From Peribacillus muralis (lineage in GTDB: Bacteria; Bacillota; Bacilli; Bacillales; DSM-1321), in the NCBI RefSeq assembly GCF_001645685.2, contig NZ_CP017080.1, forward strand, positions 4,641,051-4,705,050: a stretch of 64,000 bases of DNA. Direction: 5' to 3'. A program made the translations under genes and the position numbers. The notes beneath the pieces are model-generated. The model was not told the DNA's origin. It saw only the letters and a program-made list of their open reading frames with translations, and did not search any database. Shown one piece after another: positions 1 through 64,000 of the stretch; within the stretch, counting starts at the first letter, position 1, and every line of letters begins with the position of its first letter.

Positions 1-995
1 CCATGGAAGGCAAAGCTTTGATAATCCGTCTTTTTTAATTCTTTAGCAAGACCAGGAAAGGCATTATAAGGGAACCGAAAAAAAGTAGCGCCTTGCTTCA
101 AAGGATATAAACCGGTATTCGCGATCAGCTCGCCATCAGACGAATTCCCGAATACTGTCTGAGGATATACATGCGGAAAATACAATCCGCCTTTGGCAAG
201 CTCATTCATGAAGGGTGTGACTTCCTGGCCTCCACTCTTCTGAAATAGCGTAAAGGCCTGTAATGACTCCACTTGGATAAGAATGAGATTCTTTCCTTTC
301 AACGAGCCTGACAAATCATGAACAAGCTTTGCTTTATTATTGAAGTAATCGGAAACGGCTTTTTTATCATTCGCTGACATCACCTTCTTGCCTGAGTCAG
401 AAAAAAAGGAATATGTATCCAATGCATGATGCCCAATCGGACCCCAGTTGCGCAAAAATGTATTCGCCTCATAGCGCCGGGTTATATCGACCTTATCGAT
501 GAAAATATTTTTTATTGGCTTAAGTCCCGCGACCATCAGGAATAGCAGTGCCGGTATTAAAGCCATGTGCTTGAGGGGGTATTTTTTCTTCATGAAAGAC
601 TCTGCGATGGGAATGCCCACGAGGAGGAAGATGGCATCCTTCAAGTCCATCATGCTGAATATACTTTCACCCAACCCATTCAGGTTGCTTTTTTGCATCC
701 ACAAATAAGAATTCATGGGTGTCGCGTAATAACGATAAAACCAAATATCGGCCATGAAAAAGGACATGATCGAAAGGAGGAACAGTGAAAAAACCACGCC
801 TTTCACGATCCTGCTCACTATCCACTCCTTCAAATAAACAATAAAGCCTGATATGCCTATGATGATTGTGAGGATCCCGATAGAGAGATGATTGCCCATA
901 TTGGCATTCGTATAAATGAAAAGCATGGTCACGATTGATACCGACAAAACTTCGAATAGCCGCTCCTTCAATCGCTTGTTTAGGTTATCCTTCAT
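1..995 (-). CDS. LTA synthase family protein (phosphoglycerol transferase), C-terminus cut by window edge
   Basis: Read on the minus strand from an ATG at 995 preceded by a GGCAGGAG ribosome site, the frame stays open to the window edge (331 codons, 3' end missing). About five membrane helices (residues 13-30, 36-55, 65-85, 119-132, 144-158) lead into an extracellular sulfatase-fold domain. Visible motifs are IQVESLQAF (Glu243, the likely metal ligand) and FGNSSDGE (283-289), at the place where LtaS has its Thr nucleophile. Family members move glycerol-phosphate from phosphatidylglycerol onto glycolipid or polymer outside the membrane. Serine replaces the usual threonine, so it may be a primase or a paralogue rather than the main LtaS. 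Family assignment is firm, exact role is not. Confidence 0.85.
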   Translation of the reverse strand, partial: MKDNLNKRLKERLFEVLSVSIVTMLFIYTNANMGNHLSIGILTIIIGISGFIVYLKEWIVSRIVKGVVFSLFLLSIMSFFMADIWFYRYYATPMNSYLWMQKSNLNGLGESIFSMMDLKDAIFLLVGIPIAESFMKKKYPLKHMALIPALLFLMVAGLKPIKNIFIDKVDITRRYEANTFLRNWGPIGHHALDTYSFFSDSGKKVMSANDKKAVSDYFNNKAKLVHDLSGSLKGKNLILIQVESLQAFTLFQKSGGQEVTPFMNELAKGGLYFPHVYPQTVFGNSSDGELIANTGLYPLKQGATFFRFPYNAFPGLAKELKKTDYQSFAFH

Positions 996-1106
996 GCTCC
1001 TGCCACTTTCCTCTTCATGATTTCCAGGGTGAAGCCTGGTTACGGAAGATTCTTATAAATATTACTTAGCGTTGCCATTTATGAGATATTGCAGCCGGAA
1101 TGGCAC

Positions 1107-1135
1107 AAAAAAAGCCTCCATCGAAGGATGAAGGC
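1107..1135 (-). terminator. Intrinsic terminator of the secA2-SLAP operon
   Basis: A 9-bp stem (arms 1114-1122 and 1127-1135, one G-T pair) with a GAAG loop is followed on the minus strand by seven T residues. It lies about 40 bp after the SLAP gene and ends the accessory Sec transcription unit before the LTA-synthase-like gene. Confidence 0.8.
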
Positions 1136-1173
1136 CATAAATCCTTGAATTTCACAGTCGTTTTTCCCTACAC

Positions 1174-1650
1174 TTACTTCCATCCAAATGCAATCTGCCA
1201 TTCCTCATCAGGGATCGATTCTGCTAAAATATCCCCTGCCTCGAATAAAAAACGCCATACTATACTTGAAAGTGCAGGTATCTCACCGAGCGATGAAAGG
1301 TCAAAAGCTTTTTTTGCCCATACACATCCATTTTCATCCACGATCATTATATCCACGATTTCAAACCGGATCGCTTTCTCCAATGAATTTCTTATAAATG
1401 CGACGATGATCACATCTTCCTCTTCCCTAGTAAGCTTCACCCCGGAAATCGAAATTTGATTGGGCTTTAACGCTGGCAGCTTTTGATGGTGGAACCTATA
1501 GACATACTCCTCTTGCTTCGTAATGTCGCAATCTCCATGGAACATTAAGGAAGTTCGAACAAATTCAGCCTGAACGTCATGTTCATTCGAAGCTGCAATG
1601 GCATTCCTCCCATTAATCCCTTTATCCCTTTTCCCAAAGAAACTCATCAT
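1174..1650 (-). CDS. SLAP-domain protein, accessory Sec system S-layer assembly protein-like
   Basis: A 158-residue soluble protein with no signal peptide. The body (about residues 25-155) has the beta-rich pattern of the Bacillus SLAP domain, including a conserved-looking SISGVKLTREEEDVIIVAFIR block and a C-terminal PDEEWQIAFGW. Its ATG overlaps the secA2 stop codon (ATGA), so the two are translationally coupled. In B. anthracis a SLAP-family protein works with SecA2 in S-layer protein export. This copy appears to hold a single SLAP unit, where as I recall the named S-layer assembly family is longer and duplicated. Function is inferred from family plus coupling to secA2. Confidence 0.75.
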   Translation of the reverse strand: MMSFFGKRDKGINGRNAIAASNEHDVQAEFVRTSLMFHGDCDITKQEEYVYRFHHQKLPALKPNQISISGVKLTREEEDVIIVAFIRNSLEKAIRFEIVDIMIVDENGCVWAKKAFDLSSLGEIPALSSIVWRFLFEAGDILAESIPDEEWQIAFGWK

Positions 1651-4025
1651 TCATCACTCTCCATAGCACCATCATCCTCCTGGTTGCTCTTCATGAATTC
1701 CAGGAAATGCACACTGATTTCCGATTCAATTTTATTCAACAGAAGGTTAAATCGACTAAGCGCTTCTCGTTCAAACAACATATACGGATCCTGTTGCCCA
1801 TATCCGCTTAAACCAATCCCTTCCTTAACACCATTCATTTCGTCTAAATGATTCATCCAGTTCGAATCAATATGATGCAGGATGAAAGCACGTACCTGAT
1901 CATCCCAGTCTGGATCATCTTGATAAATGTCCAGCACCGGTTTCAATTCGGCTAACGCACCCATCGCTTTGGCTTCAACCAGCTGGACATCGCCATTGCG
2001 AAAATCACTTTCCTGCCAGTCCAAGGAAGGAAGAACAAAGGAAAGCTCTTCAATTAAGGCGGATGGCCCAGATGCATCCGTATTCTCCTGATCATATTTC
2101 AAAGTGAGCCTGCGAATGTACTTTTCGATATATTCCAATAAAATTGCATGCAGCCGTTCCGTCTTCAAATCAAGAATCTCATCTCTCATCGCATAAATGA
2201 TTTCACTTTGCTCATTCAGGGCACGCTCCAGCTTGAATGAATGGTTTCGGCTTGATTGATGCTGCTGCTCAACCGTTTCCTGCACCTTCCTCACGAACTT
2301 ATCGGGGGCAGGACCAACCACCAGTCCTGTTTCATCCGTTTTGATTTTCTTTAAGTATCGATCCATTTCTTCTCGATCGTAGTAATTAAACAACGCATCT
2401 TCCAAAGAAATGATGAATTGCGAGGTGCCTGGATCGCCCTGTCGCCCGGCACGACCCCTTAGCTGCATATCAACCCGATTGCTTTCATGCCGCTCCGTAC
2501 CGATGATATGAAGACCGCCCAGATTCCTCACGGCTTCATCCAATATGATATCTGTCCCTCTACCAGCCATGTTCGTAGCCAGCATCACCTCGTTTTTCCG
2601 CCCGGCCTTGGCGATGATTTCAGCTTCATCACGTTCCGTCTTTGCATGAAGGATCTGATGCTTGATTTTCACCCGCCCTAAATGAACCGATATTTTTTCA
2701 GATTGCTCGATAGAGGTCGTTCCGATCAGAATCGGTCTTCCCGTTTCATGAATTCGTTTTACAGCCTTGACGATTTGATTGATTTTTCCGATTTCATCCC
2801 GATAAATCAAATCCCGCTCATCCGAGCGAATGATGGGGTTATTGGCGGGAATTTCAATCACGGGAAGCTGATAGATTTCCCGGAATTCCGCCTTCGATGG
2901 CAGGGCGCTGCCTGTCATGCCAGACATTGAATCATATAAACGAAAATAATTTTGGATGGTGATCGAAGCCTGCGTTTCATTCTCTGCGGAAATCTCCAGA
3001 CCCTCTTTTGCCTCTATGGCTTGATGAAGACCATCGCTGAAGCTTCGTCCCTCCATGACCCTGCCCGTGAACTTATCGATCAATGAAATGTGACCATCCA
3101 TGATAATATAGTCTACATCCCGTTTCATGATCACATAGGCTTTAAGTGCCTGAGATACATTGTGTAATAACTCCTGATGCTCCAGGTCATACAGATTGTC
3201 GATGCCAAAGGCTCCTTCAATTTTGGAAGCACCTTGATCCGTAAATGAGGCAGAACCCGATTCAATCGAGACTTCATAATCGGCGTCTTCTATAAAGGTT
3301 TTCATGATTTGTGCCGTGATTTCATAAAGCGCAGCCCCTTCACTAGACTTACCCGCAATGATCAAGGGTGTCCGTGCTTCATCAATCAAGATGCTGTCAA
3401 TCTCATCGACAAGAGCAAAGCTATGCCCTCTTTGCACCTTTTCCTCTCTCCTGAAAACCATATGATCACGCAAATAATCGAAACCGAACTCGGTTGCCGT
3501 TCCATAAGTGATATCTGCCGCATATGCTGCACGCTTTTCGGCGGCGTTCAAGCCGGAAATGTTCAAGCCAACAGATAGTCCTAAATATTCATGAATTTGT
3601 CCCATCAGCTCTTTATCGCGCCTTGCCAGGTACTCATTGGCCGTTATGATATGAACACCCTTTCCTCGCAAAGCATGTAAGTAGCTGGGTAAAGTTGCGA
3701 CAAGTGTCTTCCCCTCTCCCGTATTCATCTGGGCAATGGCACCCTCATTCAGGACAAAGGCGCCCATCAGCTGAACATCATAGGGCCTTAGCTTCAACAC
3801 CCGTTTAGAAGCCTCCCGAACGACCGCGAAAGCCTCGATTTGAAGTTCCCTTAAATTTTTACCAGCATTCAATTCATTTGTGAATCTTTCCTTCATTCTC
3901 CTTAACTCTTGATCTGAGCATCTTTCAAATTCACCCTCCAGCCGATTCACTGCACCTACCCATTTATCTATTCGCTTTAAGTCTTTGGAGCTTTCTTTAA
4001 AGAACTTTTTCATACCCGATAGCAT
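1647..4025 (-). CDS. secA2: Accessory Sec translocase ATPase SecA2
   Basis: A 792-residue SecA-type motor that drives export of a subset of proteins, classically S-layer proteins, through the Sec channel. Visible are Walker A as MNTGEGKT (about 100-107), the Walker B/DEAD-like region LVDEIDSILIDEARTP (about 205-220) and the helicase half with TNMAGRGTDI and QLRGRAGRQGDPG. The C-terminus ends in an acidic tail and lacks the zinc-binding CxC motif and SecB-binding linker of housekeeping SecA, which marks it as SecA2. Start: ATG with an AGAGGGG ribosome site. It forms an operon with the overlapping SLAP gene downstream. Confidence 0.92.
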   Translation of the reverse strand: MLSGMKKFFKESSKDLKRIDKWVGAVNRLEGEFERCSDQELRRMKERFTNELNAGKNLRELQIEAFAVVREASKRVLKLRPYDVQLMGAFVLNEGAIAQMNTGEGKTLVATLPSYLHALRGKGVHIITANEYLARRDKELMGQIHEYLGLSVGLNISGLNAAEKRAAYAADITYGTATEFGFDYLRDHMVFRREEKVQRGHSFALVDEIDSILIDEARTPLIIAGKSSEGAALYEITAQIMKTFIEDADYEVSIESGSASFTDQGASKIEGAFGIDNLYDLEHQELLHNVSQALKAYVIMKRDVDYIIMDGHISLIDKFTGRVMEGRSFSDGLHQAIEAKEGLEISAENETQASITIQNYFRLYDSMSGMTGSALPSKAEFREIYQLPVIEIPANNPIIRSDERDLIYRDEIGKINQIVKAVKRIHETGRPILIGTTSIEQSEKISVHLGRVKIKHQILHAKTERDEAEIIAKAGRKNEVMLATNMAGRGTDIILDEAVRNLGGLHIIGTERHESNRVDMQLRGRAGRQGDPGTSQFIISLEDALFNYYDREEMDRYLKKIKTDETGLVVGPAPDKFVRKVQETVEQQHQSSRNHSFKLERALNEQSEIIYAMRDEILDLKTERLHAILLEYIEKYIRRLTLKYDQENTDASGPSALIEELSFVLPSLDWQESDFRNGDVQLVEAKAMGALAELKPVLDIYQDDPDWDDQVRAFILHHIDSNWMNHLDEMNGVKEGIGLSGYGQQDPYMLFEREALSRFNLLLNKIESEISVHFLEFMKSNQEDDGAMESDE

Positions 4026-4500
4026 ATGGTCCCCTCTTCTACGATTTCAATTGAACTCTACTGAAAGTATATCAGTTATTTATTTACTGTTTATAAAAAA
4101 ATTACCTACACATTGTAATCAATAGTAAATCTTTTTTCATATTTTGCCGCTTGCTCCAATATCGTCTCCATGCCGTGAATCCAGTCTTTTTTTTAAGCAA
4201 AAAATATTATTCGATTTTCAAAAGTAATATAACATTTCTTCATCACTTCAATGGCAAGTTAATGAATGAATACCCACTCATATTGATTTTTCATTTTCAA
4301 ATCCGACTAAAGGAGCGTTTATTAGACAAATGAAACATTATTCTTTAATACTTTCTTACTAATTATCAGGATAAATCTTAAAAAAATTTGTAACATTGAA
4401 GGAGGATTTAGCAAATCCAGTCAGAATATACTGTGTTATGAATTGGAGCGGGACATTTCCCACCCCATTTCATAATCATCAAGTATGTAGGGGGTAATGT
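4026..4500. promoter_or_regulatory. Intergenic promoter region between divergent secA2 and yhgE-like genes
   Basis: A 475-bp AT-rich gap holding the two divergent promoters. I see no convincing gene; a 60-codon frame at 4151-4333 has no good ribosome site. The one structured element is a perfect dyad at 4404-4418 (GGATTT-AGC-AAATCC), about 85 bp before the yhgE-like start, a possible operator. The ribosome site of the downstream gene (AGGGGGTAA) sits just before 4501. Confidence 0.45.
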
Positions 4501-7500
4501 ATGAAAGGTTCAGGGTTACAGTTTAGCGGCTCCACAAATAAGGCTGGTTGGATCATCGCCATACTAGCAGTCTTATTCATTCCATTCATTTACGCAGCAA
4601 TCATTCTAACTGCAAAGTGGGGTCCGTACGATCATTTGTCTAATTTGCCGGTTGCCGTAGTCAATAAGGATGCAGGTAGTACGCTGGGAGATAAACCGGT
4701 TAATGTCGGTAAAGATTTAGTAGCGGAGCTAAGGAAAAGTGATACCCTTGGCTGGGATTTTGTCGATGATAAAAAGGCAAAGAAAGGGCTTGAGAATACA
4801 GACTATTATATGGTCATCGAAATTCCGGAAAACTTCTCTCAGAATGTAACGACGGTCTTAGACGAAAATCCTGTTAAACCTGAATTAACATACATTCAGA
4901 ACGAAGGGCTGCATTACATGGCGGCTCAAGTCACCAAAAGCGCCACTGAACGCATTCGTGAGAATCTGTCGAATAAAGTGACGGCCAGTTATACGACCGC
5001 CCTTCTCTCACAAATGGCCGGAATTGAAAACGGTTTCAACGACGGAGCTGGTGGCTCACAAAAAATCAATGACGGAGCTGGGAAACTAAAAACCGGAACG
5101 GCCCAAATCCTCGAATCGTTGCAGCAAAAAGCTCCTGATATCGAAAAGCTGGCAGGGGGTGCAGCCCAATTAAAAGTCGGAACCGGAACCATGTACAGCT
5201 CATTGGCCGGTAAGCAAGCGGATATCGGTAAATTGGCGGATGGCGCTAACCAAGTCGATACCGGTATGCAGCAGGTAAACGGCGGCGCCCGGAAATTAAA
5301 TGCAGGTGCCCAAAAATTGAATGTAGGCATGACCGAATTGAATTCCGGTGCCCAAAGGCTCACCGGCGGCATTGTTCAAGCCAATACGGGAGCCCAAAAG
5401 CTTAGTGGCGGGGCCAGCCAGGTGGATGATGGCGCACATGCCGTATATGCAGGGGCAAGGAAGTTAACCGGAGGCGTCAATCAAGTCAATGATGGCGCTC
5501 AAAACCTAAAGGATGGAGCAGGCTCCCTTTATACCGGGGCAAAGGAATTATCCGGGGGTGCCAATAAAGTGAATGATGGTGCACAACAGGTGAATGATGG
5601 TGCCGGCTCCCTTTCTGCTGGTGCTAAGGAATTATCCGGTGGCGCCAATAAAGTGAACGATGGTGCTCAAGAGTTAAACTTGGGCACGAAGGGTTTAGTC
5701 ATTGGCGTAAAGGATTTGAATGGAGGAGCAAAGCAAGTATTGGATGGCCTCGTTAAGGTTGAAGCGGGCAGCAACGGATTGAAGTCCGGTTTATCACAAC
5801 TGGAAGCTGGCAGTAGCAATGCTGCCAAAGGAGCGGCTGCCGTAAATGCAGCAGTTGGCCAGTTGGCCCCGGGTTCAAAGGATGTAGTGCAAGGTATCAA
5901 AAAGCTTGGAGAACAAGTTCCAGGCCTTAAAGACAGCCCTGAATATCAGCAGTTAGTAGCTGGAAGTGAAATGGTCGCGGGAGGTTTAAGCGATTTGGCT
6001 GGCCAAACCCCAACCTTGGCTGGGGGAACGGACCAAATTTCACAGGGATTGAAAGGCGCTTTAGAGGGCTCCACTGATTTAGAGGCAGGACTGAATGGGT
6101 TGCTGGAAGGACAAAAAAAGGTATATGGAGGAACCCAAGATGTCGTCCAAGGGGCAAACCAACTATCCGCTGGTGCCGAAAAGGTTGCCGATGGGACAAG
6201 CCGTGTAGCATCAGGTAATGAGGAATTGGCTGATAATTCAGGTACTTTGGCCAAAGGTACGAAAGCTGTGGCCGATGGAACGAATTCAGTAGCTTCAGGA
6301 AATAAGAAATTGGCTGATGGTTCAGGCGCGGTGGCAAACGGCTCGAGAGCACTTGCCGATGGCACCCGTTCAGTAGCTGAAGGAAGTGAAGCCTTGACTG
6401 CTGGCTCAAGCGCGGTGGCAGACGGTACCCGTTCGGTGGCTGATGGCAATAAAGCATTGGCTGAAGGCACGAGCACACTGGCTGATGGCTCGGTTGCACT
6501 TGCCGATGGCATCCGGTCAGCAGCTTCCGGAAGTAACGAACTAGCAAATGGTTCAGGCAAACTGGCTGACGGGACTGGTGAGCTTACAGCCGGAACCGGA
6601 GCCGTAGCTGCCGGTAACCAAACCGTAAAGGCTGGCTGGAATCAGTTAACAGCCGGTGCATATAAATTGAATGAAGGGATGATCCAGGTAAGTGACGGTA
6701 CGAACACCGTAAAAGCTGGTTGGGGCCCTTTAGCTAATGGTGTCCAACGAGTCGATGGCGGGTTGGGTGCAATCAAAGATGGCAGCAAGGAGCTGGCGGC
6801 TGGACTTTCAGGCGGCGCCGGTAAATTGAGTAACATCCATGCGAATGAGCAAAATATCGCCATGTTCGCCGCACCTGTCCAATTGAGCGGGGAGGCCATC
6901 CATGCATTCCCTAAATATCGCTATGCTAATGCGCCATATATCCTTTCATTAGCGCTATTTGTAGGTGTTTTGGTCATGGCATGTCTTTTCGACTTACAAA
7001 AGCCTGCCATTACAGAAGTCTCGGGCTTCAGATGGTATGCCAATAAGCTAGGAACGATGGCGGTGTTTGCCGCGGCACAGGCGCTAATCGCCTCCATTTT
7101 CGCTTCCTTTTATTTGAAATCAACGTTAACGAATGGCATCCTGCTGGTTTTATTCGCGATATTCGTCAGCTTAACCTTCCTGGCGATCGTGTTTTTCCTA
7201 GTCGTACTGGCAGGTAATATAGGCAGATTCATTGCATTTGCATTCCTAGTTTTACAACTATCCACAACTGGTTCAAGCTTGCCTGTTCAGATGCTTCCTG
7301 AAAACCTGGAAAGAATGAGTCATTTTCTTCCGCTTACGCATTCAATCAATGGCTTTAAATCAATGATAACCTTAAACAATCATGAATTATTTTGGTCAAG
7401 TGTAAGCGTTCTTGGCGCCTTCCTTCTCGTGTTTATCCTTCTTTCGCTAACAGCGATCTGGTTCAAGACAAGGCGCACATCGCAACAAGCACATGTGGAA

Positions 7501-7506
7501 GCATGA
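4501..7506 (+). CDS. YhgE/Pip-family membrane protein with long repetitive extracellular stalk
   Basis: A 1001-residue protein. One membrane helix near the N-terminus (about 17-37) is followed by an extracellular domain of about 760 residues and five C-terminal helices of ABC-2 permease type (about 815-990). The middle (about 175-780) is a run of degenerate units of the form L-x-x-G-A-x-x-V-x-D-G (DGA, SGGANKVNDGAQ, VADGTRSVA), predicted to form long helical or coiled rods. This architecture is that of YhgE, lactococcal phage infection protein Pip, and the SPP1 receptor YueB/EsaA, so a cell-surface role and possible phage-receptor use are reasonable. The export substrate is unknown. It is a single-gene unit with its own terminator. 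Confidence 0.85.
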   Translation: MKGSGLQFSGSTNKAGWIIAILAVLFIPFIYAAIILTAKWGPYDHLSNLPVAVVNKDAGSTLGDKPVNVGKDLVAELRKSDTLGWDFVDDKKAKKGLENTDYYMVIEIPENFSQNVTTVLDENPVKPELTYIQNEGLHYMAAQVTKSATERIRENLSNKVTASYTTALLSQMAGIENGFNDGAGGSQKINDGAGKLKTGTAQILESLQQKAPDIEKLAGGAAQLKVGTGTMYSSLAGKQADIGKLADGANQVDTGMQQVNGGARKLNAGAQKLNVGMTELNSGAQRLTGGIVQANTGAQKLSGGASQVDDGAHAVYAGARKLTGGVNQVNDGAQNLKDGAGSLYTGAKELSGGANKVNDGAQQVNDGAGSLSAGAKELSGGANKVNDGAQELNLGTKGLVIGVKDLNGGAKQVLDGLVKVEAGSNGLKSGLSQLEAGSSNAAKGAAAVNAAVGQLAPGSKDVVQGIKKLGEQVPGLKDSPEYQQLVAGSEMVAGGLSDLAGQTPTLAGGTDQISQGLKGALEGSTDLEAGLNGLLEGQKKVYGGTQDVVQGANQLSAGAEKVADGTSRVASGNEELADNSGTLAKGTKAVADGTNSVASGNKKLADGSGAVANGSRALADGTRSVAEGSEALTAGSSAVADGTRSVADGNKALAEGTSTLADGSVALADGIRSAASGSNELANGSGKLADGTGELTAGTGAVAAGNQTVKAGWNQLTAGAYKLNEGMIQVSDGTNTVKAGWGPLANGVQRVDGGLGAIKDGSKELAAGLSGGAGKLSNIHANEQNIAMFAAPVQLSGEAIHAFPKYRYANAPYILSLALFVGVLVMACLFDLQKPAITEVSGFRWYANKLGTMAVFAAAQALIASIFASFYLKSTLTNGILLVLFAIFVSLTFLAIVFFLVVLAGNIGRFIAFAFLVLQLSTTGSSLPVQMLPENLERMSHFLPLTHSINGFKSMITLNNHELFWSSVSVLGAFLLVFILLSLTAIWFKTRRTSQQAHVEA
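5030..6830 (+). repeat. Intragenic degenerate repeat array encoding G/A/D-rich stalk
   Basis: Within the YhgE-like gene, short degenerate units of about 11-14 codons centred on GGxGC-type Gly-Ala/Asp-Gly codons recur dozens of times. Near-identical blocks occur around 5545-5670 (two copies of a block encoding ELSGGANKVNDGAQ) and 6180-6600 (ADGTRSVA-type units). Such arrays are prone to length change between strains. Confidence 0.8.
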
Positions 7507-7511
7507 CGCCC

Positions 7512-7543
7512 ATCCCCTCCTGAATATCAGGAGGGGATTTTTT
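7512..7543 (+). terminator. Intrinsic terminator of the yhgE-like gene
   Basis: A perfect 10-bp GC-rich stem (7514-7523 with 7527-7536), a 3-nt loop and a run of six T residues start eight bases after the stop codon. Confidence 0.9.
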
Positions 7544-7596
7544 ATGGACTTTTACAAATAATAGGGAGACACATAGCAAACGGAGGGTTATAGATA

Positions 7597-9033
7597 ATGG
7601 AAATATCAAAAAAATCATCATTACTTCAAAAACTTTTCCAGCCCGAGCGCTTTGGGTTACTCATTCTTTCCTGCCTAATCGGCATCTCCCACCCCATTCA
7701 GGCTGAAACGAAAAACACACCGAAAAATGTCATCTTGCTAATCGGCGATGGCATGGGGTTAGGTGCCATAGAAATTGCCCGGCAATTGGAGTACGGTAAA
7801 ACAGGTGCATTGCATATGGAAAAACTGGAGCACGTAGCCTTGATGCGCACTTATTCCGCCAATAATTACGTGACCGACTCCGCTGCTGGCGGGTCCGCGA
7901 TTGCCACTGGCGTCAAAACCAACAATGAGTCAATCGGCGTCGATGTGAATGGCAATGAGGTGGATAGTGTATTGGATGCATTTCAAAACGATGGCAAAAA
8001 AGTCGGGATCATCTCGACCAATATGGTCGTAGATGCCACCCCTGCGGCCTTTGGTGCAAGTGTACCGAACCGGTGGACAGGCAGCGCCCATATCGCGAGG
8101 CAGCTCTTCGACAACCGAATTGATGTCATTCTCGGCGGAGGCGCCAGCTATTTTGGCGCAGATAAGCAAAACGGCGTGGACTTAATCAAGAAATTCAAAA
8201 ATGCGGGCTATGGGATTGCAACGACTAAAGAGGAACTCAGTTCCATGGATAAAACAAAAAAACTATTGGGGCTATTTCACCCCACTTATATGAATTTCAA
8301 GCTTGATAAGGAAGTATTGAATTCCCAAGAACCATCACTGCCCGAAATGACCGCCAAAGCGATCCAAACTTTATCCAAGGGTGATAAGGGGTTCTTCTTG
8401 ATGTCAGAGGGCGCACGGATTGACTCGATGGAGCATGCAGCCGATTTCACAGGCATATGGAAGGAAACGATCGAATTCGATCAGACCGTGAAAGAGGTTA
8501 TGAATTGGGCCAAGAACAGAAATGATACATTAATCGTTGTGCTGGCCGACCATGAAACAATGGGAATATCTGCTTCGGAAACGATGGATATTGCGGCATT
8601 GAAAAAAATCCCGGTATCAACTGAATATATGTCCAAACAGCTTACATTCAATGGAAATAATGAAATCAATCCAGAAAGTGTCGCTTCCGTATTCAAGAAA
8701 CATGCCCATATATCCCTTACCGATCAAGAAGTGCGTCAATTCATTGACAATGTTAGAAAGAATCGGACGCTCGTCTACCCGCAGCATCGAATTGATTGGG
8801 AAATCGGCAGCACCATCGCCAGGCACCATAAAGCTGGTGTAGCTGACCGGAGCATTCGCGCTGCCAGCTCAACTGGAGGTCACACAGCCAATATGATTCC
8901 CGTTTTTGCCGCAGGTCCAGGCAGTGAAAACATAGATGGGGTCATTGAAAATACCGATATTTCTAAAATCATCACAAAAGCTGCCGGCGTCCCGTTCACA
9001 CCTGGTGAACACAAAGCAAAAAGCGAGGAATGA
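7597..9033 (+). CDS. Secreted alkaline phosphatase
   Basis: A 478-residue phosphomonoesterase of the PhoA/PhoB superfamily, exported across the membrane (positively charged N-terminus, hydrophobic segment about 19-33, likely cleavage after QAE). Metal and catalytic motifs are visible: LIGDGMG (Asp51), TDSAAGGSAIATG with nucleophile Ser95, SEGARIDSMEH, ADHETMG and STGGHTANMIPVF. It would release inorganic phosphate from organic phosphates outside the cell. ATG follows a GGAGG site with suitable spacing. Only 90 bp separate it from the previous gene's end, and I do not see a clear tandem Pho box there, so phosphate control is not shown. Confidence 0.92.
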   Translation: MEISKKSSLLQKLFQPERFGLLILSCLIGISHPIQAETKNTPKNVILLIGDGMGLGAIEIARQLEYGKTGALHMEKLEHVALMRTYSANNYVTDSAAGGSAIATGVKTNNESIGVDVNGNEVDSVLDAFQNDGKKVGIISTNMVVDATPAAFGASVPNRWTGSAHIARQLFDNRIDVILGGGASYFGADKQNGVDLIKKFKNAGYGIATTKEELSSMDKTKKLLGLFHPTYMNFKLDKEVLNSQEPSLPEMTAKAIQTLSKGDKGFFLMSEGARIDSMEHAADFTGIWKETIEFDQTVKEVMNWAKNRNDTLIVVLADHETMGISASETMDIAALKKIPVSTEYMSKQLTFNGNNEINPESVASVFKKHAHISLTDQEVRQFIDNVRKNRTLVYPQHRIDWEIGSTIARHHKAGVADRSIRAASSTGGHTANMIPVFAAGPGSENIDGVIENTDISKIITKAAGVPFTPGEHKAKSEE

Positions 9034-9048
9034 ATACATTCCCCGCTT
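9021..9048 (+). terminator. Hairpin overlapping the alkaline phosphatase stop codon, possible terminator
   Basis: Arms 9021-9032 and 9037-9048 form a 12-bp stem with one mismatch. No T-run follows directly, so it is a weak terminator or an mRNA-stabilising hairpin. Confidence 0.4.
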
Positions 9049-9264
9049 ATGGTGAAGGTTGCCAGCAGCACTCTTTTTTATTCATTTTTTTACACAATCA
9101 TTAAATCATGACCGCTCCACAACCGCCTTAGGATAAGGGAGAGGCTGAAGTGCAATGAAACGCTCTTAGTCCTCACTCTTCCTTTTCATTATGGACGTTG
9201 TTGGTGAAATATCAGCGATTGAGATGATCCATCATTCATGAATGAAGTGCAGTGCCTTTAACCT

Positions 9265-11343
9265 TCATTTCTTTACATGTTTTTTGGGCACAAATCCGAC
9301 TTGGCTTCCCTTTTTCACTTTATACCACTCACCTTGTTGAGCCAATATCGTTAGAGCTTGATCCTCATATAGCGTTCCAATGGAAATAGCAGTTGGATTC
9401 GCCTTTTCTTTTATAAGTAATTCGCTTGCTGTCACGATGCCTGTCGTCTTCCTGATCGGGAATTGTGTTGATACGGCATTCGGGTTAACTCCCCCATCCT
9501 TGGCCGATATCAAGACCGTGAACATCCCGTCGGATATATTTCCAAAATCCCAGTTAACTGATTGACGCCCTTTACTGAACTGCCTTTCGGCAAGGACCCC
9601 CACCACTTTACCTTTGCTGTTCTTGATTTCCACGGCCAATTTCGAATCTTCATTTATCGTAAATGCTATATTCACTTTTTCGGTACTGTAGTCACCCGTT
9701 GTTTCGACATCGGTAATCATGGGTGCCGACGTATCTTTTCTTAAGTCGATCTCCAGTGTCCCCCTTGCTTCATTTCCGCTTCTGTCCCTTGCAGATACTG
9801 CTGCTGTATATGGACCATCGCCTACATCACTCACTTTCCAGACCGCCGTGTGGCTTCCCTTTTTCAATGATTGGTTACTGATTGGAGTAGCTACCGTTCT
9901 GCCTTCACCATCTTTAATCATGAGTGATACAGCTGCATCTTCTTTAAGTGAGTAGGCAATGGTGACTTGATCCTTCACATGATCCGGATTCGCTTTCATC
10001 ATTATTGATGCCTCACTATTGGTGTGAACCTCTTCCGTTACCTCTGGTGCCTCGCCATATTCCTTGATGATAGCAGTATTGGGATAATAAAATGCCAAGA
10101 TCTCCTGATATGTTTGACCTGACTCCGCTCTTGTCTTCGCGCCAAACTGGCTTAACCCGACTCCATGTCCGTAGCCTGACCCTTCAATAGCTATTCTGGA
10201 AGAATCGGAAGCCATGTCGTCTACCAAATAGCTTTTCATCACATCCCGACCAAGCATTCCCCTGATTTTTGAAGCCGGTACATTAGTAAGCTCCACTTTT
10301 TGCTCGGAGAGTTTCCCGCTTTTATCAACGAGACCCCTTACATAGAAATTCAGTTGGATGGACCCCTTCGTAGCTCGCCCGCCCGTTTTTTTATCAGAAA
10401 AGCTTAAAACGGGAACCTTCGTTATTTTAATATCCCGGTTCTTATAACCATTCCTTTTCAGCCAAGCCTTAAGATTAGGCACAATCGTTTTATCTTTTTC
10501 CTGTACACTTGTCCACCACTTATCCGGCTTCGTTAAGTCTTTGGTTGACAGGTCGATTTGTTGCTTATCAAGAGTTATCATCCATTTGGTTTTCGGATCA
10601 TAGGCATCTTGTTTAATCGATAAATAGGCTAGAGGGTTTCCGCCTGACCAAACATTGGAATTCAATTCGGTCACGCCCCCGTTGCTTGAGGAAAAGAATG
10701 CCTCAATTATTTCTCCATCATGCTTGAGTACCATACCCGCTGTCTGTTCAATGGCTGAATCCGTACGGCTGTCACCTTCCGCCCCTCCATACACTTGATA
10801 GGAAATCGTATCATCGATCAATCTCGATTGATGGTGAGTAGCATATGTCCGGGCTGCAACCGCTTGAGCTTTCAGTGCTTCTGGGTGCCATAGGGCAGGC
10901 ATTTCCATCGGGACCACACCCTTTAAATAGTCCTCGATAGGCACATGATTGATAGGCTGAATATAGCCTTCCGCCACTGTAAATAAGAATGAGCCATGAT
11001 ACGGCCGGCCATTTAGGGATAACAGGGCATCATCCTTAACCGGGGTGATATTTAATAAAGCAAATATTCCTAGTTTAAGCGAACCTTTATACACGGCAAG
11101 TTTTCCTGATTCCACGTTCAATTTCATCTCTTCTCCTGCCTTGATGAATATCTCTCCTCCGGAAGTTTGATAGTCCCCTGTTGCGGTTAGTTTGACACTC
11201 GTTATATTTCCAATATAATTCTTCAATTTCACTTCCATCGTTGCATTATCTTTAGCTGCAATTGCTCCATTTGTAGGAAATATAGCAAAAATGATAAAGA
11301 AAGTTATTAATAAACCCTTTGGTAAACTTCCCATTCTTTTCAA
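9265..11343 (-). CDS. Secreted SpoIID/LytB-domain protein with Ig-like and C-terminal SH3 domains
   Basis: A 692-residue protein with a signal peptide (about 1-29). A SpoIID/LytB domain (about 125-430) carries VVPMEMPALWHPEALKAQAVAARTY and GSGYGHGVGLSQFGA, the hallmark motifs of this glycan-cleaving (lytic transglycosylase-like) family. Two FlgD/Ig-like modules follow (about 450-530, 545-630), then a bacterial SH3 module (about 640-692), which usually binds peptidoglycan. It probably acts on, or modulates lytic enzymes in, the vegetative wall. It is a paralogue of the sporulation SpoIID at 44.6 kb but is secreted and much longer. Monocistronic by spacing. Confidence 0.85.
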   Translation of the reverse strand: MKRMGSLPKGLLITFFIIFAIFPTNGAIAAKDNATMEVKLKNYIGNITSVKLTATGDYQTSGGEIFIKAGEEMKLNVESGKLAVYKGSLKLGIFALLNITPVKDDALLSLNGRPYHGSFLFTVAEGYIQPINHVPIEDYLKGVVPMEMPALWHPEALKAQAVAARTYATHHQSRLIDDTISYQVYGGAEGDSRTDSAIEQTAGMVLKHDGEIIEAFFSSSNGGVTELNSNVWSGGNPLAYLSIKQDAYDPKTKWMITLDKQQIDLSTKDLTKPDKWWTSVQEKDKTIVPNLKAWLKRNGYKNRDIKITKVPVLSFSDKKTGGRATKGSIQLNFYVRGLVDKSGKLSEQKVELTNVPASKIRGMLGRDVMKSYLVDDMASDSSRIAIEGSGYGHGVGLSQFGAKTRAESGQTYQEILAFYYPNTAIIKEYGEAPEVTEEVHTNSEASIMMKANPDHVKDQVTIAYSLKEDAAVSLMIKDGEGRTVATPISNQSLKKGSHTAVWKVSDVGDGPYTAAVSARDRSGNEARGTLEIDLRKDTSAPMITDVETTGDYSTEKVNIAFTINEDSKLAVEIKNSKGKVVGVLAERQFSKGRQSVNWDFGNISDGMFTVLISAKDGGVNPNAVSTQFPIRKTTGIVTASELLIKEKANPTAISIGTLYEDQALTILAQQGEWYKVKKGSQVGFVPKKHVKK

Positions 11344-11494
11344 CCTCTTTCCTATCTAGTTATCTTTCAACTATTTTCAACTTCTATCATCCGATTCTTT
11401 TTTCCTAATTCTAAAATAAACCTCGTTTATACATTCTGGATATCTTGCTTATAATCCTTCATTCCACATTACAACTTCCTTGCCGAACTCGCAT

Positions 11495-11526
11495 GAAAAA
11501 ACTGGACATGGAAAATCCACATCCAG
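11495..11526 (-). terminator. Terminator after pbpC (works in both directions)
   Basis: Stem arms 11502-11511 and 11517-11526 (two wobble pairs) are flanked by an A-run on the left and a T-run on the right, so both strands can terminate here. It follows the pbpC stop by 14 bases. Confidence 0.8.
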
Positions 11527-11539
11527 CTTTTTAACCGTT

Positions 11540-13546
11540 TTACTTCAAATACTTTTTCAAAACGGGCTTCATATGATCAATAACGACATGGCTGCCGCCC
11601 CTTCCTTTTACATCTTCAACCATCCAGGCCATGAGAAGTTCCGGATTTTCCGTGTCCATGGCTACAAACCAGCCATTTTCCGTTCCATCGGAATTTTTGG
11701 ATGCCTTGATTTCAGCCGTTCCCGTTTTGGCTGCGAATTTGATGCCAAGATCATTTATACCATGTCCGCTTCCCTTAGGATGTTCCACTACCTGTGTCAG
11801 CATTTTGGTGATCGTGTTCGCCTGCTCAGCAGTTATGGCATTTTTCTTCCATATTTCCTTTTCTTTTTTATCTCCTGTCAGCAACGTCGGCTTGACGATG
11901 TTCCCTTCATTTAAGAAGGCTGAGTACGTCATGGCCAGATGAAGCGTGCTCATTTGGACCTGTGCCTGACCATATCCGGCGTCAGCCAAGCGACCTTCAC
12001 TGTCGATTTTTCCAATGCTCGATGCTTTGATCGGATAATCGTAGTTCAATGGTTCATCAAAACCAAATGCTTTCAGTCCGCTTGTGAATTTTTCCTTACC
12101 AAGCCCCAATGCTTTCTGGGCAAAATAAATATTATCAGAATAAATTAACGCTTTCTCCATATCGATGGCGACGCCCGGGTCAGAGACCCTTGTTATGGAA
12201 TGGTCTTTCCATGTGGATTTAGCCCACGTTTTCCCCTGGATGCTGATTGCCTCGTTCGGATCGACTCCATTTTTCAAGGCGATTGCTGCCGTAAGGGCCT
12301 TGATCGTCGAGCCTGGTGCGAAGGTCGAACTGAAACGATTAAGCAGCGGCTTCCGGGAATCTTCCTCCAGCGCTTTTTGCTCTTCCTTTGTTATCCCCAA
12401 AATATATTTATTGGGGTCGAATGAAGGACTTGATACGAGTGCAAGCGTTTCGCCCGTTTTTGGTTCAAGAGCCGTTGCTGAACCAACTTCGTTCTTATAT
12501 TGCTCGAAAATATCTTTTTGAAGCTCCGCGTCGATGGTTAATGTAATGGTTTCTCCCTCTTCGGCAGGCTTTTCAGCAATCACTTTTTCTTCGCCAGCTT
12601 CTGTTTTAATATAGATCTTGCCTCCTGGCTTTCCTTTCAAGCGTCCTTCCAAAACTTCCTCAAGGCCACGCTTGCCAATAACGTCGCTTGCGGTATACCC
12701 TTTACCTTGCAATTTCTCCAAATCTTCGGCAGATGCCTCACCGACATATCCAATCAAATGGGCCGTAGCTTCTTTGTAAGGATAAATCCGGGCTTCCGTA
12801 TTATTGACTGACACCCCAGGAATGGCCAAAAGCTTTTCCAATGCTGCAGTATTGTCACTCGACATTTTCTTGATTGGCACAAAATAACCTGGTTTCACCC
12901 AAGATTGCTTTAACTTCCCATTAAGCTCGTCAGTGGACATATTGAGCATTCCAGCGACCTTTTTGACCGTTTCGGTTTCGCTTGTCATTTTCTCCGGCAC
13001 AATCCCCACTTCGGAGACTGTTCCATTCATGGCAAGACCGCGCTCGTTCCGGTCGACAATTTCCCCGCGGACGGCCGGATATGTTTGAACCGATATCTTT
13101 TCACCAGCTTTTAACTGTGGGAATATGTAGCTTTCATTCCATTTGATGTACCAATTCTCCTCATCACCCTCGCCTTCCTTGACAAGGGTAGCTTGATGCT
13201 CAGAACTGACTGCCCCTGCCATCGTCGACAAATCAACGGTATAAGCAAGGTTCACTTTTTCTCCATCTTTATGCTTTTTTTCTTCTTTAGGCTGTTTATA
13301 ATCCACTTTTAGGCGGTCGACCTCTATGCCCTTATAGATTTTTTCATAACGCTTCGCAAATTCATCCGCGCTAATTTCCTTCTTCGTTTCAGGTGACAGA
13401 TATTCATACATTTTTGTGAAATCCTGTTTATTCCAAAGCTTGGTGTATGCCGCAAAGCGCTCTTCCGGGCTTGGCTCATCAGTACAGCCGGCCAGGAACA
13501 GTACGCTCATCAACAATAAGCTGGAAACTAAAGCTAGTTTCTTCAT
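11540..13546 (-). CDS. pbpC: Penicillin-binding protein 3, class B lipoprotein transpeptidase
   Basis: A 668-residue monofunctional DD-transpeptidase. It has a lipoprotein signal (LFLAGC, Cys21), an NTF2-like MecA N-terminal domain (about 25-145), a dimerisation domain (about 155-300) and a transpeptidase domain with STIK (Ser413-Lys416), SDN (470-472) and KTG (607-609). This is the layout of B. subtilis PBP3 and of staphylococcal PBP2a. It cross-links peptidoglycan outside the membrane, and family members often have low beta-lactam affinity. Start: ATG after a TTAGGAGGAA site. It is a single-gene unit with its own terminator. Confidence 0.9.
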   Translation of the reverse strand: MKKLALVSSLLLMSVLFLAGCTDEPSPEERFAAYTKLWNKQDFTKMYEYLSPETKKEISADEFAKRYEKIYKGIEVDRLKVDYKQPKEEKKHKDGEKVNLAYTVDLSTMAGAVSSEHQATLVKEGEGDEENWYIKWNESYIFPQLKAGEKISVQTYPAVRGEIVDRNERGLAMNGTVSEVGIVPEKMTSETETVKKVAGMLNMSTDELNGKLKQSWVKPGYFVPIKKMSSDNTAALEKLLAIPGVSVNNTEARIYPYKEATAHLIGYVGEASAEDLEKLQGKGYTASDVIGKRGLEEVLEGRLKGKPGGKIYIKTEAGEEKVIAEKPAEEGETITLTIDAELQKDIFEQYKNEVGSATALEPKTGETLALVSSPSFDPNKYILGITKEEQKALEEDSRKPLLNRFSSTFAPGSTIKALTAAIALKNGVDPNEAISIQGKTWAKSTWKDHSITRVSDPGVAIDMEKALIYSDNIYFAQKALGLGKEKFTSGLKAFGFDEPLNYDYPIKASSIGKIDSEGRLADAGYGQAQVQMSTLHLAMTYSAFLNEGNIVKPTLLTGDKKEKEIWKKNAITAEQANTITKMLTQVVEHPKGSGHGINDLGIKFAAKTGTAEIKASKNSDGTENGWFVAMDTENPELLMAWMVEDVKGRGGSHVVIDHMKPVLKKYLK

Positions 13547-13890
13547 AAGTTCCTCCTAATAAATAGTTAGAATGATATACGTATAGTTTATCAAAATATT
13601 AGAGGAATGGGGAAATATGTATGAACATTTTCTTCATTTTGCTACTTTATCATTTTTTTGCTGAAGCAAAAGTCCTGTACACCAAGACCATGCCCAGAAT
13701 ATAGAAAACCTACAGGCCTATCTATATATCTTAAACCCCCGCACAAAAAAAAGGACTGAAACGTGCTCAGTACAGGTAATCCAAACTTTGGAAAATTGGA
13801 AAGAAGCATTTAAATGCAAAAACAAAAAACCGCAGACCCCTTTCATCTTCAAGGTTGTCTGCAGTTTGAATCCTGAACCTGAAATCAGGG
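13547..13890. promoter_or_regulatory. Intergenic region: pbpC promoter side and terminator of the CorA-like gene
   Basis: The 344-bp gap holds the pbpC upstream region (right of 13546) and a terminator at 13824-13865. A short plus-strand frame from 13788 runs through that terminator and into the neighbouring gene, and is not credible. I see no other gene. Confidence 0.5.
13824..13865 (-). terminator. Terminator of the CorA-like gene
   Basis: A 9-bp stem (13829-13837 with 13857-13865) with a long, partly paired loop is followed on the minus strand by a T-rich tract. It lies about 25 bp past the stop codon. Confidence 0.75.
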
Positions 13891-15330
13891 CTATAGCATT
13901 CTTTTTTTGCGGCTTTTTTTCTCATGAAACCATTTCTTCAAGAAGAAAAATCCTAAAACGGATGAAATGATAAGCCCGCTTGTCGTCACGAATACAGCTA
14001 CCCATTCATACAAGGTATAATCCATATACGTTTTCCAAGGTAATCTTTTCTTCCAATCCTCAATGTAAAGATTCATCCCGAATATTCCTGAAACGACCGT
14101 ATAAATCGTTAAGATCTGCAAGAGATAATTACTGCTCTTGCCAGATAGTTTATCCTGATTCTGATAAAGGTAAGAAAGCGTTTCTTTCACCTCTTTATAA
14201 AGAGGAGCAATCCTAAAGGTTTCATCCGTTATTTTGAATAGCTCCTTGCCAGCCGCCGTGCTGTTAACTTCAGTGAATAAATACTTGGTAGTAAACTCCG
14301 TGATCATGAAGATCAGTTGTTCCGTATTGGACTGATCCTTTTCGATATCAATTTGGGAGTGCTCATGAACCAACTTGAGCAGCACAATTTTATAATAGAA
14401 GAACAGCAATATGGAATAAAAGTTTTGGCCGTACATTTCATTTGCCAATTGCAATTCCAGCTTCCCTTTCGCTTTCGTGACACAAGCGAATTGGTACATG
14501 CTTGTTACATAAAAGGTTTCCTCGCCCCACCTGTCATACACCCGCTTCTGATAATACTTATCAATATAAGCAGGGTTCAAGGCGCCGATGTATGGTTCTC
14601 CATCATTGTCGTATCCATTCAGTTCACTGGCCCGGAATAAATCTTCTTTACTGATGACACGATCCTCGGGGAATGCAATATAGCTGACGACATACATTCT
14701 TTCGTCGATAAAGAAGGGTAAGCTGCCGAAATAAGAGGGATCCGTCTGTCCTTCATCAATATATTGCTCCATGGGCGGCAAGAGTTCGTTAAAGATGAAA
14801 TCCTTCACTTGTTCATAATGATTTTTCCTGCAGCCGACTTTTGTTTTCCGTTCATCTTCAGCAATCGGTTCAAGGATTCGAAAGGTATCGGCAAAATAAA
14901 GCACATCATTATACGAAAGGCCTTCAGGCAATGTAACACGCAGATTCATCATGCCAATATGAAATGGGCATATGAAGATATCGATAGAATTAATAATGAA
15001 TGAGGTAGTTAAAAAGGGGGATTCGAAGTTGCAATCAATATCGAGCTTTTTTGTAAAACGCCGCAATCCTTCTTTTTCCTTCAAATTCGCTGGAAAAAGT
15101 ATCGGCTCGATGTAGGGCATGAAATACTTTTCCAAATTACGGTGTGAAATCTTATGCTCTCCGTAATATTGGCCTTGCTGGTCCATATCTCTTAAATTCA
15201 AGAAAGCGAAATTGTCTTCAAGCAACTTATCAACAAACGATTCGATCTTTTTCCCTTCAAGCGCGAACGGAAAGAGGTACTGCTGGAAACTTCGCTTCGT
15301 ATGATCATTTTTTTCTAGCTTAATTTCCAT
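13891..15330 (-). CDS. Divergent CorA-like (2-TM-GMN) membrane protein
   Basis: A 479-residue protein with a large cytoplasmic N-terminal part (about 1-400, no motif I recognise), then two C-terminal membrane helices (about 402-422 and 442-464) and a basic tail. Helix 1 ends in VVSGIFGMN (GMN at 418-420), the selectivity motif of CorA-type Mg2+/divalent cation channels. The loop between the helices is about 20 residues and lacks the usual MPE sequence, and the protein is longer than CorA (about 315 residues). Cation transport is therefore inferred only from helix layout and GMN. ATG has a GGAGG site. A terminator-like hairpin lies on the same strand 125 bp upstream. Confidence 0.55.
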   Translation of the reverse strand: MEIKLEKNDHTKRSFQQYLFPFALEGKKIESFVDKLLEDNFAFLNLRDMDQQGQYYGEHKISHRNLEKYFMPYIEPILFPANLKEKEGLRRFTKKLDIDCNFESPFLTTSFIINSIDIFICPFHIGMMNLRVTLPEGLSYNDVLYFADTFRILEPIAEDERKTKVGCRKNHYEQVKDFIFNELLPPMEQYIDEGQTDPSYFGSLPFFIDERMYVVSYIAFPEDRVISKEDLFRASELNGYDNDGEPYIGALNPAYIDKYYQKRVYDRWGEETFYVTSMYQFACVTKAKGKLELQLANEMYGQNFYSILLFFYYKIVLLKLVHEHSQIDIEKDQSNTEQLIFMITEFTTKYLFTEVNSTAAGKELFKITDETFRIAPLYKEVKETLSYLYQNQDKLSGKSSNYLLQILTIYTVVSGIFGMNLYIEDWKKRLPWKTYMDYTLYEWVAVFVTTSGLIISSVLGFFFLKKWFHEKKSRKKRML

Positions 15331-15454
15331 GATTATATTCCTCCGATTAACCTGGGATGTTCTAAGTTCACTTCACCTTGTTTCTTATGTTTACCCAAGT
15401 ATACGTAAACAAAACGGAACATATTATAGAAATGAATTGGACAATTACCATAAG

Positions 15455-15484
15455 AAAAAAATCCCCCAAGCAAACGCTCGGGGG
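15455..15484 (-). terminator. Intrinsic terminator upstream of the CorA-like gene (candidate attenuator)
   Basis: A GC-rich stem (15463-15471 with 15476-15484, one mismatch), an AAAC loop and seven T residues on the minus strand. No minus-strand gene ends here. It sits 125 bp before the CorA-like start on the same strand. Confidence 0.8.
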
Positions 15485-15572
15485 CCATCGAAAAGGGCTC
15501 TTCAACCCTCTTCACTTTAGGGTACTAGAAACTGATGTTTCTAATGAAAAATCCGATATTCGGACCATTTTA
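15485..15572 (-). promoter_or_regulatory. Possible structured leader/attenuator or small RNA before the CorA-like gene
   Basis: On the minus strand an extended -10 (TGC then TAAAAT, 15567-15572) would start a transcript near 15560. It contains a 7-bp hairpin (15526-15532 with 15537-15543) and a second one (15505-15509 with 15519-15523), and then runs into the terminator at 15455-15484. The arrangement is that of a riboswitch-type attenuator for the downstream membrane protein, or a free-standing small RNA of about 100 nt. I do not recognise a known class; the Mg2+ M-box core is not evident. Confidence 0.4.
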
Positions 15573-15792
15573 GCATGTATTTTCAATATGATAAAACACC
15601 GAATACATTCATATTTGGCCTTCTCACCTTATTAACGGCTAATTAAGCAGTATAAACAGGAACTGGCAAATGAATTTATAACTATAGGAATAATGATCAT
15701 TCTTTCTTTTGTCAGCTTAGCCTCTTTGAGAAATCATGTTTTATAAAGGCGGAAAGGGGTAAATGAAAAAAAAGCAAAGGAGAGACACCCCC

Positions 15793-15939
15793 ATGAAATC
15801 CGATAGCAATAAGCAAGCCTTGAAATGTATTAAAAGAACACATGGTTCAAAACCAACTGAACGAAAACAGATGAGCGATTTCATTAAAAAAATGAAAATG
15901 AATCATCAAAATTCTCATTTAAAAGGTAAAAACTCATGA
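15793..15939 (+). CDS. Small basic hypothetical protein (48 aa)
   Basis: A short gene with a GGAGAG ribosome site eight bases before its ATG. The product is 48 residues, strongly basic (Lys/Arg/His-rich) with no hydrophobic segment and one Cys. Its TGA lies inside the left arm of a perfect 10-bp terminator hairpin, which argues that it is a real expressed unit. I do not recognise a family. It converges on the hypothetical gene at 15968. Confidence 0.6.
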   Translation: MKSDSNKQALKCIKRTHGSKPTERKQMSDFIKKMKMNHQNSHLKGKNS

Positions 15940-15962
15940 CATAATGGAAGGTCATGAGTTTT
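15931..15962 (+). terminator. Bidirectional terminator shared by two convergent small genes
   Basis: A perfect 10-bp inverted repeat (AACTCATGAC with GTCATGAGTT) has T residues on the right for the plus strand and A residues on the left for the minus strand. It overlaps the stop codon of the 48-residue gene. Confidence 0.85.
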
Positions 15963-15967
15963 TGCGA

Positions 15968-16285
15968 TTAAAATGCGATTTCTTTTCCCTGCAGGTTTTG
16001 CCTCACACATTTCTTGATACCGATTACATCCAGAAAATGTTGAATTTTCTTCATGGACGTTGCCTGATATTCATCAACGATGGAGAATTCTTTAATATAA
16101 GCGATTTTTTCTTGTACATCTGTATCTATATGATCTTGGTTGGATTCTTTTCCATTTGATTTTTTGCATGTGTACACTACAGCCTCACCAATTTTCCTGG
16201 TCGCCTTATCAAAATAAAAAGAAAACACAATGGCACATTCATCATCATAAAAAGAGGGTTGAACTTTCATATTAATATCAAGCAT
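15968..16285 (-). CDS. Hypothetical cytoplasmic protein (105 aa)
   Basis: A 105-residue protein translated from an ATG with a strong AAGGAGAGAGG site. It has no signal peptide or membrane helix. The N-terminal half looks like alternating beta strands (VQPSFYDDECAIVFSFYFD, IGEAVVYTC) and the C-terminal part helical. I do not recognise a family. It ends just before the shared hairpin at 15931-15962. Base composition is AT-rich like the neighbouring peptide-regulator locus. Confidence 0.6.
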   Translation of the reverse strand: MLDINMKVQPSFYDDECAIVFSFYFDKATRKIGEAVVYTCKKSNGKESNQDHIDTDVQEKIAYIKEFSIVDEYQATSMKKIQHFLDVIGIKKCVRQNLQGKEIAF

Positions 16286-16464
16286 TAATTTACACCTCTC
16301 TCCTTTTTGTTATCTACACTATAACAAAATTCGTAAAGGTAAATGGGTGTTCCAAACCACACTCCCGCTTCCTCTGCACCCACCAAATGGACCTTATATC
16401 CCCCATGCATGGATAATTATAACTACAGGAATATGCGCAAAAGAATAACCATTGAAGTTAGGCC

Positions 16465-16492
16465 AAAAAAAGACACTCCCTTTAGGAAGTGT
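16465..16492 (-). terminator. Terminator of the PapR-like peptide gene
   Basis: An 8-bp stem (16473-16480 with 16485-16492, one wobble) has a TTTA loop and is followed by seven T residues on the minus strand. It lies 20 bp past the stop codon of the 42-residue peptide gene and supports that gene as a discrete transcript. Confidence 0.85.
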
Positions 16493-16511
16493 GTATGATA
16501 CATTAGTTATT

Positions 16512-16640
16512 TTATGCTTTAGTGAATACTGAAGGTAATTCAAAAACGCTTGGCAATTCATGTGGTGTAACGCCACCTACTAATACGATAGCAGTTACTA
16601 AAAGAAAGGATACCGCGATTCCCTTAAAATTTTTCTTCAT
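16512..16640 (-). CDS. PapR-like secreted signalling peptide precursor with tandem ELPSVF repeat
   Basis: A 42-residue gene: ATG at 16640 with an AAGGAGGAAG ribosome site, TAA at 16512, then a terminator. The product has a basic N-terminus (MKKNFK), a hydrophobic export signal (about residues 8-23) and a short tail containing HELPSVFELPSVF, a perfect tandem hexapeptide (28-33 and 34-39), then TKA. Precursors of RRNPP pheromones have this layout, and the repeat fits the acid-Leu-Pro-x-x-Phe pattern of the PapR heptapeptide (ADLPFEF). It lies 197 bp from, and divergent to, a PlcR-type regulator. Expected route: Sec export, proteolysis, re-import by an oligopeptide permease, binding to the regulator. 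The mature form is not known. Confidence 0.8.
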   Translation of the reverse strand: MKKNFKGIAVSFLLVTAIVLVGGVTPHELPSVFELPSVFTKA

Positions 16641-16677
16641 AGGTACTTCCTCCTTAATTTTATTAAAAATATTGGTT

Positions 16678-16724
16678 ATAATAGAAATAAATTCTATAGT
16701 TGTATTTAACCATACTTTTGGTAT
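16678..16724. promoter_or_regulatory. Candidate peptide-gene promoter and shared operator dyad
   Basis: On the minus strand a -10 of TATTAT (16678-16683) has only a weak -35 about 17 bp upstream, as expected for an activator-dependent promoter. Just upstream of it is an inverted repeat ATAC-N5-GTAT (16712-16724), located between this promoter and the regulator's own. It does not match the strict PlcR box TATGNAN4TNCATA. Assignment as the regulator's site is inference. Confidence 0.4.
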
Positions 16725-16731
16725 AACAGTT

Positions 16732-16760
16732 TTGGCTATTCTGATAACGAGATTTATATT
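16732..16760 (+). promoter_or_regulatory. Candidate sigma-A promoter of the PlcR-like regulator gene
   Basis: TTGGCT (16732-16737), a 17-bp spacer and TATATT (16755-16760) lie about 78 bp before the regulator start. The dyad at 16712-16724 is directly upstream, so the regulator could control both divergent promoters from one site. Confidence 0.5.
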
Positions 16761-16837
16761 ACAAAGGGTAAATTCTATTTTATACTTCTATTTTCCACTA
16801 AAAATATAACTCTAGGAATATTTTAAGGAGAGTTAAC

Positions 16838-17731
16838 ATGGATTTCTTTGCAGTAGGAAAAAAAATAAAAGAACTTAGAAAACAAATTGGTCTTTCTCAA
16901 GAAGAACTTTCAGAAGGCATTTGCACTCAAGCCCAAATCAGTAAAATTGAAAAAGGCGATGTCTATCCATATGCGACTACTCTTTACTTAATTTCTAAAA
17001 GGTTAGGTGTCGATGTGAATTACTTTTTCGACATCGGTATGACACCTAGATTGGATTATGTGCAAGAGGTTTCCCACCAGTTAAAAATCGCCCGAAGAAC
17101 AATGAACTATCAAGAAATGAAGGAAATTGTTAGAACGGAAGAAAAAAATCCTTTATTTACTCAAAATAAACAAAATCACCAATTACTCATATGGCATAAA
17201 GGCATATATGAGTACATGATGAATAAAAATCTCGATAAAGCCATTCAGTATCTCGAAGAAGCGATTGCTTTATCAGATTTAACGGACAAGGTTTACTCTG
17301 AGCGGGAAATTGAATATTTAATTAGTATGGGCGTTATATATTTTGAAGAGAAGCTCTATGAAAAGGCCCGATATATTGATAATTTGGCTCTTACTCATCT
17401 AAACCACTTACCCTTTTTGAATGATAAAACGATAAAAACAAGATTATTTTATAATTCTGCCAGGGTTTCTACACGCTTGGAGGATTATAATGCATCCATT
17501 GCCTACTGTAAGGAAGCCATCAAGTGGTGCTTACAGGAAGATCACTTGTATCTATTAGGGGAGTTACATTATCATCTAGGTTATAACTATGAATTGCAGA
17601 CAGATTATAAAAATGCTAAAAAGTGCATGGAACGAGCCCGATTGATCTTTGATTTACAAAAAGAAAAACGATTTGTTACTTTTATTGATGAAAAATTCAA
17701 AGCTTGGGAAATCAATTTAAAAATTCATTAA
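16838..17731 (+). CDS. PlcR-like RRNPP transcriptional regulator (HTH plus TPR)
   Basis: A 297-residue cytoplasmic regulator. Residues about 5-60 form an XRE-type helix-turn-helix (GKKIKELRKQIGLSQEELSE, then QAQISKIEKGDVYP). Residues about 75-290 are helical TPR-like repeats (DKAIQYLEEAIALS, YNASIAYCKEAIKWC, YKNAKKCMERARLIF). Length and layout match PlcR (285 residues), which is activated by re-imported PapR. ATG follows AAGGAGAG. It is divergent from a 42-residue PapR-like precursor, whereas papR in B. cereus lies downstream of plcR on the same strand. Target genes are not evident here. The family call is good; PlcR orthology is not proven. Confidence 0.85.
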   Translation: MDFFAVGKKIKELRKQIGLSQEELSEGICTQAQISKIEKGDVYPYATTLYLISKRLGVDVNYFFDIGMTPRLDYVQEVSHQLKIARRTMNYQEMKEIVRTEEKNPLFTQNKQNHQLLIWHKGIYEYMMNKNLDKAIQYLEEAIALSDLTDKVYSEREIEYLISMGVIYFEEKLYEKARYIDNLALTHLNHLPFLNDKTIKTRLFYNSARVSTRLEDYNASIAYCKEAIKWCLQEDHLYLLGELHYHLGYNYELQTDYKNAKKCMERARLIFDLQKEKRFVTFIDEKFKAWEINLKIH

Positions 17732-17736
17732 GAAAA

Positions 17737-17763
17737 AGCCATTCCTACTGGAATGGCTCTTTC
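17737..17763 (+). terminator. Terminator of the PlcR-like gene
   Basis: A perfect 9-bp stem (17737-17745 with 17750-17758) with a TACT loop is followed by CTTT. It begins six bases after the stop codon. Confidence 0.75.
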
Positions 17764-17858
17764 CATTCGCCAGGAATATATATAATTTGACACTGATCAT
17801 TTCCAAAACCTCTATTCTACATTTCAAATTCCAAGCCAAAATGAAGTATAATAAAAAG

Positions 17859-18003
17859 ATGCTTCAAAAAGGCATCTGCCCTCAACATTTAGTTTCGTAT
17901 AAAGATGATGATGGTTTTGAGGCCCCGTTAATGTAAATGTCCATCATTACCCTATAGAGGCCTTTATATCCGTTACGCACCGCTTATATTCAGGGCGGTT
18001 TTT
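17859..18003 (+). ncRNA. Candidate small RNA in the plcR-like/ywqB intergenic region
   Basis: A TATAAT box at 17847-17852 would start a transcript near 17859. It would contain a 6-bp hairpin (17857-17862 with 17872-17877), a 7-bp stem (17908-17914 with 17941-17947), a near-palindrome centred on AGGCCT around 17952-17967, and a terminator (17979-17983 with 17995-17999, then five T). The predicted length is about 145 nt. A 31-codon frame runs through the start but has no ribosome site. The -35 is poor. I do not recognise an RNA family. The remaining 200 bp to ywqB look empty except for the ribosome site GGAGGAG. Confidence 0.4.
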
Positions 18004-18207
18004 GACGATATTGACTTTTATGGAAGTTAAATGAAAACTGGTCTTGTTGTTTTGAATGAACTTGTTCGTTTATATGGGGATAAGATGGAAATTGGTATGT
18101 AAAGCTATACATGCAGGCATGAATACAATTGTCAATGCACTGATCATGCATGGATCAGGCAAAAATATAATCTTGTTAAACAGGGGTAAACCCTGAAGGA
18201 GGAGAGT

Positions 18208-19833
18208 ATGGAGCGGGAGTTGTTGTTAGTTGGGGAGCGGCTGGGCGAATTTTTGGAGGCCGATAATCCAGATGATTCGGACGTGGTGAATCAAGGGCTC
18301 CATTTATACCGTCAGGGGCTTGTTGAAATTAAAGAAGAAGCGGCCGATACGATAGCGGCCGAGGTACAGGATGTAACGCGCCATAAGGCCAGGCTGAATC
18401 TCCTCTTCCCTCAAGAGGGCAGCTGCACATGTGAGTCAAGATTCATTTGCCGGCATCAAATGGCCGTTTTCTTTTCAGCGTTCTCCGAACACGCGAGTGT
18501 TTCCGATTGGCTGAGCGAATGGAAAGCACCAAAACTGGAATCGCCTTCCCAGGCGCTGCAGCAAGTGAAACGTGCAAGTGAGTTACTGAAACAAGCGGAG
18601 GAGAAATCCATCATTTTAGATAAAAGCTATCCATCATGGAAGCAATTCGTGAACGTCACCTTCTCGGAGCATGTCGAACCTCATATTGGCGAACCAAACT
18701 ATATGATGGAAAACCATATACAAACATACTTTAAACGCCTTAGCTCCAAGGCTCCCATGGAAAGGGAGTGGAAACTGCTCTACCAGTTCGTTACGCAATT
18801 TTGCACGATGCAGCTGACACTCAAAATGATTCAGCTACATACAAGCCAGACACACACGATCAGGGTCTTTTATGCAATCGCCGTCGACCTGGCGGAAGAA
18901 TTGCATGAAACAGTACAGCCGCTTAGCCGGCAAGCGAGACCATTTGCCTTTGATCCCTTCGTTTTCAGCATCAAGGAAGATGTTGCTAAGCTTTTGGATG
19001 GAGTATTCGGTCTTGAATATGAAAAAATCGATCTCTACAGGGAAATTTGGACCTATTTATTCTCCAACTCCTCTTGGCGCAGAGAAGAGCTGGAACGAAT
19101 CAAAGAAGAGCTTCCAGACAAGTATATGGGCACGACTGAGAGAACGTCCTATTCCCTCGCAGCCATTCACCTATCCCTTCTGGAGAATCAAGATAAACAG
19201 GCCTTTGAGCTTCTCCATGAATTAAAGAAGGAAGCCTGTCCATATATTTTCTATTGGCTGAATCTCCTGGCTGAATCAGATAACCGTTCACGCGGCATCC
19301 CATTCATTGAATTCATCATCGCCAATGTCCAGGAATTCCTCGCAGATCTATCCGATTATTATCAGCGGGTAGACTTCGTAAGGACCTTTACGACTGTGAT
19401 CAGCAGCTACTGTCATAAATTGAAACGAATGGACTTACTGGAGAAATTTTACAGAGCCTCCCTTCCTCACAGCTATTGGAACTATGCTAATTTTCTTTTT
19501 GAACAAGGACAATACAAAAAATGGGTGGAAATGCATATTTACTCTGAAATCAGCATTGATTTAATCAGCAGTGAGTCCATCAAAGAAGTAGTCTCTAAAG
19601 AGCCGGAGCTAATCCTGCCCCTTTACTACCATGCGGTACAGGAAAAGGTTTCGTTAAAAAACAGACCTGCCTATAAGCAAGCTGTCCGATATTTAAAGAA
19701 GATGCGCACCATTTATAAAAAGACCAAAAGGGAAGACATATTTGAACGCTATATATTATATGTTGCCGATTCAACTAAACGGCTTCGCGCTTTCCAAGAA
19801 GAATTAAAAAGGGGTAAGCTTATCGATGTTTAA
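18208..19833 (+). CDS. ywqB: SWIM zinc-finger protein YwqB
   Basis: A 541-residue cytoplasmic protein with a SWIM zinc finger near the N-terminus (CxCx5CxH: Cys73, Cys75, Cys81, His83). The rest is helical without other motifs I recognise. SWIM proteins of this type are encoded next to SNF2 helicases and probably assist DNA or protein binding by the partner. The stop overlaps the start of ywqA by 8 bp, so the pair is translationally coupled. ATG has a strong GGAGGAG site. Confidence 0.85.
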   Translation: MERELLLVGERLGEFLEADNPDDSDVVNQGLHLYRQGLVEIKEEAADTIAAEVQDVTRHKARLNLLFPQEGSCTCESRFICRHQMAVFFSAFSEHASVSDWLSEWKAPKLESPSQALQQVKRASELLKQAEEKSIILDKSYPSWKQFVNVTFSEHVEPHIGEPNYMMENHIQTYFKRLSSKAPMEREWKLLYQFVTQFCTMQLTLKMIQLHTSQTHTIRVFYAIAVDLAEELHETVQPLSRQARPFAFDPFVFSIKEDVAKLLDGVFGLEYEKIDLYREIWTYLFSNSSWRREELERIKEELPDKYMGTTERTSYSLAAIHLSLLENQDKQAFELLHELKKEACPYIFYWLNLLAESDNRSRGIPFIEFIIANVQEFLADLSDYYQRVDFVRTFTTVISSYCHKLKRMDLLEKFYRASLPHSYWNYANFLFEQGQYKKWVEMHIYSEISIDLISSESIKEVVSKEPELILPLYYHAVQEKVSLKNRPAYKQAVRYLKKMRTIYKKTKREDIFERYILYVADSTKRLRAFQEELKRGKLIDV

Positions 19834-22798
19834 TCCAGGGAAATTAAAAATAAAAATAGCGGCTCTCGAAAACGGAGCCTACGCCCTTGGTGTCGTCAAC
19901 GAGGACCAGGCCTTCCTTAACACGAATCATATACGCCGGCTGCTCTTCAATTGGGATGACGCAAGCTTTTATGGCACGAAAATGACTACGGATACCATGG
20001 ATGGCAATCCTGTTTTCATTCTTGATGCGTGGGGGCTTCTCAACTTTTTTGCGAAGGAGAGCTTCAACTCCTTCATAGAATGGGAATGGTCCGAGATTTC
20101 TTCCCTTTGCCTGTCAGCTGCGCCCGTTCTTCATGAATCCATCGAGGAGGGCATCCCGGTACCCGATTTCACCAATTTGCAGCTTGACGCCATTGGCTGG
20201 AAGCTCCCGGAAGAAGTCGAGGAGGAATTCGTCCCTTCATTTTGGGAAGAAAGCATCGCATTGGATCTCCCTTCGCCTGAAGCGGAAACCAATCGGTCAT
20301 TCATCGAAAAGTGGTATAACGGTGCCGCTAACATGTATTTAAGGAATTATTCACCTATGCATCATAAATGGAGCGAAGCCATCGGGGCATTAAGTGATTC
20401 GAGACTATCGCCCGAAGAATTGCAGGCCTTTTTTGATAAAGAAAGCTGGCAGGAATGGCTCGGAACAAAGCCAGATCCGAAACCCTTCACCATTGGCCTG
20501 CGGTTAACGGAACCACCTGACGGCAATGGACCCTGGATACTCGACGTAACCCTTCGTTCCAAAAGGGATGAGAATATCGTCGAAACCTATACCGGAAAAA
20601 AACTGCCGCGCGGCTGGAACAAGTATGCGAGCGAAGTCGTGCGGGCCACGAAACGCTGGCAGCTCGTCGTGCCCTGGTTAGGAGAAAATGGACGGCTAAA
20701 AAGGGAGATTTCGGAAACGGACGCATGGGAGTTCTTGACGGATGCAAGTGAAAAACTTCTGTTCCTTGGCGTCGAAATCCTCCTTCCATCCTGGTGGCTT
20801 GCCTTGAAGGAGTCCTCCTTGAAGGTGAAGGCCAAAGTAAAGAGCCAATCGAACCGCGGTCCTTCATACGTAGGTTTGAAAGCTTTGATGGATTTTGATT
20901 GGCGCTTCTCATTAAATGGCAAGGAGCTCAGCGAGGCGGAGTTCGCGGAGCTCGTCGACCAAAAAAGACGGCTCGTCTTCATCCGCGGTCAATGGGTCAA
21001 GCTGGACCCGGCTTTCATTAAGCAAATTCAGGTGCTGATGGAAACGGCTAATGAAAAGGGGCTACAGCTGTCAGACTTACTGCAGCAGGAATTATTGAAT
21101 GGCAAAAATGAAACTGAGGATATCGATTCTGAAAATGATGATATGCTCCGAATTCAATTTGAATTGAATCAGGAGCTCCGTAAGATGATAGGAAGGCTCA
21201 GGGAAGCTAAAAACATTTCCATCCTTCCCGTTCCCGATGAACTGCAAGGTGACCTGCGCCCCTATCAAAAGCTGGGCATGAGCTGGCTGCTTTTTTTAAG
21301 GGAGCATGGCTTTGGTGCTTGCCTTGCGGATGATATGGGGCTGGGGAAAACGGTCCAGATGATTGCCTACCTGCTTCATGTCAAAAACAACGAAGGGGCA
21401 GGTAAAGAGCTGCCCATCACATCCAATGATGAGCAAACGAGTGAAACGATCATCGTCGAAGAGGAAATCGGCAGAGCGGAGAGTGTAGCGGAAGATATCA
21501 TTGCACCCACTCTGGAACCCGTTTCCGTACAATCAGCGCTCATCGTCTGCCCTACTTCGGTCCTTGGCAACTGGCAGAAGGAATTGGAAAAATTTGCACC
21601 GACCCTTAAGGTCCACCTGCATTACGGTTCTAATCGATCAAAAGGCGAGGACTTTGCCAAGAAAGCTGCACAGCACGATATTGTGTTAACCTCCTATGGC
21701 CTGACGCATCAAGATGTCGTTGAACTGTCCTCCATTCAATGGAGCAGCGTCATCCTTGATGAAGCACAAAATATCAAGAATGCCCAAACCAAGCAATCCA
21801 AGGCGGTCCGCAAGCTCAATGGCCGGCATCATATCGCTTTATCAGGTACGCCGATGGAAAACCGCTTAAGTGAGCTATGGGCGATTTTCGACTTCATTAA
21901 CAAAGGCTATCTCGGAACGCTGGCCCAGTTTCAGGAAAAATATGTGGCCACCATCGAACGGGATGAACAAAAAGATAAAATCAAGGAATTACAGCGTTTA
22001 ATACAGCCGTTCCTGCTCCGTCGTACAAAACGGGATAAAGATGTCGCACTCAATCTTCCCGATAAGCAGGAGCAGAAGGAATTCGTCCCGCTTACCACCG
22101 AGCAAGCATCGTTGTATGAACAACTGATCAAGGATACCTTCACCGATATTGAACAGCTGTCAGCCTTTGAGCGAAAAGGCATCATCCTGCAGATGCTGAA
22201 CAAGCTAAAGCAGCTTTGTAATCACCCTGCTCTTTATTTAAAAGAGCTTGATAAGGAAAACATCATGAAAGCGGCGAATCGATCGGGCAAACTCGAGAAG
22301 CTTACCGAGCTTGTCGATGCCGTCCGCGAACAGGATGAAAGCTGTCTCATTTTCACGCAATATATCGGGATGGGCAACATGATGAAGGAATTGCTGGAAA
22401 AACGTTACAACATCGAAGTTCCATTCCTGAACGGGAGTGCCAACAAGAAGCAACGTGATGAAATGATTACACGATTCCAAGATGGAGAATTCCCTATATT
22501 CATTCTCTCATTGAAGGCTGGCGGCACCGGCCTTAATCTAACAGAAGCAAACCACGTGATACATTATGATCGCTGGTGGAACCCGGCTGTCGAGAATCAA
22601 GCCACCGATCGCGCTTACCGAATTGGACAGCAACGATTCGTTCATGTTCATAAGCTGATCTGTACAGGGACCCTGGAAGAAAAAATCGATCAAATGCTAG
22701 ATAAAAAGCAAGCATTGAACGACGAAATCATTAGCAGCGACAACTGGATCACCGAGCTTTCCACAGAGGAAATCAAGGATCTTGTCGCTCTTCAATAA
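19826..22798 (+). CDS. ywqA: SNF2-family DNA-dependent ATPase/helicase YwqA
   Basis: A 990-residue protein. The N-terminal half (about 1-450) is the bacterial SNF2-associated region. The motor domains follow: ADDMGLGKTVQ (501-511, Walker A), LDEAQNIKN (644-652, Walker B), SGTPMENRLSELW, and the second half with SLKAGGTGLNL and DRWWNPAVENQATDRAYRIGQ. An acidic insertion of about 45 residues sits between motif I and Ia (about 522-566). These ATPases translocate on DNA; the bacterial physiological role is poorly defined. It forms an operon with ywqB and ends in a strong terminator. Confidence 0.9.
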   Translation: MFNPGKLKIKIAALENGAYALGVVNEDQAFLNTNHIRRLLFNWDDASFYGTKMTTDTMDGNPVFILDAWGLLNFFAKESFNSFIEWEWSEISSLCLSAAPVLHESIEEGIPVPDFTNLQLDAIGWKLPEEVEEEFVPSFWEESIALDLPSPEAETNRSFIEKWYNGAANMYLRNYSPMHHKWSEAIGALSDSRLSPEELQAFFDKESWQEWLGTKPDPKPFTIGLRLTEPPDGNGPWILDVTLRSKRDENIVETYTGKKLPRGWNKYASEVVRATKRWQLVVPWLGENGRLKREISETDAWEFLTDASEKLLFLGVEILLPSWWLALKESSLKVKAKVKSQSNRGPSYVGLKALMDFDWRFSLNGKELSEAEFAELVDQKRRLVFIRGQWVKLDPAFIKQIQVLMETANEKGLQLSDLLQQELLNGKNETEDIDSENDDMLRIQFELNQELRKMIGRLREAKNISILPVPDELQGDLRPYQKLGMSWLLFLREHGFGACLADDMGLGKTVQMIAYLLHVKNNEGAGKELPITSNDEQTSETIIVEEEIGRAESVAEDIIAPTLEPVSVQSALIVCPTSVLGNWQKELEKFAPTLKVHLHYGSNRSKGEDFAKKAAQHDIVLTSYGLTHQDVVELSSIQWSSVILDEAQNIKNAQTKQSKAVRKLNGRHHIALSGTPMENRLSELWAIFDFINKGYLGTLAQFQEKYVATIERDEQKDKIKELQRLIQPFLLRRTKRDKDVALNLPDKQEQKEFVPLTTEQASLYEQLIKDTFTDIEQLSAFERKGIILQMLNKLKQLCNHPALYLKELDKENIMKAANRSGKLEKLTELVDAVREQDESCLIFTQYIGMGNMMKELLEKRYNIEVPFLNGSANKKQRDEMITRFQDGEFPIFILSLKAGGTGLNLTEANHVIHYDRWWNPAVENQATDRAYRIGQQRFVHVHKLICTGTLEEKIDQMLDKKQALNDEIISSDNWITELSTEEIKDLVALQ

Positions 22799-22803
22799 GC
22801 TCG

Positions 22804-22842
22804 AAAGGAGAATGCCCATTCGAATGGGCATTCTCCTTTTTC
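22804..22842 (+). terminator. Long perfect-stem terminator between convergent ywqA and lysE-like genes
   Basis: A 16-17-bp perfect inverted repeat (22805-22837, 2-nt centre) is followed by T residues. It starts six bases after the ywqA stop and faces the convergent LysE-like gene. Confidence 0.9.
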
Positions 22843-22894
22843 GATTGGAACCGCCGCCGCATCCAGCTCGTACACAAATCGAATGAACGTCGAT

Positions 22895-23503
22895 TCAAAA
22901 AAGCGAACTCATCATATAGAGAGCCGTAATCCAGATGATGATTGCCGAAATTTTATTTAACAGCTTAAGGAACTTCCCTGATGTATCAGCCTTTTTCAAC
23001 AATCGCCCTGCAAAACAAAGTCCATGGAACCAACACCATGACACCGCGACGCACGTTGCGGTGAAAATCACTTTATCCGTTCCTGAATAAACAAGCGAGC
23101 TCGAACCGATCACACCGATCGTATCCAAGATGGCATGTGGATTCAGCAATGACACCGATAAAGCAAAAACCATTTGTTTTTTGGCGGACATTTGCTTTGT
23201 TTGAGCACCCGCTTGGAGATTTGTACCGGAAGCCCAAATCTGAAACCCCATATACAATAAAAATATGATGCCAATAATGATTAATGCCAGATGCAGCCAA
23301 TCATATTGCATGACAATCAACGAAACACCCAAAACGGCCAACAGTATGAGTGCTGAATCACAGATGGCAGCTGTGATCGTTGCTGGCAATGCTTTTTTTA
23401 TGCTCGGCTGGATTGCGCCTTGATTGAAAATAAAGACATTCTGCGCTCCTAATGGGAGGATCAGGCCCAATGCCAATAATAATCCATGAAAAAATGGTCC
23501 CAT
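22895..23503 (-). CDS. LysE-family amino acid exporter
   Basis: A 202-residue integral membrane protein with about six helices. The N-terminal HGLLLALGLILPLGAQNVFIFNQG matches the LysE/ArgO signature, and LLNPHAILDT is also typical. It would export basic or other amino acids. I chose the ATG at 23503 (MGPFFHG) because an AGGAGGAAGG site precedes it; a longer frame to 23584 adds a hydrophilic stretch without a ribosome site. It is divergent from a MocR-type regulator, a common partner arrangement. Confidence 0.88.
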   Translation of the reverse strand: MGPFFHGLLLALGLILPLGAQNVFIFNQGAIQPSIKKALPATITAAICDSALILLAVLGVSLIVMQYDWLHLALIIIGIIFLLYMGFQIWASGTNLQAGAQTKQMSAKKQMVFALSVSLLNPHAILDTIGVIGSSSLVYSGTDKVIFTATCVAVSWCWFHGLCFAGRLLKKADTSGKFLKLLNKISAIIIWITALYMMSSLF

Positions 23504-23682
23504 ACGACTACCTTCCTCCTTCATTTTCAGTATAATGAAAAAAACAGAGGATTTGACCATCCAATTGGGAGGGTCCAGACCCAACCAATTGAGAAAATAT
23601 CATCCATGAAAGGAGTGGTTTTCGTATCGTTATCGATTGGAGACCGAACAGGAAATCAAGCCTATCCCTTCACCAGCAAATA

Positions 23683-25071
23683 GTGAATTGGATGAAACAA
23701 CAGATTACAAGGGGTGAATGGCCAGTGGCGACCAAGCTTCCATCGCAACGCTCATTGGCAGATTCTTTTGGTATAAACCGAAGTACGGTCATTACGGCCA
23801 TTGATGAATTGATTGCAGACGGTCTACTGGATACAAAGGTAGGGTCCGGTACATTCGTATCGAATAATACTTGGAACGTTCTAGTCGCAAGCAATCAGCC
23901 TGACTGGGGGAACTATGTCCGAAATGGCCTGCATGAACCTAATTTACAAACGATTCAGGACATCAATCTCCATGAAACGGACACGACCATGATCAGATTG
24001 GGCACTGGCGAGCTTTCCCCTTCACTACTGCCAATTAAGAAAATCGAGCAGACGCTGCAATCCATTGCTTTTGATGCACAGTCATTAGGGTATTCCGAGC
24101 CAAAGGGGGATAAAAGACTGCGGCAAAGCATAAGTGATCATTTAAAGGAAAAAGGAGTAATCGCAAGTCCCAGCTCGCTCATGATCGTATCCGGAGGGCT
24201 TCAGGCACTACAATTGATTGCAGTCGGCTTGCTTCAAAAAGGCTCATTGGTCTTACATGAATCGCCTTCTTATATAAATTCGGTTCATCCCTTTCAATCT
24301 GCAGGCATGCAGTTGACGGGGTTATCAAAACAAAGCAGGGAAACTATCCCGAAACAAATAAAGAAAATCAACGGGAAACAGAAAGCGTCTCTTTTTTATA
24401 CGGTTCCAACGTTTAACAACCCAACCAATGCAACATGGACAAGGGAGGAGCGATTGGAACTCCTATCTCTATGCAAAAAGGAACAGGTTCCAATTATTGA
24501 AGACGACGTTTATAGTGATTTATGGTTTGAAAAAGAACCGCCGCCCCCCTTAAAATCCTTTGATGACGATGGTCTCGTCTTGCACATTGGCAGTGTATCG
24601 AAAACATTAAGCCCAGGGTTACGCATCGGGTGGATTGCAGGGCCGATGCCTGTTATTGAACGTTTGGCAGATATTAAAATGCAAATGGACTACGGATCGA
24701 GTGCACTGTCGCAGCAGCTTGTGGCAGCATGGCTATCACAAGGCGAACATTCCAAGCATTTAGATTGGCTGCGGGGTGAATTGATCGCACGCAGGGATTT
24801 AACACTTGCTCTTCTCAAGCAACATTTTCAAGGAATGGCTAAATGGCAAATACCGCAAGGCGGATTTTATATATGGTTAGAATTATGCAAACCGATTGTA
24901 AACCCAACCCTCTTCAAGCAGGCGCTAAAGGAACACCTGCTCATCAATCCAGGGTACATATATGAACCGAATAACCATACCCACCTTCGGCTCTCGTACT
25001 CATATGCATCTGAGGAACAACTCGCTTATGGGATTCAAACCCTTTCGGAAATCATTCGGCGTTTGATCTAA
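23683..25071 (+). CDS. MocR/PdxR-type PLP-dependent transcriptional regulator (GntR HTH plus aminotransferase fold)
   Basis: A 462-residue regulator counted from GTG at 23683. It has a winged helix (LPSQRSLADSFGINRSTV, DGLLDTKVGSGTFV, about 18-60), then an aminotransferase-like domain with SGGLQALQLIAVGLL, TVPTFNNPTNATW, EDDVYSDLWF and the PLP-lysine region GSVSKTLSPGLRIGW. Such proteins sense PLP-amino-acid adducts. The conserved MocR N-terminus continues upstream in frame (DWRPNRKSSLSLHQQIVNW from 23635), but no ATG, GTG or TTG exists there; only ATC or GTT codons follow the AAAGGAG site at about 23610. The true start is therefore uncertain. Confidence 0.85.
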   Translation: MNWMKQQITRGEWPVATKLPSQRSLADSFGINRSTVITAIDELIADGLLDTKVGSGTFVSNNTWNVLVASNQPDWGNYVRNGLHEPNLQTIQDINLHETDTTMIRLGTGELSPSLLPIKKIEQTLQSIAFDAQSLGYSEPKGDKRLRQSISDHLKEKGVIASPSSLMIVSGGLQALQLIAVGLLQKGSLVLHESPSYINSVHPFQSAGMQLTGLSKQSRETIPKQIKKINGKQKASLFYTVPTFNNPTNATWTREERLELLSLCKKEQVPIIEDDVYSDLWFEKEPPPPLKSFDDDGLVLHIGSVSKTLSPGLRIGWIAGPMPVIERLADIKMQMDYGSSALSQQLVAAWLSQGEHSKHLDWLRGELIARRDLTLALLKQHFQGMAKWQIPQGGFYIWLELCKPIVNPTLFKQALKEHLLINPGYIYEPNNHTHLRLSYSYASEEQLAYGIQTLSEIIRRLI

Positions 25072-25101
25072 TCATGGGATACACATTAATCGGGCCAATA
25101 A

Positions 25102-25126
25102 AGGGCTGCCACGGCAGCCTTTTTAT
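25102..25126 (+). terminator. Terminator between convergent MocR gene and hypothetical gene
   Basis: A 6-bp GC-rich stem (25104-25109 with 25114-25119) is followed by five T residues, just past the MocR stop. The A-rich flank could also serve the minus-strand gene. Confidence 0.75.
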
Positions 25127-25130
25127 TTAG

Positions 25131-25523
25131 CTAAAGAATTGCTCCACTTTTTACCGTCTTCCCGCTCAAATTGTTGATGAAAAAAGAATGGTGTTTTCCA
25201 TGATCGATCATGATATGCTCCAGAATTGCATTAAGCGCCCTGCCTTTATCAAGCTGATATTCTTCCGAACTTTCCTCGATCGTGATCACTTCTTTATGCG
25301 GGTCATAATTAATTGATGTTTTGGCACCCTTCTCAAAGAAAGACAGGGTTACTAACTGGCATAGTGGATAATTTTGATAAGTTGAATCTGGGAGGGGCCT
25401 TCTTTCAAATGGAGAACTGACATGTTGAAGTGCATCAAAAAAACTTGGTTTTGCCAAGGAAGTGGGGTTACTGTCCCTTCTTTCGATCTTCACAGTGATT
25501 CCACGAACATCATCATATTTCAT
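25131..25523 (-). CDS. Hypothetical protein (130 aa)
   Basis: A 130-residue soluble protein with no signal peptide or helix. The start is ATG with an AAAGGAGG site. The C-terminal part (YQLDKGRALNAILEHIMIDHGKHHSFFINNL) is His-rich (HIMIDHGKHH), but I do not recognise a family or a metal motif. It stands alone, convergent with the MocR gene. Function unknown. Confidence 0.65.
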   Translation of the reverse strand: MKYDDVRGITVKIERRDSNPTSLAKPSFFDALQHVSSPFERRPLPDSTYQNYPLCQLVTLSFFEKGAKTSINYDPHKEVITIEESSEEYQLDKGRALNAILEHIMIDHGKHHSFFINNLSGKTVKSGAIL

Positions 25524-25694
25524 AGAGATCCTCCTTTCAATAGGTTCCTTATACCTAATTCTTTTTACTCATATGAATTACCTGCTAAATTATAAAAATA
25601 ATTTACTATAACCAAAAAAAATGCTCCATGCAACTGTCACCGTAAACAAAATAGCTTGTAAACCCGTTTTAATGCACGAATGGTTGTTTTTTGG

Positions 25695-25800
25695 AACGAA
25701 GGCTGCGAGATCCCTTCGGGAAGTGCGACTAAGGGGAAGAAAGCAAGGAGGCCCATGGACCGCCTCTGGACAACCTAGCTCCGCGAAAACAGCTTATGGT
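25695..25800. repeat. Degenerate Bacillus-type intergenic GC-rich repeat
   Basis: Between the hypothetical gene and vpr lies a block with CTGCGAGATCCC, GGGAAGTGCGACTAAGG and CTCCGCGAAAACAGC segments. It resembles the dispersed intergenic repeat common in Bacillaceae (CTGCGAGACTCC...CGCGGAAAGCGAG). It carries no gene. Identification is from memory of the pattern; copy number in this genome cannot be seen from one window. Confidence 0.4.
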
Positions 25801-25965
25801 ACGTAACTCGCGTGTTTTAGACTTGCATCGATTGAGGTAGGTTTTCTTTAAATTGCTATTTACAGACGCAATCGGGATTGTTTCTCGTCAACTTCTTGTG
25901 TTACGCTCAAATTCGGCCCGGGTTCTTCGCATAATCATCGCTTTCTTACACCATTTTGGCGCGTT

Positions 25966-26062
25966 ACTCGCCAATTTAGCTACTTTACTCGCCAATTCGA
26001 CACTTTTACTCGCCAATTTAGCTACTTTACTCGCCAATCCGACACTTTTACTCGCGAGTTTA
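25966..26062. repeat. Tandem 21-bp repeats (alternating A/B type)
   Basis: Four abutting 21-bp units share ACTCGCCAAT and alternate in their second half (TTAGCTACTTT versus TCGACACTTTT), followed by a partial fifth unit with ACTCGCGAG. Units span 25966-25986, 25987-26007, 26008-26028, 26029-26049 and 26050-26062. There are no unique spacers, so this is not a CRISPR. Frames across it translate as LLANLATLLAN-type repeats but have no ribosome site. Confidence 0.8.
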
Positions 26063-26124
26063 GACTCAATGATGGTTCCACCTTCGCCTTCGCCCAAAGT
26101 GGAGTGCAGCCTCCAAGTATCAAA

Positions 26125-26170
26125 ACAAAAAACTGTAGACAAACTCCGGATTGCCCGAGTTTGTCTACAG
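26125..26170 (-). terminator. Terminator of vpr
   Basis: A perfect 14-bp stem (26133-26146 with 26157-26170) and 10-nt loop are followed by six T residues on the minus strand, nine bases past the vpr stop. Confidence 0.92.
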
Positions 26171-26178
26171 CATAAGAT

Positions 26179-29100
26179 TTATTTCTTTGCTTTGAATATG
26201 TTGAATTCCTTCTTCGATTCATTTCCAGCAAGATCGGTCACTTTAAATTCAATCTTGTTGTTGCCCGATTTAAGCGGCAGCTCCAGCTTCTTTATTTCCT
26301 TCTTAAAAGCTCGCATTTTGTATGGTTCCTTGAATTCATTATAGAACACTTCGCTTCCATTCAAGTAAAGGCGGATTTCATCGAAATTATCCTCCACCGT
26401 CACGTCCACTTTCGGGTTTTTCGCTTTTACGCCCACAGTTGCCGGTACGCCTTTAACCTTTAAACCTGGTTTTGTCGTATCAACCATGAACAGCTTTTTA
26501 AAGGAAACCGTGTTATCCCAATTGTCTGTCGCTTTAACTGTCATGCTTTGAACGCCATCTGCATATTTCTTTTCATATGAGAATTCATATTTCTTATTCG
26601 TTTTGTTATACGTTACAGGGACCGTTTGATTATCGATTTTAAATTCCTTGATCTTCGATGCTTCCTCGATTTCCCCTGTTATTTTGATTTTGCTTTTATT
26701 GTTCACGCTTAAGGTTTCAGGACTTTTAATTTTTACAGCTGGTGCATAATTATCGATTGGGGCTGAATCCTTGGCTAATTCAGTTTCAGCGACCTTTTTA
26801 TTGCCTGCATTGTCAATCGCCACAACCTGAACCTTTTCCCCTCTTAGATCAGGCAGGGTGAATTGTTTCGATGTCGCCGGAAGCGGCTTCTCAGTGATCG
26901 ATTTTCCATCGACCTGAACTTCATAATAAGCTATTCCCGATCCATTCAGATTATCTTTACCTTGGATCGTTAACACGTTACCCTTTTTCGAAATCCTGAC
27001 CGTTGGTTTCACTGTATCGATTCTGATCGGCATTTTAAACGTCTGCCATTGTGCTCCCTTGTAATCTATCAGAGCTTTAATTTCAAAATAATAGACACCA
27101 TCTTTGGCGAATGCATTATTGACCTTCCCATCCCATTTCCGGGCTGGATCTAGTGTATAAGCAGTTCCTTCCCCACCATCATAATAGTTCTTGCTCACAT
27201 TATTCTCCGTGCGAAGTTTCCGCACTTGTTTGTTTTCACTATTCAAGATGCTGTACTCTACCTTTTTGGCATTCCTCAAGAATGATAGAAGCGGAACGAA
27301 GTCGTCCTGTGAGCCGTCACCATTCGGGGAAATCGCTATGCGTTTGCTGCTGAATGTATCGGCTGCTGGATCGTAGCCAAGGTAATCGAAATCTTTACCT
27401 ACTGTCGTCACAGCACCTGCCACGCCATAGAAAGACTCTTTTTCATATTTTGTTCCATCAAGGATCGGTGCCTTATCCCACTCTCCCTTGAACCCTACAT
27501 ACGGTACATGCAGCTCCGGATTAGTGTCTGCTGGATCCTTCAAAGTAACGAATCCTTCTACAAAATATCCATTCGGGAAGACCTTATTAATGTCGACAAG
27601 CGTCTGAAGATCATCGCCAAGCACTTTTCCTTTGGATATGTCGACTTTCACTTCAAAGGTGACCGATTTTTTCGCTGGTACAGTGATTTTGTTTGTGTCT
27701 TTATTATTGATTTTGATTGAAGCGTCCTTAATTTCCTGCGCTTCCAACTGATGAGCGGAATACCCGAGTCGACCTTTGAATGAATAGTCCGTTTGGATAT
27801 TTCCTTTTACATCGTATTTGACTGCTTTGTTGCTGAAATTCTCAACCTTCAATTTAAATGCGAACGTATTGCCGACCTCTTTCATGGCTACCTTCGCTTC
27901 TTTCGTATTAGCCTCCGTCACGACGGCTGGCGTGGACAATGCTGAATGAAGCTGCATGACTCCAGCTCCCTGCCTGCGTGGCGAGTAAGGATTTTCCCAA
28001 CCAAATGCCTTGTTGACGACTCCTTGATCCTTGACGGGCTTTGACGTGTTCATCATCAAATTCTTAGCCAAATTGGTCCGGGCAGGCCCTGTTAATTTAA
28101 ACTCTTTATCGACTCTTTCCAGAACAAGGGCAGAGCCGCCTGAAACATGTGGTGCTGCCATCGAGGTGCCACTCATCATCCCATATTCATCGTTGTTCAA
28201 CGTCGAGTATATTTGTCCTCCCGGAGCAGTGATTTCTGGTTTGAAGTCCAAATTCGGCGCAACGCCCCACGAACTGAAGGCACTCATTTTTCCAGCTTCC
28301 GGGTTTGCCGATTTTGTTTTATCGCCATTGAAGCTGACCTTAACCTTTTCTCCAGCAGTTAAGGTCGTTTTCAGCTTAGCTCCATCTGATTTCAGCATGA
28401 ACAGCTGGGGAATCGTTATGCTTGCATCCGTCGCCATCGAAATGTAGCCATCGGCATTGTTAAAAATAATCACGCCTGCTGCCCCTGCTGCCTGTGCATT
28501 TTTAGCTTTATCGATAAACGAGAGCGTGCCGCGCTCAATGAGGGCAAACTTGCCCTTCACATCAACTTTCGCAAGCTCCTCTGGCGTCCCGATTCCTGCC
28601 GCAGCAAGGTCATACGTTTTTTCCTTTAAAGCATTGGGATGCACGCTTGACGCCGACATGAACGGAGCCTTGCCTTCTTTACCGCCAATATCATAAGTCA
28701 CCGCATCCAAATCCATAAAGTTATTCTCGACGGATGCCACTTGGACCGAATCATAAGCAAGTCCTGGTGAGCCTGATACGCCAATATCAGGGTTGGAGGC
28801 TGATGGATTGGCAAATCCGTTACCGAAGTGAGCCGAGTTACCTGCCGAGATCGACATGAGTATTCCATTATTTACAGCTCTCGATACCGCCTGCTGTTCG
28901 GGATCGTCCTCTGATACAAAGCCTGCAGTCGAGCCAAGGCTCATATTCAGTACATCTGCCCCTAAAATGATGGCATCGTCAATGGCCTTGATATAAATAT
29001 CTCCCCATGTCGTCTTCATGGCAGGATCATTTCCGAATACCTTCAAAGCAAGCAGCTGGGCTTCTGGAGCAACCCCTTTAATGCCTCCGTGCGCTTCATC

Positions 29101-29913
29101 TCCATTTGCGCCAGCCGTTCCTGCGACATGCATCCCATGCATCGAGGCACCTTCACCAAGATCAAGGATTTCTTCATTTTCATCCATGTAGTTGTATCCA
29201 TAAGGAACTTTAGGCGTAAAGTAGTTGCCCAATAGATGGCTAGACTTCTTCATCCCCTTTACTTCACTTTCACTTAGCTCCGCCTTATTCTCTTCGTTCA
29301 GGACCATATCACGGTGTGATGGATCAATTCCCGTATCGATGATCCCGATGACCATTCCTTCCCCTTTATAACCATATTCCCGCCAAGCTTCCTGGGCTTG
29401 GACAAGTTCTTTACTATAAATCATATCGGGCTTTTCCACAGGCCGCTCATATTCATTCGCAATATGTACTTCAGCAACTTCAGGCATGGCCTCGATCTTT
29501 TTGATTTCACCATACTGGATTTCACCGCTGAACCCATTGACTACTGTCGTAAAGCTTTCCAATTCCTTGAACGCGATTTTTTTCTCTTTCACCTTATTTT
29601 TCAACTTCTTCTGGTTAGCCAGCTTTTCAGACTTCAATTGCTGTTTCTTCGTTTTTGATAATTGCTTAAATAGCTTGCCTTCCTTGGAAGCTATTTCAAT
29701 CGCGGGCGCTTCCTTCATCTCTACGATGACCCTGACTTTCTCGTTACTTTTATAATTCTTTCCGATATCATCTTGCTTCAACTTCAGGATACTCTGCTGA
29801 TCCTTCTTGCCTTCGCCAGAGCCGCTCGGTAAATTCGGAAGCTTGGCTGCGGAAACGCTTGCAGTAAATGCTAATAAAAAGATTGCTAGAATGGACAAGC
29901 TGCGTTTAATCAA
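26179..29913 (-). CDS. vpr: Extracellular subtilisin-type serine protease Vpr
   Basis: A 1244-residue secreted S8 protease with signal peptide (1-22), I9 propeptide inhibitor (about 58-155) and a catalytic domain with Asp193 (IIDTGID), His259 (HGMHVAGT), oxyanion Asn359 (SAGNS) and Ser584 (GTSMAAPH). A PA insert (about 420-535) lies between His and Ser. The C-terminal half holds Fn3/DUF1034-like and several Ig-like modules (about 860-1235). B. subtilis Vpr is about 800 residues, so this version carries extra Ig-like modules. It degrades extracellular protein to peptides; the Dpp-type importer lies next to it. B. subtilis vpr is CodY-controlled; I see no clear CodY box here, only a dyad at 30018-30033. 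Confidence 0.92.
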   Translation of the reverse strand: MIKRSLSILAIFLLAFTASVSAAKLPNLPSGSGEGKKDQQSILKLKQDDIGKNYKSNEKVRVIVEMKEAPAIEIASKEGKLFKQLSKTKKQQLKSEKLANQKKLKNKVKEKKIAFKELESFTTVVNGFSGEIQYGEIKKIEAMPEVAEVHIANEYERPVEKPDMIYSKELVQAQEAWREYGYKGEGMVIGIIDTGIDPSHRDMVLNEENKAELSESEVKGMKKSSHLLGNYFTPKVPYGYNYMDENEEILDLGEGASMHGMHVAGTAGANGDEAHGGIKGVAPEAQLLALKVFGNDPAMKTTWGDIYIKAIDDAIILGADVLNMSLGSTAGFVSEDDPEQQAVSRAVNNGILMSISAGNSAHFGNGFANPSASNPDIGVSGSPGLAYDSVQVASVENNFMDLDAVTYDIGGKEGKAPFMSASSVHPNALKEKTYDLAAAGIGTPEELAKVDVKGKFALIERGTLSFIDKAKNAQAAGAAGVIIFNNADGYISMATDASITIPQLFMLKSDGAKLKTTLTAGEKVKVSFNGDKTKSANPEAGKMSAFSSWGVAPNLDFKPEITAPGGQIYSTLNNDEYGMMSGTSMAAPHVSGGSALVLERVDKEFKLTGPARTNLAKNLMMNTSKPVKDQGVVNKAFGWENPYSPRRQGAGVMQLHSALSTPAVVTEANTKEAKVAMKEVGNTFAFKLKVENFSNKAVKYDVKGNIQTDYSFKGRLGYSAHQLEAQEIKDASIKINNKDTNKITVPAKKSVTFEVKVDISKGKVLGDDLQTLVDINKVFPNGYFVEGFVTLKDPADTNPELHVPYVGFKGEWDKAPILDGTKYEKESFYGVAGAVTTVGKDFDYLGYDPAADTFSSKRIAISPNGDGSQDDFVPLLSFLRNAKKVEYSILNSENKQVRKLRTENNVSKNYYDGGEGTAYTLDPARKWDGKVNNAFAKDGVYYFEIKALIDYKGAQWQTFKMPIRIDTVKPTVRISKKGNVLTIQGKDNLNGSGIAYYEVQVDGKSITEKPLPATSKQFTLPDLRGEKVQVVAIDNAGNKKVAETELAKDSAPIDNYAPAVKIKSPETLSVNNKSKIKITGEIEEASKIKEFKIDNQTVPVTYNKTNKKYEFSYEKKYADGVQSMTVKATDNWDNTVSFKKLFMVDTTKPGLKVKGVPATVGVKAKNPKVDVTVEDNFDEIRLYLNGSEVFYNEFKEPYKMRAFKKEIKKLELPLKSGNNKIEFKVTDLAGNESKKEFNIFKAKK

Positions 29914-30017
29914 TGAACTTTTCCTCCTCTAAAATAATCAATATTTGGAATTTTATTACTAATTATAAAAATACCACAACTTTTGGGGTGATTTTAAGAG
30001 ATAAAAGTCACTATTTT

Positions 30018-30033
30018 CCTATTTGAAAATAGG
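30018..30033. promoter_or_regulatory. Dyad upstream of vpr, possible operator
   Basis: A perfect inverted repeat CCTATTT-GA-AAATAGG lies about 105 bp before the vpr start. It has no T-run, so it is not a terminator. It does not match the CodY consensus well. The cognate factor is unknown. Confidence 0.3.
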
Positions 30034-30088
30034 ATTTTGTCATTATTTTTGATATTTTGATAGATTTAAATAAAAACGCCAGAAAGAT

Positions 30089-30111
30089 GGTGATGTTAAA
30101 CTAACATCACC
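30089..30111 (-). terminator. Terminator-like hairpin after dppC
   Basis: A perfect 10-bp stem (30089-30098 with 30102-30111) with an AAC loop lies just past the dppC stop. The T-rich tract on the minus strand is delayed by about 14 bases. Confidence 0.6.
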
Positions 30112-30120
30112 CTTTATTCT

Positions 30121-31023
30121 CTAGTTTTTCATTCGCGGATCCAAAGCATCACGCAGGCCATCCCCCATAAGATTGAAGCCAAGGACCGTAAGCATGATTG
30201 CTAGTCCAGGAAAAAGGACCGTCCAAGGGGCCTGAATGATAAAAGATCTTGAATCGGCTAGCATTTTCCCCCACTCTGGTGCTGGCGGCTGTGCCCCAAG
30301 ACCGAGGAAACCGAGTGCTGCACACTCAATGATGGCAGTGGCAATCGCCAGGGTCCCTTGCACGATAATCGGCGCAAGGCTATTTGGAAGAACGTGATGA
30401 AGAAGGATCCGCCCATCTCCCATTCCAATGGCCTTTGCAGCCGTTACGTATTCTTCTTCTTTCACCGTTAACACCCGTGAACGTAAAAGCCGCCCGAATA
30501 TCGGGACATTAACGATGGCAATGGCAATGAGCGCATTGCGAAGGGAAGGTCCCAAAACCGCTACCACCGCAATGGCAAGCAGGATACTTGGAAACGCCAA
30601 AATGATATCAAAAACCCTCGAAATGATCGTATCTATCCACTTTCCATAATAACCGGCGATGATTCCAAGGAAGGACCCGACCAAAACAGATCCGGCTACA
30701 GATAAAAAGCCGACTCCAATCGATATTCGCGATCCATAAATGACCCGGCTTAAAATATCACGGCCGAATTCATCCGTTCCAAACCAATGTTCTGCAGATG
30801 GCGCCAAATGTTTATCACTTAGCTTTTGTCCCTCGAATGAATATGGTGCAATGAGTGGAGCGAAGATGGCGATCAAGATGAAAAATAAAACGATGCCGAG
30901 ACCTACCAGGGCCACCTTATTCTTCTTAAAGCTCTTCCATCCTTCCTTCCAGGGAGAGATGACTTGATCCTCTGCCTCTTTATGAGGAAGAATTGGCGAT
31001 GTATTCGTTGCTATTTCAGGCAT
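30121..31023 (-). CDS. dppC: Oligopeptide/dipeptide ABC transporter permease (DppC/OppC)
   Basis: A 300-residue inner-membrane permease with an N-terminal helix (about 38-60), a periplasmic-type loop containing HWFGTDEFGRDILSRVIYG (OppC_N signature) and the BPD_transp_1 domain with an EAA-type loop EEEYVTAAKAIGMGDGRILLHHVLPNSL (about 190-217). With DppB it forms the peptide channel. It is the last gene of a five-gene minus-strand operon, 12 bp after dppB. ATG has a GGGAGGG site. Substrate size class (di- versus oligopeptide) cannot be fixed from sequence. Confidence 0.9.
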   Translation of the reverse strand: MPEIATNTSPILPHKEAEDQVISPWKEGWKSFKKNKVALVGLGIVLFFILIAIFAPLIAPYSFEGQKLSDKHLAPSAEHWFGTDEFGRDILSRVIYGSRISIGVGFLSVAGSVLVGSFLGIIAGYYGKWIDTIISRVFDIILAFPSILLAIAVVAVLGPSLRNALIAIAIVNVPIFGRLLRSRVLTVKEEEYVTAAKAIGMGDGRILLHHVLPNSLAPIIVQGTLAIATAIIECAALGFLGLGAQPPAPEWGKMLADSRSFIIQAPWTVLFPGLAIMLTVLGFNLMGDGLRDALDPRMKN

Positions 31024-31035
31024 GAGTTTCCCTCC

Positions 31036-32040
31036 CTATTTATACTTGATCCTAGGATCGATCGCTGCATACAACAAGTCCACAATTAAATTGATCATGA
31101 CGAATAAAAAGGCGATGACAAGAATCCCGGACTGTATGACCGGATAATCCCGGGATAGGATTGCATCATAGATATATGTACCGATACCTGGCCAGCCAAA
31201 AATGTTTTCCGTTAAAATGGCCCCGCCCAAAAGCAATCCTGTCTGCAGACCGATGACCGTCACTACGGGAATCAAGGCATTCTTCAAGGAGTGCTTGTAA
31301 ACGACCCAAAACATTTTCATTCCCTTAGCACGGGCGGTGCGGATGAAATCCGACCTCATGACTTCGAGCATGGATGAACGTGTCATCCTTGCAATGATTG
31401 CCATCGGAATGGTCGCAAGCGCCAATCCCGGCAAAATGAGATGCCTGATCACTTCAAAAAACTGATCGAGCCTGCCATTCATGAGTGTATCAATCAGGTA
31501 AAGTCCAGTTATGGCCTCGACGGGGTCCCTGATGTTATCCCGGCCTGTCGTCGGAAGCAAGTCCCATTGAATGGAGATGATGTATTGCTCCATCAATCCA
31601 AGCCAGAATATCGGCATGGACAAGCCCACCAACGCGATCACCATCGCCACATAGTCAAACCATGAGTTTTGGAACCAGGCCGAGATGATTCCCGCATTTA
31701 CCCCAATGACGACAGCGATGATCATGGCAATCAATGCCAGCTCTATCGTGGCCATTAAATATGGCCCAATTTCCTCGGAAACAGGACTATTCGTTTTTAG
31801 CGATACACCGAGATCACCCTGCACCAATCCTGCTAAATAGTCCCAAAATTGAACGAACCAAGGCTTATCCAGTCCTAGTTGCTTGGTCATTGCCGCAACA
31901 GCCTCTTCTGTTGCTTGCTGCCCAAGAATCACCTGTGCAGGATTACCTGGAATCGCCCGAATCATCATGAATACAATAAAAGCCATTCCGAGCAGTACTG
32001 GAATGAGAGATCCTAAACGTCGTACGGTATAGGAAAACAT
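31036..32040 (-). CDS. dppB: Oligopeptide/dipeptide ABC transporter permease (DppB/OppB)
   Basis: A 334-residue permease with an N-terminal anchor helix, the extended family loop, and an EAA-type motif (VMRSDFIRTARAKGMKMFWVVYKHSLKNAL). I start it at the ATG at 32040 (MFSYTVRRL), nine bases after GGAGG; a GTG three codons earlier abuts the ribosome site. It pairs with DppC and follows the binding-protein gene by about 115 bp, a gap often used to set unequal expression. Confidence 0.9.
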   Translation of the reverse strand: MFSYTVRRLGSLIPVLLGMAFIVFMMIRAIPGNPAQVILGQQATEEAVAAMTKQLGLDKPWFVQFWDYLAGLVQGDLGVSLKTNSPVSEEIGPYLMATIELALIAMIIAVVIGVNAGIISAWFQNSWFDYVAMVIALVGLSMPIFWLGLMEQYIISIQWDLLPTTGRDNIRDPVEAITGLYLIDTLMNGRLDQFFEVIRHLILPGLALATIPMAIIARMTRSSMLEVMRSDFIRTARAKGMKMFWVVYKHSLKNALIPVVTVIGLQTGLLLGGAILTENIFGWPGIGTYIYDAILSRDYPVIQSGILVIAFLFVMINLIVDLLYAAIDPRIKYK

Positions 32041-32155
32041 AACAATCACCCTCCTTTAGCATAACGGTCCTTTTTAGCGTCCTTTATTCTTTTGAAATGC
32101 AATCCATAACAAAACCGGGAAGCATGCAAAACTACATACTACCCGGTCCTTACGG

Positions 32156-33769
32156 TTAATTTTCTAAAGAAACGTTAATAAGGGATTGCGAACCAGTTGG
32201 ATGTGGAACAAACCCTTTGACAGTCTTGGATCCGGCTAGCTGAGGTAAAGAATGGACAAGTGGAACCCATGGTGCATCATCATGGATGATTTCCTGGGCT
32301 TTTCCATATAACTCATTACGCTTGGCTTCATCTGCCGTGGACTGGGCCTCGATCAATAGATCGTGCACTTCATCATTTGCATAACGGGAATAATTGTTTG
32401 AGCCGATATTGTCTTTATCCAATAAGGCATAAAGGAAGTTATCTGCATCTCCATTATCCCCAGTCCAGCCTAGCATGAAGGATTGAGCCTCACCAGCCTG
32501 CACTTTCTCTAGATATGCAGCCCATTCGTATGAAACGATATTTGCCTCAATACCTACCTGCTTTAAGCTGGCTTGAATGGCCTCGGCCACTTTTTGACCA
32601 TCTGGCATATATGGACGTGGTACAGGCATTGCCCATAGATCCATTTTGAATCCTTTTTCATATCCTGCTTTTTTCAGAAGTTCCTTCGCTTTTTCGACAT
32701 CATAGTCATAGTCTTCGATATTGTCATTGTATCCAGAAACGGAAGGCGGCATTGGATTCTTTGCAGGCTCCGCTGTTCCTTCGAAGAAGTTATCGATGAT
32801 TTCCTTTTTGTTGATCAAATGCGAGATGGCCTGACGCACTTCTTTTTTGTCGAAAGGCTTTTTCTCAACATTGAATCCAAAGTAGCCGACATTCATGGAT
32901 GGACGTTCGAATAACTGCAATTTGTCATCACCTGTAACTTTACTGATATCGCTTGGGTTCAAACCGTCCATTAAGTCAATTTCACCTTTGATTACAGCAT
33001 TTAAACGTGCAGAGTTATCTTTAATGACTTTAAACGTGATTCCATCAAGTTTTGGCAGTCCTTTTTGCCAATAGTCTTCGTTTTTCACCACTTCGATCGT
33101 ATCGCCAGGCTTCCATGACTTGAATTTGAAAGGACCTGTTCCAGAAGGGTTCTTCGTAAAGCCGTCTCCCTCTTTTTCCAAACCAGCCGGACTGGCAATG
33201 GCAAATGTAGGCATGGCAATGTTTTTCAGGAATGGCGCCTGCGGACGGTTCAATGTGAATTCAACCGTGCTTGCATCAACTGCTTTCACTTCCTTGATGA
33301 CATGGCCTTCATCACCTTCAAATCCTCCGAACATGGAGGCATAATAAGCGAATTTCCCTTCATCCTTGCTTTTTGCCCAGCGTTGAAAGTTCTTTACGAC
33401 AGCATCTGCATTGAAATCGGAGCCATCATGGAACTTGATTCCCGTTTTCAATTTGAATGTGTAGGTCTTTGCGTCATCAGATACATCCCAAGATTCGGCA
33501 AGGCCAGGTTTTATCTCTGTATTATCTTCTCCATATTTTACTAGCGTTTCAAAAATTTGTTGTGTGACGATGAACGATTCACCATCAGTTACGATAGCTG
33601 GGTCAAGACCGACGGCATCTCCGCCTTTACCATAAATCAATGTACCGCCCTTCGCTTCCCCCGATCCTCCTCCTTTGCCGTCCTCTTTCGATGTGGACGA
33701 GGAGCATCCCGCTAGCGCCAATGACAGGGCCAGGATACAAGTCAACAATAAAGCTAATGATTTCTTCAT
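32156..33769 (-). CDS. Peptide ABC transporter substrate-binding lipoprotein (DppA/DppE type)
   Basis: A 537-residue family 5 solute-binding protein. The lipobox LALAGC gives a membrane-anchored Cys after a 20-residue signal. The SBP_bac_5 fold is evident from GLDPAIVTDGESFIVTQQIFETLVKYG, ESWDVSDDAKTYTFKLKTGIKFHDG and the NPSGTGPFKFKSW block. It captures peptides outside the cell for DppBC. It sits mid-operon between the ATPase and permease genes. Start ATG follows GGGGGAAG. Confidence 0.9.
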   Translation of the reverse strand: MKKSLALLLTCILALSLALAGCSSSTSKEDGKGGGSGEAKGGTLIYGKGGDAVGLDPAIVTDGESFIVTQQIFETLVKYGEDNTEIKPGLAESWDVSDDAKTYTFKLKTGIKFHDGSDFNADAVVKNFQRWAKSKDEGKFAYYASMFGGFEGDEGHVIKEVKAVDASTVEFTLNRPQAPFLKNIAMPTFAIASPAGLEKEGDGFTKNPSGTGPFKFKSWKPGDTIEVVKNEDYWQKGLPKLDGITFKVIKDNSARLNAVIKGEIDLMDGLNPSDISKVTGDDKLQLFERPSMNVGYFGFNVEKKPFDKKEVRQAISHLINKKEIIDNFFEGTAEPAKNPMPPSVSGYNDNIEDYDYDVEKAKELLKKAGYEKGFKMDLWAMPVPRPYMPDGQKVAEAIQASLKQVGIEANIVSYEWAAYLEKVQAGEAQSFMLGWTGDNGDADNFLYALLDKDNIGSNNYSRYANDEVHDLLIEAQSTADEAKRNELYGKAQEIIHDDAPWVPLVHSLPQLAGSKTVKGFVPHPTGSQSLINVSLEN

Positions 33770-33813
33770 TTTCTTCCCCCTTATTTTTCAAGATTTATGT
33801 ATACGCCGTCATG

Positions 33814-34782
33814 TCAGTTATATAAATGACAAGCAACGTAGTGACCAGGTTTATGTTCATGCAAGATCGGCTTTTCCGATTGACACTCCACCAGCGCTTT
33901 TGGGCACCGCGTATGGAAGGGACAGCCGCTTGGAGGGTTCGAAGGACTTGGAACATCGCCCTGCAGGATCACCCTATCTCCCTTGTATTCCACATCGGGA
34001 ATCGGCACGGCTGATAATAAAGCTTGTGTATATGGATGGAGGGGATCTTCATACAGTTCCTCACTCTCCGTCAACTCGACTATATGTCCCAGATACATGA
34101 CACCGACACGGTCAGAGATATGCCTCACAACTCCAAGATCATGGGCAATGAAAAGATAAGTCAAATCAAAATCTTCCTGCAAATCCTGCAGGAGGTTCAA
34201 GACCTGCGCCTGAATCGAAACGTCCAATGCAGATACCGGCTCATCGGCGATGATCAATTTCGGGTTAACGGCGAGTGCCCTGGCGATGCCGATGCGCTGA
34301 CGCTGGCCCCCGCTGAATTGGTGCGGGTACCTTTTCGCATGGTAACCGCTTAAGCCGACAACCTTTAGCAGCTCCTTTACACGGGCCTTGCGAGCCTTTT
34401 TATCTTTCACTCCATGGACGATAAGCGGTTCTTCCAAGATCTTTTCCACTGTATGTCTAGGATTCAGCGAAGCGAATGGGTCCTGGAATACCATCTGCAT
34501 TTCACGGCGCATTTTTCTCATATCCCGCGAAGATAAAGATGTCAGGTCCTTCCCTTCGAAATAAACATTCCCCTCACTCGGCTCGAGCAATCGAAGCAAT
34601 AGCCTTCCCGTTGTCGATTTTCCGCAACCGCTTTCACCCACAAGACCCAAGGTTTCCCCTTTATAAATGGAAAACGATAAGCCATCCACGGCCTTGACCT
34701 CCCCAACGGTCTTTCCTAGCACGCCTCCTTTAATCGGAAAATGCTTCTTAAGGTTTTCCACCTTAACCAATGTTTGATTCAT
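33814..34782 (-). CDS. dppF: Peptide ABC transporter ATP-binding protein (DppF/OppF)
   Basis: A 322-residue ATPase. Walker [13 protein letters not shown], signature [15 protein letters not shown] and Walker [13 protein letters not shown] are complete. The C-terminal oligopeptide extension ([17 protein letters not shown]) carries Cys residues typical of an Fe-S-binding Opp/Dpp tail. I start it at ATG 34782 ([11 protein letters not shown]), which has AAAGGAG; a longer frame to 34866 lies inside dppD. It overlaps dppD by 20 bp. Together they energise import. Confidence 0.9.
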
Positions 34783-35767
34783 GCAGGGCTGCTCCTTTCC
34801 CATCTTCATAAAGCCAGCAACGGACTTGCTGACCATCGCCAAAATCCAATAGAGAAGGTGCCTCATTCACACATTGCTCCATGGCATGTGAACAGCGCGG
34901 TGCAAACTGGCATCCAAGGCTGCTTGTCCCCGGTTTTGGGACATTACCGGGAATTGAGTAAAGGCGCTCTTTCTTTATCCGCATGTCCGGTATCGACTGA
35001 AGTAATCCGACTGTATAAGGATGCTTCGGATTTTGGAAAATCGTTTGCACATTCCCTTCCTCTATTACCTTGCCTGCATACATGACAATGACACGTTCAC
35101 ACATCTGGGCCACCACACCAAGATCATGGGTGATCATCATGATGGCGGTATCCGTCTCTTTATTTAAGTTCTTCATCAATTCCAAAATTTGCGCTTGGAT
35201 CGTCACGTCCAACGCCGTGGTCGGTTCATCCGCGATAAGTAGCTTCGGCTCACAGATCATGGCCATGGCGATCATGACCCTCTGTCTCATCCCGCCTGAA
35301 AGCTGATGCGGATATTCATTGATCAATTCCTCGGCGCGGCCAAGACCAACCAGCTTCAGCATTTCAACAGCCCTGAGCCTAGCCTGTTTTTTGCTCCACT
35401 TTTTATGGATTCGGAGCGTCTCCACCAATTGATCTCCAATTGTGAACACAGGATTCAGACTTGTCATCGGCTCCTGGAATATCATCGCTATATCATTCCC
35501 GCGAATCTTTCTCATTTTCGCTTCAGAGGCATTTGCGATATTCTCCCCTTTAAAAAGGATTTCCCCTTCCACCTTGCCCGTCGGCGAAGAAACCAGTCCC
35601 ATTATGGACAAAGAAGTTACGCTCTTTCCGCATCCCGACTCCCCTACAATCCCTAGCACTTCGCCGGGATTGACGTGGAAATCGATTGAATTCACAACCG
35701 GAATCACCCCATCGTCCGTACGAAAACTGGTTCGCAGCCCATTGACCTTAATAATCGGTTCTTCCAT
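34763..35767 (-). CDS. dppD: Peptide ABC transporter ATP-binding protein (DppD/OppD)
   Basis: A 334-residue ATPase, first gene of the operon. Walker [14 protein letters not shown], signature [15 protein letters not shown], Walker [13 protein letters not shown] and the C-terminal [18 protein letters not shown] tail are present. ATG at 35767 follows AGGAAG. Order D-F-A-B-C differs from B. subtilis dppABCDE. A CodY-like box lies about 80 bp upstream. In Bacillus such importers feed nutrition and also bring in RRNPP pheromones. Confidence 0.9.
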
Positions 35768-35846
35768 CAAATCACTTCCTATTTATAACTTTTTTCCCAT
35801 TATATTATTTGGTTTATTATTGCATCAAAATTAAAATATTACAATA

Positions 35847-35861
35847 TATTTTCTAAAAATT
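35847..35861. promoter_or_regulatory. CodY-box-like site upstream of the dpp operon
   Basis: TATTTTCTAAAAATT matches the CodY consensus AATTTTCWGAAAATT at 13 of 15 positions, about 80 bp before dppD. CodY represses dpp in B. subtilis under amino-acid excess. AT-rich context makes chance matches possible. Confidence 0.45.
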
Positions 35862-35914
35862 CTAATTTGATTGAATTATTTTTTATTTTTTATGAAAAAT
35901 GTTAATTTTGGCAT

Positions 35915-35938
35915 AAAAAAAGACTGCTTTTGGCAGTC
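35915..35938 (-). terminator. Terminator of the ssb transcription unit
   Basis: A 6-bp stem (35922-35927 with 35933-35938) with a TTTTG loop is followed by seven T residues on the minus strand. It lies about 120 bp beyond the small coiled-coil gene. Confidence 0.75.
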
Positions 35939-36056
35939 ATTAACAGGAGGGAAATCAACAAATTTGATTTCACAAGGAAGTAAATCGGAGTATAAAGCGG
36001 TGAAAAGCCATTTAGCTATAGGGGGATTAAGAGGGAAATGCAGCTCGTTATCTTCC

Positions 36057-36350
36057 TCAAGCTTTGCGGAGTTTTTTTCTGTCAGCTAAAAGTCCTGCAC
36101 TTTTTTCGAGAGCCGAAATCCTTTCTGTTAATTTTTCATTATGGTCATATAAATACTTGTTTTGCGTTTCCAATTCAATATGCATCGACTTAACCTGGCC
36201 TATTTCATATTCATTATCCCAGGTTCTTACTTGCGTCTTCGCCACATGACCAATCAATACACTAAGGCGTTCTTCCATATGCTTATTGGTCTGCAAGATT
36301 TTATATAGGGAATCTTCTTTACGAAGGCAATCCTTACATTCTTCGCTCAT
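36057..36350 (-). CDS. Small coiled-coil hypothetical protein
   Basis: A 97-residue protein starting MSEECKDCLRKED at an ATG with GGAGG (the frame extends to 36377, but that part lies inside ssb without a ribosome site). It has a CxxC pair near the N-terminus, then a long charged helix likely to coil (SMHIELETQNKYLYDHNEKLTERISALEKS). It is 16 bp downstream of ssb and shares its terminator. I do not recognise a family. Its pairing with ssb suggests, but does not show, a DNA-related role. Confidence 0.6.
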   Translation of the reverse strand: MSEECKDCLRKEDSLYKILQTNKHMEERLSVLIGHVAKTQVRTWDNEYEIGQVKSMHIELETQNKYLYDHNEKLTERISALEKSAGLLADRKKLRKA

Positions 36351-36366
36351 TACTTTACCTCCAAGT

Positions 36367-36729
36367 TTATAACCCAATATGCTGAAAGTCCTTTGGCTTC
36401 ATGTCTTGCTGTTTAGGTCCAATGAACTGAACCAAGTCCGCGACCACTTCAGTTGCATATATATTTTTGCCATCTTTGTTTTCGTATGTCCTCGTTTGAA
36501 TCCTGCCCGTAATCCCGATCAAGGTCCCTTTTTTACAATACTGGGCAGTATTTTCAGCCGACTTTTTCCATATGATACACTGTACGAAGTCCGCTTCATA
36601 GTCACCAACCGTATTACGGAAATGACGGTTGACCGCTAACGTGACATTGGAAACAGCCTTGCCATCGGGGGTATATCTTAACACAGGATCCTTTGTAAGC
36701 CTGCCGACAAGGGTTACTTGGTTAATCAT
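36367..36729 (-). CDS. ssbB: Single-stranded DNA-binding protein, SsbB type
   Basis: A 120-residue OB-fold protein ([29 protein letters not shown], then [23 protein letters not shown]). It ends shortly after the OB fold and lacks the glycine-rich linker and acidic DDDLPF tip of SsbA. That matches B. subtilis SsbB (YwpH), the competence-associated paralogue, and its location near ywpF supports this. It binds single-stranded DNA in the cytoplasm. I did not find a convincing ComK box upstream. Confidence 0.88.
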
Positions 36730-37097
36730 CTTTTCTCTCCTCTCTCTTTAAGATGTTTTAATCATACTCGTTCTTCAAATAAATAAAAAATGACTGAAAT
36801 GGCGTTATTTCGGTCTTTCCCTAATCGAAAATGGCTTGGAGTTGGTTCAAAATCAATTTACCCTGGGTAAAATCAGTTAATAATCAAATAGTTAACAAAA
36901 TTAAATATTTTGCAAAATTATATCCTATCGTTCATAATTTAGACAATTGCTGGGTTTTCATTTCATTAAATCATCGTTTTTTAGTATGATATAATTACCT
37001 TTATAAGGATTAATCGACGTGTATCATTTTGGATAGATTAAAAATTACGTATGAGAGAGGTATTTACCGCTCTTTTGGCAAGAAACGGAGGAATTGG
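36730..37097. promoter_or_regulatory. Divergent promoter region between ssbB and ywpF
   Basis: A 368-bp AT-rich gap. A TATAAT-like sequence occurs at about 36988-36995 for ywpF without a clear -35. I see no gene and no ComK box (paired AAAA-N5-TTTT) that I would defend. Confidence 0.4.
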
Positions 37098-37532
37098 ATG
37101 AAATCGTTTAAATTGATCTCGTTGCAAATTGTTACGGAGAATTTACACGTGATTGATATTGCATTAACAGACGGGCTGATAATAAACAAGGAAAACGACG
37201 CTAGAACCTGGCTACTGGAAGCCTTTGTGGAGGAAGATCATTTCAAGGAGCTTGAACCATCACTTCCCAATATAGACGGAGAGGTGTATATCCAGGCTGT
37301 CATTACAAAAAAAGATAATGAACCGGCTTTGTTTCACACAGCCTTACGAACGATCAGAAAGGTAGGCAACCATTATAGCCTCTTATTCGTTGGTGAAATT
37401 AAAAAAACGCGCAGCAAATATGCAGAACTCCTGCTGGAGGATTTGGTCCAAAAAGGCCTAGTCGGTGATGAATTAATAAATGAATTCAAGCAAAAAATCC
37501 GCTCGAAGCCTAAATTGGCAACGAATAAGTAA
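37098..37532 (+). CDS. ywpF: YwpF family protein
   Basis: A 144-residue cytoplasmic protein. I place the start at ATG 37098 (MKSFKLISLQIV), which follows ACGGAGGAATTGG; a longer frame to 37029 has no ribosome site. The N-terminus and the GLIINKENDARTWLLEAF block match the YwpF family as I recall it, and the genomic place (next to ssbB and fabZ) is that of B. subtilis ywpF. Function is not established. Confidence 0.75.
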   Translation: MKSFKLISLQIVTENLHVIDIALTDGLIINKENDARTWLLEAFVEEDHFKELEPSLPNIDGEVYIQAVITKKDNEPALFHTALRTIRKVGNHYSLLFVGEIKKTRSKYAELLLEDLVQKGLVGDELINEFKQKIRSKPKLATNK

Positions 37533-37565
37533 AGATTCTGCCCTCGATCCCCCTAACCGAATGCA

Positions 37566-37626
37566 AAAAAAAAGACTGACATAGTTGAAAGGATGTTCAT
37601 CCTTCTTCACTAGGCCAGTCTTTTTT
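37566..37626 (+). terminator. Bidirectional terminator between ywpF and a D/N-rich lipoprotein gene
   Basis: AAAGACTG (37571-37578) pairs with CAGTCTTT (37616-37623), with an inner AGGATG/CATCCT stem. It is flanked by A-run and T-run, so it can serve both convergent genes. Confidence 0.8.
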
Positions 37627-37632
37627 ACTTAA

Positions 37633-37911
37633 TTACTTATTGTTATCTTTTTTATCATCTTTAATTAGGTCATCATCGTTATCCATGCCATTATCATCAT
37701 TTTCCATCATACCGTCATCATCTTTATCCAGATCATTCACATCATTATCATTCATATCGTTATCATTTACGCCATTGTTATCATCTTCCATGATATTGTT
37801 ATCATCTTCTGGCGCGGGATTGTTATCATTATCATTCGTTCCACATCCGGCAAGGAACATTATGGATAATAAAGATCCCCCAATTAGTGCTAAAATTCTG
37901 CTTTTCATCAT
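37633..37911 (-). CDS. Asp/Asn-rich low-complexity lipoprotein
   Basis: A 92-residue product from ATG 37911 (MMKSRILAL), which has a GGGAGG site. A 20-odd-residue signal ends in LAGC, so it should be lipidated and surface-held. The mature part is almost entirely Asp, Asn, Glu and Lys with few hydrophobics (DDNN, NDND, DKDDDG), predicted to be disordered and strongly acidic. It might bind cations; no family is recognised. The DNA is an ATC/ATT trinucleotide-like tract, so repeat slippage between strains is likely. Confidence 0.7.
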   Translation of the reverse strand: MMKSRILALIGGSLLSIMFLAGCGTNDNDNNPAPEDDNNIMEDDNNGVNDNDMNDNDVNDLDKDDDGMMENDDNGMDNDDDLIKDDKKDNNK

Positions 37912-38003
37912 TTTTGGCAACCTCCCTTCTTTCTTAATCATTAGCTATTTTGCCCCGAATGTGAAAATAACTTGCGTCCTAATTAAAATTTAAAAAGAAA
38001 ACA

Positions 38004-38034
38004 TAAAAAAATGCCGGACAAAAAGGCCGGCATT
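38004..38034 (-). terminator. Terminator downstream of fabZ
   Basis: An 8-bp GC-rich stem (38010-38017 with 38027-38034) is followed by seven T residues on the minus strand, 120 bp past the fabZ stop. No minus-strand gene lies between. Confidence 0.85.
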
Positions 38035-38153
38035 CAAAGGGAGAATAAAAAATAGTCTAACATTCAGTTTGCATTAATGAGCTTTGCAGTGCTCTTAATA
38101 TATACACCTCTTGACGATCGTTTAAACCAATATTTAGAAAATATGGAGAAGAT

Positions 38154-38582
38154 TTATTTGTCACCAAAGGCAAACATGATTTCGGCTTCACATGCTATCT
38201 CGCCATCTACAGTTGCGACCGCTTTCCCCTTGCCCATCGAGCCTCTCATTCGCACTATTTCAACTTCCAGGCGCAGTTGATCGCCCGGTTTGACTTGCTT
38301 TTTAAAGCGACAGCCATCAATTCCAGCAAAAAATGCCAGGCGTCCGTAATATTCCTCTTGTTTCAATACCGCTACAGCACCAACCTGCGCCAAAGCTTCT
38401 ACAATCAATACCCCAGGCATCACTGGATAGTCAGGAAAATGGCCATTAAAGAATTCCTCGTTGGCAGAAACATTCTTCAACCCTACCGCTCTTTTCCCTT
38501 CATCTATTTCGATAATCCGATCCACTAATAAAAATGGGTAGCGATGAGGGATGATTTCTTTTATTTGTGTGATATCAAGCAT
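38154..38582 (-). CDS. fabZ: 3-hydroxyacyl-ACP dehydratase FabZ
   Basis: A 142-residue hot-dog-fold enzyme that removes water from (3R)-hydroxyacyl-ACP in type II fatty-acid elongation. The active site is visible as [21 protein letters not shown], with His48 and Glu62. Length is standard. ATG has an AGGAGG site. It follows the flagellar/epuA-type genes on the same strand, in the ywpB position of B. subtilis. Confidence 0.95.
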
Positions 38583-38710
38583 GATTGTTCCTCCTACGTA
38601 TTCATTTTTTTAACAACATGACGAGACTCGCCCCTGCCCTGAAGACAGAGGTGCAGTGAGCCAGTCATATAAGTCCGTTAACGCGTTTTTCACCTCGATG
38701 AACAAGGGAC

Positions 38711-38968
38711 TTACGCGCCCTTGTTCACTATATCAATAATATGGGTCCATGTGGATTTTTGGAAAACATCCAGTGCATGTCCTCCCCCAATGACACTGTA
38801 GCCTAAAAGCGCACCTGATAATGCAGCAATGAATATCAATCCAATAACAATGAGTAAACGAAGCCAAATTGGCAAAAGACGCACCCTGATTCTACGGCTC
38901 GGTTTCGTCTCGACTTCAATTATCTCTTCTTCAATCTGTTGTCTCATTACGCGATTTTGTTGTTCCAT
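38711..38968 (-). CDS. EpuA-like single-pass membrane protein (annotated DNA-directed RNA polymerase subunit beta family)
   Basis: An 85-residue protein with a basic, charged N-terminus (MEQQNRVMRQQIEEEIIEVETKPSRR) and one membrane helix (about 36-58), followed by a short extracellular end. The EpuA family is often mis-named RNA polymerase beta subunit; its role is not well defined. I chose ATG 38968, although the AAAGGAG site is about 14 bases away; the longer frame has no better start. A hairpin covers the stop codon (38697-38727). Confidence 0.65.
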   Translation of the reverse strand: MEQQNRVMRQQIEEEIIEVETKPSRRIRVRLLPIWLRLLIVIGLIFIAALSGALLGYSVIGGGHALDVFQKSTWTHIIDIVNKGA

Positions 38969-39139
38969 ATAGAATGTGAAAGCTCCTTTATCTAAGAAAA
39001 CCCGCCGACTTATTTTTCCTATACTCCAGGAATTCGGCAACTATGCAAAATGTTAGGCCCAAACGATTCTCTTGTTATGAATCCATTATAACCGATTTGC
39101 TGTAAATTCGCAGGAAGGCATTTTCATTTTCCAGATGAC

Positions 39140-39988
39140 TTAACGGATACCATTGATTAATCCACTCATTTGATCTGCCATCGTGATGGATCGGGATTGG
39201 AACTGGTACGATCGCTGAACATTGATCAAATCAGACATTTCTTTTGATAAATCGACATTGGATGACTCTAGTGCACCTTGGCGTACAGCTATTTGATTTC
39301 GGGAAGCACCGGTTAAAGCAGTCATGATATCATCCACGTTTACATCAAGGCGATTGATGTTTTCAGGCAGGCCAAGTAAATTTCCGCCTAGCCTGTCAAG
39401 AAATTGCGGCTTCTTGACCGAGACGATGCCAAGTCCGAAGCTTTCTTCACCATTTTCCTCAGTTTCTACCTTCAGGACTCCATCTTCCGTAATCTTAATG
39501 TCCGTAATATTCCCAGCAATAAGGATGGGTTCACCATTTTCGTCGAGAACCTTATGTCCGGCGGATGTAACCAGTATCATTTGATCGGGATCATTGGCAT
39601 TGGGTGATAAGTAAAATGCACCATCCCGTGTCAGCCTTGTATTGACCCCTTTACCATCCTGAACGCTCACAGTGAAGAATTGGTCTTCCTTAGTCAATGC
39701 AGCATCAAGGTTACGGTCTGTCGTCTTTATTGCTCCCTGTGAAAGCACCAATTGAGATTGGCTTAGCATAGCGCCTGTTCCCTGCCGGATGCCAGGTGCC
39801 GTCAGCCTTCCTTTTTCCTTGGACTCATTCGGTTGATTATTGAAACTCTGTGTCAATAAGTCATTGAAGCTCGTTTGGGTCTTTTTGTAGGCATTCGTAT
39901 CAACATTGGCGATATTATTGCTTATTTGGTCAATTTTGCTTTGAAGTTGGTTCAGCGTATTTGTCGCTGTCATCATGGTCCTATTCAA
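39140..39988 (-). CDS. flhP: Flagellar hook-basal body-like protein FlhP
   Basis: A 282-residue axial protein of the FlgG/FlgF family. It has the N-terminal rod motif (LQSKIDQISNNIANVDTNAYKK) and the C-terminal helix (SSNVDLSKEMSDLINVQRSYQFQSRSITMADQM). The start is TTG at 39988 with an AAGGGG site seven bases before it. It is 55 bp downstream of flhO, as in B. subtilis flhO-flhP, where both are needed for a complete rod. The location apart from the main flagellar operon is normal for Bacillus. Confidence 0.88.
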   Translation of the reverse strand: MNRTMMTATNTLNQLQSKIDQISNNIANVDTNAYKKTQTSFNDLLTQSFNNQPNESKEKGRLTAPGIRQGTGAMLSQSQLVLSQGAIKTTDRNLDAALTKEDQFFTVSVQDGKGVNTRLTRDGAFYLSPNANDPDQMILVTSAGHKVLDENGEPILIAGNITDIKITEDGVLKVETEENGEESFGLGIVSVKKPQFLDRLGGNLLGLPENINRLDVNVDDIMTALTGASRNQIAVRQGALESSNVDLSKEMSDLINVQRSYQFQSRSITMADQMSGLINGIR

Positions 39989-40043
39989 GAGTATTCCCCT
40001 TACATGTTCAAATTTCCAGAGACGTTTTTCTTCTTATGTCGAC

Positions 40044-40880
40044 TTAAAGCCTGCCAACTTCATTGACCGCTTTATCCAAACTTTTATCATAGGCTTGAAG
40101 GACCTTCTGACTGGATTCAAACGAGCGATATGCGGACATCATTTCCGTCATCGTTCTCGATTGATCGACATTTGAGCCTTCCAGGAAGCCTTGCTTGGTG
40201 GAAAAACCGCCTTCAACAGCCGCATATGCGCTAGGCAATTCCTCATCCCCCACAGCCTTATACAGGCCTTCCCCGTCCTTCATCAGCTGGGAAGATGGAT
40301 CATCTGAATAGCCGATGCCCAGTCGTGCGGTTTGAATATTCCCCTCTAAAATGACACCGTCATCCGTAACGGTGAACCTGTCGCTCTCTAGCTTGATCCG
40401 TTCCTTATTTTCATTCAGGACATAGTGACCTGAAGGGGTAGTTAAATATCCTTGCCCATCAAGGGTAAAGCTGCCGTTCCGTGTATAACGGAGTCCGCCA
40501 TCTCCATCCTGGACAGTAAAAAGCACAGAACCTTTCCGTCGATCTTCATTGATCGGCAGGTTCTCATCAGCCAAGGCCATATCGGTATTGAGCCCTGTTT
40601 CCTCCAATGTACCCTGGGTGAATAACGGGTTAGCCTCCTGTACGTAGACGCCGGTACTGAGGGCCCCAACCTTGGAGATTTGAGGGATTCCCAATTTATT
40701 TTCAGTAGGAATCGTTTTGCCCCCCATGTTGCTGATAAGCAATTCCGGAAATGACCTTACACTCGTCTGATCCGCTTTATACCCTGTTGTATTTGCATTG
40801 GACATATTGTTTGTGAGTAATTCAGTGCGCCTTTGCTGTGTAATCATCCCGGAAGCAGCTGTATAAAACCCTCTTAGCAT
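40044..40880 (-). CDS. flhO: Flagellar hook-basal body-like protein FlhO
   Basis: A 278-residue axial protein beginning MLRGFYTAASGMITQQRRTELLTNNMSNANTTGYKADQ-like (rod motif near residues 4-40) and ending in an EGSNVDQSRTMTEMMSAYRSFESSQKVLQAYD-type helix. I start at ATG 40880, eight bases after GGAG; a GTG nine bases earlier is too close to the site. It is probably part of the flagellar rod, exported by the flagellar type III system. It is followed by flhP and preceded, after 250 bp, by mbl on the same strand. Confidence 0.88.
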   Translation of the reverse strand: MLRGFYTAASGMITQQRRTELLTNNMSNANTTGYKADQTSVRSFPELLISNMGGKTIPTENKLGIPQISKVGALSTGVYVQEANPLFTQGTLEETGLNTDMALADENLPINEDRRKGSVLFTVQDGDGGLRYTRNGSFTLDGQGYLTTPSGHYVLNENKERIKLESDRFTVTDDGVILEGNIQTARLGIGYSDDPSSQLMKDGEGLYKAVGDEELPSAYAAVEGGFSTKQGFLEGSNVDQSRTMTEMMSAYRSFESSQKVLQAYDKSLDKAVNEVGRL

Positions 40881-41148
40881 CTTCTTCACTCCTCATTCTT
40901 TAAAAACTCATACCGTTCATTCTTATATATTTCTTATCGGACTGAACATCGGTATCTTAAGGGAAAAAGAAAAGCTTTAGGCAGAAGTAGTATTGGCTAG
41001 GTCAGATTTAAAGGAATGGTGTTAAATAACCGAATAAAAGAAGAGGGCCTATTGCTCATCAGTACTAGAACCGCACGCACTTTCACTATGCCTCATGTTT
41101 GTCTGAACCTTAGACCCTTATCTTATGATGCAGATTCCCATCCGCTTT

Positions 41149-42150
41149 TTAGTTGAATTTGTGCCTTGGCAATTTGTCCATATTATCAAGCATGATTCCA
41201 GTTCCGATTGCTACACAATCCATTGGATGCTCGGCAACGAGTACAGGTACTTTAAGTTCTTCGGCAAGCAGTAAATCGATACCGTGAAGCAATGCTCCAC
41301 CGCCCGTTAAGATGACGCCGCGGTCGATGATATCAGCCGAAAGTTCAGGCGGTGTCCGCTCAAGTACGCTTTTGGCAGCTTGTACAATGACGGAAACCTG
41401 CTCGCGAAGAGCTTCCTCAATCTCTTCAGAGTTGACCGAGATCGTTCTAGGCAAGCCCGACACCATATCACGGCCACGAATATCGATGACTTCATTACGT
41501 GAACCAGGGAAGACGGTTGCAACTTCGATCTTGATGTTTTCCGCCGTACGCTCACCAATCAGAAGCTTATACTTCCGCTTGATATAATGCAGGATTTCGT
41601 TGTCGAATTTATCACCGGCCATTTTAATGGATGAAGATGTAACGATATCACCCATTGACAGCACGGCTATATCCGTTGTACCCCCGCCTATGTCCACGAC
41701 CATATTCCCGCTCGGCTGAAAAATATCCATGCCTGCGCCAATTGCAGCCACTTTAGGTTCTTCTTCAAGGAATACTTTCTTTCCGCCGCTTTTTTCAGCA
41801 GCTTCTTTAATTGCCTTTTGTTCGACGCTCGTTATGTTTGTCGGGCAGCAAATCAATATTCTCGGCTTGGAAAGGAAGCCCTTTACATTCAATGTATTGA
41901 TAAAATGCTTAAGCATCGATTCTGTTACATCAAAATCCGCAATGACTCCATCTTTCAAAGGGCGGATGGCAATGATGTTTCCCGGGGTCCGGCCCACCAT
42001 TTTACGAGCTTCTTCCCCGACAGCAAGAACACGGTTCGTATTCTTATCAATCGCCACTACCGAAGGCTCATTTAACACAATTCCTTTACCTTTGACATGT
42101 ATAAGAACATTGGCTGTTCCAAGATCTATCCCAATATCTCTAGCAAACAT
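41149..42150 (-). CDS. mbl: Cell-shape determining actin homologue Mbl
   Basis: A 333-residue MreB-family ATPase that forms membrane-bound filaments guiding lateral wall synthesis. The phosphate and adenosine motifs are visible (IGIDLGTANVLI, VVDIGGGTTDIAVL, GVILTGGGALLHGID). The start MFARDIGIDLG and the position between spoIIID and flhO are those of mbl rather than mreB or mreBH. Complete, standard length. Confidence 0.93.
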   Translation of the reverse strand: MFARDIGIDLGTANVLIHVKGKGIVLNEPSVVAIDKNTNRVLAVGEEARKMVGRTPGNIIAIRPLKDGVIADFDVTESMLKHFINTLNVKGFLSKPRILICCPTNITSVEQKAIKEAAEKSGGKKVFLEEEPKVAAIGAGMDIFQPSGNMVVDIGGGTTDIAVLSMGDIVTSSSIKMAGDKFDNEILHYIKRKYKLLIGERTAENIKIEVATVFPGSRNEVIDIRGRDMVSGLPRTISVNSEEIEEALREQVSVIVQAAKSVLERTPPELSADIIDRGVILTGGGALLHGIDLLLAEELKVPVLVAEHPMDCVAIGTGIMLDNMDKLPRHKFN

Positions 42151-42336
42151 TTCTTAAATCCTCCTTGAATATCCTCACATATAACCTACTTCTGTCCTAA
42201 TTGTTTATTTTACCATATTGCATTGACACAAGTAAGTATGAATTATAAATAAACGTTAACGGATACTTTTATTTCCTATTTTACCAAAATGTAAATATTT
42301 TCGATACCATATGTACCATCCCCGTTTTTTGCCCAT

Positions 42337-42420
42337 AAAAAAATCCCGGCAGTGAATCGCCGTCAAGGATTGGATTACATCCTTCCCCTAATAGCTCGAT
42401 TCACATCCAAATGCCGGGAT
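42337..42420 (-). terminator. Large multi-stem terminator of spoIIID
   Basis: Three nested/stacked stems: ATCCCGGCA with TGCCGGGAT (42343-42351, 42412-42420), GTGAATCG with CGATTCAC (42352-42359, 42397-42404), and an inner AAGGAT/ATCCTT hairpin. Seven T residues follow on the minus strand. It lies 11 bp past spoIIID and insulates mbl. Confidence 0.85.
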
Positions 42421-42431
42421 GGGTACCTATA

Positions 42432-42704
42432 TTATTTGACGATTTCTTCTTCTCTTTCAGAGCGTTTATATTTTAATTTCGTTGCTTCTCCGCCTCTAAG
42501 GTGACGAATGGATTTATGGTAATCCAATATATCCTTTACTTCGTTAGCCAAATCAGGATTAATTTCTGGCAGCCTCTCCGTCAAGTCTTTATGGACTGTA
42601 CTTTTTGAGACTCCGAACTCTTTTGCAATGACGCGGACCGTTTTTCTAGTTTCCACGATATACTTTCCTATCTTGATAGTTCTTTCTTTGATGTAATCGT
42701 GCAC
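42432..42704 (-). CDS. spoIIID: Sporulation transcriptional regulator SpoIIID
   Basis: A 90-residue helix-turn-helix protein of the sporulating mother cell. The sequence HDYIKERTIKIGKYIVETRK, VRVIAKEFGVSKSTVHKDL and YHKSIRHLRGGEATKLKYK matches B. subtilis SpoIIID almost residue for residue. The start is GTG at 42704, nine bases after GGGGAGG, as I recall for B. subtilis; a longer ATG frame overlaps the ribosome site. It activates and represses sigma-E genes and acts in the switch to sigma-K. I see no confident sigma-E promoter by eye. Confidence 0.95.
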   Translation of the reverse strand: MHDYIKERTIKIGKYIVETRKTVRVIAKEFGVSKSTVHKDLTERLPEINPDLANEVKDILDYHKSIRHLRGGEATKLKYKRSEREEEIVK

Positions 42705-43030
42705 ACCACTCGACCTCCCCAAATTGGATGTGAGAAGTGTGAAATGAGATTCGTATTTTTCGAATCGAATACCGCTGCCCTATAAACAATGAAAGATAGA
42801 ATTATTCACCTATTAGATAATTTGTAATAAACGATTCCTCACCTCAAACACTCTCTTTTCATGGTTTATAACATCTTATTAGCTTGGTTAAGAATATATG
42901 CCTAATGGGACAGGGCGTTCGGATTTATTTCTGAGTACCACCTGTTCAATTTTCGGGAAAAGCGAATTATTTCCCAAGAAATTTGTCGGAAATCCAAACA
43001 TTTAAGCATACGTTAACGGATTTCCTCTAT
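42705..43030. promoter_or_regulatory. Intergenic region upstream of spoIIID
   Basis: A 326-bp gap between the spoIIQ terminator and spoIIID. It should hold the spoIIID promoter (sigma-E dependent in B. subtilis). I could not align a convincing -35/-10 pair. No gene or other repeat is seen. Confidence 0.4.
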
Positions 43031-43066
43031 AAAAAAGGAAGCCGTCCTGAGGGATGGCTTCCTTTT
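43031..43066 (-). terminator. Terminator downstream of spoIIQ
   Basis: AAAGGAAGCC pairs with GGCTTCCTTT around a 12-nt partly paired loop. T-runs exist on both sides, so it can act in both directions. It lies about 70 bp past the spoIIQ stop. Confidence 0.8.
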
Positions 43067-43134
43067 ACCAAATTTTTCAGTTGTTGTCATTCGTAACGCC
43101 AAAGGTTTTCGTTTTGATTTATGAAAAATCTTAT

Positions 43135-44034
43135 TTAATTAGATTGATTCAACGAATCTTTTAAGGAGCCGCTCTCTTCGGTTGTATCTTCACCTGGAGT
43201 TGAGCCTTCCTTATCCGTGCCATTTTCTAAATCTGTGCTTTCGTCAGTTTCGTCAACGGCTGGAGTTTCATCCTTGCCAGTTTCGGATTCTTCGACTGCA
43301 GGTGTTTCTTCTTTTTTGGCTGAGTCGTCAAGTTCGCTTCCTTCCGCTTCAGTTGCAGCTTGAATGGCAGAAGCTTGTTTATCGAAAAATTCAATCGGAT
43401 TCAGCGCGATGTTATCTTTTCTGATTTCGAAGTGGACATGTACGCCAGCTTCTTCATTGATTTGGCTTTTTCCCGCTTTTGCGAGAGATTGACCTTGTTT
43501 CACCTTGTCACCGACAGCTACCTTAATGTCTTTTACGGATTGGTAACGAGTAACGACATTATCTTCATGCTCTACTTCAATTAGATTTCCAAGTAATGCA
43601 TCATTTTGAACCTTTGTTACATTTCCACTTAAGGAAGCCTTAACATCGAAAGACTTTCCGTCTTCCATTGCAATGTCGATCCCTTTATTTTGCTCATATC
43701 TATTGTTGTAGAAAACCAATGCATCTTCTTGCGACTTTTCATCTGCATTCACATCATAAAACTGTTTCTTGATTACCGTTTCATTCGCATTCTCTACAGG
43801 CATTTTGGTTGTTTCGAGATTACTATTGACCTCTACAGAAGGCTCACCATAGTTTTTACCTGTTTCAGCTGAGTCCTCTTTGCCATCTTTAGCTGAATCA
43901 TTGAAACTATTTTGTAATAAGAAGGCCGCGGCTAAGATTATGGCTGCACTTGCGATATAGATTGCTGCTAACGCCCAACGTTGTTTCAGTATACGTCGGA
44001 TTGTGGAAGTTGGTTTCTTTTCTTCCTCTCTCAT
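43135..44034 (-). CDS. spoIIQ: Forespore engulfment protein SpoIIQ (M23/LytM domain)
   Basis: A 299-residue forespore membrane protein: short cytoplasmic tail, one membrane helix (about 20-42), linker, then a LytM domain (about 120-225) and a long Glu/Thr-rich acidic tail. In active LytM enzymes HxGxD binds zinc; here that position reads NKGID, while the second motif VHVHFEIR is intact. It is therefore probably not an enzyme but the docking partner of SpoIIIAH during engulfment. ATG 44034 follows GAGGTG. Confidence 0.92.
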   Translation of the reverse strand: MREEEKKPTSTIRRILKQRWALAAIYIASAAIILAAAFLLQNSFNDSAKDGKEDSAETGKNYGEPSVEVNSNLETTKMPVENANETVIKKQFYDVNADEKSQEDALVFYNNRYEQNKGIDIAMEDGKSFDVKASLSGNVTKVQNDALLGNLIEVEHEDNVVTRYQSVKDIKVAVGDKVKQGQSLAKAGKSQINEEAGVHVHFEIRKDNIALNPIEFFDKQASAIQAATEAEGSELDDSAKKEETPAVEESETGKDETPAVDETDESTDLENGTDKEGSTPGEDTTEESGSLKDSLNQSN

Positions 44035-44053
44035 ATTAATCACCTCAGCAATC

Positions 44054-44082
44054 ATTCTGAACATTTTGTTAAGAATATATAC
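44054..44082 (-). promoter_or_regulatory. Candidate sigma-F promoter of spoIIQ
   Basis: On the minus strand GTATA (44078-44082) is followed after 15 bp by GTTCAGAAT (44054-44062), which fits the sigma-F -10 pattern GGNRANAMT at five of its seven constrained positions. It lies about 20 bp before the spoIIQ start, leaving a very short leader. spoIIQ is sigma-F dependent in B. subtilis. Confidence 0.4.
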
Positions 44083-44186
44083 ACTCAGGAAAAAATTTTT
44101 TTAGATTTATTTTGTGGAAATGAATCCGATTTTATTCGTGGAATGGTAAAATGTTTGGTATCTCACTGTTGAAGGATGTTTAATTC

Positions 44187-44612
44187 ATGAAAAAAGCCTT
44201 TAGAATCGTGTTAACACTATTGCCTTTCCTATATATGATTGCGATTTGGATAATGTCGGGCAACCCCGATGACATGATACTTGATCTTCCATCATCCTCG
44301 GTCGACCGATTTATAAAAGAGGCACTTCATCTTGTCGAATTTGCCATTTTGTTCATTTTATTCGTTTCGGCCCTTGCCGCAAACCATAAATTGAAACCAG
44401 GCTTAAGCCTGGTTGCGGCCCTTGCTGCATGTCTTTATGGAGTTTTGGATGAATACCATCAATCCTTCATTCCGTACCGCTCAGCAACCTTAATAGATAT
44501 CATTAAAGATATCATTGGAGTGGCTGCTGTCTATTTTCATGTTCAATATCACTATTTTAAGCATGGACGCGGATTTTTGACCACCATAGAAAAAATAAGC
44601 GCAAAAAAATGA
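44187..44612 (+). CDS. VanZ-family membrane protein (YwnJ-like)
   Basis: A 141-residue protein with about four membrane helices. The VanZ core is visible as ALHLVEFAILFILF, CLYGVLDEYHQSFIPYRSATLIDIIKDIIGV. Family members are linked to teicoplanin tolerance in enterococci, but the biochemical role is unclear. It is divergent from spoIIQ, as I recall for ywnJ in B. subtilis. ATG follows GAAGGATG. The stop codon touches the terminator stem. Confidence 0.8.
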   Translation: MKKAFRIVLTLLPFLYMIAIWIMSGNPDDMILDLPSSSVDRFIKEALHLVEFAILFILFVSALAANHKLKPGLSLVAALAACLYGVLDEYHQSFIPYRSATLIDIIKDIIGVAAVYFHVQYHYFKHGRGFLTTIEKISAKK

Positions 44613-44641
44613 GAGATGGGGATTTCCCATCTCATTTTTTT
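44603..44641 (+). terminator. Bidirectional terminator between vanZ-like gene and spoIID
   Basis: An 8-bp stem (44613-44620 with 44626-44633) with a GATTT loop has T residues on the right and A residues on the left. It overlaps the ends of both convergent genes. Confidence 0.88.
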
Positions 44642-45669
44642 GCGGTCATCGTATTCAGCCACTTATTCGATGACTGAACTTTGACCCCTTTATAGTAATA
44701 CTTTACGATATCTTCATAGTTTTTTCCTTCCCTGGCCATTCCATTGGCACCATATTGGCTCATCCCAACGCCATGCCCCGACCCCTTTGTCGTGATGACG
44801 ATCCGGTTGCCTTGGCGCTCCCAGTTAAAATCCGATGATGTCAAGCCAAGCTTTTCACGTATCTGTTTTCCCGTCAATTTCTTTCCCCCGATTTCAACGA
44901 TGCCCACACGATTGCCTGATGTTCTTTCAACCACCGTGCCTATCGTTGTCCCCGAGGAAAGACTTACACCAAGTTTGTTTTCAAAATCGGCTGTGTTCAC
45001 GACGACTTTATTATAAAATTTTGGTGATTCTTCTTTATCCCATGGACTTGAAACACTTCTTAAATAGGGGAAATCGGCTTGCCAATAGTCCTCGGAATTC
45101 TCCGTGTAGCCGTTGCTCGTGGAAAAAAAGGTGGCTGTGATCGGTTTTCCATCATAGGTCAGGATTTGCCCCTCCGTTTCCTTAATGGCCTTGCTGATTT
45201 TTTTCATCTTCGATTTATATTCAGAGCCCCATTGATTTTTGAGCTCATCGTCATTCTTATAAACTTGATGCATGACCGTATCGCTCACATCGGCACCGTC
45301 CGGCAAGCCCGACCGACTCTCACCAATAAGCTGATTGACAATGTATGTCCTTGCCGTCAACGCTTGTGCCTTCAATGCTTCTTCCTCAAAATCCGCTGGC
45401 ATTTCAGATGCAACCACGCCAGTCAAATACGTTTCCATCGGCACTTTTTCAATCTTTTTTGCATTTGAACGATAAACGGCAACTTCAACGGAATTCATTT
45501 CATTTGCACTTACTTCATTACCTTCCTTCTTCACTTTCTTCTCTAACTGTTCGGCTAATTCCCCACTTGTCTTATCATTTGAAAATGGAAGCACAAGCAC
45601 TGCTGGAATCATGATAATTACGAATGCTACTGCAATGAATAGTATGATCATCGGTTTGATTGCTTTCAA
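44632..45669 (-). CDS. spoIID: Stage II sporulation protein D (SpoIID)
   Basis: A 345-residue membrane-anchored peptidoglycan-cleaving enzyme of the engulfment DMP complex. One N-terminal helix (about 8-28) precedes the SpoIID/LytB domain with GVVASEMPADFEEEALKAQALTARTYIV and GSGHGVGMSQYGANGMA. I start at TTG 45669 (KAIKPMIILF follows), nine bases after GGGAGG, giving the B. subtilis length (343); the open frame extends to 45834 but that part has no ribosome site. It follows murA by about 200 bp. Confidence 0.92.
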   Translation of the reverse strand: MKAIKPMIILFIAVAFVIIMIPAVLVLPFSNDKTSGELAEQLEKKVKKEGNEVSANEMNSVEVAVYRSNAKKIEKVPMETYLTGVVASEMPADFEEEALKAQALTARTYIVNQLIGESRSGLPDGADVSDTVMHQVYKNDDELKNQWGSEYKSKMKKISKAIKETEGQILTYDGKPITATFFSTSNGYTENSEDYWQADFPYLRSVSSPWDKEESPKFYNKVVVNTADFENKLGVSLSSGTTIGTVVERTSGNRVGIVEIGGKKLTGKQIREKLGLTSSDFNWERQGNRIVITTKGSGHGVGMSQYGANGMAREGKNYEDIVKYYYKGVKVQSSNKWLNTMTAKK

Positions 45670-45818
45670 ACTCCTGAGCCTCCCTACACTTGTTTTCTCT
45701 GCCGTGCCTACCTGTTTCGGCAGGATCTGTACATAACAAATGTATGTCGATGGACGAGCATTTATGAATAGAAAAACGGCAACTCTTCTGCAGGAGTCCA
45801 GGCATGTAGGATCAAGAC

Positions 45819-45861
45819 AAAAAAAACCATTCACGATTTAATGACTCAAACGTGAATGGTT
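45819..45861 (-). terminator. Terminator of murA
   Basis: An 11-bp stem (45825-45835 with 45851-45861) is followed by a run of T on the minus strand. It is 12 bp past the murA stop. Confidence 0.88.
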
Positions 45862-45873
45862 TTATATGCTATC

Positions 45874-47175
45874 TTATGCGTTCAGATCGGCAATTTTCTT
45901 TGTTTCGGCAGGTACATCTTCGTTAATGCGTTCCACATCGGCACCTAATGCTGCCAATTTACCGTGGAAGTTCACGTAGCCTCTGTCAAGATGCTTAAGT
46001 TCTGTAACACGAGTGATGCCATCCGCAACCAATCCGGTCAGGATGAGCGCTGCTGCGGCACGTAAATCTGTTGCAGCTACCTCTGCACCTTGGATGTTAG
46101 TCGGTCCATTAACGATAACGGAGCGGCCCTCGATTTTAATATTGGCATTCATGCGACGGAATTCCTCAACATGCATGAAACGGTTTTCGAAAACGGTCTC
46201 CGTAATCATACTCGTTCCATCAGCACGCAACAATAATGCCATCATTTGTGACTGCATATCAGTCGGGAAACCAGGATGCGGCATTGTTTTGATATCAATC
46301 GCCTTCAAGGTTTTTGGACCGATGACGCGCAAGCCATCTTCTTCTTCAAGGATCTTGACGCCCATTTCCTCCATTTTGGCAATAAGGGAAGTAAGGTGTT
46401 CAGGAACAGCTCCTTGAACAAGAACATTACCGCCAGTAAGTGCTGCGGCTGTCATGAAAGTACCTGCTTCGATACGGTCAGGTATAATATTATGTTCAAC
46501 GCCATATAATTTATCGACGCCTTCGATTCTCATCGTACCCGTACCGGCACCTCTTACTTTGGCACCCATTTTATTAAGGAAGTTCGCAAGATCTACAATT
46601 TCAGGCTCTTTGGCCACATTTTCCAGAACGGTAATACCCTCAGCAAGTGTTGCAGCCATCATGATATTCTCAGTGGCGCCCACACTCGGGAAGTCTAGAT
46701 ACACACGTGCACCTTTAAGCCTTCCTTCTACCTCGGCATCAATGAAGCCATTGCCGACCTTTACTTTTGCTCCCATCGCTTCAAAGCCCTTCAAATGCTG
46801 ATCGATAGGACGTGAGCCTATTGCACAGCCACCCGGAAGAGCAACGCGGGCCCGGCCATTCCTTGCTAATAAGGAGCCCATCACTAATACGGAAGCTCTC
46901 ATTTTACGTACATATTCAAATGGTGCTTCTTCTAATAACTCTCTTGATGCATCTACAGTTACTTGATTGTCATGAAAGGCAACATCTGCATTTAAGTTGC
47001 GCAATACTTCATTGATTGTATATACATCGGAGAGCGTAGGAACATCTTTAATGATACTTTTCCCATCACTTGCTAATAATGTTGCAGCGATAACTGGCAA
47101 AACGGCGTTTTTAGCACCTTCTACTTTAACTGTCCCGCTAAGCCTTTTTCCGCCGCGGACGATGATTTTTTCCAA
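45874..47175 (-). CDS. murA: UDP-N-acetylglucosamine 1-carboxyvinyltransferase MurA
   Basis: A 433-residue cytoplasmic enzyme that transfers enolpyruvate from PEP to UDP-GlcNAc, the first committed step of peptidoglycan synthesis. It has Lys22/Asn23 (EGAKNAVLP) and the active-site loop [14 protein letters not shown] with Cys117, so it should be fosfomycin-sensitive. The position between ywmB and spoIID is that of murAA in B. subtilis. It is 32 bp downstream of ywmB and co-oriented. Confidence 0.95.
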
Positions 47176-47207
47176 AAGTATTCCCCTCCGCGTCCATTTT
47201 CTCTATA

Positions 47208-47957
47208 TTAATATTCAAACGTTATGATTGGTGTGCCAACTACAAAGTTCGTTCGTTCACCCAATCCTTCTGTCCGTAGCCCAAACTGCAAATTTAATTT
47301 TTCTTTTGTCAAAGGTTGTTTAAACAATGTTGAATGTGCAGATATTGATGTAAAGTTTGTTTCATGCACACTCTCAATTTCCCTTGCTTGGAACATATCT
47401 AACAGGTCTTCAGTTTTAGAGTTTAAAACCGAATCCATATTATCATTGATAGACCCTTTAATACAAGAAAAAATTGAAGGAGTCCCTATAAATAGGTCAT
47501 TTACCCTGTTCTGGAATGTCGTTGTAAAAAAGGCCGCATCGCCCTTTTCCCACTTCTGTCCCTTCACTTCATAAATGACATAGGTAACTTTATCAAATTC
47601 CTCTTCCGTTGTCATTATTTTGATAGATTCGGTTAGACCTGAATCGACATTGTAAGTTAACGCCTCAGCCTTCCAGCCGGAAGCATCATCTTCCCGGTGC
47701 CATTGAAATTGAGGGTATTTTTGTTTTAAAGCGTACACTTCGCTTTCGAACTCTTGTTTAGTTGCAATCTCTTTATTTATTTCTCTAGCGAGTACAGACC
47801 AATCACCTATGTCTAAATCCTTATCTTCTTGTAACAGTCCGACCAATTTGACTATATCTGGTTTAGTTTCTGCCACAATCGTACTATTCCCAATTAAAAT
47901 CACCATCAAACCAAGAAATACTATGTATATTAACATTTTTTTGTTTATATTATACAT
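47208..47957 (-). CDS. ywmB: YwmB-family secreted protein
   Basis: A 249-residue protein with an N-terminal signal/anchor (about 8-30, ending near VAET) and a TATA-box-like fold domain of the YwmB family. The blocks EDKDLDIGDWSVLARE and TFQNRVNDLFIGTPSIFSCIKGSIND are typical. Function is unknown. It sits immediately before murA, as in B. subtilis, and starts at an ATG with GGGGAGG. Confidence 0.8.
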   Translation of the reverse strand: MYNINKKMLIYIVFLGLMVILIGNSTIVAETKPDIVKLVGLLQEDKDLDIGDWSVLAREINKEIATKQEFESEVYALKQKYPQFQWHREDDASGWKAEALTYNVDSGLTESIKIMTTEEEFDKVTYVIYEVKGQKWEKGDAAFFTTTFQNRVNDLFIGTPSIFSCIKGSINDNMDSVLNSKTEDLLDMFQAREIESVHETNFTSISAHSTLFKQPLTKEKLNLQFGLRTEGLGERTNFVVGTPIITFEY

Positions 47958-48113
47958 GTTGAATTCCTCCCCTCTTTATGCATTATTACCATAAGGAGAG
48001 AAATCATACTTCGAGTTTTCCGACAATTAGTGATACCTTCCAACTTGCAGAGGTAGGCATGGCGAATAAAAGAGTAGGATCGTATTTTGCTATAAACAAA
48101 GTCTTACAGCTTA

Positions 48114-48356
48114 TCAGTCATCACTGAACATATACGGGAGCTGGTTTGCAAACCCCAGGTAGTCAAGGAAGAAATTACTCACAACCGAACCGATGGCAAC
48201 CGTCAATAAAATATATAAGACCCTGGCCTTGATGACCGAATTCGATCTTAACATTTTATCAAAATGTAATGCCTGTAGAGCCCACCAGGTAACTGCAATG
48301 AAAAACAAATGTGCAATTATTCCTGTTAAAGCCTGCTGTCCCATTGCTGAAAACAT
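48114..48356 (-). CDS. ywzB: DUF1146 family membrane protein (YwzB-like)
   Basis: An 80-residue protein with two membrane helices (about 9-30 and 47-66). I start at ATG 48356 (MFSAMGQQALTGI), seven bases after GGAGG; the open frame extends further upstream without a ribosome site. Length and place between ywmB and the energy operons match ywzB. Function unknown. Confidence 0.75.
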   Translation of the reverse strand: MFSAMGQQALTGIIAHLFFIAVTWWALQALHFDKMLRSNSVIKARVLYILLTVAIGSVVSNFFLDYLGFANQLPYMFSDD

Positions 48357-48461
48357 GTACATACCTCCTAAAAGACACCCGTCTTCCATTCTAACACAAA
48401 ACCCCTTCATATTTGGAATATAAAAGGAAGAATTGCAAAATATCTTTTTAAAACTGTAAAT

Positions 48462-48492
48462 AGAGGCTTGGTCCAATGGAACAAGCCTCTAT
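48462..48492 (-). terminator. Terminator-like hairpin after nuoN
   Basis: A 9-bp stem (AGAGGCTTG with CAAGCCTCT) lies 15 bp past the nuoN stop. The following minus-strand tract is T-rich but interrupted. Confidence 0.55.
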
Positions 48493-48506
48493 CTACTTGC
48501 ATTATA

Positions 48507-50033
48507 TCATTTACTTGAAATAAAGTCTGTAAAATCACCAAATTGTTCATGAATAAAATCGAAGGCAATATTTGGAACAACCCCCAACAGTACGGTGCCG
48601 ATTGCACAAATGATCAGGACGGCGGAAACACCTGAGCGAATCTTTAAGACCTTGTCTGAATGAACCGGCCGGAAAAAGACCTGGACCAATAACCCGAAGT
48701 AATAAACATAGGAGACGATGGTGCCTGCAATCATGATTCCGGCAAGGACGAAATGGCCTGGCTGCGTAATGAATGTTCCGAGGAAAATATTCAGTTTGCC
48801 AATGAAACCGGTCGTCCCCGGAATCCCCGCCAATGAAAGGATATAGATGGTGAATGCAACCGCCAGAAAAGGAGATTTCCTTCCTAATCCCGCAAGCATG
48901 CCAATATCGTCTGAACCGCTGTGGCTGGAAAGTAGTTGAATGACGGCAAATACGCCGATGTTCATCAATACGTATGCCAGTAAATAATACCAGATTGTAT
49001 CCACAAGGAAATATCCTCCGCCCAATGTAGCCACAGCCACAAGAAGGTATCCCGCATGGGCAATGCTTGAATAGGCAAATAATCGTTTTAGATTTTGCTG
49101 CCTTAAAGCTACCACATTACCGATGATGATGGTCAGACCTGCCATTGAAGCTATATAGCCATCATTTTTTTCCAAAAAGTCGAGTGCCCCGAAGGCATCG
49201 CCGGGAGCGGTCAGGAACAAGGAAAGAAAAATGCGCAATAATATGACAAAACCCGCCATTTTCGAAATGACGCTTAAGAAGGCAGCCACAGGTGTCGGTG
49301 CCCCTTCATAAACATCCGGCGCCCACATATGAAAGGGAGCGGCGGCAATCTTGAAGGATAAACCGACAAAAACCATGAAGAATGCGAGACCCATGATATA
49401 TTGCAGCTGTCCGTCCGTCATTCCAGCCATCGTCCGGCTCATCTCGCCCAGATTGACCGAACCCGTCACCCCATATAAATAGCTCATTCCGAATAAGGTG
49501 ATCGCCGTGGATATACCGCCGTTAATCACATACTTCATCGATGCTTCATTAGCTATACGATCGCGTTTACGTATTCCAACCAATATATAAGATGAAAGTG
49601 AAAGCAGCTCCAGTCCGACAAACAGGGTTATTAAATCGCCGCTTGAGGACATGATCATCGCACCAAGCAAAGCGGTCAGGAACAGATAATAAAATTCACC
49701 CCGATGCTCTCGCAATCCTTCTTTCGGTTCATATCCTTCCGCGAGAAGGATGATAAGTCCCGCACCAATTAACAACAGGAGCTTAAAGGCTTTTGCAAAA
49801 GAATCCAAACGAAACGTATCCGACAAAATACTGACAGTTTCAAACGAAAATAGGCTTACCAGCGACAAACCTGCCAAAATGATACCGGTTAGCGCGAGCC
49901 ATGCCAATTTCCTTCGATTAAAGTGCACCGGCCAGAACAAATCCAATATCGAAAGAGCCATGGTCGTTCCAAGGATGATGAATTCCGGCATCATCGCTCC
50001 CCAATCATACGAAAGCATCGTGTTCCAATCCAT
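48507..50033 (-). CDS. nuoN: NADH-quinone oxidoreductase subunit N
   Basis: A 508-residue antiporter-like subunit of the complex I membrane arm, about 14 helices. The proton-translocation core is recognisable (FVGLELLSLSSYILVG, FKIAAAPFHMWAPDVYEGAPTPVAAFLSVISKMAGF, KRLFAYSSIAHAGYLLV). It is the last gene of the nuo operon, three bases after nuoM. Confidence 0.93.
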   Translation of the reverse strand: MDWNTMLSYDWGAMMPEFIILGTTMALSILDLFWPVHFNRRKLAWLALTGIILAGLSLVSLFSFETVSILSDTFRLDSFAKAFKLLLLIGAGLIILLAEGYEPKEGLREHRGEFYYLFLTALLGAMIMSSSGDLITLFVGLELLSLSSYILVGIRKRDRIANEASMKYVINGGISTAITLFGMSYLYGVTGSVNLGEMSRTMAGMTDGQLQYIMGLAFFMVFVGLSFKIAAAPFHMWAPDVYEGAPTPVAAFLSVISKMAGFVILLRIFLSLFLTAPGDAFGALDFLEKNDGYIASMAGLTIIIGNVVALRQQNLKRLFAYSSIAHAGYLLVAVATLGGGYFLVDTIWYYLLAYVLMNIGVFAVIQLLSSHSGSDDIGMLAGLGRKSPFLAVAFTIYILSLAGIPGTTGFIGKLNIFLGTFITQPGHFVLAGIMIAGTIVSYVYYFGLLVQVFFRPVHSDKVLKIRSGVSAVLIICAIGTVLLGVVPNIAFDFIHEQFGDFTDFISSK

Positions 50034-50036
50034 CTA

Positions 50037-51560
50037 TCATCGCCCCCCTAAAGCAAGCATCATGGCTTCAATCGTACCTTGTAGAGGCCCGCCTAACAAA
50101 TTTGGATATACCCCAATCGATATGATCAGGCCTAGAAGTACCCATACAGGTACAAACTCCCAGCTCTTAAGGTCCCGCTTCTCTTTTTCTACCAAGCTAT
50201 CATTCTTGCCGAACGTCATTTGCATGATCGCCCTCAGAATATAGACAGCTGTTAGAACGAGCCCAATCACACCGATTGCTGCAAGTAATGGCTGACTTTT
50301 GAATAAGCCGAGAAATACCATGAATTCACTGATGAAGCCGGACATGCCCGGCAAACCGAGTGATGCCAGCCCGCACGCCAGCATAAAACCGGAAAAAATC
50401 GGCATCGACCTCGCCAGCCCCCCAAGCCTGGGAAGCAGCACGGTCCCTGTCCTTTCGGATAATGCACCCACTAGGAAAAACAGCATCGCGGCAATTAAGC
50501 CGTGGGAAATGACCTGAAAGATTGCCCCTTGAAGGCCTGCTTCATTCAAGGCTCCCAACCCCATCATGACGATCCCCATATGCGAAATCGATGAGTAAGC
50601 TAATACAAGCTTGAAGTCCGTTTGCACCATCGCCAGCAATGCTCCATATAAAAAGCTGATGACCCCCATCAGTACAATGACAAATGCCAAGCTTTTATAT
50701 TGTTCAGGGAATATTCCCATTCCAAACCTGATGATCCCATAAGCCCCTATTTTCAATAAGACGCCAGCATGGATCATGACGATGGCAGGAGGCGCCTCTG
50801 CATGAACCCGCACCATCCAGCTGTGAAATGGAAATACGGGCAGCTTGATCGCAAACGCAATGAGAAAGGCAAGACATAAGCCATACTTCATCGAACCCGA
50901 AATCGGTGCAAACAGAGATACACCGCCCATTGTCATCATTTGTGTCAAAGCCGCAATATTGGTTGTACCTGTCCTGGCAAACAAAATCAGGATGGCCACC
51001 AGCAAAATGGCCGAACCGATGCCGTTATAAATCAGAAAATGATACGATGCCTTTTCCCTCTCGAGAGAACCCCATCTTCCGATTAAGAAGAAGGCGGGAA
51101 TCAATGTCATTTCAAAAAAGATGAAGAAAAGAATCAGATTTTCTGCGGTAAAGACACCGAGCATCCCGATCTCCAAAATCAAAAACAACAAGTAATAGCC
51201 TTTCCATCCTTGCTTTATATATATCGATGCCAATGCCGCCAGTGAAGAAATGATGGTCGTCAGTAATAGGAAGATGAGGCTCAGGCCATCCAGCCCCAGC
51301 TCGAAATTCACGGTGAAAAGTTTGGGATCATACATCTCCAAATTTCCAAACCTGATCCAATCCACCTTCATGCTAAAGCTGGAAAGAGCCATTCCCGAAT
51401 AATATTGGCTGCATAAAAAGAACGAGAGGAAAAGGGGGGGAAGCGTTCCGAAAAAGCCAAATTGCTTGATGGTCCTTTCCTCATTTTTCGGCATGAGGGC
51501 AACCATCACAATTCCCAGCAATGGTGAAAACACTAAAAGCGAGAGCAAATAGGCATTCAT
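50037..51560 (-). CDS. nuoM: NADH-quinone oxidoreductase subunit M
   Basis: A 507-residue antiporter-like proton-pumping subunit. Typical segments are FFIFFEMTLIPAFFLIGRWG, KLPVFPFHSWMVRVHAEAPPAIVMIHAGVLLKIGAYG and LVLAYSSISHMGIVMMG. Its ATG overlaps the nuoL stop. Length is standard. Confidence 0.93.
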   Translation of the reverse strand: MNAYLLSLLVFSPLLGIVMVALMPKNEERTIKQFGFFGTLPPLFLSFFLCSQYYSGMALSSFSMKVDWIRFGNLEMYDPKLFTVNFELGLDGLSLIFLLLTTIISSLAALASIYIKQGWKGYYLLFLILEIGMLGVFTAENLILFFIFFEMTLIPAFFLIGRWGSLEREKASYHFLIYNGIGSAILLVAILILFARTGTTNIAALTQMMTMGGVSLFAPISGSMKYGLCLAFLIAFAIKLPVFPFHSWMVRVHAEAPPAIVMIHAGVLLKIGAYGIIRFGMGIFPEQYKSLAFVIVLMGVISFLYGALLAMVQTDFKLVLAYSSISHMGIVMMGLGALNEAGLQGAIFQVISHGLIAAMLFFLVGALSERTGTVLLPRLGGLARSMPIFSGFMLACGLASLGLPGMSGFISEFMVFLGLFKSQPLLAAIGVIGLVLTAVYILRAIMQMTFGKNDSLVEKEKRDLKSWEFVPVWVLLGLIISIGVYPNLLGGPLQGTIEAMMLALGGR

Positions 51561-53428
51561 CTTAAATACCCCCCAGTTAAAGCAAAAATGACCAGTAATA
51601 CCGCAAGTCCCAAAAACGCAATCATCCCATATTGCTGTACCTGCCCCGATTGCAGTTTAGATCCTATTTTCCCCAACCCTTCTATTGAACCGGTTACAGT
51701 CGCTATCAAGCCACCGATGATGAACCTTTCAATATAAGATAGAAATAAGCTAATTCCTTTCGTTATATGAACTATAGTAAAATAATAAATTTCATCGATA
51801 TAATACTTATTTTCCAAAACTCGATATAACGTGGAGTTTTCTTTGACGAGCCCGCCCCGGGACAGCTTCGTTTTAGCGTACATCATATAGGCTAGGACGA
51901 TTCCGGCAAGCGCCACAAGCACGGCAAGGATCATGATCCAAATAGGTCCCTCACTATGTCCGGCACCAAGCACGGCTTCATTCCCCTCTACAAGCCACTC
52001 ACCAAGGAAGGTCCCGAACCACGGGGTTTGGATATACCCACCGATCACAGCAAGCACCCCTAAAACAAGCATGGGAGCCAGCATGGCTGCAGGTGATTCA
52101 TTGACCTGTTTCACTTGACTGCGAGACTCTCCGGCAAAGATCATGAAAAATAGCCGGAACATGTAAAAGGCGGTTAAAAAAGAGGTAATCACCGCGAGTG
52201 AAAACAAGAAATAGTTACCATTCATCCATGCCGCCATCAAAATTTCATCTTTACTGAAAAAGCCCGAGAGCAAGGGAAACCCGGAAATCGCCAGAGTTCC
52301 AGTCAAGAACAGCGGCCCTGTCCATTTCAGCCTTGCCCATAGCCCGCCCATCCTTTCGATATCCTGTGTATGTATGGCATGAATGACACTGCCTGCAGCC
52401 AAAAACAACAATGCTTTAAAGAAGGCATGGGTCATTAAATGAAATACACCGGCCACATATCCCGCAGCACCCAAAGCAAGCATCATGAAACCAAGCTGGG
52501 AGATTGTCGAATAAGCCAATACCCGCTTGACATCCTTTTGCACAGAAGCGATACTCGCGGCAAAGATCGCTGTGAATCCTCCTGTTATGGCAACAGCTTG
52601 CATAGCCGCTTCACTTGCGAGGAATAACGGAAACATGGTCGCTACCAGATATACGCCTGCGGCCACCATCGTCGCTGCGTGAATCAATGCGGAAACCGGC
52701 GTTGGGCCCTCCATGGCATCAGGAAGCCATGTGTGAAGCGGGAATTGCCCCGACTTCCCAACGGCACCAATAAAAATGAGGATGGCGATCAACGTCAAAC
52801 TCCCATCTGATATCTCACCCGATTGAACGGCTTGAAAAATCGCTCCATATTCGAAGCTGCCCGTTTCCCAGAAAAGGAGGATGATTCCGATCAATAGCCC
52901 TACATCACCGATCCTGGTCATGATGAAGGCCTTTTTCGCTGCAGCCTTAGCTTCCTGTTTATAAAAGTAAAACCCGATCAATAGGAAGGAGCCAACCCCG
53001 ACCAATTCCCAGAAAAAATAAAGCTGTAGTAAATTCGGCGCCATGACCAGTCCAAGCATGGCAAAGGTGAAAAAGCCCAGATAAGCATAAAAAATGGAGA
53101 ATCGCTCTTCACCCTTCATGTACCCCAACGAATAGATTTGGACAAGCAGGCTGACAAAGGAAACGATTACAAGCATCAAGACATTAAGCTGATTGATTTC
53201 GAAACCGGCCGTAAGCTGTGTCCCCCCTATGGTAAGCCAATCCATCGTTGTTTTATAAGTAGGTGCCGTGAACCTTTCCATCAAGGTTAGCATCGATAAA
53301 ACGAATGAAGCCAACGTAAAGATTATTCCTATATATGCCCCCCGCTCCCGTAGCCGGCCACCTGATAGAAGCAGAACCATAAACGTGACGAGTGGAAAAA
53401 TCGGTATGAGCCAAGCGTTCTCCATCAT
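51557..53428 (-). CDS. nuoL: NADH-quinone oxidoreductase subunit L
   Basis: A 623-residue antiporter-like subunit with the long lateral helix near the C-terminus. Conserved blocks are YFFWELVGVGSFLLIGFYF, KSGQFPLHTWLPDAMEGPTPVSALIHAATMVAAGVYL and KRVLAYSTISQLGFMMLALG. It is the distal proton-pumping subunit of the membrane arm. Two adjacent ATG codons make the exact start uncertain by one residue. Confidence 0.93.
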   Translation of the reverse strand: MMENAWLIPIFPLVTFMVLLLSGGRLRERGAYIGIIFTLASFVLSMLTLMERFTAPTYKTTMDWLTIGGTQLTAGFEINQLNVLMLVIVSFVSLLVQIYSLGYMKGEERFSIFYAYLGFFTFAMLGLVMAPNLLQLYFFWELVGVGSFLLIGFYFYKQEAKAAAKKAFIMTRIGDVGLLIGIILLFWETGSFEYGAIFQAVQSGEISDGSLTLIAILIFIGAVGKSGQFPLHTWLPDAMEGPTPVSALIHAATMVAAGVYLVATMFPLFLASEAAMQAVAITGGFTAIFAASIASVQKDVKRVLAYSTISQLGFMMLALGAAGYVAGVFHLMTHAFFKALLFLAAGSVIHAIHTQDIERMGGLWARLKWTGPLFLTGTLAISGFPLLSGFFSKDEILMAAWMNGNYFLFSLAVITSFLTAFYMFRLFFMIFAGESRSQVKQVNESPAAMLAPMLVLGVLAVIGGYIQTPWFGTFLGEWLVEGNEAVLGAGHSEGPIWIMILAVLVALAGIVLAYMMYAKTKLSRGGLVKENSTLYRVLENKYYIDEIYYFTIVHITKGISLFLSYIERFIIGGLIATVTGSIEGLGKIGSKLQSGQVQQYGMIAFLGLAVLLVIFALTGGYLR

Positions 53429-53462
53429 CGTATCAAATCCCCTTCTTCGTTCATATAAACCT

Positions 53463-53777
53463 TCAATGCTTCATGATATCCATTTCATCGACATTGACCG
53501 TCTTCCGATTGCGGTAAAGGGACATTAATATTGCCAGCCCAACAGCCGCCTCGGCTGCAGCGATTGTAATCGTGAATAAAGAAAACACCTGGCCCGTAAT
53601 CGATGGTGTCACCCCGAATTTACTGAAGGCAACTAAATTGATATTGGCGGCGTTCAGCATCAGCTCGATCGAAATCAGAACAATGACAGCATTCCTTTTC
53701 GTCAAGGCGCCATAAAGACCTATACAAAAAAGAACGAGTGCCAATACGAGATAAGCCGACAAGGGAACTCCCGTCAT
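53463..53777 (-). CDS. nuoK: NADH-quinone oxidoreductase subunit K
   Basis: A 104-residue subunit with three helices, the MrpC-like part of the pump. [15 protein letters not shown] carries the conserved membrane Glu. Its ATG overlaps the nuoJ stop by 4 bp. Standard length. Confidence 0.93.
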
Positions 53778-54292
53778 GATCGATCTCCCTCCTCATTATC
53801 TTTTTTAGCTAATACGATGGCACCGACTAATGCCACCAGTAAAAGCACCGACATCACTTCAAACGGAATCACATACTTAGAAAAAAGTTCGATTCCTATT
53901 TGTTTCGTATTTTCCTCATGCAAGGCGGTTGGCTGTACCGGTATATCCAAATCATAGATTCCGAGATACACTGCGACAGCGAATCCAGCTATCGCCAACA
54001 GCAGAGTGAATTTCCTCCAGCCCCCTTTTGACGGTTCATCGTTTTCCCGATGCTTCGTCAGCATGATCCCGAATAACATCACGATCGTAATTGCCCCAGA
54101 GTAAATCAGGATTTGGACAATGGCGACAAATTCCGCCGAAAGCAGCAGATAAATGCCCGCAATGCTTAAGAAGGTAAAAACGAGTGCAATGACCATATGC
54201 ACCACTTTCGTTAATGTGATTAGCAGCACCCCGCCCAATATGGCGACGAGTGCCAAGCCAAAAAAGGCAATCAGTTCGCCGGATACATTCAT
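53774..54292 (-). CDS. nuoJ: NADH-quinone oxidoreductase subunit J
   Basis: A 172-residue membrane subunit with five helices. The conserved [29 protein letters not shown] segment identifies it. It links the quinone site to the pumps. It overlaps nuoI and nuoK by 4 bp on each side. Confidence 0.93.
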
Positions 54293-54708
54293 GTTTTATT
54301 CACCTTCCGGATATTTTCATCGTTTTCATCAAGCCACTCCAAATTTTTGAATAAATGATCACGGCTATATTCCGCCAGCTCAAACTGATTCGTCATGACG
54401 ATGGCCTCAGTGGGGCAGACCTCCGTGCATAAATCACACAAGATGCATATTTCGAAATTAATGTCATACGTGTCGATGATTTTGCCCTTTTTGGAGGGGT
54501 CGGGATGTTTTTTTCCGGTTAATTGTATACAGTCCGTTGGGCAAATCGTCACGCATTGATTGCATACGATGCACTTTTCAGGGTAAAATTTTTGGATTCC
54601 GCGGAATCTGTCAGGGAGCGGCAGCGGTTCATTCGGGTAGTCATACGTCACTTTTTTCCGGGTTAAGTTCTTTAATGTATAGCTTAAACCTTTAGCTAAA
54701 CCAAGCAT
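54289..54708 (-). CDS. nuoI: NADH-quinone oxidoreductase subunit I (2x[4Fe-4S])
   Basis: A 139-residue ferredoxin-like subunit. Two CxxCxxCxxxCP motifs (Cys46/49/52/56 and Cys88/91/94/98) hold clusters N6a/N6b, which carry electrons to NuoB. As no NuoE/F/G is encoded here, NuoI is the probable entry point for electrons from an outside donor. It lies 34 bp after nuoH. Confidence 0.94.
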   Translation of the reverse strand: MLGLAKGLSYTLKNLTRKKVTYDYPNEPLPLPDRFRGIQKFYPEKCIVCNQCVTICPTDCIQLTGKKHPDPSKKGKIIDTYDINFEICILCDLCTEVCPTEAIVMTNQFELAEYSRDHLFKNLEWLDENDENIRKVNKT

Positions 54709-54742
54709 GTTAATCCCTCACTTTCCGATCGGCTTACGTTTT

Positions 54743-55750
54743 TTAAAAAAGGCTGACGATTTCTTTTATGATTGCCGTCAAGAATATATTGGCTAATGCA
54801 ACTGGGAGCAGCACCTTCCAACCGAACTCCATTAGTTGATCGGCCCTTACCCGCGGGAAGGTTACCCGAATCCAAACCAATAGATAGAACACCGCACTGA
54901 ACTTGAGACCGAACCAAATGGCCGCCGGAATAAAATCCAAAAACGGAATAGAATTCCATCCTCCTAAAAATAATACAGTGGTTAACGTAGCCATTGCAAA
55001 CATATACACATATTCCGATAGCATAAAGAAGGCCCAGCGAAATCCAGAATATTCAACATGATACCCTGCTACAAGTTCGGATTCCGCTTCCGGAAGGTCA
55101 AATGGGACCCTATTCAGTTCAGCCACCGACGCAATCATGAAGATGATAAAAGCAATCGGTTGAAGGAAAATGAACCAAACCTTCTCTTGGACAGCCACTA
55201 TATCATTCAGGTTCAGGCTGCCTGTCAAAAGGACGATTCCCACTAGCGACATCACCAAGGGAATTTCATAAGAAATCATTTGCGCGGCTGCACGCATCCC
55301 GCCAATCAACGAATATTTATTATTGGATGCCCAGCCCGCCGTGACGATCCCGATCGTCGATATGCCCGATATTGCCACATAATACAGCAAGCCCACTCCA
55401 ATATCCGCAAATTGGAAAGCTTCGGTGAACGGCAGGGTGGCAAGGACCATGAAAGCCGGTGCAAAGGCGATCACCGGTGCCAGTATATAAAGGGGCCTGT
55501 CGGCTTTTTTCGGTATCGTATCTTCCTTGATCAGAAGTTTCAAAACATCGGCAACGGTCTGCAAGAGACCCCATTTCCCGCCAATTTGGTTCGGACCGAC
55601 CCGCAGCTGCATGAATCCCATGATTTTTCGTTCCGAGAGGATTCCATAGGTGACAAACCCCAAGACAACGAATAACAGCAGGACCGCCAAACCGAAATAA
55701 ATGCCAAAGTTCAGCAGGCTTGGGGCGGAGTGGAGTAAATCCTTGATCAT
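54743..55750 (-). CDS. nuoH: NADH-quinone oxidoreductase subunit H
   Basis: A 335-residue membrane subunit, about eight helices, forming the quinone chamber with NuoB/D. Conserved RKIMGFMQLRVGPNQIGGKWGLLQ and LNRVPFDLPEAESELVAGYHVEYSG are present. It starts directly after the nuoD stop. Confidence 0.94.
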   Translation of the reverse strand: MIKDLLHSAPSLLNFGIYFGLAVLLLFVVLGFVTYGILSERKIMGFMQLRVGPNQIGGKWGLLQTVADVLKLLIKEDTIPKKADRPLYILAPVIAFAPAFMVLATLPFTEAFQFADIGVGLLYYVAISGISTIGIVTAGWASNNKYSLIGGMRAAAQMISYEIPLVMSLVGIVLLTGSLNLNDIVAVQEKVWFIFLQPIAFIIFMIASVAELNRVPFDLPEAESELVAGYHVEYSGFRWAFFMLSEYVYMFAMATLTTVLFLGGWNSIPFLDFIPAAIWFGLKFSAVFYLLVWIRVTFPRVRADQLMEFGWKVLLPVALANIFLTAIIKEIVSLF

Positions 55751-56848
55751 TTATCCATCCACCTCCCCTAAAACGATATCGATGGCTCCTAATATCGTTA
55801 TTAAGTTCGCCATATTTTCCCCTTGCAATAATTTGGGCAGAATTTGCAGATTATAAAATGAAGGCCTGCGAAACTTCAAGCGATACGGCTCCTTTTTCCC
55901 TTCACTCGCAATATAACAGCCGATTTCCCCTCTTGGTGATTCAATTCGTACGAAGGCTTCACCCTTTGGAACCTTTATGATTTTCGGCACCTTGGCAAGG
56001 ACCGGCCCTTCTGGAAATTGCTCAACTGCCTGCTCGAGAATTTTCAATGATTCTTCGATTTCCTCCATTCTGCAGTGATACCGTGAAAAGGCATCACCCT
56101 CTTCATGGGTGGGAACATTAAAGGTGAACCGGTCATAAATGGAATATGGTTCGTTTTTCCGCAAATCCCACTTGACCCCCGTACATCTTAAGTTGGCACC
56201 GCTAAGCGAATACTGCAGCGCTTCATCTTTTGTATAAATCCCTACCCCTTTCACCCGATTCACGAAGATTTCATTCCCAGTCACAAGCTCATGGTAACCG
56301 GCAAGCTGCTCCCTCATATAAGGAACAAACTCGGCAACCTTTTCAATCCAGCCTTCGGGTGCATCCCATTTCACACCACCCACTCGCATATAATTGAATG
56401 TTAGCCGTGCCCCTGACAATTCCGTCAACATATTAACGATCATTTCGCGCTCACGGAAGGCGTATAAAAAGGGACTCGTAGCTCCTATATCAAGCAAGTA
56501 TGTTCCCCACCAGACAAGGTGGCTCGCCACTCTGCCTAGCTCCATGGCAATCACCCGCAAATATTCAGCCCTATCCGGAACTTCCAACCCCATCATTGTT
56601 TCAACAGCATGGCAGAGCACATAATTATTTGTCATGGCCGCCAGATAATCAAGCCGATCGGTATATGGAATGATTTGTGTATATTGCAGGTTTTCCGCCA
56701 GTTTTTCCGTGCCCCGATGCAAGTAACCGATAACAGGGGTGGCCTCTTTTATAATTTCGCCATCAATTTTGATGACAAGCCTAAATACACCATGCGTACT
56801 CGGATGCTGAGGCCCGACATTGAGAAGCATTTCTTCCGTCCTTAACAT
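55751..56848 (-). CDS. nuoD: NADH-quinone oxidoreductase subunit D
   Basis: A 365-residue peripheral-arm subunit that lines the quinone site. It starts MLRTEEMLLNVGPQHPSTHGVFR, the usual quinone-site N-terminus with His residues, and ends FRRPSFYNLQILPKLLQGENMANLITILGAIDIVLGEVDG-like. It is slightly shorter than E. coli-type NuoD proteins and separate from NuoC. Six bases separate it from nuoC. Confidence 0.93.
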   Translation of the reverse strand: MLRTEEMLLNVGPQHPSTHGVFRLVIKIDGEIIKEATPVIGYLHRGTEKLAENLQYTQIIPYTDRLDYLAAMTNNYVLCHAVETMMGLEVPDRAEYLRVIAMELGRVASHLVWWGTYLLDIGATSPFLYAFREREMIVNMLTELSGARLTFNYMRVGGVKWDAPEGWIEKVAEFVPYMREQLAGYHELVTGNEIFVNRVKGVGIYTKDEALQYSLSGANLRCTGVKWDLRKNEPYSIYDRFTFNVPTHEEGDAFSRYHCRMEEIEESLKILEQAVEQFPEGPVLAKVPKIIKVPKGEAFVRIESPRGEIGCYIASEGKKEPYRLKFRRPSFYNLQILPKLLQGENMANLITILGAIDIVLGEVDG

Positions 56849-56853
56849 TGGGA

Positions 56854-57861
56854 TTACACCTCCACATCATAAGGCTGATAATCTTTTCTAAGCGGATACC
56901 CTTTCCAATCATCACCAAGTAAAATCCGCTTTAAATCAGGGTGCTCAATAAAATCGATGCCTAATAAATCATACGCCTCACATTCCGGCCAATTGGCCCC
57001 GCTCCATAATGGGACAAGCGATGGAATGGCAGGAGCATCTCTATCCAGCTTCACCTTAAGGGCAATTGACTGGTTCATTTCGAATGAGTGCAAGTGTACA
57101 TAGATTTCCATATGGGTTTCAAAATCGGTGCCGTGAAGTTCCGATAAGTACGAAAAGTTAAGCCGTTCATCATAACGCAGGAGCTTAGCTATCGAGTAGT
57201 ATGTATTAGGATTCGCCACTATTGTAGGTACATCCTTTGATAGCTTATTAATATAGTGGTCTATTAGTGCATCTTGTCCTACATGCTTTTCAATAGCGGA
57301 AACAATTTGATTGAGTTTGGGCTGGTTTGGGGATGGTTCATTCTTTGTGTCATCTTTCGTCTTTTCCTCCGCTCCGGCTCTAGTCTTGGCAGCGGCGGCT
57401 GCCTTCGCCTTCGCAGCTGCAATGGCCTTAGCCTTCTCTTGCTCAGAGTCTCCATCACTACCTGCAGATTTTTGCTTTCGCGCGAGCGCGGCCGCCTTTG
57501 CCTTTGCTGCTGCCGCTGCCTTTTGCTTCGCTAGGTCCTGTTCCTCTGGCGACGTCTCCGTCCCTTCCTCCTTCGCCCGCTTTCGCGCGAGCGCGGCTGC
57601 CTTTGCCTTTGCCGCTGCCTTTTGCTTCGCTAGGTCCTGTTCCTCTGGCGACGTCTCCGTCCCTTCCTCCTTCGCCTGCTTTCGGGCTAGCGCGGCTGCC
57701 TTCGCCTTTGCCGCTGCCGCCGCCTTTTGCTTCGCTAGGTCCTGTTCTCCTGGCGACGTCTCCGTCCCTTCCTCCTTCGCCTGCTTTCGCGCGAGTGCGG
57801 CCGCCTTCGCCTTTGCCGCCGCCGCTGCCTTTTGCTTCGCTAGGTCCTGTTCCTCATCCAT
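56854..57861 (-). CDS. nuoC: NADH-quinone oxidoreductase subunit C with N-terminal Ala/Lys repeat extension
   Basis: A 335-residue protein. The NuoC core (30-kDa subunit) covers about residues 185-335 and ends PECEAYDLLGIDFIEHPDLKRILLGDDWKGYPLRKDY-like. Residues 4-131 are four tandem units of 35, 35, 33 and about 25 residues, rich in Ala, Lys and Glu (EQDLAKQKAAA, ALARKQAKEEGTETSP), then more Ala/Lys sequence to about 175. The repeats should form a charged helix outside the complex fold; the role is unknown. The start ATG abuts the nuoB stop. Core function is clear; the extension is unusual in length. Confidence 0.9.
   Translation of the reverse strand: MDEEQDLAKQKAAAAAKAKAAALARKQAKEEGTETSPGEQDLAKQKAAAAAKAKAAALARKQAKEEGTETSPEEQDLAKQKAAAKAKAAALARKRAKEEGTETSPEEQDLAKQKAAAAAKAKAAALARKQKSAGSDGDSEQEKAKAIAAAKAKAAAAAKTRAGAEEKTKDDTKNEPSPNQPKLNQIVSAIEKHVGQDALIDHYINKLSKDVPTIVANPNTYYSIAKLLRYDERLNFSYLSELHGTDFETHMEIYVHLHSFEMNQSIALKVKLDRDAPAIPSLVPLWSGANWPECEAYDLLGIDFIEHPDLKRILLGDDWKGYPLRKDYQPYDVEV
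57469..57852 (-). repeat. Tandem 105/99-bp intragenic repeats in nuoC
   Basis: Four near-identical units encode the NuoC N-terminal extension: two of 105 bp, one of 99 bp (two codons shorter in the Ala tract) and a partial of about 75 bp. The high nucleotide identity suggests recent expansion or homogenisation. Confidence 0.88.
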
Positions 57862-58374
57862 CTATATCACCCGCTTTCCGGTTTTCGCCTCGTAACGGAT
57901 TTTTTCTTTTAATTTGTTGATTCCATATATAAGTGCGGCCGGATTTGGTGGACAACCTGGGATATACACATCGACAGGCACTATTTGGTCCACCCCTTTT
58001 ACAACGGAGTAGGAATTCACATACGGACCACCTGCAGTTGCGCACGAGCCCATCGCAATGACCCATTTAGGTTCAGGCATTTGGTCATATAATCTACTTA
58101 TGATGGGTGCCATTTTTTTCGTTACCGTACCTGAAACGATCATGACGTCAGATTGCCGGGGCGAGGTCCTGAAAAATGAACCGAAGCGATCCAAGTCGTA
58201 ATGCGATGATCCCACACCCATCATTTCAATCGCACAGCACGCTAAACCGAATGTCATTGGCCAGAGTGAGTTGCTCCTCGCCCAGCCCTTAATTTGTTCA
58301 AGCGTTGACAAAAAAATGCTTTGCCGCATCTCTTCCATTTCGGCAGGGGTAAGATCGTCTAATTTCAATTCCAT
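57862..58374 (-). CDS. nuoB: NADH-quinone oxidoreductase subunit B ([4Fe-4S] N2)
   Basis: A 170-residue subunit with the N2 cluster ligands CC (Cys46/47), [11 protein letters not shown] and YIPGCPPNP. It hands electrons to quinone. I use ATG 58374 (MELKLDDL) behind AAGGTG; it overlaps nuoA by 10 bp. Confidence 0.93.
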
Positions 58375-58739
58375 TTCAACACCTTCTTTTTCCAAGCGTA
58401 GATTAGTCCTAACATCAGGATGATGACGAAAAATAGCATTTCAATAAGTGCAAATAATCCAAGTTCATCATAGGCCACTGCCCACGGGTAGAGAAAGACC
58501 GTCTCTACATCAAAAATGACGAACATCAATCCGAATAAATAATAACGAACATTGAATTGAACCCTTGAATCAGAAAAAGGTTCGATTCCACTTTCATATG
58601 TCGTATATTTCATATCTGTCGGTTTATAAGGCCTAAGCAGCTTGCCAAGAAATAATGCGATAACAGGTAGTAATATGCCGAGACAAAGAAAAACAAATAC
58701 GATTAAGTAATTATTTTGGTACAAATGCAGCTGTCCCAT
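58365..58739 (-). CDS. nuoA: NADH-quinone oxidoreductase subunit A
   Basis: A 124-residue three-helix membrane subunit. The conserved [44 protein letters not shown] loop identifies it. The start is ATG 58739 ([10 protein letters not shown]), six bases after GGGAG. It is the first gene of the eleven-gene nuo operon. The operon lacks nuoE, nuoF and nuoG. Confidence 0.93.
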
Positions 58740-59020
58740 ATTCATCTCCCTTAAGTCAAAAGTTAATGGGTACATATTAAATGTGCTTGTCTTCTTTTTG
58801 TTGGATGCCGTATATAATATTTATGCAGGGTAGAAATCTTTTAGAAGCAACGTGACAGGAGGAGGAGTAAAGTTTAAAAATGTAAGCGTATACATTATAT
58901 CATCATGACTATCAAATGTCGACGAGTCAAGGATTTATATGGAAAATAGTATGTTCCACGATTCGATTCAATTCATCAGGTTTTTTCTAATTCCGACCTT
59001 TCATGACAATAATGAAAAAT
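58740..59020. promoter_or_regulatory. nuo operon upstream region
   Basis: About 280 bp between nuoA and the atp terminator. It is AT-rich, with a TATTAT/TATATA tract near 58813-58822 that could be a minus-strand -10, but I cannot fix a -35. No gene is seen. Confidence 0.35.
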
Positions 59021-59066
59021 AAAAAACACCTGAATGAACCAGACGGGTTCATTCAGGTGTTTTTTA
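59021..59066 (-). terminator. Terminator of the atp operon
   Basis: A perfect 16-bp stem (59025-59040 with 59046-59061) with a 5-nt loop is flanked by A-run and T-run. It is just past atpC and separates atp from nuo. Confidence 0.93.
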
Positions 59067-59074
59067 ATAACAGG

Positions 59075-59497
<423 letters not shown>

Positions 59498-59501
59498 TTA
59501 A

Positions 59502-60920
<1,419 letters not shown>

Positions 60921-60984
60921 TTATAACGACTATCGAGATTATGGACGGCCAAGCTTAGTCCGGGCTGGCCGCCCCTTAATAATT

Positions 60985-61845
<861 letters not shown>

Positions 61846-61882
61846 TCATTCTCACCACCCTTTAAAAATTAGTTAGACCTTA

Positions 61883-63415
<1,533 letters not shown>

Positions 63416-63952
63416 TTAACCTAATAGTTGTTTGCTAAGGCGATCTAACTTACCGCTGATCGTCCCGTCATAAATACGGTTGCCGATTTGGAGCTTCATT
63501 CCGCCAATGATCGTGCTATCCGTAATATTGGTAATGCGTAAATTCCGTTTGCCGATTTTTGCAGCAAAAGCTGAAGACACTGCTTCTGCTTCAGCTTCAG
63601 TTAAAGGATTGACTGTATATACAGTCGCATCCGCAACTGAATTTTCTTCATTAGCTAGTTCAATGAACTCTGCTGCCATGGGAGCCACTTCAGCTGTGCG
63701 ATGACGTTCAACCATAAGCATTACAGTGTCTTGAACGGAAGGTGATATTCCTGCAAAGGCGTTTTTCATCACTTCACGTTTTGCATCGCCAGTCATTTTA
63801 GGATGAGCCAAGAAATTCAAAAGCTCCGTATCCTTCGTGAAAACTTCATGCACTATGCGAAGCTCTTCTTCAAGTTGGTTAATGAGATTTTGCTCTTTCG
63901 CAATTTGGAAAAGAGCTACAGCATAACGTCCTGCTACAGTTATATCGCTCAT
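63416..63952 (-). CDS. atpH: ATP synthase F1 delta subunit
   Basis: A 178-residue peripheral-stalk subunit (AGRYAVALFQIAKEQNLINQLEEEL, and C-terminal NRIYDGTISGKLDRLSKQLLG). It ties F1 to the b-subunit. Its ATG overlaps the atpF stop codon (ATGA). Confidence 0.95.
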   Translation of the reverse strand: MSDITVAGRYAVALFQIAKEQNLINQLEEELRIVHEVFTKDTELLNFLAHPKMTGDAKREVMKNAFAGISPSVQDTVMLMVERHRTAEVAPMAAEFIELANEENSVADATVYTVNPLTEAEAEAVSSAFAAKIGKRNLRITNITDSTIIGGMKLQIGNRIYDGTISGKLDRLSKQLLG

Positions 63953-64000
63953 TTACCTTCTCCTGCCTCTTGAATATATTCATTTACTAATTTTTCTTGA
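63949..64000 (-). CDS. atpF: ATP synthase F0 b subunit, C-terminal end only
   Basis: The last 16 codons plus TGA of a minus-strand gene reaching the window edge, encoding EKLVNEYIQEAGEGK. Position directly before atpH and the overlap with its start make it atpF. The rest lies outside the window. Confidence 0.8.
   Translation of the reverse strand, partial: QEKLVNEYIQEAGEGK

Follow-up and report, generated by a model that had tools for sequence, protein, structure and literature searches.

A probable PlcR-PapR-like quorum-sensing locus of divergent layout in Peribacillus muralis, with a predicted regulon that includes a small RNA

In the PlcR-PapR system papR lies downstream of plcR on the same strand, and the PlcR box is TATGNANNNNTNCATA. 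PlcR activates; PrgX represses by DNA looping. Rap proteins lack an HTH and act on proteins, and aimX of the arbitrium system is a small, partly non-coding transcript. In agr-RNAIII, peptide quorum sensing has an RNA effector and is encoded in a compact divergent locus, the receptor being of the two-component type and the peptide cyclic.

Excerpts of published accounts supply further detail on these systems. PapR pentapeptides fall into the classes LPFE(F/Y), VP(F/Y)E(F/Y), MPFEF and LPFEH, with ADLPFEF as the heptapeptide (PMC5007282, excerpt). AimR activates aimX, and its operator consists of 6-bp repeats with a 25-bp spacer (PMC9232636, excerpt). The Rap3T and Rap105 Rap-Phr systems have several pheromone copies per propeptide (PMC11343458, excerpt), and tandem pheromone copies are already known for such systems. 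A list of 34 RRNPP clusters includes a column for orientation (PMC10075063, excerpt), and our comparison between what is known and what is new also draws on excerpts of PMC12700828 and PMC7376267.

The window, by which we mean the whole 64,000-nucleotide stretch, C1:4641051-4705050, of the Peribacillus muralis genome that was analysed, contains a locus that, judging from its sequence, is likely to be a PlcR-PapR-like (RRNPP) quorum-sensing system with a divergent layout and a predicted regulon that includes a small RNA. The regulator gene and the proposed precursor gene have start codons 197 bp apart, and the features of this pair are as follows.

16838..17731, + strand: PlcR-like HTH-TPR regulator, 297 aa, likely pheromone receptor (Pfam, PDB sequence match, AF2 fold)
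17737..17758, + strand: terminator-like hairpin 3' of the regulator gene (terminator scan)
16512..16640, - strand: gene of a predicted pheromone precursor (42 aa), oriented divergently to the regulator gene (ORF, translation, 66 of 81 loci)
16542..16559, - strand: pheromone copy 1, ELPSVF (translation; differences to copy 2 all synonymous)
16524..16541, - strand: pheromone copy 2, ELPSVF, then TKA (translation; synonymous differences)
16473..16492, - strand: terminator-like hairpin of the peptide gene (terminator scan)

The regulator has the N-terminal HTH and C-terminal TPR peptide-binding domain of an RRNPP receptor, as judged from Pfam, the AF2 model and the fold match. Both HTH_3 and RNPP_C (PF18768) score above their curated Pfam cut-offs, the latter with 40.2 bits against a cut-off of 26.5. 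Among known receptors the PDB sequence matches place PlcR closest; 2qfc matches residues 6-276 with an E-value of 1.9e-12, and PlcR is the only near-full-length match at E<=0.001, the other three covering the HTH only. The best fold matches of the AF2 model (pLDDT 88.9) are likewise PlcR; aligned by fold, the regulator and 2qfc are 21% identical. Among named relatives the closest, with 96% identity, comes from Peribacillus muralis, and a search of the window's own genome (5.0 Mb) found no full-length paralogue. Between 15300 and 17900 there are seven terminator-like sites, against 1.5 expected from shuffles. Downstream of the regulator, at 18208-22798 on the + strand, lie a SWIM-like gene and an SNF2-type helicase gene (by eye), and a first gene of the SWIM-like type also stands 3' of the regulator in several relatives.

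The precursor protein is MKKNFKGIAVSFLLVTAIVLVGGVTPHELPSVFELPSVFTKA, its C-terminal tail is HELPSVFELPSVFTKA, and AAGGAGG stands upstream of its gene. We compared 81 loci, namely the window and 80 named relatives of the regulator (the best 80 of 119 confirmed), which are not independent samples. A script searched the minus strand for ORFs that start 150-260 bp before the regulator, begin basic-hydrophobic and have an acidic-P tail. In 66 of the loci it detected a divergent precursor with a [DE]LPxx[F/Y/H/L]-type tail, starting at -159 to -228 bp from the regulator (at -180 to -205 in 64 of the 66). These loci have the adjacent small secreted propeptide with a C-terminal signal that is characteristic of RRNPP systems, export being predicted from charge and hydrophobicity only, and ELPSVF and its relatives have the L-P-x-x-F/Y/H frame of PapR peptides. 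Counted by a [DEV]LP pattern, 39 of the 66 precursors carry one copy, 20 carry two, one carries three, one carries four and four carry five; the precursor of locus L073 scores zero by this pattern, yet has three DPLPPVY units.

The two ELPSVF copies in the window differ at 7 of 18 nucleotides and at none of 6 residues. Over 33 comparisons of copies within precursors, made on distinct arrays and restricted to repeat units of the form [DE]LPxx[FYHL], 115 of 594 nucleotides differ and no amino acids do. That tandem copies show only synonymous differences is strong evidence for selection on the repeated peptide. No precursor family was found in Pfam (E<=0.1) or in NCBIfam. The window precursor does not stop at the repeat but runs on to TKA, so that extra trimming would be needed, and a search of the protein collection with the precursor gave no candidate. 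Both points would suit a translated small ORF with some role other than that of a pheromone, such as a peptide that stays in the membrane or is secreted and merely shares the promoter region with the regulator. We consider this very improbable, given the purely synonymous divergence of the copies, the PapR-like peptide frame (PMC5007282, excerpt), the steady pairing of the precursor with a PlcR-type receptor, and the tail variation, which falls mostly after the LP core (26 of the 27 variants listed begin with ELP).

A preliminary description of this DNA had proposed a divergent RRNPP quorum-sensing pair, consisting of a 297-residue HTH-TPR regulator and, 197 bp away on the opposite strand, a 42-residue gene with its own ribosome site, a terminator and two pheromone copies of the form acid-Leu-Pro-x-x-Phe. 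The regulator's coordinates and domains (ORF, Pfam HTH_3/RNPP_C) and the small gene (ORF and translation) are exactly as described there; AAGGAGG and the terminator-like hairpin at 16492-16473 (-) correspond to the proposed signals, and the two copies are the ELPSVF units given above. The tail is conserved in most regulator-bearing relatives, and its occurrence in 66 of 81 loci, together with PlcR as the best match of the regulator, supports the proposed pair.

The aligned intergenic DNA contains two conserved islands, e2 and e1, with little conservation between them. Island e2, AAAATATAACTNTAGGMATATTTT, lies directly before the regulator ribosome site, and island e1, TRTGNTTWAATA, is on the peptide strand. 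The corresponding features in the window, with further copies of the box and the gene next to one of them, are these.

16801..16824, + strand: box in the regulator promoter, AAAATATAACTCTAGGAATATTTT, with its 16-mer core at 16805-16820 (37.4 bits in the window)
16703..16714, - strand: promoter element of the peptide gene, TATGGTTAAATA, extended -10-like (fixed distance from box)
16414..16437, + strand: weak copy of the box, TAATTATAACTACAGGAATATGCG, before the GNAT-like gene; 13.6 bits (box matrix)
15673..15696, + strand: copy of the box, AATTTATAACTATAGGAATAATGA, before the small RNA gene; 22.5 bits (box matrix)
15968..16285, - strand: 105-aa protein of no known family, putative GNAT-like fold

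The box core is present at the regulator promoter in 74 of the 80 relatives, as 38 distinct 24-mers; a strict e2 was not found there in six of the 81 loci (L047, L061, L082, L085, L110 and L112). Spacing between e1 and e2 is 100 bp in 16 loci, 101 bp in 55 and 102 bp in 3, which accounts for all 74 loci that passed; L074, where e1 matches at 9 of 12 positions against a cut-off of 10, was left out of this count. The e1 consensus was drawn from these very loci, so that the match scores of e1 depend on them; the spacing is a quantity distinct from those scores. A matrix built from the 38 distinct e2 sites gives three sites of at least 9 bits in the window, at 16801 (37.4), 15673 (22.5) and 16414 (13.6), all on the + strand. 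Many relatives have a second copy similar to that at 16414, roughly between -400 and -760, and no second site at 9.5 bits was found in 14 of the 80. The box has the core TATAACTNTARGMATA and has only the outer TAT-N10-ATA in common with the PlcR box. The acetyl-CoA loop of GNAT acetyltransferases is Q/R-x-x-G-x-G/A; the 105-aa protein lacks it and has EYQATSMKK instead (by eye, from the alignment).

Summed by hand over 43 family genomes, the exact core has 90 occurrences (0-4 per genome), against 10 of its reversed control (0-1 per genome). The core's three positions in the window's own genome are 15677 and 16805 of the window and C1:1387619 (-), the last of them 5' of an operon whose genes, judged by eye from their translations, resemble oppD, oppF, oppB and oppC. 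A whole-genome scan allowing up to 3 mismatches gave 17 matches and its reversed control also 17; two matches besides e2 fell within 1.2 kb of the locus. Since the loose scan does not rise above its control, only exact-core or clustered sites count, and a genome-wide regulon drawn from the loose search was ruled out. Beside the remote box, 19 of 20 fetched stretches (L132-L150) have the Opp neighbourhood and one (L151) has a different gene. Across 18 aligned stretches, 15 of the 16 columns of the Opp box are invariant against a mean of 7.0, in a region that is generally conserved, 16 of 545 windows being equally invariant and partly overlapping the box. No exact remote core is listed in genomes such as G005, G009-G012, G014, G022, G025 and G026.

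By comparison, the peptide gene, the GNAT-like gene, the small RNA and the Opp operon each have a box copy 95-105 bp from their promoter. Distances were counted between the 5' base of the core and the first position of the -10 hexamer, with promoter patterns sought only 70-120 bp from the box; in the window genome the distance is 96 bp for the peptide gene, 95 bp for the GNAT-like gene (hexamer TTGTTATAGT, from the weak box), 105 bp for the small RNA and 104-105 bp for opp. Ten cases in other genomes lie at 94 or 105-106 bp. All 14 cases fall at 94-96 or 104-106 bp, two classes one helical turn apart, which suggests that the regulator, which probably binds the box, must sit on one face of the helix relative to its target promoters. 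Fixed spacing with one-turn steps would also suit a variant of the proposed system in which the regulator represses by DNA looping between box and promoter and the peptide relieves this, and extended -10-like promoters may need no activator. We regard this variant as possible and put it forward tentatively, for fixed spacing suits activation equally and the closest fold of the regulator is PlcR, which binds DNA only with PapR (PMC5007282, excerpt).

The third element of the locus, a predicted small RNA, lies about 1 kb outside the coordinates of the preliminary description.

15455..15560, - strand: hairpin-bearing small RNA, about 105 nt long from an inferred 5' end (covariation, folding, family occurrence)
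15484-15463, - strand: terminator hairpin ending the small RNA (hairpin prediction)
15567..15594, - strand: small-RNA promoter TTATCA-16-TAAAAT, with TG before the -10 (promoter scan)

The promoter is weak on the scan alone, which gave 12 sites against 10.6 expected from shuffles. In relatives an ATGNTWAAAT-type element stands near the RNA at a fixed distance from the box, and the distance from box to -10 is 105 bp in 15 of 16 loci and 104 bp in one. In an alignment of 15 sequences, both partners have changed in 9 of 24 pairs (mean 6.3 in shuffles, 14 of 500 of which reach 9) and in 34 cells (11.5 in shuffles, 0 of 500 reaching 34). Of the cells, 89.6% are paired, and sliding gives no more than 56.7%. 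The folding z-score is -4.55. Helix 1, which is 76.4% paired with zero compensatory changes, is not claimed as proven. A protein-coding gene was rejected as an explanation of this stretch; length changes between relatives break the common frame and the sole shared ATG is lost (by eye). Rfam gave three matches at E<=1 in window 13000-19000, all below gathering: NsiR1, which overlaps the small RNA at 15455-15508 (22.1 bits against a gathering threshold of 39, E 0.54), SurA at 17729-17977 (22.9 against 100) and mir-3145 (23.9 against 98). In six loci there was no Rfam match at gathering. CU-rich stretches of the RNA could, by inference only, pair with ribosome sites.

A covariance model found the small RNA in 40 of the 43 family genomes, once in 39 and twice in G014, and the three genomes without it (G002, G003 and G036) are exactly the three without the regulator (E<=1e-30). 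In 38 of the 40 it lies at most 1,855 bp from a regulator gene on the same contig. Regulator and RNA occupy different contigs in G027 and G035, yet a 26.5-bit box still accompanies the RNA there at 106 bp, an arrangement that speaks for regulation in trans. G037-G042 have the RNA in direct divergence, at 261-292 bp, from a paralogous regulator 46-52% identical, with no peptide gene between the two; their box, at 105-106 bp, reads TATAATTATATGAATA in three genomes and departs further in the other three. A search of 249 genomes of the order with RNA model R2 found the RNA in 8, all of family f1 and none outside it. RNA model R1 gave 12 matches at E<=1 in 69 further loci; in Cytobacillus there was one weak match (L055, E 0.14), and in the Rossellomorea loci, of 12.9 kb or less each, none.

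Behind the small RNA, starting about 125 bp after its terminator, lies a 479-aa gene (13891-15330, -). Its product matches nothing in Pfam at E<=0.1, but towards its end it resembles CorA-type transporters in having an FGMN motif and hydrophobic stretches. A related GMN-motif gene (by eye) is found 3' of the RNA in many inspected loci, and its 5' region could work by read-through; on this view the quorum-sensing pair would be genuine, and the RNA would be only an attenuator leader of the membrane-protein gene and no member of the regulon, with the box coincidental or serving a neighbour. This seems unlikely to us, as the RNA persists without the GMN-motif gene in three fetched stretches (L154, L157, L161), other genes stand between the two in four (L155, L156, L158, L159), presence of the RNA tracks the regulator across the 43 family genomes, and its box spacing is fixed at 104-106 bp. 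From the variety of genes 3' of it, the RNA is probably not simply a leader, and we prefer to see it as a predicted target of the regulator. The genes between RNA and GMN-motif gene in L158 and L159 resemble a pair of AbrB-type antitoxin and Doc-type toxin (by eye).

The script found no divergent precursor in 15 of the 81 loci. In L040 the precursor frame is interrupted in an A-run. Seven Niallia-type loci (L087, L094, L095, L097, L102, L106, L107) retain the regulator, the box and the promoter element. In place of the pheromone gene, on the minus strand at about -150 to -350 from the regulator, they have some 190 nt of conserved, transcript-like sequence that includes a terminator and in which no start codon was seen. 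Structure of this Niallia-type RNA is weakly supported: both partners have changed in 3 of 40 predicted pairs, and the covariation term is +0.33. In the same seven loci a LysM-type protein gene (by eye) lies 3' of the regulator. LP-tailed candidates occur in other positions in L061, L103, L109, L110 and L112, and no pheromone candidate was seen in L082 or L085. The candidate of Cytobacillus horneckiae (L109), at -733 to -532 (+) from the regulator start, has six GLPTQH units, and the regulator frame there is split in two; that of Bacillus sp. FJAT-14578 (L112), at 1116-1248 (+) from the regulator start, has the tail RLPNQH, and a further candidate in L167, at 1360-1240 (-), has the tail YDLPNQH. 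Cytobacillus firmus (L051, L055) has a second, paralogous PlcR-like regulator about 1.9 kb upstream, facing an RNA whose 3' part has CTCCAANTTTNTTNCCG-like sequence in common with the Niallia-type RNA.

If the locus works as we propose, the precursor would leave the cell through Sec, be trimmed to about ELPSVF or HELPSVF, re-enter through Opp and bind in the TPR groove of the regulator. The regulator would then bind the box and switch the phased promoters, by activation or by loop repression. Such a switch would give feedback on signal and uptake and would also control the small RNA, which may act on other mRNAs. More broadly, we lean slightly towards the view that small RNAs are a recurrent output of PlcR-branch RRNPP receptors in the Bacillaceae, the receptor facing a pheromone or an RNA gene across the same phased promoter (box and extended -10, at 95/105 bp), and that Peribacillus has signal, uptake and RNA under a single receptor. 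Nature provides, in these relatives, a set of receptors paired with peptides (27 tail variants, in 1-5 copies) and with DNA boxes, mostly from environmental bacilli, which suits tests of pheromone specificity, of the reason for the repeats and of the fixed-distance action of a PlcR-type regulator.

The box, the phasing, the small RNA and the receptor family were not found in our searches of the open-licence literature, where the peptide words gave an unrelated match only; the receptor-propeptide pair may be in the supplementary tables of PMC10075063. As in the excerpted account of AimR-AimP-AimX, an RRNPP receptor and a peptide here appear to control a linked third gene, but the arbitrium systems are phage-borne and their receptor has a longer TPR domain, whereas this locus is chromosomal and PlcR-like. 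Tandem Rap-Phr pheromones likewise come as multiple copies in one propeptide, and the peptide differs. The closest likeness is to PlcR-PapR of the Bacillus cereus group, which also has a short precursor with a P-x-x-[F/Y/H] signal (PMC5007282, excerpt). The HTH and TPR receptor with the same predicted fold and the 16-bp TAT-N10-ATA geometry of the box are further features in common. Unlike PlcR-PapR, the locus described here has its precursor divergent from the regulator rather than downstream on the same strand, with 1-5 copies of the signal; the box letters differ, the box lies 95-105 bp from promoters, and a small RNA and Opp are among the predicted targets. In combining a peptide signal with an RNA output it resembles agr-RNAIII, sequence comparison in this case being the Rfam scan alone. 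Should the broader reading hold, this would be a quorum-sensing circuit that runs from peptide to RNA, comparable to agr-RNAIII but based on an intracellular TPR receptor, and if the RNA is indeed a target, intracellular peptide receptors would join agr in acting via RNA.
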